From positions 1-34,967 of IMG/VR virus record IMGVR_UViG_3300034110_000253: a DNA stretch of 34,967 nucleotides, one strand, 5' to 3'. The stretch is from a virus. A program made the position numbers and the translations under genes. The notes below the pieces were generated by a model. That model did not search any database, was not told where the DNA came from, and saw only the letters and a program-made list of their open reading frames with translations. Below are positions 1-34,967 of the stretch, piece after piece. Positions within the stretch are counted from its first letter, which is position 1. Each line of letters opens with the position of its first letter.

Positions 1-2
1 AG

Positions 3-677
3 CAGCCGGACCAGTATGAACACATCTGGGAGGGCGATTACGTCACGGTTAGCGCCGGGGCCTACTTTGCAAGGCATCTGGCCACGGCAAGGCAGGAAAA
101 GCGGATAACGCAATTGCCGGTCAACCCGACGCTGGGCTTGAAGGCATATTGGGACATCGGGGTAAGGGACGCGACGGCGATCTGGATTGTCCAGTTTAGC
201 GGCCACACGGTGCATGTTCTGGATTATTACGAGGCGGTAGGGCAAGACCTTGCAACGCACCTCAACTGGATGCGCGCCAGCGGTTACGAAGCGGCGGAAT
301 GTATCCTGCCGCATGACGGCGCAAAGATGGACGCGGTGACGGCGATCAGGTTTGAGGATCATATCAGCGCGGCGGGCTTTCGGGTGCGGACGATACCGAA
401 CCAAGGGCGCGGCGCTGCAATGAAGCGGGTGGAGACGGCGCGGAAGCTGTTTCCGGCGATCTGGTTTGACGAGGCCAAGTGCGAGGGCGGGTTAGCCGCC
501 TTGGGCTGGTATCACGAAAAGCGGGACGAACACCGGAACATCGGGCTAGGGCCTGAACATGATTGGGCAAGCCACGGAGCGGACGCTTTCGGGCTGATGT
601 GCTGCGATTACGAAGAACCCCGCGCGGCGATCAAGCCGGTGCAGCGGGCACACAGGGCGGGAGGCTGGATGAGGTAA
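3..677 (+). CDS. Terminase large subunit, C-terminal part (5' end outside window)
   Basis: The reading frame is open from base 3, so the gene starts upstream of the window; an internal TTG at 114 is not the real start. The visible part is the C-terminal nuclease domain of a phage packaging motor. It starts with a terminase-like stretch containing YEHIWEGDY, followed by AYWDIGVRDATAIW, in which the Asp residues match the first metal-binding position of the RNase H-like terminase nuclease. A later D in HDGAKMD and the DHDWASHGADAFG-type end (EHDWASHGADAFG) fit the remaining acidic positions. In the family this domain cuts concatemeric DNA during headful packaging. The ATPase half is missing from this window. 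The small terminase candidate lies at the opposite end of the window, as expected if the genome is circularly permuted. Confidence 0.88.
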   Translation, partial: QPDQYEHIWEGDYVTVSAGAYFARHLATARQEKRITQLPVNPTLGLKAYWDIGVRDATAIWIVQFSGHTVHVLDYYEAVGQDLATHLNWMRASGYEAAECILPHDGAKMDAVTAIRFEDHISAAGFRVRTIPNQGRGAAMKRVETARKLFPAIWFDEAKCEGGLAALGWYHEKRDEHRNIGLGPEHDWASHGADAFGLMCCDYEEPRAAIKPVQRAHRAGGWMR

Positions 678-678
678 T

Positions 679-831
679 ATGGCAAACGTCCGCAAGTTAA
701 ACCTTCCGAAAAGCAAGGCATGGCCGAATGGCGAGGTCAATGTTTCGATGAAAAACCTCAAGCGCGAAATTGAAGCTTTTTATTCGCACGCGCAGCATTA
801 TCCGCTACGGACTGACAAAGCACATGACTGA
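679..831 (+). CDS. Small protein of unknown function (50 aa)
   Basis: A short ORF that starts one base after the terminase stop and ends by overlapping the next start. It encodes a basic, Trp-containing peptide that begins MANVRKLNLPKSKAWPNGE and ends HYPLRTDKAHD. I recognise no family. Position and tight spacing are the main support; it could be a minor packaging or head accessory protein, but that is only context. Confidence 0.5.
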   Translation: MANVRKLNLPKSKAWPNGEVNVSMKNLKREIEAFYSHAQHYPLRTDKAHD

Positions 832-1024
832 CCGCGAAGCCCTCCTGAAAGCCGTAGGCATGTTGAGCAATATCGGCACAGTTGCGGGCGGCTTTGTCAG
901 CAAGCACCAGCGCGCCGGGATCGAAGAACTGGAATTACATGTGCGGCCATATGTTTTGCAGTCGATGCTGGACAATGGCTGGGTGGCATTGCCGGGCGGC
1001 GGTTACATGAAGGCATCGGCATGA
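824..1024 (+). CDS. Small protein of unknown function (66 aa)
   Basis: The ATG at 824 overlaps the end of the 50-aa gene and is preferred over the upstream start at 770, which would run through that gene. The product starts MTDREALLKAVGMLSNIGT and ends GGGYMKASA; it is a short helical-looking protein with no recognisable domain. Its stop overlaps the next ATG as ATGA, so it is probably translated in a coupled series between terminase and portal. Confidence 0.55.
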   Translation: MTDREALLKAVGMLSNIGTVAGGFVSKHQRAGIEELELHVRPYVLQSMLDNGWVALPGGGYMKASA

Positions 1025-1239
1025 CGGATCAAAACAGCCCGTTGCGGGTTCATCACCGGCTGGACGGGCGCACAATGATCAGTGTTCGCCGCCCTGACAG
1101 CGAGGAAACCGTTAACGTCGGGGTCACTTCGGACATCTGGCCGGACCATATCGCGCCAGCCATTGCCGCGTTGAATAAACACATTGCTGGCTGGCCTGTA
1201 GGCCCGTTCAGCGTTGACGATGTGAAGGCGGCGGCATGA
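1021..1239 (+). CDS. Small protein of unknown function (72 aa)
   Basis: Coupled by ATGA overlaps at both ends. It begins MTDQNSPLRVHHRLDGRTM and looks like a compact beta-alpha protein (alternating polar and hydrophobic strands, then an amphipathic helix IAPAIAALNKHIAG). No family recognised. The antisense ORF over it has no support from spacing or composition. Confidence 0.55.
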   Translation: MTDQNSPLRVHHRLDGRTMISVRRPDSEETVNVGVTSDIWPDHIAPAIAALNKHIAGWPVGPFSVDDVKAAA

Positions 1240-1334
1240 AGTGCCAGCACAAACGCGCGTCACCGCACAAGAACGGTGGATATTGCATTGACTGCGATAC
1301 GTTCCCATTCCGAGCAAAGAAGGACGCCGCATGA
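1236..1334 (+). CDS. Mini zinc-ribbon-like protein (32 aa)
   Basis: A 32-residue ORF coupled by ATGA overlaps on both sides. It carries a Cys/His pattern, CxH near the start (C3, H5) and CxxC later (C17, C20), which resembles a very small zinc-binding knuckle, and a basic tail FRAKKDAA. The metal binding is inferred from spacing only. Too short to assign a function; position directly before the portal gene suggests it is translated with it. Confidence 0.5.
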   Translation: MKCQHKRASPHKNGGYCIDCDTFPFRAKKDAA

Positions 1335-3319
1335 CTGACGACGACTTCCTTGCCGACGTGCGCAAGAAGTTCGAGCGCGCCAGCGATGCCGCGTCCGATA
1401 ACCTTGACGCTTGGCGCGACGATGTGCGCTTTGCAAAATTGCTTGAACAGTGGCCCGAGGACATCAAGAAAGAGCGCGAGGACACTGGCAGGCCCTGCCT
1501 TGTCATTCCGCGCCTGCAAGCGTTCATCCGGCAAGTTGTGAACGAGGCAAGGCAGAACCGCCCGGCAATCACGGTGGTCCCCGCTGATAGCGGCGCTGAC
1601 CCTGAAACGGCTGAGATCATGTCCGGCCTGATCCGGAACATTGAAGTCAGCAGCGATGCGGACGTTGCATACGACACGGCGGCGGACGGGGCGGTGAGCG
1701 GCGGGTTTGGGTATTTCCGGATCAACACGGCTTACACAAGCGACGACACGTTCGACCAGGACATTGTAATCGAGCGCATTGCCGACCCGTTGACGGTGCT
1801 GCCCGATCCCGATGGTGATAGCGTGGACGGTAGCGATTGGAATTGCTGCTTTATCAGCAAGGCCATGCTGAAGGACGACTTCGAGGCGCAATACAAGGGC
1901 GCGGAGGCGGTTGATTGGGATGATTTGGGCTATTCCAAACTGGATGCCCCCTGGTATGATGACGATCATGTTCTGGTGGCTGAATACTGGCACCGCGAGG
2001 ACGTTGAAAGCCAGATTGTGGCCATGTCGGACGGCTCTGTTCTAAAGGCCGACGATCCGTCAATCGAGATGCTGGCGCAGTTTGGCGTTACCCCGGTGGG
2101 CGAACCGCGCACGGTCAAGACCAAAAAGGTCACGCAATACATTCTCAGCGGCGCGGAAGTGCTGGAAACGGTCGAATGGCCGGGCAAATACATCCCGATC
2201 ATCCCGGTTTACGGCGACGAGGTTGTTTGCGAGGGCAAGCGGATTTATAAGTCGCTTATCCGCGATGCGAAGGACGCACAGCGCGAACACAACTACTGGC
2301 GTTCAATGGCGGCGGAAACCATCGCGCTTGCGCCTAAGGTGCCGTTTATCGGGCCTGAGGGTGCATTTGATGGTGACATTGAAAAGTGGTCAACGGCAAA
2401 CGACAGCAGCCACGCGTTTATCACTTACAAGGGGCAGATACCGCCGCAGCGCCAAGGCTATGCCGGGCCTTCGGCGGGTGAACTGCAGCAGGCTATTGCT
2501 GCAATTGACGACATGAAGGCGATCATGGGCATTTACGATGCCTCGCTAGGCCAGCGGTCAAATGAAACCAGTGGGGTAGCTATTCGTCAACGCCAGCGGC
2601 AGGGCGATGTTGCAACCTATCACTTCCTGGACAACCTTTCGCGTTCGATCCGGCAGGCGGGGCGCATCCTAATCGATTTGATCCCCAAGGTTTACAACAC
2701 GGCACGTGTCGTGCGGACGCTTGGCGAGGACATGGAGCCGCAGAACGCACAGATCGGCGGCAAGCAGGAACAGACGGGCGAACAGGAGGCCCCGCAGCAA
2801 GAGGGGCAGGAAATACAGCGCATTTACGACCTCACGGCGGGCAAATACGACCTTGTGGTCAAGTCCGGGCCTTCGTTCGGCACGCAAAGGGAAGCGGCGC
2901 GCGAAGAATTGGTCGAGGTTATCCGCGCATTCCCGCAGGCGGCACCCGTTCTGGGGCCTATGTATTTGCGCAACAGCGATTGGCCCGGCGCGGACGATGC
3001 AGCAGACAAACTGGAAGCCATGAGCAACCCGCCGCAGCAACAGGGATTGCCGCCTGAGTTGCAGCAGCAGATCGGCCAGATGCAGCAGGCGATGCAGGCC
3101 GGGCAGGCTCGCTTGCAGGAACTTGAGGCGGAGAACACGGCGCTGAAAGCGCAATGGCAGCTTAAAAACCGCGAACTGGATATTAAGCAATCCGAGGCCG
3201 AAACAAAGGCCGCAGAAGTCAAGGTGAAGGAACTGTCCGCGCTTATGGCCGCACAGCAACCCCAAGCCCCGACGCCGCCGCAAGGCGGTCCCTCTAACCC
3301 TTTCGGATTGGCCGCATAG
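1331..3319 (+). CDS. P22-type portal protein
   Basis: 662 residues, close to the length of P22 gp1 (about 725). The N-terminal half has the features of the P22 portal family: an early helical region ending in RFAKLLEQWPEDIKKE, then GRPCLVIPRLQAFIRQVVNE with a long helix and the ARQNRP segment, followed by the wing and clip regions. The C-terminal 100 residues (about 560-650) are Gln-rich and helical, as in the barrel of P22-like portals. The portal forms the dodecameric ring at one vertex through which DNA enters and leaves, and docks terminase and later the tail adaptor. Start chosen at the ATGA overlap with the 32-aa gene. It lies directly upstream of scaffold and coat, the usual order. Confidence 0.92.
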   Translation: MTDDDFLADVRKKFERASDAASDNLDAWRDDVRFAKLLEQWPEDIKKEREDTGRPCLVIPRLQAFIRQVVNEARQNRPAITVVPADSGADPETAEIMSGLIRNIEVSSDADVAYDTAADGAVSGGFGYFRINTAYTSDDTFDQDIVIERIADPLTVLPDPDGDSVDGSDWNCCFISKAMLKDDFEAQYKGAEAVDWDDLGYSKLDAPWYDDDHVLVAEYWHREDVESQIVAMSDGSVLKADDPSIEMLAQFGVTPVGEPRTVKTKKVTQYILSGAEVLETVEWPGKYIPIIPVYGDEVVCEGKRIYKSLIRDAKDAQREHNYWRSMAAETIALAPKVPFIGPEGAFDGDIEKWSTANDSSHAFITYKGQIPPQRQGYAGPSAGELQQAIAAIDDMKAIMGIYDASLGQRSNETSGVAIRQRQRQGDVATYHFLDNLSRSIRQAGRILIDLIPKVYNTARVVRTLGEDMEPQNAQIGGKQEQTGEQEAPQQEGQEIQRIYDLTAGKYDLVVKSGPSFGTQREAAREELVEVIRAFPQAAPVLGPMYLRNSDWPGADDAADKLEAMSNPPQQQGLPPELQQQIGQMQQAMQAGQARLQELEAENTALKAQWQLKNRELDIKQSEAETKAAEVKVKELSALMAAQQPQAPTPPQGGPSNPFGLAA

Positions 3320-3380
3320 CCAGCAACCGGGAGGCAACCCCGCCAACGTCGCGAGACAGTAGGCCAATCAAGGACGTAAA

Positions 3381-4241
3381 ATGGACGACGAGACCAATCT
3401 GGAGCAGGCTCCGGAAGTCGAGGCCCTGCCCGAAGTCGAGGACGATACCGAGGACACAACGGAAGAAACCGAACTGGACGATGACGGCAATCCTGTAGAG
3501 GAACCGGACGAGCCAGAGGATGAAACCACCGAGGTTATCAAGGACGGCAAGGCTTACAAAGTCCCCGCTGCGCTGAAGGACGAGATCCTGATGCACGCGG
3601 ATTATACCCGCAAGACGCAAGAGGTTGCGGAACTGCGCAAATCGGTTGAGGCCACGCTTCAACAGGTCCAGCAGGTAACGCAGTTTGAGCAGCAGGCGGC
3701 TATCGCAATCGGCACAATCGACGCGCAGATTGCGGACTTTAACACGATTGACTGGGACGCATGGGAAGATACTGACCCCATTGCAGCCCAGCGCGCATGG
3801 CGGCAATTCGGCCAACTCAAAGAGAGCCGGGGAGACGCTTACAACCAATACCAGCAAGCGCAGCAGCAACGCACATTCGTCCAGCAGCAGGAAACTGCCA
3901 AGCTACTCGAACAGGGCCAGCGCGAACTTGCGGCATCAATTCCGCAGTGGGGACCGGAAAAGGCAACCGCTCTCCTTACCCACGCAAACAAGACCTACGG
4001 CTTCGCGCCGGAAGAACTGAACGGGATTACAGATCCCCGGATGATCAAGGTCTTGAACGACGCCTTCCAGTTCCGGCAGGCATCGGCAAAGCAATCCGTT
4101 GTGAAGAAGGTCGAGACACAGCAGGCGTTCAAACCCGCCGCCAAGGTCGCCGCAGGCAAAGCGCCTGTAAAGGGCTTGGACGACAGGATGAACGACAGCG
4201 ACTGGATCAAGGCTTTCAACAAGCAACGCCAATCCCGATAA
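3381..4241 (+). CDS. Scaffolding protein
   Basis: 286 residues. The first 50 are strikingly acidic (runs of E and D), followed by KVPAALKDEILMHADYTRKT and the helix QEVAELRKSVEATLQQ, a pattern typical of phage scaffold proteins; the centre is long Gln-rich coiled coil, and the C-terminus is basic (PAAKVAAGKAPVKGLDDRM), as in P22 gp8, where the basic tail contacts coat. It should guide coat assembly inside the procapsid and then leave. Position between portal and coat supports this. No protease gene is visible, so it probably exits intact. Confidence 0.87.
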   Translation: MDDETNLEQAPEVEALPEVEDDTEDTTEETELDDDGNPVEEPDEPEDETTEVIKDGKAYKVPAALKDEILMHADYTRKTQEVAELRKSVEATLQQVQQVTQFEQQAAIAIGTIDAQIADFNTIDWDAWEDTDPIAAQRAWRQFGQLKESRGDAYNQYQQAQQQRTFVQQQETAKLLEQGQRELAASIPQWGPEKATALLTHANKTYGFAPEELNGITDPRMIKVLNDAFQFRQASAKQSVVKKVETQQAFKPAAKVAAGKAPVKGLDDRMNDSDWIKAFNKQRQSR

Positions 4242-4294
4242 CCAGATCGCCCACGCTGTGAAGCGTCGGCTTTCCCTTAGATGGACTTTTTACC

Positions 4295-5482
4295 ATGGCT
4301 TCGACAATTCTCACTGATCTCAAGATCACCCGCGCCGCATTGGCGATCCTCCACCAGAAGCTGAACTTCATCGGCAGCATTAACCGCCAGTATGATGACA
4401 GCTTCGCCAAGGAAGGTGCCAAGATCGGCAGCAGCCTGAAAATCAGGATGCCGAACGAATACACCGTCACCACCGGCAAAACCCTGGACGTTCAGGACAC
4501 GGTTGAAACAAACCAGACCCTGACCGTTGCAACCCAGAAGGGCATTCACACGACGTTCTCTAGCGCGGAGCTTTCGCTTTCGCTTCAGGACTTCAGTGAC
4601 CGCATTCTGGAACCGGCAATGACCCGGCTGGCTTCGGCTATCGAGGCTGACGTTATGACGGCGGCGCTTGACGTTCGCAACGCGGTATTCGGCAGCACGG
4701 CGTCCTATTCGGACGTTCTGGCGGGCCGTGTGCTTATGCAGCGCGGGCTTGCTCCGCTGAATGACCGCACCGCCAACCTGACCTCGCAGGATATGGCGGA
4801 CGTTGTGGACGGCACCAAGGCGCTGTTCAACGACCAGACGCAGATCGGCAAGCAATACAAGGAAGGCTTCATGGGCCGTGCCGCAGGGTATGACTTCATG
4901 GAAAACACCCTTTGGCCGAACTTCACGACCGGCGCTGAAGATGGCGCATATGTCTGCAACACCTCAACCGGCATCACCAGCGGCACGGCAACCATTGCCG
5001 TAACCGCCGGCACGGGCGCGATTGTTGTCGGCGATGTGTTCACCGTTGCCGGTGTGTTTTCGGTGCATCCCGAAACCAAGGTCAGCACGGGCGTCCTCCA
5101 GCAGTTTGTCGCCACGGCGGCAAGTGCGGGCGGCAGTGTCAGCATTGCTGTTTCGCCCACTCCGGTGACATCGGGCGCGACGCAGAACGTGACCATCGTT
5201 TCGGCGGGCGCATCCAAGGCGGTGACGTTCGCGGGCACGCTCTCGACGGCCTACACCACCTCGCTGTTGTATCAGAAGGATGCGTTCACTTTCGTGACCG
5301 CCGACCTTCCGCTGCCGCAGGGTGTGGACATGGCCCGCCGGGTTATGTCGGATGGTATCTCGCTCCGCCTGGTGCGCGATTATGACATCAACAACGATAT
5401 GTTCCCGACGCGCATCGAGTGCCTCTACGGCTTCAAGACGCTGCGTCCGGACTTTGCAACCCGGCTGCATTACACGGTGTAA
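4295..5482 (+). CDS. Major capsid protein, P22 coat (gp5) type
   Basis: 395 residues against about 430 in P22 gp5. The N-terminal region contains KIGSSLKIRMPNEYTVTTGK and then FSSAELSLSLQDFSDRI followed by EPAMTRLASAIEADV, a characteristic segment of the P22 coat family with the HK97 fold. The middle (about 220-340) is a Thr/Val-rich beta insertion, corresponding to the extra I-domain region. The end, RIECLYGFKTLRPDFATRL, is also family-like. It forms the capsid lattice. The ribosome binding site ahead of the ATG is weak, which is odd for the most abundant virion protein; a small hairpin (4253-4266) lies just upstream. Confidence 0.92.
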   Translation: MASTILTDLKITRAALAILHQKLNFIGSINRQYDDSFAKEGAKIGSSLKIRMPNEYTVTTGKTLDVQDTVETNQTLTVATQKGIHTTFSSAELSLSLQDFSDRILEPAMTRLASAIEADVMTAALDVRNAVFGSTASYSDVLAGRVLMQRGLAPLNDRTANLTSQDMADVVDGTKALFNDQTQIGKQYKEGFMGRAAGYDFMENTLWPNFTTGAEDGAYVCNTSTGITSGTATIAVTAGTGAIVVGDVFTVAGVFSVHPETKVSTGVLQQFVATAASAGGSVSIAVSPTPVTSGATQNVTIVSAGASKAVTFAGTLSTAYTTSLLYQKDAFTFVTADLPLPQGVDMARRVMSDGISLRLVRDYDINNDMFPTRIECLYGFKTLRPDFATRLHYTV

Positions 5483-5490
5483 CCTGAAAC

Positions 5491-5525
5491 GGGGGCGGCA
5501 GCGTTTGTCGCCCCCAACTCTTTTT
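5491..5525 (+). terminator. Hairpin with T-run after the coat gene
   Basis: A stem of 7 GC-rich pairs (GGGGGCG 5491-5497 with CGCCCCC 5509-5515), extendable by a few weaker pairs, is followed after five bases by a run of T. It has the form of an intrinsic terminator or attenuator. It lies between coat and the following small gene, where partial termination would raise coat mRNA over downstream genes. Confidence 0.6.
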
Positions 5526-5539
5526 GAGGAAATAAGATC

Positions 5540-5749
5540 ATGGCAGTTGAATATCTCGGAAGCGGCAACGACGATGGTGTGTTGCTTGGGCGTTCCACCA
5601 CCGACAAGGTCGGCTTTTACGGCCTTGCAACGCCAATCGTGCAGGGCGCAACCGTCACCACTCTGGCGACGACCCCGACCGCAACGGACATTGCTACGGC
5701 GGTCAATTCGATCATTTCCCGGCTGCGTGCTGTGAACCTGATCGCGTAA
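5540..5749 (+). CDS. Small head-associated protein, head-fibre-like
   Basis: 69 residues with GAGGA upstream of the ATG. The sequence contains GVLLGRSTTDKVGFYGLATPI and ends with a helix of the type AVNSIISRLRAVNLIA. The motif 'LG.S.TDKVGFYG..P' followed by a short helix ending in 'GLI' is common in short phage proteins annotated as head fibre or decoration proteins. Immediately downstream of coat, so a capsid decoration or fibre role is likely, but this rests on motif recall and position. Confidence 0.6.
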   Translation: MAVEYLGSGNDDGVLLGRSTTDKVGFYGLATPIVQGATVTTLATTPTATDIATAVNSIISRLRAVNLIA

Positions 5750-6288
5750 TGGAATTGCTGATCGGTTGCGGGTCAAGCCGCGACAAGAAGCTACACCGGG
5801 AGGGGCGGTCTGAATGGACCGCCCTAACCACCCTTGATATTGCCCCGCAGCACAACCCTGATGTTGTATGGGATTTGAACGACCTATCATTGCCGTTTGA
5901 GGATGATACGTTCGATGAAATTCACGCCTACGAAGTGCTTGAGCATTGCGGCAGGCAAGGGGATTACAAGTTCTTTTTCAACCAGTGGTCGGACTTCTGG
6001 CGGATATTGAAACCGGGCGGCGTGTTCTTCGGGACCGTGCCCTATTTCAAGAGCGTTTGGGCATTGGGCGATCCAAGCCATACGCGGATTATCCAGCGGG
6101 AGAATTTCACGTTTCTGGTGCAGCCGCAATATGACGATCAAGTCGGCAAGACGCCGATGAGCGACTTTCGCCACATTTACAAAGCCGACTTCGACATTGT
6201 GCATTTGCAGGATGCGTTTCTCGCGCCCGGTGCTGAATTTCTAGAGTTTGGCTTGCAGGCGGTAAAGCCTTCGAGGTGCAGTTTATGA
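5749..6288 (+). CDS. Class I SAM-dependent methyltransferase-like protein
   Basis: 179 residues. Motif I at the start (ELLIGCGSSRDKK), an acidic end of strand 2 (TTLDIAP), then DLNDLSLPFEDDTFDEIHA followed by YEVLEH and RILKPGGVFFGTVP are the classic order of a Rossmann-fold methyltransferase of the Methyltransf_11 kind. The C-terminal part is short, with no obvious target-recognition domain, so the substrate cannot be read; DNA is less likely than a small molecule, sugar or protein because no DNA-MTase catalytic motif (NPPY, PC) is present. Coupled to the upstream gene by TAATG and to the following glycosyltransferase-like gene by ATGA. Its place inside the head operon is unusual. Confidence 0.78.
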   Translation: MELLIGCGSSRDKKLHREGRSEWTALTTLDIAPQHNPDVVWDLNDLSLPFEDDTFDEIHAYEVLEHCGRQGDYKFFFNQWSDFWRILKPGGVFFGTVPYFKSVWALGDPSHTRIIQRENFTFLVQPQYDDQVGKTPMSDFRHIYKADFDIVHLQDAFLAPGAEFLEFGLQAVKPSRCSL

Positions 6289-6959
6289 AAGTTATGGTGG
6301 CCATTCCTGCCTACACCGGGCAAATCCACTTAGGCACGTTCCGTTCGCTGTTCACCGACCTTCTGGCGCTTCAAGCAAGGGGCGATAGCTTCGAGGTTCA
6401 CGACGAATGCGGCAACGCCTTGATAGCGGATGCAAGGGCGCTGATCGTGGCGCAGTTCCTTGCAAGCGACTGCGATACGCTGGTTTTTGTTGACAGCGAT
6501 GTTTGCTGGGAAGCCGGGGCGCTGTTGTGGCTGCTCGATGCGCCGGTTGATATGGTGGCGGGGATTTATCCGCAGCGCCGCGATCCGATAGCCTATTGCG
6601 TGAAATGGAAGTCCGAGGGCGAACTGTGGGCCGAGAACGGCTTGCTTGAGAGCGTCGGCGTGCCGTTCGGCTTCGTGAAGCTGACACGGGCGATGCTTGA
6701 ACAGATGGTCGCGCAATACCCAGACAGCGAGTTTTATGTCGAGAACGCGCCGGGGCAAAAGGCTTGGGCGTTGTTCGCTGACTACCGGATCGGCAAGCAC
6801 AAGATGGGCGAGGACTACGCCTTCTGCCGCCGCTGGACGGAAATGGGCGGGCGGCTTTGGGTCAACCCCGAGATCAAGATGGGCCATGTCGGTTTTAAGA
6901 CATTCCCCGGACACCTGGGCGAAGAATTGAGGGGTCGGATCAATGACGACGCTGGCTGA
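6285..6959 (+). CDS. GT-A type glycosyltransferase-like protein
   Basis: 224 residues from the ATG at 6285, which overlaps the methyltransferase stop; the upstream GTG at 6276 is less likely. The protein starts with a strand and loop MKVMVAIPAYTGQIHLGT, has the DxD-like VFVDSDVCW, and continues with VDMVAGIYPQRRDP and PFGFVKLTRAMLEQ, as seen in phage- and bacterium-borne GT-A fold glycosyltransferases. A later GEDYAFCRR segment matches the usual 'GED..F..R' acceptor-site region. It would transfer a nucleotide-activated sugar; the acceptor is unknown (virion protein or cell-surface glycan). Forms a pair with the methyltransferase. Confidence 0.72.
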   Translation: MKVMVAIPAYTGQIHLGTFRSLFTDLLALQARGDSFEVHDECGNALIADARALIVAQFLASDCDTLVFVDSDVCWEAGALLWLLDAPVDMVAGIYPQRRDPIAYCVKWKSEGELWAENGLLESVGVPFGFVKLTRAMLEQMVAQYPDSEFYVENAPGQKAWALFADYRIGKHKMGEDYAFCRRWTEMGGRLWVNPEIKMGHVGFKTFPGHLGEELRGRINDDAG

Positions 6960-7575
6960 CCTCAAGACGCGGATTATCGCGGAAATGGTGCGGGATGACC
7001 TTTCGGACGATCTTGCCGCGCAATTGCTGATCCACATCCAGCGAGCCTGCGAATATTACGCTGACGAAAAGTTCTGGTTTAACTCGCTGATTGCCAGCGC
7101 GGTTACGGTTGCGGGGACTTCGACCGTCAATGTGCCCGCATCAATGCGGCGGGTGGACCGTGTGGCGATCCCGGCCTATTACACCGACGACTTGATTGAG
7201 GTAACGCTAAACGACCTTGAAAGTGACGTGACGCAAAGCATCCCGCGCGGTTATGCCTATTATAACGACGCGCTGAAATTCTACCCGATCCCGGACGCGG
7301 TTTACACGCTTTCGCTTTACGGGCTGGCGTATGTCGCCGCGCCTACCGTGGATGCGGACACGAGCATCTGGACCAATGAGGCGCAGGACTTGATTGTCGC
7401 GCGCACCAAGATGACGCTTTACCGGGGCCAGTTCCGCGACCCGGAAGGCACGCAGTTGGCGATTGCCGAGGTGCAGGAGGTTTTCAACAAACTGAAGCGC
7501 GAGACGGCCAAGCGGCTAGAAACCAAACTGCGCGTTCGCAACCCGACGCGCGGCTATAACATCAATTACGAATGA
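6943..7575 (+). CDS. Head-tail adaptor protein (P22 gp4 / SU10-adaptor-like)
   Basis: 210 residues, overlapping the previous gene by 17 bases. It starts with helices LADLKTRIIAEMVRDDLSD and LLIHIQRACEYYADEKFWF, then a beta segment with VPASMRRVDRVAIPAYY, and ends with a long helix and basic tail. This helix, beta insert, helix pattern, with a W-F after the second helix, is typical of adaptor proteins that sit below the portal. In P22-like phages the equivalent (gp4) closes the head and docks gp10. Context fits: it is the first tail-joining gene after the head genes. Confidence 0.72.
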   Translation: MTTLADLKTRIIAEMVRDDLSDDLAAQLLIHIQRACEYYADEKFWFNSLIASAVTVAGTSTVNVPASMRRVDRVAIPAYYTDDLIEVTLNDLESDVTQSIPRGYAYYNDALKFYPIPDAVYTLSLYGLAYVAAPTVDADTSIWTNEAQDLIVARTKMTLYRGQFRDPEGTQLAIAEVQEVFNKLKRETAKRLETKLRVRNPTRGYNINYE

Positions 7576-8363
7576 AGCTGTTTCCGCCGCCGGGCGCACC
7601 GGCATGGCTTGACGGTGTTCTGCGGCGGATACGGCAGGCGGTTGGCGAGCCTTGGGATAGCCCGCTTCGGTTACAGAGCATCGCGACAGCTTCATTGCCT
7701 ACGGCGGCGGATTATCCCGGCGGGATTGTTTACGACAGCACAACGGAGACGGTTAAGCGGTCAAACGGCACCGCCTGGGCGGCGGTTGGCAAGCTGGGCG
7801 ATATTGTCGGCCCCGGTTCATCGACCGATAACGCGCTTGCCCGGTTTGACACCACTACCGGCAAACTGTTGCAGAACAGCAATTTTCTGGTGAACGATGC
7901 GGGCGTTCCTGCCGTTACATCACTGACAGGGCTTTCCGGGGCTATCGGCGCGGCAATTGCGGATTACTTCACCTCAACTATCTCGCTGGACGCGAGCAGC
8001 ACCTATGAGATCGAGTGCCTTGCCTACTTCCTGAAAACCACGGCGGGCACGGTTGTATTCACATTCACGTTCAGCAGCGCGCCGACCGTTGCGAGCAGCT
8101 TCTTCACCGGCACGGCAGCAACGGGCTTCACGACCGCCAACGTCAACGGGACTGTGGTTCACGGGCAGGCGCACCGCCAAGCCGCAACAACTATTGTTCA
8201 CGCGGCAACCGGCTCGCTGACTGACGCGGTTTATCACACATACTGTTTTCGCGTGTTCGTTCAGACCAACGCGGCGACGACAATTCAGCTTCGGGCGACG
8301 GAAAGCGCGGGCACGATCACCCCGCAGACCGGCAGCTACATGCGCGCGACCAAGATCATTTAA
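7572..8363 (+). CDS. Virion appendage / fibre protein
   Basis: 263 residues, coupled to the adaptor gene by ATGA. The N-terminal part includes VYDSTTETVKRSNGTAW and then GDIVGPGSSTDNALARFD, followed by TTGKLLQNS; this segment recurs in tail-fibre and appendage proteins of many phages. The C-terminal two thirds is Thr/Ala-rich and predicted beta (TVVFTFTFSSAPT, SYMRATKII). Probably a fibre or capsid-appendage domain; receptor unknown. Confidence 0.65.
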   Translation: MKLFPPPGAPAWLDGVLRRIRQAVGEPWDSPLRLQSIATASLPTAADYPGGIVYDSTTETVKRSNGTAWAAVGKLGDIVGPGSSTDNALARFDTTTGKLLQNSNFLVNDAGVPAVTSLTGLSGAIGAAIADYFTSTISLDASSTYEIECLAYFLKTTAGTVVFTFTFSSAPTVASSFFTGTAATGFTTANVNGTVVHGQAHRQAATTIVHAATGSLTDAVYHTYCFRVFVQTNAATTIQLRATESAGTITPQTGSYMRATKII

Positions 8364-8375
8364 GGAATAGCCAGC

Positions 8376-9254
8376 ATGCCATCAACAGCCACAACCCGGA
8401 ACCGGCTTGAAAAGCAGGCATCGGGCGAAAATGACACGACATGGGGCACCCGGTTAAATACGAACCTGATTGACCTTGCCGATTTTGCGCTTGACGGGAT
8501 GACCAGCTTCACGCTGTCCACCACGAAGACGCTTTCCAGCAATGACTATGCGGCGGACGAAGCGCGGGCGCGGTTTCTGAATATCACTTCGGGAACCGGG
8601 GGAACGGTGACAATCCCGAACGTCGAAAAGGTATATCTTGTTCGCAACGCCACCAGCGGCAGCGTGATTTTCACAACCGGCAGCGGGACAACCGCAACTG
8701 TGGCGACAGGGCAAACTCAATGGGTCGTCTGCATCGCGGGCAACGTTGTATATGCAACGGGCTATGCGGCATCGAGCCTATTTAGTGCGTTCGGCTTGAC
8801 GCTGGTTGATGACGCCGACGCATCGGCGGCACGGACGACATTGGGGCTTGGCACATCCGCCATCCTTGCGGAGACAAGCACGGCTGAATTTCTTGCCAAC
8901 ACGGCGGACAAGGTGCTTTCGACGGACCAGGTATGGGCGGGCGGGGCAACGGTAGCGTTGACCGACGCGACGACAATCGCGTTGAATATGTCCACATTTA
9001 TAAACGGCACAGTGACGCTGGGCGGCAACCGGACGCTGGGCAACCCCACTAACCCCAAGGTCGGGCAAAGCGGGTGGATCGCCATCACGCAGGACGCCAC
9101 CGGCTCGCGGACGCTGGCCTACGGCACGAATTGGGAATTCGCCCTTGGGGCCGCCCCGGTGCTTTCAACAGCGGCAAGCACGAAAGACGTGCTGTTTTAC
9201 ACCGTGCTTTCGGCAACCTCAATTCTTGGCAATCTTGTGCAGGGCGTTGTCTAA
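8376..9254 (+). CDS. Tail fibre-type structural protein
   Basis: 292 residues with TAAGGA before the ATG. The N-terminus, MPSTATTRNRLEKQASGEND then TWGTRLNTNLIDLADFALDG, is the start of a family found in alphaproteobacterial phages and tail modules; it is followed by a repeat-like beta region with VDDADASAARTTLGLGT, a common fibre shaft motif. The C-terminal part is Thr/Ser/Ala-rich beta. Likely an attachment or shaft protein of the short tail, with no enzymatic motif. Confidence 0.68.
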   Translation: MPSTATTRNRLEKQASGENDTTWGTRLNTNLIDLADFALDGMTSFTLSTTKTLSSNDYAADEARARFLNITSGTGGTVTIPNVEKVYLVRNATSGSVIFTTGSGTTATVATGQTQWVVCIAGNVVYATGYAASSLFSAFGLTLVDDADASAARTTLGLGTSAILAETSTAEFLANTADKVLSTDQVWAGGATVALTDATTIALNMSTFINGTVTLGGNRTLGNPTNPKVGQSGWIAITQDATGSRTLAYGTNWEFALGAAPVLSTAASTKDVLFYTVLSATSILGNLVQGVV

Positions 9255-9892
9255 TGGCGTTGCCGGGCATCACTGGGGTGTTCGCTGGTTTTACTTCGCG
9301 AACAACTTTCCGGAGTTACGCGGCAGGCACTGGCAGCGCAACACTGGCGGTTAATAAGCCAGCAGGGACAATTGCAGGCGATATTCTAGTGGCAGTGATG
9401 TTGTCTGCTGGCGCCTCCGCTCGAACATGGACTGGAGACACCGGATGGACAGAAATTTTAGATCAGAATGCAGTCCCGAACCTGCGTTGCGCCTATCTTG
9501 TTGCGGGGGGTAGCGAGCCTGCCAGTTATACTTTCACGGCTTCAGTAGCAGGCTCAACTGTCGGCCATATTCTATGCTTTAGCGGTCTCCAATATGACAC
9601 AGTGGGGGCATCTGTGGCAACGCGGGCAGACGATGGGGGCCTTGCTATTGATGGTATCACGGCGGCGGGCGGCGTATTGATCGCGGCGGTTGCCACCAGA
9701 GACGCAGACGGCCCGTTAACCCATTCCACCCCTACCGGCATGGTTCGGGTGGCTAAAACAGGAAACGCGCCCGGTCTTTCTACCTTTTGGCAAAACATCG
9801 GGGTAGGAGCGACGGGAACCCGCACCAGCACGATTGCAGGAGCTACATATTCGCAAGACAACGGCGGCATATTGATTGCGATCAAGCCATGA
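9254..9892 (+). CDS. Virion beta-sandwich protein
   Basis: 212 residues from the ATG at 9254, which overlaps the preceding TAA; upstream in-frame starts lie within the previous gene. The sequence has 'AGDILVAVMLSAG', a strand pattern and Gly-rich turns typical of the jelly-roll-like proteins that accompany phage fibres. No catalytic residues stand out. Coupled by ATGA to the gp10-like gene. Base composition of this gene is slightly less GC-biased than its neighbours, as is common for host-range genes. Confidence 0.55.
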   Translation: MALPGITGVFAGFTSRTTFRSYAAGTGSATLAVNKPAGTIAGDILVAVMLSAGASARTWTGDTGWTEILDQNAVPNLRCAYLVAGGSEPASYTFTASVAGSTVGHILCFSGLQYDTVGASVATRADDGGLAIDGITAAGGVLIAAVATRDADGPLTHSTPTGMVRVAKTGNAPGLSTFWQNIGVGATGTRTSTIAGATYSQDNGGILIAIKP

Positions 9893-11403
9893 AGGTTGCG
9901 CTTGAGATACCGCCCGGCATTGCAAGCGATGATACCACATTTGCCACCTCGCGCTGGTCGGCGGGCGATAATGTGCGCGCTTGGCAAAACAAGATGCAAG
10001 TGATCGGCGGCTGGGCGGACGCGCTAAACACTAACACCCTGACCGGCGTTTGCCGCAACATTCTGGGGCTAGGCAAAACCAGCGGCGGTTCGGTCATGGC
10101 GTTCGGCACGCATAGCGCGTTGCAGATCTGGCAGGGCGGCGTGCTATACGACATTACGCCTGTGGGGCTTGCGGCGGGCAGTATCAACGCGGGCGGCTCG
10201 GTAGGCGGCTACGGGCGCGGCACATGGTCAAGCGGAGCATGGTCAACCAACAGCGGCACATATTATGTCCGCACTTGGTCGTTATCAGCTTACGGGGCTT
10301 ATCTGATAGCCAGCCCGCGCGGCGACACGATTTACGAATGGCAGGGCAACACAGGCACCCCGGCGGCGGCAATCGCCAATGCCCCGGCGACTGTCACCTA
10401 TGCGCTGGCAACCCCGCAACGGCAAGTTTTGGCGTTTGGCTGCAATGAGGAGGTGTCGGCCAATTTCAACCCGCTGTGCATCCGGGGCAGCGATATTGAG
10501 GACAATACCGACTGGACAACTTCGGCGACGAACAACGCCTTTGAACATATCTTAGATGCAACCGGCGGTCGGATTGTCGCGGCAAGGATTATCGGGCCTT
10601 ATGTAGCGGTCTGGACCGACCACAGCCTATATCTAGGCGAGTTCATCGGCGATCCGACGCAGACCTATCGTTTCGACAAGGTGGGCGACAATTGCGGGCT
10701 TGCCGGGCCTAATGCGGTGGAGGTGGTAGACAGCACGGCATTTTGGCTCGCGCCGGATTATCAATTCCGCACTTGGTCAATTGGTGGCCGGGTGGACTTG
10801 GTTGCGCCGCCGATCGGTAAAGAGTTTCGCGACAACATCGAGCGGAACCAGGTTGATAAGGTTGCGGCATCGGCCCTTTCGCAGTTTGGCGAGGTGTGGT
10901 GGCACTATCCCGACAGCAGGGACGGCATTGAAAACAGCCGCTATCTGGCGGTTTCGATCTTGGACGGATCATGGTTTCCCGGCACTTTGGCGCGCACGGC
11001 AACAATCAACGCGGGCGTGCTGCAATACCCCGCAAAGGCTACCTATGCGGGCATCGTTTATTTCCACGAATACGGCACGGATGCGGACGGCGCGGCGCTT
11101 ACCTGGTCGCTGACAAGCAGTGATATTTACATTGGCACGGCGGAAAACTGGGCCGAGTGCCGGGGGATTTGGCCGGACTTCGAAGCGCAAACAGGCGACG
11201 TTTCGCTAACCGTCAATTTGAAGCCTTACCCGCAAGGCACGGCACGAACGAAGGGGCCTTACACGCTGGCGGCGAACGCCAACAAGAAAGACTTCCTGAT
11301 GACGGGCCGGGTGGCAACATTCACGTTCAGCGGGTCGGCAATCGGGGCGTTCATGCGGATCGGCAAGCCGGTGCTGGATGTGGTGCCTGCGGGGCAGCAG
11401 TGA
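9889..11403 (+). CDS. P22 gp10-like tail hub / DNA stabilization protein
   Basis: 504 residues from the ATG at 9889 (ATGA overlap); P22 gp10 is about 472. The start, MKVALEIPPGIASDDTTF followed by ATSRWSAGDNVR and Q.IGGW, is typical of phage hub proteins that begin with an extended arm and a beta-propeller. Repeated blades are suggested by RILG/ VMAFGTHSAL, YLIASPRGDTIYEW, QVLAFG and YVAVWTDHSLYLG segments with regular spacing. In P22 the gp10 hexamer follows gp4 below the portal and keeps DNA inside the head. The identification is from architecture, length and gene order. Confidence 0.65.
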   Translation: MKVALEIPPGIASDDTTFATSRWSAGDNVRAWQNKMQVIGGWADALNTNTLTGVCRNILGLGKTSGGSVMAFGTHSALQIWQGGVLYDITPVGLAAGSINAGGSVGGYGRGTWSSGAWSTNSGTYYVRTWSLSAYGAYLIASPRGDTIYEWQGNTGTPAAAIANAPATVTYALATPQRQVLAFGCNEEVSANFNPLCIRGSDIEDNTDWTTSATNNAFEHILDATGGRIVAARIIGPYVAVWTDHSLYLGEFIGDPTQTYRFDKVGDNCGLAGPNAVEVVDSTAFWLAPDYQFRTWSIGGRVDLVAPPIGKEFRDNIERNQVDKVAASALSQFGEVWWHYPDSRDGIENSRYLAVSILDGSWFPGTLARTATINAGVLQYPAKATYAGIVYFHEYGTDADGAALTWSLTSSDIYIGTAENWAECRGIWPDFEAQTGDVSLTVNLKPYPQGTARTKGPYTLAANANKKDFLMTGRVATFTFSGSAIGAFMRIGKPVLDVVPAGQQ

Positions 11404-11747
11404 CTTACGAGAAATGGCGTCACCGGCTCGCAAGGGCAAACGACCCGCGCCTAATACCGATTACGCACATTGATGAATTGCTTGTTCAAGGCGCGGCGCA
11501 GTTCTGGGCAACCGATGACGCGGCAATGGTTACGGAATTGAAGGAATGGCCCGGCGGCGCGGTAACTATCGAGCCAATCGCGGCGGCGGGCAAAAAGGGC
11601 GACATTCTCGGCCCGTTGCAAGCGGCGGCGCAGGCATGGGGCAAAGCCAACGGGGCAACGATTGTTCGCGTTGTCGGGCGTGATGGCTGGCGGCGCGAGC
11701 TGTCAGAGTTTCGGCATTATCAGACGATTTTGATGAAGGATATTTAG
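11400..11747 (+). CDS. Conserved phage protein of unknown function (115 aa)
   Basis: The GTG at 11400 overlaps the previous TGA and is preferred over upstream starts inside the gp10-like gene. The product has a pattern I have seen in many phage genomes between tail and ejection genes: an early HIDELLVQGAAQFW, an acidic-hydrophobic strand with VTELKEWPGG, and the C-terminal WGKANGATIVRVVGRDGW. It looks like a small alpha/beta protein reminiscent of an acetyltransferase core but without a visible acetyl-CoA P-loop. Function unknown. Confidence 0.62.
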   Translation: MTYEKWRHRLARANDPRLIPITHIDELLVQGAAQFWATDDAAMVTELKEWPGGAVTIEPIAAAGKKGDILGPLQAAAQAWGKANGATIVRVVGRDGWRRELSEFRHYQTILMKDI

Positions 11748-11748
11748 C

Positions 11749-12258
11749 ATGGGTGGAAGTTCAAAACCGGCAAACCCGACTGTAACGCCATTTGTCGAAC
11801 CTGCCCCGCCGACAAACCCGATTCCGAATTTCTTCTCGGGCAGGACAGCGCCGGGCGGCGGGACGTATCAGCCGGACATGGGCGCATCGGCTAATGCTTT
11901 CGGGCAGCAGCCGATGGCACAGCCGGAGCCACAGCCCATGCAGCCTATGCAGCCTACGATGGGCAGCATGGGGCAGCAGCCAAGCTATCAAGCGCCCGCA
12001 GGACCGCCAATGCAAGACATGCAGCGGGGCGGATCCGCGTTTAGCATTCCGACGCGCCGCAATTCAGACGCACAGGTTCCGGGCCAGTTTGGCAATATGT
12101 TTGGCGGCGACATGCGCGCGAATATGCGCAACTTCATGGAGCCGGGCGGTTTTGATCGGTTCAGGGAAATGCTCAGCGGCAAAATGCGGGACGTGCCAAG
12201 AATGCCGCAGCGCACGCAAAATTACGGCATCAGGCCCGGCACTGATGGGAGGGGATAA
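11749..12258 (+). CDS. Pro/Gln/Met-rich virion protein with MGGSSK start
   Basis: 169 residues of low complexity, rich in Pro, Gln, Met and Gly (for example QPMQPMQPTMGSMGQQ). It begins MGGSSKPANP, and the next gene begins with the same six residues. No fold can be read; it is likely largely disordered. Position immediately upstream of the ejection-type proteins suggests an internal virion or ejection component. TAATG spacing links it to both neighbours. Confidence 0.55.
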   Translation: MGGSSKPANPTVTPFVEPAPPTNPIPNFFSGRTAPGGGTYQPDMGASANAFGQQPMAQPEPQPMQPMQPTMGSMGQQPSYQAPAGPPMQDMQRGGSAFSIPTRRNSDAQVPGQFGNMFGGDMRANMRNFMEPGGFDRFREMLSGKMRDVPRMPQRTQNYGIRPGTDGRG

Positions 12259-13388
12259 TGGGCGGCTCTAGCAAGACAACCGAAACCAAACAAACGGCGA
12301 CGGTGCAACCGCAGACCCCGCGCGCAATTCAGGAACCGATCCTGAATTATTACGGCGGCGTCGGCAACTACCAGCAGGCCGATCCTAATTCGTTCGTCAC
12401 GCCTATCAACGACATCCAGAAGGCCGCGTTCAACAACGCGGGCGGGCTGTTTGGCGCGGGCGATATTTACGGCCAGGCGGCGCAGATTGCAGGCAATGCG
12501 GCGGGCAACCCGCTGACCCCGGCTGCATCGCAAGGCAGCAACGCTGAGTTTTTTGGGGGCGCGGGCGCAGGAACAAGCGGTTCTCAGGGATACGCAGCAT
12601 CGTCGATGATGGACGGGTTTGGCCGCTATATGGACCCGGCTTTAGGCGCATTGGTTGACACTACGCTGGCAGACTTCGACGCTAACAGTGGACGCCAGAA
12701 AGCAGACCAGATGGCGCGCTATGCCAAGGCTGGGGCCTTTGGCGGGTCGCGTTCAGCGATTGGCGAGGGCTTGCTTGATAGCGAGTTGGCGCGGGCGCGG
12801 GCTTCTGCAGATGCGGCGCTTCGGTCAAATGCGTTTCAGCAAGCGGGGCAGTTTGCGCAATTTGACGCAACGGGCCGGAACAATGCCAACCAGTTCGGGG
12901 CCAATGCGGCCAATGCGGCGGGCATTGCCAATGCGGCCAACGCTACCAGTGCAAACATCGCGCAGATGCAACAGGCAAACAATCTGGCGATGGAAAATGC
13001 GCGGCTTTCGCAGGACCAGAGCCAGTTTCAAGCGGCGCAGGCTAACGCGCTGGCGCTTGAACAGAAGCGGCAGGAATTGCAGGCGGCGCAAGTGCTTGCG
13101 GGCATCGGCGGGGCCGGGGCTGATACCTATCGCGCGGACTTGGGCGCGCAGATGGAAGCGGGCAATAACCTCTACGCGCTGGAAAATGCGGCAACACAGG
13201 CCCCGCTCACGCAATTGCAGAACATCGCGGGGCTACTTAATCCGAGCGGCGTTGTGAACACGCAAACCGGGCAAATCTCGACCGGCGCGGGCACGGAATA
13301 CGCAAAGACAAGCGGCGGGCTTGCGAATGGTTTGTTAGGATTGGCGTCGCTCGCCGTTCCGTTCATCCCTGGATATAAGGGCAAATAA
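12258..13388 (+). CDS. Ejection-type internal virion protein with MGGSSK start
   Basis: 376 residues, Ala/Gln/Asn-rich, starting MGGSSKTTETKQ. The central region (about 130-300) is a long helical, heptad-like stretch (DSELARARASADAAL, ANNLAMENARLSQDQ, ALALEQKRQELQ) with few charged clusters, then a hydrophobic C-terminus GLLGLASLAVPFIPGYKGK that could insert into a membrane. This is the composition of podovirus proteins that leave the head before the DNA. The segment MARYAKAGAFGGSRSAIGEG is typical of this class of phage proteins. Function by composition and position, not by a defined domain. Confidence 0.65.
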   Translation: MGGSSKTTETKQTATVQPQTPRAIQEPILNYYGGVGNYQQADPNSFVTPINDIQKAAFNNAGGLFGAGDIYGQAAQIAGNAAGNPLTPAASQGSNAEFFGGAGAGTSGSQGYAASSMMDGFGRYMDPALGALVDTTLADFDANSGRQKADQMARYAKAGAFGGSRSAIGEGLLDSELARARASADAALRSNAFQQAGQFAQFDATGRNNANQFGANAANAAGIANAANATSANIAQMQQANNLAMENARLSQDQSQFQAAQANALALEQKRQELQAAQVLAGIGGAGADTYRADLGAQMEAGNNLYALENAATQAPLTQLQNIAGLLNPSGVVNTQTGQISTGAGTEYAKTSGGLANGLLGLASLAVPFIPGYKGK

Positions 13389-13390
13389 TT

Positions 13391-14008
13391 ATGGGGCTGC
13401 TAGACCTGAACAAGCGCGGCGGATTGTTTGCTCCGCCCGAAACATACACAACCCCCGGTATCGGTGACGGTTTGCCTGGCGCGCGCCCGATGGGCGGTCA
13501 GATCGGCGGGGCAGAAATGTTTAACGATGTGAACACGCCATACGGCGGCGACCAGCCTGAAAAGCGCGGCGGCTTCCTTGGCAGCGGCTATGGCGGCGAT
13601 GATATCATGTCCATGCTGTTACGCGCTGCGGCCATCGCACAGGGCGACTTGGGGGCCGGTGCGCAGTTCGGTGCCAACATCGGCAAGAGGGCCCGTGCGG
13701 AGGCTGAGGCGGCGCAGCAAGAGGCACAGTGGCGCGCTCGCAAGCAATGGGAATGGGATAACTCGCCCAAGGAAGCGCCGACGCCATACCGATGGAAGAA
13801 CAACGAGGGTGATCTAATGGAAGCGGGTGCAGATGGGACGCCGCGCCTTGTTTACGATGATCCCACGCGCAAGCCTGAAATTCGGGTAGGACCCGACGGC
13901 AAATTTTACGCAATTGATGTTGCTACGCCACCGGCTGCACCCATTGGCAAACTAACCCCAATGACAGGAGACGACGCTGGCAATGGCGTCGGCGGCTTTC
14001 GACGGTAA
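13391..14008 (+). CDS. Internal virion protein, unknown function (205 aa)
   Basis: 205 residues beginning MGLLDLNKRGGLFAPPE. Gly-rich N-terminus, a helical Ala/Glu/Gln section (RARAEAEAAQQEAQWRA), and a C-terminal part with a repeated small beta motif (GDLMEAGADGTPRLVYDD, RVGPDGKFYAID). No family recognised. It overlaps the transglycosylase gene by 26 bases, so the two are probably translated together, and it lies in the ejection cluster. Confidence 0.55.
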   Translation: MGLLDLNKRGGLFAPPETYTTPGIGDGLPGARPMGGQIGGAEMFNDVNTPYGGDQPEKRGGFLGSGYGGDDIMSMLLRAAAIAQGDLGAGAQFGANIGKRARAEAEAAQQEAQWRARKQWEWDNSPKEAPTPYRWKNNEGDLMEAGADGTPRLVYDDPTRKPEIRVGPDGKFYAIDVATPPAAPIGKLTPMTGDDAGNGVGGFRR

Positions 14009-14363
14009 CAAGTTAGACCGCATCACCATGATGTCAGAAAGCGGCGGCAACCCGAATGCGGTTAGCCCCAAGGGTGCAAGGGGCCTAATGCAAGTCATGC
14101 CGGAAACCGCCCGCGCGCCGGGCTTTGGTATTCGGCCTTCGGACGGAAGCCAGCAAGATGATGTGCGCGTCGGCAGGGAATACCGGCGCAAAATGGAAAC
14201 CCGCTACGGCGGCGATCCGGCAAAGATGTGGGGCGCATATAATTGGGGGCCAGGCAATATGGACAAGGCTTTGACCCGCTACGGTGACAACTGGCTTGCC
14301 AATGCCCCGCGTGAAACACGCAACTATGTGCAGCGCAATATGCGCGGATTAAGGAGCCGCTAA
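13983..14363 (+). CDS. Lytic transglycosylase (SLT/goose-lysozyme-like)
   Basis: 126 residues. The segment MMSESGGNPNAVSPKGARG followed by LMQVMPETAR is the soluble lytic transglycosylase signature; E19 in SESGG is the expected catalytic acid. A later AYNWGPGNMDKAL is the usual 'AYN.G...v..a' motif. It cleaves the peptidoglycan glycan strand with formation of an anhydro sugar. There is no signal peptide, and the gene sits among ejection proteins, so it is more likely a virion-associated enzyme that opens a channel during DNA entry than the lysis enzyme. AGGAG precedes the start at about 11 bases. Confidence 0.85.
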   Translation: MASAAFDGNKLDRITMMSESGGNPNAVSPKGARGLMQVMPETARAPGFGIRPSDGSQQDDVRVGREYRRKMETRYGGDPAKMWGAYNWGPGNMDKALTRYGDNWLANAPRETRNYVQRNMRGLRSR

Positions 14364-15286
14364 TGGGCCGGGCTAAAGACGAAGCGGGCAATGTTTGGGA
14401 AACTGACGCCAGCGGTAATGCCGTGCGGCTAATTGCGCCCGCACCGGGGCCACAGATGCCCGCTGATCCTACGTTTGATCGCCAAGCGCCAAAGATGGAC
14501 GCTGACATATACAACACAAATACCAATGCGCGCGGCAACGAGATTGATAACAGTATCAAAACCGCGACCCGCGACGCGGCTATTCGCAAGGCGCTGGCCG
14601 AAGCATCGGCGGCGGAAGCGGAGGCTGGCATCAAAAACCGGACATTAGGGGCAACCCCAACGCTATCCGAGGACCAGCGCAAGGCACAGGTTCAGCGCGG
14701 CAACCTTGACTCGCTTGTCCAGCAAATCAACCGAACACAAGACCTGTATAACAACAGCCAGGACGGCTTTGGCTTTATGGGGATGGGTTCGGTTGGCGAA
14801 TACCTCCCGACGCAGGCCAACAGCCAGTTTGACGCGGCGGCGGCGGGGCTTGCTGAACAGGGCTTGGCGGCGTTCCGCGTTCCCGGTGTTGGTTCGCAGT
14901 CTGACACGGAGTTGAGGCAGTTTGTCGAGGCAAACAAGCCTAGTTCGTGGTCAATGGACAGCGCCAACAAGGAACGGATGCGGCAGCTTCGCACCCGCAC
15001 CGAAAACACCCGCCGGGAAATGGGCCTGCCCGCGCCGCAATGGAACTTGCCTCCGCAGGAAACCACGGCGGCGAATACCGGCCTTGCGAAAGGCTATCGT
15101 GATCTAACCGGCCTTATGCAGAACATGACCCCGGCGCAGCGGCAGGCGGCAATGCAGGCGTTCAACAACGACCCGCGCGTGCAGGGCCTAAAATCCCGCG
15201 CAGGCTTCCGCGATCCGGGCGGGCGGGCTTCGACGGCTGGCGCGCCGCGCAAGCAGAGCGGCGCTAAATTCCTGGGGTTTGAATAA
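14363..15286 (+). CDS. Ejection-type internal virion protein (307 aa)
   Basis: 307 residues, coupled by TAATG to the transglycosylase. The central part, FDAAAAGLAEQGLAAFRVPG followed by VGSQSDTELRQFVEANKPS, is a motif I associate with internal virion/ejection proteins of podoviruses. N-terminal region is rich in helices with Ala and Glu; the C-terminus is Pro/Gly-rich and basic. Probably one of a set of three head-internal proteins ejected into the periplasm. Confidence 0.62.
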   Translation: MGRAKDEAGNVWETDASGNAVRLIAPAPGPQMPADPTFDRQAPKMDADIYNTNTNARGNEIDNSIKTATRDAAIRKALAEASAAEAEAGIKNRTLGATPTLSEDQRKAQVQRGNLDSLVQQINRTQDLYNNSQDGFGFMGMGSVGEYLPTQANSQFDAAAAGLAEQGLAAFRVPGVGSQSDTELRQFVEANKPSSWSMDSANKERMRQLRTRTENTRREMGLPAPQWNLPPQETTAANTGLAKGYRDLTGLMQNMTPAQRQAAMQAFNNDPRVQGLKSRAGFRDPGGRASTAGAPRKQSGAKFLGFE

Positions 15287-17244
15287 TGCCTATCGCCCGC
15301 GTCCAGATGCCAGACGGGCGGATTGCCCGGATCGAAGTGCCGGAAGGCACGACACCGGAACAGGCAACCTCAATGGCGCAAGGCGTTGTGCCAGGGGCTG
15401 CAAAGGCACAATCCCCTTGGTGGGGCGATGCCAAGCCCAAGCCGCGCACGGCGATGCAGCAAGCGGGACGCGGCATTGGGATGGGCGCAACTGCCATAGC
15501 CGAAGGCATCGGGCAGGCTGTTGACATACCCATGCAATTCAGCACCGCAATCGAGCGCGGGGCAAATGCGCTTGTCGGCAAGGGCATTGGGGCCGGTCTG
15601 GACGCGGTAGGATTGGGCGGCGCTGCTAATTGGTGGCGACGCGGGGCAGATATTAACGAGCGTTCGCTTGCCAGAACCCCTACGACATCGGGGGCCGTTG
15701 TGGCGGCAAATCCCGATGTTAAAAACATGGACCCGACCGCGCGCTTTCTCAGCAATATTGCGGGCAGTATGCTTGTGCCGATGGGGCCGAAGGCCAACCT
15801 TGCCAGTGCCCCGCGCATCCCTGCACGCCAAGCTGCGCTGCCTTATGCCCCTGGCGTGAACGCTGATGTTGTTGAAGCTGGAACACGGCTTAGGGTGCCC
15901 GTTCGCGCACCGGACGCAATCCCTCGCGTTCGCGGGCAGATGGCCAAGATCGAGGCCAGCCCCTACGGCGGCGGCAAGATTGTTGACGCGCTGGACGCTG
16001 ACAAGGCGTTGATGCAGACACGCTTGGGCGAAGTTGGCGGAGCTGGCGCACCCCATCAATCCAATTACGGGTTTGGCGAGCAGATACAGGCGGCTGGACG
16101 GCGCTTTATTGAAAGCAGCAAGGGCACCAAAAACGCACTTTACAAGCGAGCGGAAAGCCGGGCGGGCGGCGCTCGCGTTGTGCCAGAAGGTGCTATTGCC
16201 CGCGTTGACGCCAATATTGCGGAACTGGAAGGCGCAGGTGCTAACAGCAACTCCACAGTTATCAATTACCTCAGGGGCCTGCGGGACGATCTTAGCAAGC
16301 CCGGTGGTTTTTCGATCACCGAGTTTCAGGGCCTTCGTTCCGCCAACGGGGCAAAGATCAGGGGTGACAACGCGCTAACCATGTCGGACGCCAGCAGGCG
16401 TCTAGGCGATGTTGTCGGCGCATTTACCGATGACGCGTCCAGACAGCTTCCCGAACCCGCTGTGGGCGCGTTGCGCACCGCTGACAAGTATTACAAAGGG
16501 CGGCAGGATTATATCAACGGCGTCCTCAAGAAGTTCATGGGCGGGCGCAATACGCCACTTGCCCCGGAACGCGCGGCAGAACGTATGTCGTCAATGGCTA
16601 TGAGCCGTGCAGATTATGACGCGCTTTCCGGCTTTATGGCCAAGGCTGAACCGGGCGAACGAGCCGACATTGCCGCCACGTTTGCTGAACAACTTGGCAA
16701 GGGCAAAAATGGAGAGTTTGGGCTTGGCGCGCTGGCGACAAACATCGACAAGATGCCTGCCAATGTGCGGACGCTTGTGTTTGGCAAAGACGGGGCTTCG
16801 GCGCTTGATGACTTGCGGGTTCTGGGCCGTGCGAAGTCCGACACGGCGGGCGGTTTGAACAACAGCCGCAGCGGCGTTGTCATGGCCCGCCAGATCGGCA
16901 CACGGCTTGCATCATCGGCCACAGCGGGCGGTGTGTTAGGTGGATGGGTCGGTGCCGTCTTGGGGCCTGTAATCACCGAAACGGCAGCAGTCATTGGGCA
17001 ACGGCGCGCGGCCAACCTTTTGCTCAATCCACAGTTTACAAAGGCGCTTCGGTCAGTCGGCACCAACCCCAACCCCGCCGCCGTCAAAGTTCTCGGTTCA
17101 CGCCTTGCTGTTGTTGCATCGCGCAACCCTGCGATTGCAGAGGAAGTTGGAGCATTCATGCAGGCGCTTGGCGTAACCGTCCCCCGCGCAGTTTCAGCCG
17201 GGGAAACACCAGAAGATCAACAGCGCCAGCAACGAGGCTTCTAG
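15286..17244 (+). CDS. Large DNA-ejection protein (P22 gp16/gp20-like role)
   Basis: 652 residues. It starts MPIARVQMPDGRIARIEVPEG, a small beta domain seen at the N-terminus of several phage internal proteins, then an Ala/Gly-rich hydrophobic helix (about 60-110: RGIGMGATAIAEGIGQAVDI). The middle is long amphipathic helices, and near the C-terminus another Gly/Ala/Val-rich segment (about 545-575: ATAGGVLGGWVGAVLGPVI) could cross a membrane. In P22, gp7, gp20 and gp16 form such a trans-periplasmic conduit. No enzymatic motif seen. Last gene of the ejection cluster; a gap of 91 bases follows. Confidence 0.68.
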   Translation: MPIARVQMPDGRIARIEVPEGTTPEQATSMAQGVVPGAAKAQSPWWGDAKPKPRTAMQQAGRGIGMGATAIAEGIGQAVDIPMQFSTAIERGANALVGKGIGAGLDAVGLGGAANWWRRGADINERSLARTPTTSGAVVAANPDVKNMDPTARFLSNIAGSMLVPMGPKANLASAPRIPARQAALPYAPGVNADVVEAGTRLRVPVRAPDAIPRVRGQMAKIEASPYGGGKIVDALDADKALMQTRLGEVGGAGAPHQSNYGFGEQIQAAGRRFIESSKGTKNALYKRAESRAGGARVVPEGAIARVDANIAELEGAGANSNSTVINYLRGLRDDLSKPGGFSITEFQGLRSANGAKIRGDNALTMSDASRRLGDVVGAFTDDASRQLPEPAVGALRTADKYYKGRQDYINGVLKKFMGGRNTPLAPERAAERMSSMAMSRADYDALSGFMAKAEPGERADIAATFAEQLGKGKNGEFGLGALATNIDKMPANVRTLVFGKDGASALDDLRVLGRAKSDTAGGLNNSRSGVVMARQIGTRLASSATAGGVLGGWVGAVLGPVITETAAVIGQRRAANLLLNPQFTKALRSVGTNPNPAAVKVLGSRLAVVASRNPAIAEEVGAFMQALGVTVPRAVSAGETPEDQQRQQRGF

Positions 17245-17335
17245 CCAGCGCGGGCGCGCGTAACGGGCAACAATCCACCCGATCAGCAAGGCTTGCCACA
17301 AGACCAAGCCGCAAGCCTAACCGAAAGCAACACCT

Positions 17336-19705
17336 ATGGCAATCCACCACGGCGGGCGCGGCCCCGGCCACCTATCGCGCATGTCTACGTCAGCCTTGAG
17401 CGCGCTTGCCGGGATCTACCGCACCGGCTCCCAAGGCTTCTGGCTCGACCTCCAAGGCACACCGGGGCTTTACACGGACACAGCGGGCACGACTGCGGCG
17501 ACTTGGGGCGATAGCGTTGCGCTGGCTTTGGACCATTCCCGGCAGATGAGCTTCGATGCGCGGCGGAATTTGGCGAACTATTCGCAGGAGTTTGATAACG
17601 CGGCTTGGCCGAAGAACGGTTCGACGGTTACCGCGAACACGACTGTTGCGCCTGACGGCACTTCTACGGCGGATACCATTGAGGCCCCTGTTGGCGACGC
17701 AGGCGCTCCTCGCGTATATCAGCGGCCAGCTATCACTGGCGGTACGACCTACACAATAAGCTCATATTTCAAAGCGTCCGGCACTAACTTCGCCTTTCTT
17801 TCACTGCGCACCAACAGCGTCAACTGGGCTGGTGCAGAGTTCAACCTGTCCACAGGCACAGTAAGCCGCAATGCAATCTCAGGAAACGTTGCCTATGTCA
17901 GCGCAACTATAATAGATGCAGGAAACGGTTGGTACAGGTGTGCGGTCACTGTTACGCCGACTGACACAATCGCGGCTACTGTTGGGTTTATTTTCTTTGG
18001 TTCAAGTGATGGCACATCAGCGTTTACCGGCGGCTTTCCTGTGTTCACTAACGCTGGAACCGAAAGCGTCTTCATCTGGGGCGCACAAATCGAAACCGGC
18101 TCCACCGCCACCGCCTACCAAGCCACCACCACGCTGCCAACGTCATGGCTGGGCAACCACGCCACGCAGGCGACCTCATCGAAGCGGCCCATCCTCGGGC
18201 GGCTTCCAAGGGGCGGACCGCGGAATATGATCACCGGCAGGAACTTCGACCCGACTGTCACAACCCCGCTGACAAAATCGGGCGATGCGGCGTCAACCTT
18301 GACCGTTGTTACAGACACGGCGGAATTGACCGCTGCCGGGCTGATTGGCCTTTGCCCGACCGGCACCGTTTACAAACTGGACAATTCAGCCGGTGCAACT
18401 CCGGCCTATGCGCGCACGACCGCCACGCTCACAATGGGAACAAGTGTCTGGACGTTTTCAGCCTATGCGCGCGGGACCGGAACGGCTGGCATAGGCACGA
18501 ACGCGGGAACATGGACGGGCGGCACGACGCCTGCTCTTTCGTCGGCGTATCAGCGGCTAGTGTCCACAAGCGCCACCAGCGTTTCCGTCAACCAGTGGCG
18601 CATTTCGATCACGGCTGGCGGGGTTCTTTATTTCATTCTCATGCAGGCAGAGATAGCCGCTGCGGCCAGCACCGTGCAGATGGTTGCGTCAGCGTATGAC
18701 CTGACCGAGGCCGATGTTCCCGACTGCCGGTATCTCTACGCAGTGACCGACGATGCGCTGGCAACGCCTGCGATTAACTTCGCAACCTGCACATCGGACG
18801 GCGCGGCTAGGCGGAATTTGCTACTATACCCAACCGATTACGGAAATGCTGTTTATACCATCACTTCCGGCACCACCGTAGTTGGCGATACTGCAACATT
18901 CACAACTACAGGATATAGGTATCAGTCCGTATCTATAGGTTCATCGGTTCTGGGGCGGACGTTCACATCATCGGTTATACTTTCATCCCCGTCAAAGGCT
19001 AATATTGCCTTGAGATTAAATGGAAATGCAACCGGCGCAGATGCTACGGTGTTGCTGGTAACACTTACCCCGACACCAACTCGCTATTCAGTGACGAGGA
19101 CATTTACGTCAACTGATACCAATATCGACACAGGCTTGGATAACCGCGCTGCTTTTGGGGCGGGGACGGCAGGCGATGTGGTGGTGACTGATTGGCAGCT
19201 TGAAGAAAGTGCCACCGCAACAGCCTTCCAAGACATCGGCACGGACAAGGTGACTATGTTCGCGGGGGTCCGCAGCACAAGCGATGTCGCTATAGGAACT
19301 ATCGCAGAGCTAACAGCAACAAGCTCCACAACGCCCGGCTCTTTTGCAATGTTTGATCGCGGCGTTTCCGCGACGGCTGCTGCGTTTCGCTCACACGGCA
19401 CCGCCGCATCTATTTCAGATGGGGACCGTGGCGCAGCGCCTCAATCTTCGATTTACACCGGGCTGGGCAGTATTGCCGACGACACTGCAACATTGCGCCG
19501 CAACGGGGCGGTTCTAGCCACATCAGCTACAGACCAAGGCACCGGGAATTACAGCAATTCCGTCCTTTATCTGTTCTCACGCGCAGGCACCTCCCTGCCA
19601 TTTAGCGGCTTTTGCTACGACCTCGCAGTAGTCGGCAAGCTCGCCACCTCCGGCGAAATAGCCGCCTGCGAGGCACAGATGAACACAGCCATGGGGATTT
19701 ACTAA
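17336..19705 (+). CDS. Receptor-binding tail fibre with carbohydrate-binding and LamG-like domains
   Basis: 789 residues from 17336, or 774 if the second ATG (17381) is used; neither has a clear ribosome binding site. Three domains can be read. Residues about 80-265 are carbohydrate-binding-module-like (RRNLANYSQEFDNAAWPKNG, then a GNGWYRCAVTVTPT motif and FIWGAQIETGSTATAYQ). A second, more diverged copy spans about 295-480, and a third starts at RRNLLLYPTDYGN. The last 170 residues look LamG-like, with LYLFSRAGTSLPFSGFCYDL and a helical end. Such modular fibres bind host surface glycans and often vary between relatives. The following gene is coupled by TAATG. Confidence 0.72.
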   Translation: MAIHHGGRGPGHLSRMSTSALSALAGIYRTGSQGFWLDLQGTPGLYTDTAGTTAATWGDSVALALDHSRQMSFDARRNLANYSQEFDNAAWPKNGSTVTANTTVAPDGTSTADTIEAPVGDAGAPRVYQRPAITGGTTYTISSYFKASGTNFAFLSLRTNSVNWAGAEFNLSTGTVSRNAISGNVAYVSATIIDAGNGWYRCAVTVTPTDTIAATVGFIFFGSSDGTSAFTGGFPVFTNAGTESVFIWGAQIETGSTATAYQATTTLPTSWLGNHATQATSSKRPILGRLPRGGPRNMITGRNFDPTVTTPLTKSGDAASTLTVVTDTAELTAAGLIGLCPTGTVYKLDNSAGATPAYARTTATLTMGTSVWTFSAYARGTGTAGIGTNAGTWTGGTTPALSSAYQRLVSTSATSVSVNQWRISITAGGVLYFILMQAEIAAAASTVQMVASAYDLTEADVPDCRYLYAVTDDALATPAINFATCTSDGAARRNLLLYPTDYGNAVYTITSGTTVVGDTATFTTTGYRYQSVSIGSSVLGRTFTSSVILSSPSKANIALRLNGNATGADATVLLVTLTPTPTRYSVTRTFTSTDTNIDTGLDNRAAFGAGTAGDVVVTDWQLEESATATAFQDIGTDKVTMFAGVRSTSDVAIGTIAELTATSSTTPGSFAMFDRGVSATAAAFRSHGTAASISDGDRGAAPQSSIYTGLGSIADDTATLRRNGAVLATSATDQGTGNYSNSVLYLFSRAGTSLPFSGFCYDLAVVGKLATSGEIAACEAQMNTAMGIY

Positions 19706-20049
19706 TGCCTAGCTGCATCCTGACAATCCCCGCGAACCTCCGCGACAAGGCCAACGCTTTGGGCGAGGCAATGGGCTGGGGGCCGGATAACTACTCCGTC
19801 GCGCTGTCCTCCAAGGGCACGGAACCGGCAACGGTTTACCTAAGCCACCTTGCCAACGCGCAGCCCGACTTCCTCGCGCTGCTTGAAGCGGCGGGCAAGG
19901 GCGAGATGCCCGAGACGCTGGACTATCCCGCCAAGGACTTCGCCGCCGTTCTCACCGCGCTGACTGTTGACCTAGCGGGCGATGCGTCCGGCCACTTTGA
20001 AGCGTTTACCGCCGCCGCTGGATTGGAGCCGGTCAATGTCGAAGTATGA
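19705..20049 (+). CDS. Small protein after the fibre (114 aa)
   Basis: 114 residues from the ATG at 19705, which overlaps the fibre stop; the upstream in-frame starts lie in the fibre gene. Begins MPSCILTIPANLRDKANAL and contains NYSVALSSKGTEPATVYL. It has no TM segment or signal and looks like a compact alpha/beta protein. Position directly after the receptor-binding fibre suggests a chaperone or accessory tip protein, without sequence proof. Confidence 0.55.
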   Translation: MPSCILTIPANLRDKANALGEAMGWGPDNYSVALSSKGTEPATVYLSHLANAQPDFLALLEAAGKGEMPETLDYPAKDFAAVLTALTVDLAGDASGHFEAFTAAAGLEPVNVEV

Positions 20050-20563
20050 CGCACAGGAACCGCTAAGCCCCCGCTGGTGCCTGTTCCTGATCGCATGGGC
20101 GGTTGCGCTGGGGCTGCTCGCCGGGACCGCCAATTCCGCAACCTACGGCCCACCAGTGCCCACGGTGGAAGCCCCACGGACGCATGTTTACCCGTATGAG
20201 ATCGGCCCGAACAACACGATTGAGAGCCTCGACGCACGCCTGAAAGCCGACACGGACACCGCTTGGCGGCGGTTCTGGATCGCACAGGGCCTTGCCGCGA
20301 CGGACGTTGCCGTAACCTGCGCGATGCTTTCCCAGCGCAACCCGAACGGCAGTCCCAAGTTTCGCGAGGCAAACCCGATCTATGGGAAGAACGCAACCTG
20401 TGGCCGTGTCGCTGCAATCCGTGGCGGCATTTCCGTCCTGGAATACCTACTCGCGCGCCGGTCAATCGAGCGCAATCCGCAGGCGGCGAAGAAGGGAATG
20501 CTAATCTCCATCGGCATCGCAGGGCTACCCGTGCTGTGGAACGTGGCGCAGTTGGCGCGCTGA
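20036..20563 (+). CDS. Secreted or membrane-anchored protein at the start of the lysis region
   Basis: 175 residues from the ATG at 20036, overlapping the previous gene by 14 bases; upstream starts add an out-of-character leader. The N-terminus has a basic end, a hydrophobic core (CLFLIAWAVALGLLAG) and a possible signal peptidase site after ANSA, so it is likely exported or anchored. The rest is polar, with a second hydrophobic stretch near the C-terminus (MLISIGIAGLPVLWNVAQL). No family recognised. It may belong to lysis or superinfection exclusion, but this is only inferred from export and position. Confidence 0.55.
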   Translation: MSKYDAQEPLSPRWCLFLIAWAVALGLLAGTANSATYGPPVPTVEAPRTHVYPYEIGPNNTIESLDARLKADTDTAWRRFWIAQGLAATDVAVTCAMLSQRNPNGSPKFREANPIYGKNATCGRVAAIRGGISVLEYLLARRSIERNPQAAKKGMLISIGIAGLPVLWNVAQLAR

Positions 20564-20580
20564 ACATGACAGGGGCAAAA

Positions 20581-21042
20581 ATGGACGATCAGTCGAAGGT
20601 ATCGCACGAACAACTCAGCGCGTCGATGAAGGCGCTTAACGGGCGGTTCGAGCGCCACGAAAAGCACTTCCAGGAAGTCACGGACAAGCTGTTTGACAAG
20701 GCAGACAAGGCCCTTGAGGCGACGCACGCCAACAGCCTGCAAATCGCTACGGTCCAGGCGACATTTACGTCGATCATGGAAAGCCGCGCCGATCATGTGA
20801 CCCGGCTGAGCAAAGTCGAGGCGGCACAAGCTGCGATGCAAAACGATAACAGCCGTCACGATGGCGAGCGCGGCGTATGGGCGGCTTTGGCACGCAGTCC
20901 GATCATCATGGCGCTGATTGGGGCAATGGCCGGTGCCGCAATGGCGATCTGGGCGGCGGTCAAGAGCATTTCGGCGCATGTGCCGATGGTCATGTTTGCG
21001 CTGCTGGTGACGGCCAGCCTTGCGGGCGCGGCGCTGGCTTAG
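20581..21042 (+). CDS. Coiled-coil protein with two C-terminal membrane segments (holin candidate)
   Basis: 153 residues from the ATG at 20581, chosen because AGGGG lies just ahead of it; an ATG at 20566 in the same frame lacks a site. Residues about 20-100 are helical and charged (NGRFERHEKHFQEVTDKLF, RLSKVEAAQAAMQND), followed by two membrane segments (SPIIMALIGAMAGAAMAIWA and VPMVMFALLVTASLAGAALA). Two TMs with a soluble helical domain and a place directly before endolysin sequences suit a holin or a lysis regulator; the order of soluble domain first is less usual for a holin. Confidence 0.55.
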   Translation: MDDQSKVSHEQLSASMKALNGRFERHEKHFQEVTDKLFDKADKALEATHANSLQIATVQATFTSIMESRADHVTRLSKVEAAQAAMQNDNSRHDGERGVWAALARSPIIMALIGAMAGAAMAIWAAVKSISAHVPMVMFALLVTASLAGAALA

Positions 21043-21051
21043 GAGGTGGGC

Positions 21052-21228
21052 ATGGACCGGAAAGCATTCTTTGACAGTTGCCGCGCAGGCGTCATGGGGC
21101 AAACTGTCCAAGTTCATTCCGATCACGGGCTTTGCCATCTTTCCGCCGGTAACTTTCCGCAGAGCGCCTGTTCGGCAACGCACGGGTCGGCACGGACACC
21201 GCATCTTCTAGCGTGTGGCCGTGCTTAA
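21052..21228 (+). pseudogene. Truncated endolysin-like start, cut by the HNH cassette
   Basis: A perfect AGGAGG (21041-21046) precedes an ATG that encodes MDRKAFFDSCRAGVMG. This matches the usual opening of a large phage endolysin family of the GH19/chitinase-like kind ('M.RKAFF..VRA..FGG.LS...V.G...IL'). After about residue 16 the frame loses all resemblance to the family and continues antisense to the HNH gene, whose stop codon (21092-21094) lies at this point. So the strong start signal now drives a 58-codon nonsense product. I infer that an older endolysin was removed or interrupted here. It could instead be a short gene in its own right, but composition argues against that. Confidence 0.55.
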
Positions 21229-21634
21229 GTCTCATGTTCACAGTGGTCGGCGAGACGCCAAAAACGCGGCATGCTGCGCGGATGCTCGCGTAGGTCACGC
21301 CGTCAATCGTCACCGGACGCAAGGTCCGCTTATTCTCGGCAGTCTGTTGCCAGAGGGTCGCCCATCGGCAGTTATCAGGCGAGTAGCCTTTCGCAGGATC
21401 TATCCGGTCAATCGTCATTTCTGGCGAGGGGCGCTCCCCCATATCCGCAAGAAACGCCTCGAAAGACAAATTCCATCGCTCGCAGACTTTCACTCCCTGC
21501 CCCCCGTATCGCGGATAGTCCACATTCTTAGGGCGGTTGCATCGGGCCTTCATCCCAATCCACGTCTTGTAGGTCAGGCTAGTTTGCCCTGCCCGCTTAT
21601 GGCCATGCCGCAGTGCACCGTTTGGGTTTCCCAT
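21092..21634 (-). CDS. HNH homing endonuclease (AP2/HNH type with NUMOD-like C-terminus)
   Basis: 180 residues, the only minus-strand gene in the late region. The core SLTYKTWIGMKARCNRPKN then YPRYGGQGVKVCERWNLSFE and EMTIDRIDPAKGYSPDNCRW is the pattern of a widespread phage HNH family; 'DRID..KGY.P.NCRWAT' carries the conserved Asp and Asn positions. The C-terminal part (VTIDGVTYASIRAACRVFG, then TTVNMRLKHGHTLEDA) resembles the NUMOD1-type DNA-binding repeat. Free-standing homing endonucleases of this kind spread by cutting an allele that lacks them. Its end abuts a truncated endolysin-like start and its beginning lies 38 bases from the GH108 gene. Confidence 0.85.
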   Translation of the reverse strand: MGNPNGALRHGHKRAGQTSLTYKTWIGMKARCNRPKNVDYPRYGGQGVKVCERWNLSFEAFLADMGERPSPEMTIDRIDPAKGYSPDNCRWATLWQQTAENKRTLRPVTIDGVTYASIRAACRVFGVSPTTVNMRLKHGHTLEDAVSVPTRALPNRRSAESYRRKDGKARDRNELGQFAP

Positions 21635-21672
21635 GTGGATTGCATAGCGGAACCATTGAACGGAGTAAAGCT

Positions 21673-22191
21673 ATGAAAGAGAACTTCGGCAAATCGCTGG
21701 CCATGGTGCTGGTGCATGAGGGCGGATATGTGAACGATCCGGTTGATCCGGGCGGCGCGACGAACAAGGGCGTGACGCAGGCGGTCTATGATAGCTGGCG
21801 CGCATCGCATGGGCAGACCAAGCAGTCAGTCAGGGCGCTTTCGGTTGATGAGATCGCAGGCATCTACCGGCTGCTCTATTGGGACCGGGTGCGCGGGGAC
21901 GATCTTGCATCCGGGCTGGATTATGCAACCTTCGACTTCGCTGTGAACAGCGGTGTCAGCCGGGCTGCGAAGTTCTTGCAATCGGTTGTCGGCGTTGCTG
22001 CTGACGGCGTGATCGGGCGGCAGACGCTCGAAGCCGCCATGCGTTTTGGCGCACGGCAGGCAATCACCGCGCTTTGCAACAAGCGGCTCGGGTTCCTGCG
22101 CGGCCTTAAGATATTCTGGCGCTTCGGCAAGGGCTGGACGACACGCGTAGAGGCAGTGCGATCCGCCGCACTGGCGATGGCGCGGCCATGA
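21673..22191 (+). CDS. GH108 endolysin (muramidase)
   Basis: 172 residues; GGAG at 21662-21665 fixes the ATG at 21673. The N-terminal domain shows VLVHEGGYVNDPVDPGG followed by ATNKGVT, the GH108 signature, with E16 of EGGY as the expected catalytic acid. The C-terminal part, YATFDFAVNSGVSRAAKFLQ and VAADGVIGRQTLEA, matches the accessory peptidoglycan-binding domain that is normally paired with GH108. No signal peptide, so release should depend on a holin. Complete and intact, so it presumably is the working endolysin of the phage. Coupled to the following membrane protein by ATGA. Confidence 0.9.
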   Translation: MKENFGKSLAMVLVHEGGYVNDPVDPGGATNKGVTQAVYDSWRASHGQTKQSVRALSVDEIAGIYRLLYWDRVRGDDLASGLDYATFDFAVNSGVSRAAKFLQSVVGVAADGVIGRQTLEAAMRFGARQAITALCNKRLGFLRGLKIFWRFGKGWTTRVEAVRSAALAMARP

Positions 22192-22562
22192 AAGCCCTGA
22201 ACATATTCGCGCTTGGCTGCGTGGCGGTCACTTCGCTGTTCGTCATGTGGATGATCTGGTGGCTCACCGGGCTGCTGGCTGACCGCTCGTGGTGCTTTAC
22301 CGCCTTGGGCGCGGGCGCTGGTTCCGGGGCGGACGGCTTCACCGCCTGCGTCGGCCTGCTGACAATCCAGATCAAGGCGCTGGCGACCAATAGCGTTATC
22401 CTTGTCGGCGTGATCGCTATGTGCCTGCTGGCGCTTATGGTGATCGTGGTGGCGCAGGGCAAGCTATCGCTCAAGGCCAGCAAGGACGGGATCGAAACCG
22501 ACATTAGCGGTGACGATACGATCCAGAGCGGCGACACCGTTACGATGGAAAAACAGCAATAA
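22188..22562 (+). CDS. Two-TM membrane protein, holin candidate
   Basis: 124 residues, ATGA-coupled to the endolysin. A first TM spans about residues 5-30 (IFALGCVAVTSLFVMWMIWW), a second about 68-90 (SVILVGVIAMCLLALMVIVV), and the C-terminus is a charged soluble tail (KLSLKASKDGIETDISGDD). Two TMs with a short polar C-terminal tail next to an endolysin suits a class II holin, although most holins precede the endolysin. The alternative is a phage membrane protein of other function. Confidence 0.6.
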   Translation: MKALNIFALGCVAVTSLFVMWMIWWLTGLLADRSWCFTALGAGAGSGADGFTACVGLLTIQIKALATNSVILVGVIAMCLLALMVIVVAQGKLSLKASKDGIETDISGDDTIQSGDTVTMEKQQ

Positions 22563-22588
22563 GCCCCGAAATTGCCGCAGGAGCCGAC

Positions 22589-23584
22589 GTGTCGAGACAA
22601 CTGCTATCAGATGAAGAGTTTGCCCAAGCTATGCGGACGCATGGCACAGTTGCCGCCGTGGCCAAGGTCTATGGAGTTGACACCCGCCATTTGCATCGCC
22701 GCCGGGCAAAGCTGGCAAAGGCGGGAATTATCCTGCCAACCCTGACCAACAACGCGGCGGCGGCGGCAAATGTGCCGCTCGAATACCGCCCTGACAATGA
22801 CGCCTGGACGTTTCCCCGGCAAAAAGACTTGTGGCTGCATACAGGCGTGGCGGTGGTGTTCTCCGACGCGCATTATTGGCCGGGCAAGCCGTCGCTGGCG
22901 CACCGCGCGCTGATCGAGGTTATCAAGGCCACCAAGCCGCGCGTGATATTCGCCAACGGTGACATATTCGATGGCGGTTCCATCGGACGCTTTCCGCCGT
23001 TCGGCTGGTCAAAGCGCCCCGGCCCCGTGGACGAACTGCACGCCTGCCAGGAACGGCTAGGCGAGATCGAGCAAGCGGCACCTCGGGGTTGCGAATTGCT
23101 CTGGAACATTGGCAACCATGATGTAAGGTGGGAGCGTATCCTTGCAACGCAAGTCGAGCAATTTGCCGGGCTGCACGGGCTGCGGCTTGGCGATCACTTC
23201 CCCGCGTGGGAAATGCTCTGGTCAACGCTAATCAATGGATCGGAGCCGCATCCGGTGATGGTAAAGCATCGGTTTAACAACGGGGTCCACAGCGGATATA
23301 ATGACGTTCTGCGCAGCGGGCTGTCAATCGTAACCGGGCACACTCACGGGTTAAGCATCACCCCGTTTGGCGATTACCGGGGTCGGCGGTGGGGTGTGAA
23401 AACTGGTTCCTTGGCTGATTTGCATGGCGCGCAATTTGAATACCACGAAAACAGCCCCAGCCCGGCGAACAGCGGCTTTGCTGTGCTGACATTCGACCAT
23501 GGCGCAATGTGCCCGCCTGAATTGTGCGAAGTGATCCGGGGCAAGGCATGGTTTCGCGGCGAGGTGGTGGCGCATGACGGCTGA
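22589..23584 (+). CDS. Metallophosphoesterase with N-terminal HTH
   Basis: 331 residues from a GTG start with GCAGGAG upstream. The first 45 residues form a HTH (SDEEFAQAMRTHGTVAAVAK, then YGVDTRHLHRRRAKLAKAG). The rest has the four motifs of the calcineurin-like phosphoesterase superfamily in order: SDAH (D93, H95), NGDIFDG (D125, D128), GNHD (175-178) and GHTH (250-253), so the dinuclear metal site appears complete. Members hydrolyse phosphoester bonds in nucleotides, nucleic acids or proteins; the HTH suggests a nucleic-acid substrate, by inference. It lies inside the lysis region between holin-like and spanin genes, an unexpected place. Confidence 0.87.
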   Translation: MSRQLLSDEEFAQAMRTHGTVAAVAKVYGVDTRHLHRRRAKLAKAGIILPTLTNNAAAAANVPLEYRPDNDAWTFPRQKDLWLHTGVAVVFSDAHYWPGKPSLAHRALIEVIKATKPRVIFANGDIFDGGSIGRFPPFGWSKRPGPVDELHACQERLGEIEQAAPRGCELLWNIGNHDVRWERILATQVEQFAGLHGLRLGDHFPAWEMLWSTLINGSEPHPVMVKHRFNNGVHSGYNDVLRSGLSIVTGHTHGLSITPFGDYRGRRWGVKTGSLADLHGAQFEYHENSPSPANSGFAVLTFDHGAMCPPELCEVIRGKAWFRGEVVAHDG

Positions 23585-23729
23585 CAAACTGCACGACGCA
23601 CTGCGCGAGGTGGCCCTGCGTTTGCCCGCACGCGATGCGGCGATTGTCGAGGAGGCGGCAAAGCGCATCCTGCGCGATGCTGCGCGCATGGCTTTGCTGC
23701 GCGCCACAATCGGAAAGGGTGAGGTATAA
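23574..23729 (+). CDS. Small helical protein of unknown function (51 aa)
   Basis: The ATG lies within the last codons of the phosphoesterase. The product is one or two Ala/Arg/Leu-rich helices (MTADKLHDALREVALRLPA, RDAAIVEEAAKRILRDAA). It is short, without membrane segment, and its codon use is like that of its neighbours. Probable small accessory gene; function unknown. Confidence 0.5.
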   Translation: MTADKLHDALREVALRLPARDAAIVEEAAKRILRDAARMALLRATIGKGEV

Positions 23730-23798
23730 TGCTGCGGCAGCACTTTGTTCAGTGCGCGCCGGTTTTGCGGACCGGAAGGGCGGGCCATGCCGCAGCAT
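23729..23798 (+). other. Predicted structured RNA element (three-way junction)
   Basis: An 11-bp perfect inverted repeat (ATGCTGCGGCA 23729-23739 with TGCCGCAGCAT 23788-23798) encloses two further hairpins: GCAC/GTGC (40-43 with 52-55 of the same block, 8-base loop) and CCGGT/ACCGG (23759-23763 with 23771-23775, 7-base loop). It forms a stable multibranched RNA. The layout is reminiscent of a tRNA without a T arm, but the D-loop GG, U8, T-loop and CCA are absent, so it is not a tRNA. It overlaps a possible 42-aa ORF, which would start with the first ATG. Confidence 0.4.
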
Positions 23799-23857
23799 CG
23801 GTGCCAGACCTACACCAGCATTCGCTGGGTCACACTAGCCCCAGGAGCATAACATGA
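23729..23857 (+). CDS. Possible small ORF (42 aa) over the structured element
   Basis: The ATG overlaps the stop of the 51-aa gene and its TGA overlaps the spanin start, which is the usual coupling pattern here. The peptide starts MLRQHFVQCAPVLRTGR and ends SPRSIT; it has no recognisable feature. The overlapping RNA structure makes it uncertain whether this is a gene or only an open frame. Confidence 0.3.
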   Translation: MLRQHFVQCAPVLRTGRAGHAAASVPDLHQHSLGHTSPRSIT

Positions 23858-24381
23858 TCGGCATAGCCCTGCAATTCCTGACCGGCGGATTTACCAAGGC
23901 CCTTGCCTGGATCACAGCAAGCGCCCGCAACATTCTGATCGCCGCGCTGGTGGCCTCGCTGGCGTGGGGCTGGCTTGGCCATCACAACGCAGCAAAATAC
24001 AAGCGCGTGCTTGCCAGCACAGAGCAGGCTTATCGCAACGCGCAGTCGGACGCTAAAACCGCGCAGATTGCCGCAAATCTTGCCGCAGAGGCACGCTACA
24101 GGAGCAAAGCCGATGAAACCGATAGTGACTACCGCAAGGCGCTGGATGGCGCTAACAGCCGCTCTGAGCGGTTCATTGCTTCTGGGGGCGTGCGCCGCCC
24201 CGTTGCGTGTGGCACCGGCTCAGCCCTTGCCGCCGCCGAAAGTGGCAGTGCCCAAGGTGTTGACGGAGGAAGTGAGCCTGCCATCCTGGTTGCGGTAAAG
24301 CCGGAAGATGTGGACATCTGCACCGAGAACACCATGCGATTGCAGTCGGCGCGGGAATGGGCGCTAACGCTGGGGGACTAA
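23854..24381 (+). CDS. Inner-membrane spanin subunit (Rz-like)
   Basis: 175 residues with AGGAGC ahead of the ATG. The N-terminal region has a membrane anchor (about 24-42, SARNILIAALVASLAWGW), followed by a periplasmic helical segment (HHNAAKYKRVLASTEQ, RNAQSDAKTAQIAANLAAEA), then a small polar tail. This is the layout of i-spanins. The decisive support is the lipoprotein gene embedded in the +1 frame inside it. Together they fuse inner and outer membranes in the last step of lysis of a Gram-negative host. Confidence 0.8.
   Translation: MIGIALQFLTGGFTKALAWITASARNILIAALVASLAWGWLGHHNAAKYKRVLASTEQAYRNAQSDAKTAQIAANLAAEARYRSKADETDSDYRKALDGANSRSERFIASGGVRRPVACGTGSALAAAESGSAQGVDGGSEPAILVAVKPEDVDICTENTMRLQSAREWALTLGD
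24113..24298 (+). CDS. Outer-membrane spanin lipoprotein (Rz1-like), nested in Rz
   Basis: 61 residues wholly inside the i-spanin gene in a different frame. AGGAG at 24100-24104 precedes the ATG by eight bases. The leader MKPIVTTARRWMALTAAL is followed by SGSLLLGAC, a good lipobox with C27 as the lipidated residue, and the mature part is short and Pro-rich (APAQPLPPPKVAVPK), as in Rz1. The nested arrangement is known from lambda-like lysis cassettes. Longer reading of this frame from 23975 is out of character and has no RBS. Confidence 0.85.
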   Translation: MKPIVTTARRWMALTAALSGSLLLGACAAPLRVAPAQPLPPPKVAVPKVLTEEVSLPSWLR

Positions 24382-25038
24382 GCGATCTTTGCGGATTGCA
24401 TCTTTGGTCGCTCTAGTAGCGGCATCTTCGGTTCTGACCTGCATGGCCATAATGATCAGCGGGGTCATAGTCTCTAAATAGAGACGTAGCGGGACGCCCA
24501 CGCCTTGCCACCATGCTTTTAGCGTAAGCCAGACATCAAACAGGCTAGGCGGTTCGGACCGCGTGGACAAAATCGTCTGACTGCCTTCCATGTGTAACGT
24601 GTGGAGATAGGCTTCTGGTGCATCAGTCACCACGGGCTGCATTGCGGCGATGGCTGCTTGGGCGATTATGGCCAGCTCGGACGTAGTAAGCGCACAAGCA
24701 CGGACATCGCTTTCCACGGTGTCAAAAATAGCGTTGCCGATAGCGTTCCTCACCGCTTCCACCGTATCCGGCTTGGCTGCGTTCTCGGGGTCAGTCATCG
24801 GGTTGGCCTTTTTTGCTCTCACATGCACAATGTCGATTGGGGTCCAAACGCCGTCAATGCGTTGCTGCATTTCGTAACTTGATGGCTGTTCTTGGTCCAC
24901 ATCAAAAAACAAACCGCGCAAACCGGCGGCGGGGACTTTGACCATTTTGTATTGTTGCACAACGCGCAGCGTTGGTTTGGTCATAATCATGGTCGTAGGT
25001 TCCGCCGCCTCAGTCGCGGCCTTGCTGGGGGTGGTCAT
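24364..25038 (-). CDS. Protein of unknown function ending minus block A (224 aa)
   Basis: 224 residues from the ATG at 25038, chosen because GGGAGG precedes it and the upstream small gene's stop overlaps it; the ATG at 25068 lies within that small gene. Residues about 20-80 resemble a small beta domain (LRVVQQYKMVKVPAAGLRG, IDGVWTPIDIVHV), then a helical part (TVEAVRNAIGNAIFDTVES, ELAIIAQAAIAAM) and a hydrophobic stretch (PLRLYLETMTPLIIMAMQV) that might be membrane-associated. No family recognised. It overlaps the end of the Rz gene by 18 bases, tail to tail. Confidence 0.6.
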   Translation of the reverse strand: MTTPSKAATEAAEPTTMIMTKPTLRVVQQYKMVKVPAAGLRGLFFDVDQEQPSSYEMQQRIDGVWTPIDIVHVRAKKANPMTDPENAAKPDTVEAVRNAIGNAIFDTVESDVRACALTTSELAIIAQAAIAAMQPVVTDAPEAYLHTLHMEGSQTILSTRSEPPSLFDVWLTLKAWWQGVGVPLRLYLETMTPLIIMAMQVRTEDAATRATKDAIRKDRLVPQR

Positions 25039-25193
25039 GCGATCCTCCCAAAAATCCGGGCGATCCATCCCCGGCGTGGCTCCTGCATCGGCTGGATCGG
25101 GCCGAAGTGGTGCAGCCGTTGCGCGGCTGAGTTATGGCCTGTGCGGGCGTCTGCGAGGCCGTGGGGCGCGCTTGAACGAAACGTGCGGATCAT
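25035..25193 (-). CDS. Small basic protein (52 aa) of minus block A
   Basis: ATGA overlaps at both ends tie this ORF to the QueD-like gene upstream and the 224-aa gene downstream. The peptide starts MIRTFRSSAPHGLADA and ends with PRRGWIARIFGRIA, an amphipathic, positively charged helix. No family recognised. Coupling on both sides is the support. Confidence 0.5.
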   Translation of the reverse strand: MIRTFRSSAPHGLADARTGHNSAAQRLHHFGPIQPMQEPRRGWIARIFGRIA

Positions 25194-25501
25194 GCTGGAA
25201 ACCTTTCAGCGATGGCAAAAAGCCCCTCTAACGGGCGTCGAACCTCGACCTTGTGGCAATCCATGCCAAGCAGGATGGCGGTGGCCAAAGCCTCGCCCCA
25301 TGCGGTTTCGTCGCCCAAAACCGTATGGTCAAAAATCGAGAGATAGTTGGTTAGCGCGGCCTTCTTCTTGACCGCACATTCCCCTTCCGGCCACCATGCG
25401 ACGACTTCCCATGTGTGGCCGTGCAAAGCCCCGTCCCGGCTCCGATGCGCCGCCGAGACTATCGCGGACGCGCCGGTTAAGACCTTCAAGTTTGTCGGCA
25501 T
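25190..25501 (-). CDS. QueD-like 6-carboxy-tetrahydropterin synthase family protein
   Basis: 103 residues from the ATG at 25501, the codon just ahead of the first strand (NLKVLTGASAIVSAAHR); starts at 25528 and 25561 are possible but add no family-like residues. The zinc ligands are present as SAAHR and LHGHTW, and FDHTVLGD plus AWGEALATAI correspond to the DH and E-LA positions of the QueD/PTPS fold. QueD converts dihydroneopterin triphosphate into CPH4 on the way to preQ0. Oddities: the loop between the first His and HGH is short and lacks the catalytic Cys of QueD, and the C-terminal Glu of the family seems replaced (VEVRRPLEG). So it may be a variant enzyme. It overlaps the DpdA-like frame by 173 bases. 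Confidence 0.75.
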   Translation of the reverse strand: MPTNLKVLTGASAIVSAAHRSRDGALHGHTWEVVAWWPEGECAVKKKAALTNYLSIFDHTVLGDETAWGEALATAILLGMDCHKVEVRRPLEGLFAIAERFPA

Positions 25502-26160
25502 AGGCCCGCCGTCCGCGCCATGGGTCATCGGTGAATAGGGGACTGTCACGACGCCATCCATTCTGCGCTAGGCTGGTGCTGTCCGCACTGGTGAACGGAT
25601 AATCGTGCGCCACCATCACGCCGCGCATCATGTGCAACACTGGCCAGCGATTGCCGAGAACCGCCGCAACCTCGTCCATGCGCGCGTGGTATTCCGGGCA
25701 GTCCAGATGCTTGCCCTTGCCGGTCCAGCCTAAGCAAACCCGGTCGAACTGATCGCACAGGCGCAGCAAACGATCTAGCGGCCCGTCCATGTGCCAGAGC
25801 GGCGCGCCCTTCTGCCCAAATGGCCAATCTGTCAGCAGTGAATCGTTGATCTGTGACGGTGCGCCCGGCGCATCCGGTATCACTGCCCAGCGGCCCGGTT
25901 GAAACAGGCGCGGTTCGAGCCACTCGAAATAGGGCGACCAATCCTGCCGGATGAACCATTCCTCGCCGCGCTTCTGTGCTGCGCGCCATTCGGAATAAGC
26001 GCCGTTGTCGAAACATGATGGCCGGGCTGATAGCCTCGACTGCCTCCACATCGTCCGGACGCCAGAAACTGACGCACATTGCCCGCCCGGCGCAAACGTC
26101 AAGCAAGGCTGCGCGCGGCGTCATGGGGGTGCCGTGGTGAATGATCGGCGCGCGTCTCAT
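25329..26160 (-). CDS. TGT/DpdA-like protein, read across an apparent +1 frameshift
   Basis: Two overlapping frames together give one protein of about 276 residues. Frame one (26160 to 26011) ends ..AISPAIMF, and frame two continues DNGAYSEWRAAQKRG from 26009. The start at 26160 is fixed by an ATGA overlap. Motifs after the join: DNGAYSEW (51-58), WAVIPDAP (91-98), then FDRVCLGWTGKGK, LHMMRG and SADSTSLAQN (191-200). These recall the tRNA-guanine transglycosylase TIM barrel, with D51 and D96 as candidate key Asp residues; phage relatives (DpdA) exchange guanine in DNA for a 7-deazaguanine. Assignment is by motif recall plus the adjacent QueD-like gene. The C-terminal 60 residues lie over queD and may not be functional. 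Confidence 0.6.
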
Positions 26161-26267
26161 GCAATACACGCCAACACCGGCAGCATCGCCACGATGGCCA
26201 GCACAAGCGCAAACTCGCGCAGGAATTGCGCACGGTTGGCACGGTATAGTTCAAGGGCGGTTTTCAT
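26157..26267 (-). CDS. Single-TM small protein (36 aa)
   Basis: A short ORF between two coupled genes; it starts MKTALELYRANRAQFLRE and continues with a hydrophobic segment FALVLAIVAMLPVLACIA that could span the membrane. Both ends form ATGA overlaps with neighbours, which supports translation. No family is recognisable at this length. Confidence 0.5.
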   Translation of the reverse strand: MKTALELYRANRAQFLREFALVLAIVAMLPVLACIA

Positions 26268-26443
26268 GCGTCAAACTCCTTGCTAAGTTCCAGCCAGCGC
26301 GCCTCGCCGATCTCCGCGCGGCGTTCGGCGGCAAAGGCGGCAATGCGGTCCAGCGCGCCGTAGTCAATAGCCTCGCGCACCGGGCGCAGGGTCAATTCGC
26401 GCTCGCTGGCTGCAAGCATCCTGGCGTTGCGTTTGGTGGTCAT
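26264..26443 (-). CDS. Small basic/helical protein (59 aa)
   Basis: The ATG at 26443 has AAGGAGG seven bases upstream and overlaps the previous gene's stop; longer versions of the frame are antisense noise. The peptide begins MTTKRNARMLAASEREL and ends with a helix (EARWLELSKEFDA). No known domain; probably one of the small early proteins. Confidence 0.55.
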   Translation of the reverse strand: MTTKRNARMLAASERELTLRPVREAIDYGALDRIAAFAAERRAEIGEARWLELSKEFDA

Positions 26444-26625
26444 GCCAAGTCCTCCTTGCGGCGCTGGCGGTAGTCGTCGGCCATATCGGCCAGACGGTCC
26501 CGCATCCGATTGTAAGCGCCATCGGCAGTTGCCGAATAGGCTTGCTCCCATGTGGCTTCCGGGTGTTCGTCAAGGTATTCCTCAACAAGCGCCTCATGCG
26601 CTGCCATGAAGTGTTCTTTGCTCAT
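26440..26625 (-). CDS. Small acidic helical protein (61 aa)
   Basis: Begins MSKEHFMAAHEALVEEYLDE and ends DDYRQRRKEDLA. It is almost entirely charged helix, with a W-Q pair (ATWEQAYSATADGAYNRM) in the centre. Its stop overlaps the next gene's start. The longer frame upstream (to 26700) is inside the neighbouring gene. Function unknown. Confidence 0.55.
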   Translation of the reverse strand: MSKEHFMAAHEALVEEYLDEHPEATWEQAYSATADGAYNRMRDRLADMADDYRQRRKEDLA

Positions 26626-26870
26626 GCTGCCATCCCCCAAACCACGGTTGGCGTCCAAGCTGCAAGCCATTCGTCCTGCGCCCATTCGGCCCGCTGCCAC
26701 AGTTCGGCGTCGTCAATGGCCAGCAGCAGTTCAAGGTCAACCGTATCACCATCAAGCGCGCGCTGTGCGGCTTCGCGCTGTTCGGAAACGTCTGCATACC
26801 ATGTGCAGAGAGAGTAGCGCAGCGCGCTCAAGATGCGGTTAGCGGCTTCGGTAAGTTCGGCGGGGGTCAT
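26622..26870 (-). CDS. First gene of minus block A (82 aa), unknown function
   Basis: 82 residues from the ATG at 26870, with GGAG eight bases ahead (reading the minus strand). Helical: MTPAELTEAANRILSALRYS, DVSEQREAAQRALDGD and ELWQRAEWAQDEWLAAW. The leader region at 26871-26990 is the shared control region with the Cro-like gene, so this is probably the first-transcribed leftward early gene. No family recognised. Confidence 0.6.
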   Translation of the reverse strand: MTPAELTEAANRILSALRYSLCTWYADVSEQREAAQRALDGDTVDLELLLAIDDAELWQRAEWAQDEWLAAWTPTVVWGMAA

Positions 26871-26911
26871 CTGGGTTTCTCCGTTGTGCTGGCATCCTTG
26901 TAAGCGTGCCT

Positions 26912-26925
26912 TGCGCATATCGCAA
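26912..26925. promoter_or_regulatory. Operator-like site 1 (TGCGCATATCGCAA)
   Basis: A 14-base sequence in the intergenic region between the first leftward gene and the Cro-like gene, found twice with no change (second copy at 26968-26981). With its flanking T it is a near-palindrome (TTGCG, five bases, CGCAA), as expected for a dimeric HTH repressor. Site 1 overlaps a weak leftward -35-like box. Confidence 0.6.
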
Positions 26926-26967
26926 CAAGAAAATGCACCTAATGCAAAATAGGTCTTGCACTGTCCC

Positions 26968-26981
26968 TGCGCATATCGCAA
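26968..26981. promoter_or_regulatory. Operator-like site 2 (TGCGCATATCGCAA)
   Basis: Second identical copy, 56 bases from the first, ten bases before the start codon of the Cro-like gene and close to its ribosome binding site. It fits autoregulation by that gene. Between the two copies lies a third, weaker dyad (TGCAA, eight bases, TTGCA; 26943-26960). Confidence 0.6.
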
Positions 26982-26990
26982 AAGGCTGGC

Positions 26991-27170
26991 ATGGAACCAA
27001 ACGCAATCATCGACGCAATGGGGGGCACGACTGCCGTTTCCCGCTTGCTTGCCGCTCCGATCTCGACAGTGCATAGCTGGCGCGCACGGGGCATCCCTGC
27101 CAGCCGATTGGCCCACATGCGCCTTGTCGCCAAGATGCAAGGCATTAAACTGCCGGGGGTGGCGGCGTGA
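26991..27170 (+). CDS. Cro-like regulator of the A/B switch (59 aa)
   Basis: 59 residues with a compact helix-turn-helix (IIDAMGGTTAVSRLLAAP, then STVHSWRARGIPASRLAHM), the pattern of Cro/YdaS-type phage regulators ('GG...vA..lg...s.V..W...G.iP'). The C-terminus is a short basic-hydrophobic tail. It lies at the start of a rightward block and beside two identical operator-like sites, so it probably represses the divergent pair. No CI partner is seen in the window. Confidence 0.75.
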   Translation: MEPNAIIDAMGGTTAVSRLLAAPISTVHSWRARGIPASRLAHMRLVAKMQGIKLPGVAA

Positions 27171-27331
27171 ACCGCCTGCGCGATCTCTGGTGGCTATACA
27201 CCCTTCCCCTACGCCTGCGCCGTCACGCGGCCATCCGGCAAGCCCGCGCAGAAGCCGCACGGCGGGGAGTTCATACCTATTGGAGGCGCGCTGGCGCTAA
27301 ACGCAGACAAATGTTTGGAGAAACCACATGA
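27167..27331 (+). CDS. Small highly basic protein (54 aa)
   Basis: A GTG start that overlaps the Cro-like stop; the end overlaps the next ATG. The peptide has an aromatic-hydrophobic start (VNRLRDLWWLYTLPLRLRR) and is rich in Arg (RQARAEAARRG, KRRQMFGE). It may bind nucleic acid or a membrane, but nothing specific can be said. Confidence 0.5.
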   Translation: MNRLRDLWWLYTLPLRLRRHAAIRQARAEAARRGVHTYWRRAGAKRRQMFGETT

Positions 27332-27486
27332 CCCCCCTAGAAAAACGCGCCGCTGAATTGCAGGCAATGGCTGACGCAGACGCGCGCGGTGATCCACCGC
27401 AGCCGTTTGAAATACGGGTGTTTGCAAAGCGCCTCGAGGCATGGGCCGAGATGATGGAAAAGGGGCTTAACTGTGCATCTGATTGA
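27328..27486 (+). CDS. Small protein of unknown function (52 aa)
   Basis: Coupled by overlaps on both sides. MTPLEKRAAELQAMADAD then a Pro-containing turn and an amphipathic helix (FAKRLEAWAEMMEKG). A short, helical, charged protein of the early region without recognisable family. Confidence 0.5.
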   Translation: MTPLEKRAAELQAMADADARGDPPQPFEIRVFAKRLEAWAEMMEKGLNCASD

Positions 27487-28012
27487 AAACGTTGCCGCAT
27501 ACTACAACATCGACCCGCGCGAGATTGTCAGCCACAAGCGCAGCAAGCATCTGGTGCGCGCCCGGCATGTGTGCTTCTACGTGATGCGCAAGCGGTTTGG
27601 CCTAAGCTATCCGCAGATCGGCCAGATCATGCACCGGGACCATTCAACGGTGATCTACGCGGTTGAAAAGATGTGGCTTGATATTGAAACCAACATGCAG
27701 ATTGCCGCAGCGGTGGACGCCATGATGATTGCCCCTTGCTCGCGGTTTACGCCCAGATGGCTTAAGAAGGCCCCGGCAAAGGAATGGAAGTCCTACAAGC
27801 CAGCCGCCGAGCCGAGGCCCCGCCAATATACCGAAGCCCCGCAACCGAGGCCAGTGCCGGTTTACACCGAGGCAATGCCTGTTGCGCGGGTAATGAACTG
27901 CAAGCCGAAGAACGACTTCGACACCGGGCTGGACAGCCTGAGCATGGAAGCGGTGTTCCGCAAGAACGTCCGCAAGGGCAGTGACGCGCTGTTAGCGGCG
28001 CTTAGGGCTTAG
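27473..28012 (+). CDS. DnaA domain IV-like DNA-binding protein
   Basis: 179 residues from a GTG at 27473 overlapping the previous gene. Residues 1-70 match the C-terminal DNA-binding domain of DnaA: VAAYYNIDPREIVSHKR, then the helix RARHVCFYVMRKRFG, and the signature HRDHSTVIYAVEKM (54-67), where the HxxHST pair contacts the DnaA box. The AAA+ ATPase is absent. The tail is rich in Pro, Arg and Tyr with no clear fold. It may bind host DnaA boxes or a phage origin. It ends tail to tail with ninB. Confidence 0.85.
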   Translation: MHLIENVAAYYNIDPREIVSHKRSKHLVRARHVCFYVMRKRFGLSYPQIGQIMHRDHSTVIYAVEKMWLDIETNMQIAAAVDAMMIAPCSRFTPRWLKKAPAKEWKSYKPAAEPRPRQYTEAPQPRPVPVYTEAMPVARVMNCKPKNDFDTGLDSLSMEAVFRKNVRKGSDALLAALRA

Positions 28013-28383
28013 TCCTCGCCCCATACCCCAAAGCGCGCGCCGTATTCGGCAATGCACTCCATGAGGTTGCTCATTTGCTCTTTCGACAGGCGCGAGCTGC
28101 GGAAGCCGGTGGGCACCATGCCGTTGCCGTCCAAAGCCATTTCGAACCGCTGTGAGTGATCCAGCGCGTGGAGGAATAGCGACTTCCAAACGTCCGGGGT
28201 AAGCGAGCGGCCTTCGGGCTTAGCGCGGGATATGTCGCTGAGCATTGCCCAAAGCCTAGAATTTTGATCTACCGTGCGCTTGGCTGGCGTGACGGTGACA
28301 ACGCTGCCATCGGGCGCAGCGTCAATGACGCGGTGGGCTGCATCCCGGTTGCGGTGCAGGATGATGGTTTGACCGTTAGCCAT
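28009..28383 (-). CDS. ninB: NinB-family recombination protein
   Basis: 124 residues from the ATG at 28383, one base after the previous stop; the upstream TTG start adds four residues within it. The C-terminal two thirds contain the conserved core RTVDQNSRLWAMLSDIS, then LTPDVWKSLFLHAL, ALDGNGMVPTGFRSSRLSK and MSNLMECIAEYGARFGV, as in lambda NinB/Orf. In lambda this protein binds ssDNA and SSB and can replace RecFOR-type mediator function. It fits with ERF, RusA and the DUF968-like protein here as a recombination set. Overlaps the DnaA-like gene by four bases, tail to tail. Confidence 0.87.
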   Translation of the reverse strand: MANGQTIILHRNRDAAHRVIDAAPDGSVVTVTPAKRTVDQNSRLWAMLSDISRAKPEGRSLTPDVWKSLFLHALDHSQRFEMALDGNGMVPTGFRSSRLSKEQMSNLMECIAEYGARFGVWGED

Positions 28384-28384
28384 T

Positions 28385-28738
28385 TTACCGCCCAATTATC
28401 TCGCGCGCAATCTCTGCTTGCTTGGGGGATGCCCTGCAAAAAGCGTCAAGCAACTTGCCAACATCCTGACCGCTTGCCGTCTGGTAAAGCTGCCAGAATG
28501 TATCCTCGCCCATTGTATGCTGTTGCTGGTGGTGGCGGGAACAAAGGCTTACCGCAAAATAATCGCTAGGCTTTTGCCCCAAGCCTGCCCCGCTGCCCTT
28601 GCGAACGTGCGCAGCCTCAATAGGCATATCTGCACAGCCTGGCATTGAACACTGGTGCGATCTAACGAACGATAAGTGAGCCTGTGAACGCCAGCGGCTT
28701 TCGCGCTTGGGGCGCTTTGGGAGTTTGGGCGGTAGCAT
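28385..28738 (-). CDS. DUF968/Ref-like HNH-type nuclease
   Basis: 117 residues. The Cys/His pattern C30-x4-C35, H44, C66, H69, H70, H74 with EAAHVRKGSGAG then GQKPSDYFAVSLCSRHH is that of phage recombination-associated HNH-like proteins ('AHvr.g.gaG.g.KPsD.w.vpLC..HH'). Family members are nucleases of lambda-type nin regions, some dependent on RecA. Starts at 28738 where the preceding stop overlaps as TAATG, and is followed directly by ninB. Confidence 0.8.
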   Translation of the reverse strand: MLPPKLPKRPKRESRWRSQAHLSFVRSHQCSMPGCADMPIEAAHVRKGSGAGLGQKPSDYFAVSLCSRHHQQQHTMGEDTFWQLYQTASGQDVGKLLDAFCRASPKQAEIAREIIGR

Positions 28739-28920
28739 TAGTTTGCTGTCCTGGGAAAGATCGCCGCAACCGCCTGATCATAAAGGTTGCTTACATCATA
28801 GAGCATATCCTTAAGCAGATCAGCGCGGGTAACCGGGCTAAGTTCATAGAGATATTGCAGCGACTTGGGGGCAATCTCTGCCGTCACTTCATTCTCATTG
28901 ATGTTGAACTTGATTTGCAT
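28738..28920 (-). CDS. Small protein of unknown function (60 aa)
   Basis: 60 residues from ATG 28920. Begins MQIKFNINENEVTAEIAPK and then a helical part (SLQYLYELSPVTRADLLKD). It overlaps the DUF968-like gene by a base. No family recognised. RBS is weak; coupling supports translation. Confidence 0.5.
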   Translation of the reverse strand: MQIKFNINENEVTAEIAPKSLQYLYELSPVTRADLLKDMLYDVSNLYDQAVAAIFPRTAN

Positions 28921-28938
28921 CAAACTTGCTGGCGGCGC

Positions 28939-29148
28939 TTATTGGGCAACCGCCAGTCCCTTGGAATTGGAAGGTCTGCCCGGCCTGCGCGCCACACCGT
29001 AAAGGCGCAGCACATAGCGGACATGACTATCGTTCATGCCGAACCAATCCGCCACGGCGCGCGAGCTTGCCCCGCTCTCATATGCGGCGACAATGCGCTT
29101 GTGCCGCTGCGCGCGGTCTACGAAGGTCAGGGCAGGGGTTCGGCTCAT
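28939..29148 (-). CDS. Small HTH DNA-binding protein (69 aa)
   Basis: The segment HKRIVAAYESGASSRAVAD then WFGMNDSHVRYVLRLYG is a resolvase/Hin-type helix-turn-helix ('I...y..G.S...va..fg.s...V...L...G') followed by a basic Pro/Arg tail (VARRPGRPSNSKG). It probably binds DNA as a small regulator or accessory factor. It directly follows erf and overlaps it by four bases. Confidence 0.75.
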   Translation of the reverse strand: MSRTPALTFVDRAQRHKRIVAAYESGASSRAVADWFGMNDSHVRYVLRLYGVARRPGRPSNSKGLAVAQ

Positions 29149-29852
29149 ACGGTCGCAACGTCTGCAATCTGGTTGGCAAAGTTTGCTTCCAGAATTTCAA
29201 TCCGCCGTTGCAGCGGGATAAATTCCTCGGGCATCCCTATGCCTGTGCTCCACCATTCGGGTAATTTTTCCTTAACCTGCGCGATAACGTCGCGGGCTTC
29301 CTTGCTGTCCCGAAAGGCGCACCACATATCCCAATCGCCGCAGGCTTCCATTTCCCGGACAAAGCCGCGCACCGCGTTTTTCAAGGCGCTGTGGGCGCTT
29401 TCCTTTTTCGCTGGCGGCGCATAGGTGGCCAACTCTCCGGTGTTGTGGTGGTCTATGTCGTCTTTTTCGCCAGTCGATATTTGGAAAAGCGACCGTAAAA
29501 ATTGCTTTAGCGCATAGGATTGTGCCGATCCAAAAGCTTGGCTACCCATGCTGGCAGGGACCATGATCGACCGATGCAGGGGGCCTATGCTTTCGCCATC
29601 CTTTGACACGGTAAAGGCAAAGCGCATGAGAAGCATTTTTTGCGGGCCGTTCTTGCCTGGAACGTCTAGCACTTCCATGCTTTCCTCGTCCTGCAAAATA
29701 TTTAGCCCATGCTTGGCGCAGATCGGGCGCGTTAGGTCGAGAAAGGCATCAATTCCGGCAAAGTTGTAATTGCCGTGCTGGTTGCGATCATCCTTTGCCA
29801 GCGGCTTTACGTCAGACATTGCGGCGGCAATCGCTGCATTGATTTTAGACAT
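29145..29852 (-). CDS. erf: ERF-family single-strand annealing protein
   Basis: 235 residues. The N-terminal half holds the ERF family motifs: HGNYNFAGIDAFLDLTRPI, CAKHGLNILQDEES, and GSAQSYALKQFLRSLFQIST followed by GEKDDID. ERF proteins promote annealing of complementary single strands in phage recombination and circularisation. CAGGAG (minus strand) lies ahead of the ATG at 29852, which overlaps the end of the HNH gene. The C-terminal part (about 150-235) is helical. It belongs with ninB, rusA and the DUF968-like protein. Confidence 0.9.
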   Translation of the reverse strand: MSKINAAIAAAMSDVKPLAKDDRNQHGNYNFAGIDAFLDLTRPICAKHGLNILQDEESMEVLDVPGKNGPQKMLLMRFAFTVSKDGESIGPLHRSIMVPASMGSQAFGSAQSYALKQFLRSLFQISTGEKDDIDHHNTGELATYAPPAKKESAHSALKNAVRGFVREMEACGDWDMWCAFRDSKEARDVIAQVKEKLPEWWSTGIGMPEEFIPLQRRIEILEANFANQIADVATV

Positions 29853-30381
29853 TCCAAGATACTCCTGTAATAGCGCGATGAGCGGTCATTGCCGTGACCC
29901 CAAACATCTGCGCAATGCGCTTGAATGAAAGGCTTGTGTTGCTGCGAAGTTCACGCATGGCGATTACATCGGCGCGGGTTAATCGCGCCTGCCCATTTCT
30001 TTCGCCAATAGGACTTGTCCCATGAAGATTCTTGTCGGCGGCGTTCTGCGCTGGGGTTCCCCACGCCAGATTGTCGTAACGATTATTGGATAGATCGCCG
30101 TCAAGATGCCTGACTTGATGCTTTTCGCTGGGGCGCGGGCCATTAAACAATTCGCAAACGACATAATGAATGTATGATCGCCCATCTGGGAACATAATGG
30201 AACGATAGCCAATCCCAGCACGTCCTCCCCTTAGCAACCGCCGAGATCGTGAAGACCACACTTCGCCTAATTCACTGACAAAATAGCCACGGTTGCCCCG
30301 CACTTGGAACCAGCCAACACCCTTCGCGTCACCTTTGGCCAGCGCGCCAGCCAGTTCGCCTATCTCGGGTGACGTTTCCAT
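29845..30381 (-). CDS. HNH homing endonuclease (NUMOD4, HNH_3 and HTH)
   Basis: 178 residues from the ATG at 30381, preceded by GAGGAG; longer upstream readings pass through the repeat tract and are not real. A NUMOD4-type part (KGVGWFQVRGNRGYFVSELG), then HNH_3 (YVVCELFNGPRPSEKHQVRH followed by LDGDLSNNRYDNLAWGTPAQN) and a C-terminal HTH (LTRADVIAMRELRSNTSLS, then IAQMFGVTAMTAHRAITG). This domain order is typical of free-standing mobile HNH enzymes. It sits between the Gly-rich gene and erf and overlaps the erf start, so it is cotranslated rather than disruptive. Confidence 0.88.
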   Translation of the reverse strand: METSPEIGELAGALAKGDAKGVGWFQVRGNRGYFVSELGEVWSSRSRRLLRGGRAGIGYRSIMFPDGRSYIHYVVCELFNGPRPSEKHQVRHLDGDLSNNRYDNLAWGTPAQNAADKNLHGTSPIGERNGQARLTRADVIAMRELRSNTSLSFKRIAQMFGVTAMTAHRAITGVSWNV

Positions 30382-30382
30382 T

Positions 30383-30721
30383 TCAACTCTCCTCAATAAC
30401 AGTAATGCCGCCATCGCCATAGCCATAGCCAGAGCCATCGCCATAGCCATAGCCATAGCCATCGCCATAGCCATCGCCAGAGCCAGAGCCAGAGCCAGAG
30501 CCATCGCCATAGCCATCGCCATAGCCATCGCCAGAGCCAGAGCCATCGCCATCGCCATAGCCAGAGCCATCGCCATAGCCATAGCCATAGCCAGAGCCAT
30601 AGCCAGAGCCAGAGCCATCGCCATCGCCATAGCCAGAGCCATCGCCATAGCCATCGCCATAGCCATAGCCAGAGCCATAGCCAGAGCCAATTGGCTTCTC
30701 GCCAAAGATCATCTGCGCCAT
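30383..30721 (-). CDS. Gly-Tyr/Asp/Ser repeat protein (112 aa)
   Basis: 112 residues: a short normal start (MAQMIFGEKPI), about 90 residues in which every second one is Gly and the other is Tyr, Asp or Ser, and a normal end (GGITVIEES). The stop overlaps the HNH gene start region (one base apart), and the ATG follows the DUF6948 stop by one base, so it is in the minus operon. Such proteins with GYG/GDG repeats occur in other phages, always as unknowns. The tract is built on hexamer-like DNA repeats, which can grow or shrink by slippage. It probably forms flexible or beta-rich structure; function not known. Confidence 0.78.
   Translation of the reverse strand: MAQMIFGEKPIGSGYGSGYGYGDGYGDGSGYGDGDGSGSGYGSGYGYGYGDGSGYGDGDGSGSGDGYGDGYGDGSGSGSGSGDGYGDGYGYGYGDGSGYGYGDGGITVIEES
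30409..30688 (-). repeat. Degenerate hexanucleotide tract (GGC + TAT/GAT/TCT)
   Basis: About 280 bases made only of GGC alternating with TAT, GAT or TCT (minus strand), inside the Gly-rich gene. All six frames are open because no stop can form, which creates long false ORFs on both strands. The order of the three variable codons is irregular, so this is not a simple tandem array. Confidence 0.85.
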
Positions 30722-30722
30722 A

Positions 30723-31094
30723 TCAGCGGCCTTGCACCTTGGCGTTTTCCCATGCCTTCACGGCGGCGGGTTCAACGCTGAAAATCGCGGTAACGCCTTC
30801 AAGTGATACGGCGGGCAGGGTTGCGCTAATTTTGCAATCCTTGGTCGGCCCCTTCTCGCCAAGGCCAAAAACGCCGCCGACATCGGCAGACCAGTAAAGG
30901 CACATGCGCGCGTTATCCAACCTGATCGGGCGGGCGCTAGTGTCAGCGCAATAGCCAAACACCACGCCGCGCTTGTCGGTGCAGACCACCACCGGGATAG
31001 GCGCATGGTCGGTAACAGGGGGCAAAGGTTGCGCGCCAGAAAACATGGCTGCAATCGCTTTCAACTCGCCGTAGGTCATTTCGTCAATGTTCAT
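30723..31094 (-). CDS. DUF6948-type phage protein, first gene of minus block C
   Basis: 123 residues. The pattern MTYGELKAIAAMFSG, VVVCTDKRGVVFGYCADT, ARMCLYWSADVGGVFGLGE then KGPTKDCKISA and VTAIFSVEPAAVKAWE is a conserved phage family annotated as DUF6948. Function unknown; it is generally found near the start of early operons. Here it is the first gene left of the divergent promoter pair, so it should be produced early and in quantity. Confidence 0.82.
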   Translation of the reverse strand: MNIDEMTYGELKAIAAMFSGAQPLPPVTDHAPIPVVVCTDKRGVVFGYCADTSARPIRLDNARMCLYWSADVGGVFGLGEKGPTKDCKISATLPAVSLEGVTAIFSVEPAAVKAWENAKVQGR

Positions 31095-31116
31095 TTGCTT
31101 TCTCCGTTGCCTGCCC

Positions 31117-31147
31117 TTGACGTAAAGCCGCCTTAAATGTATGTCAA
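31117..31147. promoter_or_regulatory. Overlapping divergent promoters on one dyad
   Basis: On the + strand TTGACG (31117-31122), 17 bases, then TATGTC (31140-31145). On the minus strand TTGACA (31147-31142), 17 bases, then TACGTC (31124-31119). Each -10 box lies on the other's -35, and the two ends form an inverted repeat (TTGACnTA ... TAnGTCAA). The two would fire away from each other, towards 31175 and 31094, and exclude each other. The -10 boxes are weak, so activation or repression by the Cro-like product is plausible. Confidence 0.6.
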
Positions 31148-31174
31148 GCGGACTTTAACGGAAAGCGGCGACAT

Positions 31175-31333
31175 ATGTTGACAAAAAAGGAAGCCATCGA
31201 CGCCTTCGGGAGCGCAACGGCGCTTGCCAAGGCGCTGGGGATAACCGTCCAGGCAATAGGCCAGTGGGGCGAATTTGTGCCCACGCTGCGGGCCTATCAG
31301 GTTCGCGCGGTAATGGACGAGCACAAGCGGTGA
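31175..31333 (+). CDS. cro: Cro-type regulator of the C/D switch (52 aa)
   Basis: The start MLTKKEAIDAFGSATAL then AKALGITVQAIGQWGE and VPTLRAYQVRAV is a close match to the P22 Cro family ('MLTKKdAI..FGs...LA.aLGi....V..WGe..P.lRaYQ'). It should bind an operator in the 80-base gap before it. The RBS is weak (GGCGACAT). It overlaps the rusA start by GTGA, and its own promoter overlaps the leftward one. It is distinct from the regulator at 26991. Confidence 0.87.
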   Translation: MLTKKEAIDAFGSATALAKALGITVQAIGQWGEFVPTLRAYQVRAVMDEHKR

Positions 31334-31683
31334 TCGTCACTTTGCCCTATCCGGACAAGGTGCTTTCCCCGAACGCGAGGGCGCATTGGGCGACGATTGC
31401 GCGGGCAAAGAAGAAAGCGCGCGAGGCGGCAAGCTGGGCGATTATATCAGCGGCAGGATCGAAAGCGAACCTTGCGCTTTATGCGGAGCAAGACCGTATC
31501 CCGATGGTGCTGGCGTTTTACCCGGTGGACAACCGCCGCCGTGATATAGACAACGCGCTGGCGTCGGCAAAGGCTGCGCTTGACGGCATAGCGGACGCGC
31601 TAGGGGCCGACGATAGCCGGTTCGTGCTTACGATGATGATCCACAAGGCCGATGGCCGCGCACGATTGGAGGTTGCCTTATGA
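31330..31683 (+). CDS. rusA: RusA-family Holliday junction resolvase
   Basis: 117 residues from a GTG that overlaps the cro stop; the longer upstream frame passes through cro. Start MIVTLPYPDKVLSPNARAHW, then the conserved acidic core RRRDIDNALASAKAALDGIAD with D72, D74 and D85 and a further pair at D94/D95, matching the RusA active-site pattern (E. coli D70, D72, D91). RusA dimers cut four-way junctions formed in recombination. The family partner proteins (erf, ninB) are encoded on the other strand nearby. Confidence 0.88.
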   Translation: MIVTLPYPDKVLSPNARAHWATIARAKKKAREAASWAIISAAGSKANLALYAEQDRIPMVLAFYPVDNRRRDIDNALASAKAALDGIADALGADDSRFVLTMMIHKADGRARLEVAL

Positions 31684-31856
31684 CGTTTTCCTATCGACAT
31701 CGGACGGTGGCAGAGATGGATATTGACAGGTGGGCGCGCAGGCCCCGCACGGACAAGCGGGTAAGGCTGGCTGATATGCCGGTCGAGAGCGCGCCGCAGA
31801 CGGTTCTCAAGGGCTGGTGGCCCAAGCCTTGCAAGGCAGGCAAAGTTAAGGCATAA
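31680..31856 (+). CDS. Small basic protein after rusA (58 aa)
   Basis: ATGA overlap with rusA. The peptide starts MTFSYRHRTVAEMDIDRWA and ends KPCKAGKVKA, with many Arg and Lys and two Trp in 'KGWWPK'. No family recognised; could be a short nucleic-acid-binding or regulatory protein. Confidence 0.5.
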   Translation: MTFSYRHRTVAEMDIDRWARRPRTDKRVRLADMPVESAPQTVLKGWWPKPCKAGKVKA

Positions 31857-31857
31857 A

Positions 31858-31894
31858 GGCGGGCGAGCCGATGTTGCGACACATCAGGCCCGCC
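31858..31894 (+). other. Hairpin between the rusA operon and the rep gene
   Basis: GGCGGGC (31858-31864) pairs with GCCCGCC (31888-31894), and inside it GATGT pairs with ACATC around a 6-base loop. It is not followed by a T-run, so it is more likely an mRNA structure or partial terminator than a strong stop. Confidence 0.4.
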
Positions 31895-31920
31895 CTGTTG
31901 CAATCGCTGGAGTAGAGCGA

Positions 31921-31968
31921 ATGAACATTACCCATTTAACGCCATTGCGTCCGGCTTGCAAGCCATGA
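31921..31968 (+). CDS. Leader ORF coupled to the rep gene (15 aa)
   Basis: GGAG eight bases before this ATG and a TGA overlapping the rep ATG (31965) make a tiny coupled ORF, MNITHLTPLRPACKP. The rep start itself has no SD, so this short frame may exist to feed ribosomes into it. It might equally be a real peptide. Confidence 0.35.
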   Translation: MNITHLTPLRPACKP

Positions 31969-32891
31969 CCGCTTTACCGTGGTTCAGGCTGTATCATCGT
32001 ATTGTTGATGATCCCAAACTCAAACTGCTTGCGTTTGAGGATCGCTGGCATTTTGTCTCGCTTTGCTGCCTGACGGCGAGCGGGACGCTAGACGAGCCTG
32101 ATCCGGATTTGCGGATACGCATGGTCGCGGTAACCATGGGCATACAACTGACAGAATTAGATGAGGTGAGACGGAGACTTGTCGCCGTTGGTTTGATTGG
32201 GCCGGACATGAAGCCGCACGCTTGGGATAAATTACAGTTCAAAGGGGATTCATCAAACGAGCGCGTCAAACGGTATCGGCAAACGCGAAAAGAGAGGGGC
32301 CTAATAGCGCAATGGCAACCCACCAAGGGGCTGCGCCAGATGATCTATGAGCGGGATGGAAATGCATGTGTCTATTGTGGATCAAGCGATGATTTGACCT
32401 TAGACCACAAGGTTCCGGAGATGCATGGTGGGGATCATTCTGAGTCCAATTTGCAAACCGCATGTCGCATATGCAACGCAAAAAAGCGGGACTTAACACA
32501 CGAGGAATACACGAAAAGAAACACAAGTAACGGGCATGTAGCGTTACAGTCACGCCATAAGACTACAGAGACAGAAGAAGAAACAGAGAATAAGGGCTTA
32601 CGCCCTTGTGCATCTGACGATGCACGCGAACTTGTCGATGATTGGAATAGCTTGGCGGGTGATCTAGGTTTGCCCAAGGTTGCCAAGTTGACCGACCAGC
32701 GGCGCAGGCATATCAAGACGGGACTGAGGACCAACACGCTGGAGGAATGGCAATCAGCTTTCCGCGCCGTCCGGCGTTCCCGTTTCCTCCAGGGTGAAAA
32801 CAAGACCGGCTGGAAAGCCAATTTTGACTTTCTGTTGCAGCCGTCCAGCTTCGCAAAACTGATAGAGGGATATTACGATGGCAAAGTTTGA
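31965..32891 (+). CDS. Phage replication protein with an inserted HNH domain
   Basis: 308 residues from the ATG at 31965 (a TTG at 31956 adds three). The N-terminus, TALPWFRLYHRIVDDPKLK then LLAFEDRWHFVSLCCL, is the winged-helix start of a phage replication-initiation family, and the C-terminal end, LTDQRRRHIKTGLRTNT then FLQGENKTGWKANFDFLL and SSFAKLIEGYY, is its usual C-terminal part. Between them, residues about 121-182 are an HNH domain: C135-x2-C138, D147-H148, and C167-x2-C170 (NACVYCGSSDDLTLDHK, then HGGDHSESNLQTACRICN). In relatives this middle stretch is a plain linker, which here still survives as KTTETEEETEN. So the protein is a fusion or an in-frame invasion; the HNH may be a nicking activity or a relic. 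Confidence 0.8.
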   Translation: MTALPWFRLYHRIVDDPKLKLLAFEDRWHFVSLCCLTASGTLDEPDPDLRIRMVAVTMGIQLTELDEVRRRLVAVGLIGPDMKPHAWDKLQFKGDSSNERVKRYRQTRKERGLIAQWQPTKGLRQMIYERDGNACVYCGSSDDLTLDHKVPEMHGGDHSESNLQTACRICNAKKRDLTHEEYTKRNTSNGHVALQSRHKTTETEEETENKGLRPCASDDARELVDDWNSLAGDLGLPKVAKLTDQRRRHIKTGLRTNTLEEWQSAFRAVRRSRFLQGENKTGWKANFDFLLQPSSFAKLIEGYYDGKV

Positions 32892-33156
32892 CGAAGGCGG
32901 ATCGGCTGGATCATACTATCCACCGTTTGAACGCACCGGCAGGCCATATGTCTTTGACCTATGCGACCATTACAACCGGACGATGCACCCCACAGCAAGG
33001 GAACGCGGCGGCGAGTGGTTTGTTGACAGCCAAAACCAAGTTAGGCTTGGGCAGAACGCGGAATGGTCGGCGGCTAATTCCTTGCGGATGGCGCAGAAAC
33101 AGGAATACGAGCGCGAGCAATGGGTTCGGCACAACTGGAGACAGGATGATGACTGA
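32878..33156 (+). CDS. Small protein of unknown function (92 aa)
   Basis: Overlaps the rep stop by 14 bases. Polar and Gly/Tyr-rich (MAKFDEGGSAGSYYPPFER), with a central RGGEWFVDSQNQV and a charged helical end (EYEREQWVRHNWRQDDD). No family recognised. Position after the replication protein may imply an accessory role. Confidence 0.5.
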   Translation: MAKFDEGGSAGSYYPPFERTGRPYVFDLCDHYNRTMHPTARERGGEWFVDSQNQVRLGQNAEWSAANSLRMAQKQEYEREQWVRHNWRQDDD

Positions 33157-33197
33157 CACACGGAACCAAACCACTTAAACATCGCGGGGGAATGATA

Positions 33198-33734
33198 ATG
33201 GCTAAAGCAGGCAGACGCAGGAAACCCGGCCCACGCACCGCCACAGGTGCCCGCCCAAGCCGCGCTGGGCACGTTCCCGCCTTCGACAGGGGGTCAGACC
33301 GCACCCAGGCGATGCAGGCGCTCTACGGGCCTGACGGCAGCGATGCACTGGGCCGGGCATATCGCGCCGGGTTGCTAGGCGAGGGATCGGACGCAAAGGC
33401 GCTGCTAGACACCGGCAGGCGGATCGCTAACGCCTACTGGCAAGCCTACGCCACCGGCAGCTACAAGTGCCCCCTGGGCGACCGAACGCACGGCAACATT
33501 GCCGACATGGACCATGAAAAGATCAAGCGCCGCGAGGAATGGCTGCGCGATAGCCTGGCCAAGATCAAACACCGCACGCAGTTTGACGCGCTGGTGATCG
33601 ACGTTCATCCCGATAGCGGTCCCGAATACCTGGACCGGATCATTTACGCCAAGCGGACAAGCACAATTCCGGACGAACTGGACGCACAACGCCTGCGGTT
33701 TGCAATCAAGGCGCTTGCGCAGTTGGTGACATGA
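33198..33734 (+). CDS. Phage protein with basic N-terminus, unknown function (178 aa)
   Basis: 178 residues; GGGGGA precedes the ATG at 33198 by seven bases (an ATG two codons upstream is possible). The start MAKAGRRRKPGPRTATGARP then SRAG is a pattern seen in several alphaproteobacterial phage proteins. The rest is helical (GRAYRAGLLGEGSDAKALL, RIANAYWQAYATGSYKCPLG) and ends with a small helical bundle. May bind DNA through the N-terminus; no assigned function. Confidence 0.55.
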   Translation: MAKAGRRRKPGPRTATGARPSRAGHVPAFDRGSDRTQAMQALYGPDGSDALGRAYRAGLLGEGSDAKALLDTGRRIANAYWQAYATGSYKCPLGDRTHGNIADMDHEKIKRREEWLRDSLAKIKHRTQFDALVIDVHPDSGPEYLDRIIYAKRTSTIPDELDAQRLRFAIKALAQLVT

Positions 33735-34006
33735 CTGATATTCCTCTCGCTGCGAAACATGCGCTTTGCAAGGCTTACAAAGCAAGGTCAAAGTGGGCGC
33801 ATCGCGGGCTTTATCTAATGGATAGAAGGCTAAGCTATAAGACATGGGCAACGCGCGGTGAAATTGGAAAACATGACATTGCCCCGCTTTACAAGGAGGG
33901 CTTGATAGCCAAGTGGTTTAGCCCGTGGTCCCCGCCGTTATATTTGACCAATGCGGGCGTTAAGCGCCGGGCGGAGTTTCGCAAGGAGTTGGGATATGAC
34001 GATTGA
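33731..34006 (+). CDS. Winged-helix-like small protein (91 aa)
   Basis: ATGA-coupled to the previous gene. MTDIPLAAKHALCKAYKAR and RGEIGKHDIAPLYKEGLI then KWFSPWSPPLYLTNAGVKRR look like helices followed by a beta-turn with 'LT.AG...R', a common end of winged-helix regulators. This is a weak structural guess. It overlaps the next gene. Confidence 0.5.
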   Translation: MTDIPLAAKHALCKAYKARSKWAHRGLYLMDRRLSYKTWATRGEIGKHDIAPLYKEGLIAKWFSPWSPPLYLTNAGVKRRAEFRKELGYDD

Positions 34007-34208
34007 AGATATTCAAGATATGACCGACGAAGAATGGTTCGGCATGTCAATACAGCAGCAATACGAAGCATCGCAAATTATCATGGATTCGTTTGTCACT
34101 GACGGCATTGCTTACAAAGGCGAGGATGGCAGATACCGGATGCGCGAAGGCGTTGAATGTTCGTTTGATGGTGACGATGTGACTGTGTTTGTCCCCAAGC
34201 CGAACTAG
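33996..34208 (+). CDS. Small acidic protein, last gene of block D (70 aa)
   Basis: 70 residues from the ATG at 33996, with AAGGAG at 33983-33988. Begins MTIEDIQDMTDEEWFG then MSIQQQYEASQIIMDSF and finishes GVECSFDGDDVTVFVPKPN. Acidic alpha/beta; no family recognised. It ends the rightward early block ahead of the control region at 34209-34427. Confidence 0.55.
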   Translation: MTIEDIQDMTDEEWFGMSIQQQYEASQIIMDSFVTDGIAYKGEDGRYRMREGVECSFDGDDVTVFVPKPN

Positions 34209-34214
34209 CCCCAC

Positions 34215-34220
34215 TTGACA
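34215..34220 (+). promoter_or_regulatory. Possible -35 box (TTGACA) upstream of packaging genes
   Basis: A perfect TTGACA in the gap after block D. The expected -10 position 17 bases on is TAGGGG, a poor match, so a promoter is only possible, perhaps one needing an activator. The terminator at 34275 lies downstream of it, so any transcript would be short unless antiterminated. Confidence 0.3.
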
Positions 34221-34274
34221 ATTGGACGAAAAGCCTTTAGGGGCGGAAATGCATAGTTGCTTATTGCGACTGAG

Positions 34275-34303
34275 GCCCGCGCCGGAAACGGTTGCGGGCT
34301 TTT
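34275..34303 (+). terminator. Intrinsic terminator ending the rightward early block
   Basis: GCCCGC (34275-34280) pairs with GCGGGC (34294-34299), with a CCG/CGG inner pair set around GAAA, followed directly by TTTT. This is a good Rho-independent terminator between early block D and the packaging/structural genes, and would separate early from late transcription. Confidence 0.75.
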
Positions 34304-34353
34304 CTACGAGATAGGCTCCGGCCTGCCCGGCCACTTCTTCACACAAGCACCCT

Positions 34354-34431
34354 ATGGCCGCAGAGCCTTTAACCACTGTGTGCAAAGTTGGCGGACCGGG
34401 CGAATATCACCATGAGAGGCTAACCCCATGA
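34354..34431 (+). CDS. Possible small ORF (25 aa) before the structural gene
   Basis: A short frame from an ATG without a clear RBS, ending in a TGA that overlaps the next ATG (34428). It encodes MAAEPLTTVCKVGGPGEYHH and five more residues. Support is only the overlap; the rest of 34209-34427 holds the terminator and no other gene that I can see. Confidence 0.3.
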   Translation: MAAEPLTTVCKVGGPGEYHHERLTP

Positions 34432-34736
34432 TTCAGGCTTTCAGGCCCACCCCTGCCGCGACCGTCAACATTGACGTAAGCAGCTCAAGCCAGCGCGTGC
34501 TAATCACCGCTGATAGCTGCAACGCAATTCGGGTAATGAACAACGGCACCGCAACCGTATGGATCGGCTTCGGCACAGTCGCCGTCACCAGCGCCGTTGC
34601 AACCGCAATGCCTGTAGGCCCCGGCGTCACCGAGATCCTGCGCTTTGCCAACAAGGACGGCAGCGCGCTTTACGCCACCGCCATCGCCGCCGCATCAACC
34701 GGCAAGATCTATTTCACACCGGGGACGGGTAACTAA
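34428..34736 (+). CDS. Small virion protein upstream of the terminase genes (102 aa)
   Basis: 102 residues. Begins MIQAFRPTPAATVNIDVSSS and continues with QRVLITADSCNAIRVMNNG, then WIGFGTVAV and ends STGKIYFTPGTGN. A beta-sandwich-like pattern with 'IRV.N.GT..V.I.FGT' and a 'TG..YFTPG' end is common in small phage structural (capsid-associated) proteins. Position just ahead of the terminase genes is usual for such proteins. Likely a minor or decorative head protein. Confidence 0.6.
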   Translation: MIQAFRPTPAATVNIDVSSSSQRVLITADSCNAIRVMNNGTATVWIGFGTVAVTSAVATAMPVGPGVTEILRFANKDGSALYATAIAAASTGKIYFTPGTGN

Positions 34737-34767
34737 CCCCATCGACCAACCGTAAGGAGTCGAGACA

Positions 34768-34967
34768 ATGGCTGATGATACAGCCGCACAACAGCCCGGA
34801 CTTCCGGCGCATCTGCGTGATGATTTGAAGTGGAAGCCGGGGCAATCAGGCAACCCCGCTGGCAGGCCCAAAAGTTCAAGGTCGATCCTGCAAGAGGACT
34901 TCTTCAAGGCGCTGGCAAAGCACTTTGCCGAGAACGGCATGGCAGCAATCGAGGCAATGCACGCTGA
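34768..34967 (+). CDS. DUF5681-type, small terminase-like protein (5' part)
   Basis: The ATG follows AAGGAG (34754-34759). The 66 visible residues contain LKWKPGQSGNPAGRPKSSRS, the hallmark of DUF5681, a domain found at the N-terminus of phage small-terminase-like DNA-binding proteins. The rest of the gene is outside the window. Because the other window end lies inside the large terminase, this is probably the small subunit that recognises the phage DNA for packaging, but the C-terminal oligomerisation part cannot be seen. Confidence 0.7.
   Translation, partial: MADDTAAQQPGLPAHLRDDLKWKPGQSGNPAGRPKSSRSILQEDFFKALAKHFAENGMAAIEAMHA

Follow-up and report, generated by a model that had tools for sequence, protein, structure and literature searches.

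A conserved, presumably programmed +1 frameshift in a DpdA-like transglycosylase gene of a bacterial virus

Introduction

The RF2 gene (prfB) is a bacterial case in which a +1 shift is required for the full-length product. UUU_CGN is the +1 motif of plant amalgaviruses (PMC5052127), and the influenza A PA-X shift site reads UCC UUU CGU (PMC8310308). The +1 cases in phages that have been reviewed concern structural genes of Listeria phages (PMC5009743).

The DpdA protein of phage 9g modifies DNA, and the DNA of Salmonella phage 7-11, which has a lone DpdA, carries a little dADG, with only 0.02% of G modified (PMC6884629). The same study left open the role of "singleton" DpdA proteins and reported that His196 is missing from DpdA2. 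A TGT-family protein has also been remodeled for protein-linked deazaguanine in the Cap10 system (PMC11996544).

The locus in this report is from IMG/VR virus record IMGVR_UViG_3300034110_000253; the window is the whole stretch of DNA analyzed, positions 1 to 34,967 of that record (34,967 bases). It shares the active-site motifs of the phage DpdA proteins of 9g and 7-11. It differs from both in that its gene would need a +1 frameshift, in its clamp-like tail, in the Cys-less QueD-fold protein encoded alongside, and in having no phage preQ0 pathway. The conserved +1 shift is a new element, absent from an initial annotation of the window, and it is the most unusual feature of the locus.

Gene layout and conservation of the frame change

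The DpdA-like gene and the QueD-fold gene are on the minus strand, at 26160-25190 (Table 1). The initial annotation described a TGT/DpdA-like gene next to a QueD-like gene, citing the motifs DNGAYSEW, WAVIPD, and SADSTS in one protein and AAHR and HGHTW in the other. All are present, in minus-strand ORFs 25329-26102 and 25190-25561, respectively, and are evidently not due to chance, because the former ORF matches phrog_887 (queuine tRNA-ribosyltransferase; E = 6e-24) and the model of the latter is QueD-like. Residues 1-50 of the TGT-like protein are read from a separate frame, one base behind, in ORF 25546-26169, which encodes the conserved N-terminus IIHHGTPMTPRAALLDVCAGRAMCVSFWRPDDVEAVEAISPAIMF. 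The two frames are joined via a +1 shift at ATG-TTT-C-GAC (26016-26007, with the shift itself at 26013-26009); skipping the C gives a joined translation of 276 aa, and with the N-terminus joined the phrog_887 match improves to E = 8e-28. The overlap with the QueD-like gene in the window is up to 233 nt.

Table 1. Features of the locus (window coordinates, except in the last row)
Feature	Position	Strand	Remarks
DpdA-like gene, 5' part, frame 0, residues 1-50	26011..26160	-	MRRAPIIHHGTP...SPAIMF, joined translation
Presumed +1 frameshift site, ATG TTT C GAC	26007..26016	-	P-site UUU, A-site CGA, C at 26010 skipped
Synonymous-site constraint block, GTG GAG ... GAG ... AGC CCY GCC	26017..26052	-	Directly upstream of shift
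DpdA-like gene, 3' part, +1 frame, residues 51-276	25329..26009	-	DNGAYSEW...QLSLDF
C-terminal QLSLDF, beta-clamp-binding-like peptide	25332..25349	-	C-terminal motif count across family clusters
QueD-fold protein without catalytic Cys	25190..25561	-	Start 25561, 25549, or 25501
DpdA-like/VUT neighborhoods in Pseudanabaena phage Pam5 and Rhizobium phage RHph_X2_30	L005 4803-5336 and L003 1919-2449

The same +1 shift is found in 19 sequences: the window, one Sphingobium genome, and all 17 viral contigs yielded by a scan with the pattern ATGTTYCGAYAAYGGNGCNTWY, every one of which has a DpdA-like gene with its N-terminus in frame 0 and the remainder in the +1 frame. A scan of genome contigs gave nine matches, one of them a genuine homolog, in Sphingobium sp. 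DEHP117, which is also shifted and was matched with a pattern leaving the skipped base free. A wider viral scan, again with no constraint on the skipped base, returned another 95 sites, almost all of them in relatives with an unbroken frame and none in a new shifted copy, and 398 genomes of the Sphingobium host's family held no shifted copy beyond the one already known.

ATG TTT CGAY is present in 19 of 19 shifted records, with GAC as the first codon after the slip in 18. TTT is invariant: TTC, which was permitted by the pattern and encodes the same residue, has no occurrences, an outcome with a chance of 8e-8 from codon usage when relatedness is ignored; p-values of this kind are too small, because some of the shifted records are almost identical to one another. 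Clean ORFs are present in more than 100 unshifted relatives, the close ones being the MY clade and records L160, L171, and L175. The N-terminus is conserved across all shifted and unshifted relatives, and the joined protein aligns with the unshifted ones without a gap at the junction. In the tree, the 19 shifted rows lie inside one 100/100 group of 32, mixed with unshifted relatives and with three label changes; the simplest reading of this history would be a single gain followed by losses, with repeated gains also possible.

Purifying selection acts in both frames and switches frame exactly at the shift site. For the 25 codons that precede the site, frame 0 has a dN/dS of 0.12 and the other frames have values of about 2; for the roughly 190 codons that follow it, pN/pS is 1.55 when they are read in frame 0 but 0.33 when they are read in the +1 frame. 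The top-scoring 7-codon windows of synonymous conservation in the whole gene fall at codons -14 to 0 relative to the shift, a block in which individual codons are fixed (GTG 17/17, GAG 19/19, GAG 16/16); in the unshifted MY clade the GTG position is mixed, a relaxation of the constraint there.

The frame change, its conservation, and the pattern of selection are thus evident from the sequences themselves. A single extra T beside TT is a typical indel error, and damage to the gene, whether a sequencing or assembly error or decay, would explain one broken frame; but the identical shift recurs in 19 sequences with protein identities of roughly 60-75%, including one organism-assigned genome, selection is purifying on both sides of it, and the unshifted relatives are intact. 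Sequencing error and pseudogene were rejected on this conservation and selection, and damage is extremely unlikely. The frame-0 extension beyond the site was ruled out as a functional product by its pN/pS of 1.55 and by record L037, where a stop codon stands immediately 3' of CGA in frame 0, so that the extension is not the product being kept.

The gene might instead encode a split enzyme, two proteins with each frame initiating independently. The +1 frame is indeed open upstream, with start codons, in 6 of 19 records, the window among them; in the other 13, it has no start codon between the last stop and the catalytic DNGA motif. The junction is moreover located within a beta strand-motif unit, unbroken in every unshifted relative, and no selection is seen on the frame-0 extension, leaving two separate proteins very unlikely. 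We infer that ribosomes carry out the shift, which is conserved, presumably programmed, and of the UUU_CGN type, at UUU_CGA. Because 19 sequences keep exactly the same skip, it has the look of a switch built into the translation of a DNA-modifying enzyme.

The site is consistent with a simple slip. Re-pairing of the P-site tRNA from UUU to UUC in the +1 frame is possible, and CGA, which makes up 9 of 294 Arg codons (3.1%) in the window's main genes, is rare and by that token probably a slow codon in the A site. No support was found for a downstream RNA structure at the shift site (fold z about 0). An upstream stem found by RNAalifold was set aside, because it is rich in G-U pairs and takes in the slip site itself.

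In its P-site UUU, its rare A-site Arg codon of the CGN type, its +1 direction, and the absence of a detected downstream structure, the site is like those of PA-X and the amalgaviruses. It is unlike them in belonging to a bacterial virus and an enzyme gene, in its strong upstream synonymous constraint, and in that the shift would be required to obtain the active protein, where theirs yields an alternative C-terminus. As with RF2, the shift would be needed for the full-length protein, here an enzyme; unlike RF2, the A site holds a sense codon and not a stop, there is no known feedback, and a GGAGG-like sequence lies about 29 nt upstream, compared to 3 in RF2. Our coverage of the literature was partial, and within it no report of frameshifting in dpdA genes came to light. 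Confirmation of the shift would add a conserved site of +1 recoding in an enzyme gene carried by bacterial viruses, with a candidate upstream cis element and a motif type that, among the systems considered here, is otherwise described from eukaryotic RNA viruses. Gene finders would split or truncate genes shifted in this way, and therefore other DNA-modification genes may be hidden likewise.

Identity of the enzyme and its likely substrate

In the profile comparison with DpdA proposed in the initial annotation, the family profile matched phage 9g DpdA in HHalign with E = 8.5e-12 and probability 97.5 over 148 columns. The aligned active-site motifs (9g/window) are DSGAFS/DNGAYS, FHAGEP/WHMDGP, LGG/LGW, the His of VHG (His196/His176), and CDSS/ADST. 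Three Asp residues (D51, D96, and D193) and His176 are invariant in the family; D51, in DNGA, and D193, in ADST, align to D72 and D215 of 9g. The lone DpdA of Salmonella phage 7-11 was matched by tblastn with E = 6e-23, 38% identical over 58% of the ORF. The joined protein had no match in a sequence search of the PDB.

The structural comparison was made with an unshifted relative, 64% identical to the joined protein, whose AlphaFold model has a pLDDT of 89.9. Foldseek returned nothing with E below 0.001 for this model, and its structural list is headed by Cap10 (Z 14.2), followed by TGTs (Z 13.8) and unrelated PdxJ barrels (13.4). The fold alone is not decisive, because the unrelated barrels score within one Z unit.

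The window protein ends in QLSLDF, which resembles a sliding-clamp-binding peptide; the beta-clamp-binding consensus is about QLxLF or QLxLxF. Scored as Q-x-x-[LMIF]-(x)-[FLWIVMY], such an ending is present in 29 of 44 family clusters (formed at 70% identity), compared to a mean of 2.05 and a maximum of 6 after shuffling; it is missing in L023, L152, and the MY clade. The tail probably binds the sliding clamp. These tails favor DNA as the substrate, which the enzyme would meet near the replication fork. Together with the active-site motifs of 9g DpdA and the match to the lone DpdA of 7-11, the likely clamp-binding tail upholds the claim of a DpdA-type transglycosylase, and this part of the initial annotation is well supported. 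Through the tails, a connection between 7-deazaguanine insertion and the replication fork becomes testable, and they also bear on the role of the singleton DpdA proteins. In phage 9g itself (L194 2006-3960), dpdA adjoins the gene for a sliding clamp that the phage itself encodes, and the DpdA protein terminates in LQDLFDE.

The probable TGT-family fold, and the annotation of the PHROG and of several records as queuine tRNA-ribosyltransferase, would also fit an enzyme acting on tRNA, of either host or phage. We consider this unlikely, given the clamp-binding-like tails, the lack of a Pfam TGT domain match in the separate ORFs, and a profile match that is clearer to the DNA-modifying 9g DpdA than to host TGTs, for which HHalign gave no match in what is a weak test, only 2 TGT sequences being usable. 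A further alternative is that the enzyme attaches or holds deazaguanine on a protein, like Cap10 in type IV CBASS. The two would share a TGT-family barrel, and the Cap10-CdnD complex with NDG (9ntn) heads the structural matches, tied with the TGTs. Neither of the two proteins scanned with PADLOC matches a CBASS or other defense model, however, and the clamp-like tail and 9g DpdA motifs favor DNA, so that a Cap10-like role appears very improbable.

The QueD-fold neighbor

The neighbor's match to the Pfam PTPS family is sub-threshold (E = 0.066). Its AF2 model (pLDDT 93.5) matches E. coli QueD (4ntm) in Foldseek with a TM of 0.77 and E of about 1e-5. A pattern scan found no relatives of this protein, and a profile search found them. 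As in QueD/PTPS (COG0720), the fold is accompanied by three zinc-site histidines (H21, H29, and H31), invariant in the neighbor family. Unlike in QueD/PTPS, the catalytic Cys, found in P. aeruginosa 2oba four residues ahead of HGH, is replaced by D, E, T, G, I, or N, a loss that is plain in the alignment. The pterin-binding Glu, which we take to be E110 of E. coli QueD, is replaced by an invariant Arg (R91 in an alignment mapped by eye), and there is a new invariant Arg-Pro-x-Glu motif. The neighbors in L007-L009 are additionally without the Asp-His pair. A canonical QueD was rejected on the Cys and Glu positions.

The neighbor is adjacent to the DpdA-like gene in 12 of 19 shifted records and missing in 7, some of which may be fragments. 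It lies 3' of that gene in the shifted phages and 5' of it in several unshifted ones, and this adjacency on both sides suggests a functional link, though not a universal one (12/19).

In the pathway suggested by the initial annotation, the neighbor would be a working QueD that adds a preQ0 precursor. Besides the retained fold and zinc histidines, the family of the Sphingobium host speaks for this: 54 of 60 sampled Sphingomonadaceae genomes are without detectable QueD, though about 58 have QueC, and a phage QueD could therefore be of use. The substitutions at the Cys and pterin-binding Glu positions, the lost Asp-His pair in L007-L009, and the 7 shifted relatives without the neighbor speak against it; this part of the annotation did not hold up, and a working QueD is quite unlikely. 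A role as a partner of the DpdA-like enzyme is the more plausible one, and the Cys-less QueD-fold protein might perform a new step of deazaguanine chemistry.

Proposed mechanism and precursor supply

With moderate confidence, we favor the reading that the locus encodes a +1-shifted singleton DpdA-type transglycosylase that modifies phage DNA with host-made 7-deazaguanine. The enzyme would be small, a TGT-family barrel that lacks the zinc domain found in TGTs acting on tRNA, and it would be made in full only if ribosomes slip +1 at UUU_CGA, as tRNA-Phe exchanges its pairing with UUU for one with UUC and the rare CGA codon is still undecoded in the A site. It would most likely exchange guanines in phage DNA for a host-made 7-deazaguanine, either preQ0 or one of its derivatives; the C-terminal clamp-binding peptide would bring the enzyme to replicating DNA, and the modification would conceal the phage DNA from nucleases. 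The QueD-fold protein, its QueD chemistry lost, is more likely to be a partner, one that might for example bind or modify either the base or the enzyme, than a source of precursor. The low modification of 7-11 DNA, the nearest tested case, weighs against this explanation.

A bolder proposal is that the frameshift is a sensor, so that production of the enzyme would occur mainly in hosts that can provide its substrate, or would follow tRNA status. The post-slip GAC would be read by tRNA-Asp, whose wobble queuosine is present when the cell has 7-deazaguanine; modified tRNA-Asp might compete better against tRNA-Arg for CGA, a self-regulation much as in RF2. The coincidence of GAC with queuosine proves nothing, because the enzyme requires Asp there anyway, and we regard a sensor as improbable.

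As the initial annotation stated, FolE and QueC are absent from the window; neither is found in the window's record or in 19 related virus records, and the base would therefore have to come from the host. The Sphingobium host has genes for FolE, for QueC beside a QueE-like gene, and for TGT, which makes host supply plausible. Across the 60 Sphingomonadaceae genomes (G020 and G036-G094), QueC is strong in about 58 and PTPS/QueD is detectable in only 6; another protein may do the QueD step in this family. Pseudanabaena phage Pam5 and Rhizobium phage RHph_X2_30 both have a VUT/DUF165 gene, of the preQ0-transporter family, near the small DpdA-like gene, which again hints at a supply of deazaguanine.

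Two further features were observed elsewhere in the window. A GCCATA 6-base tandem repeat of about 47 copies (30410-30689) lies inside ORF 29845-30705, upstream of that ORF's HNH domain. ORF 31956-32891 combines replication-initiation-like and HNH endonuclease matches, perhaps through an HNH insertion.
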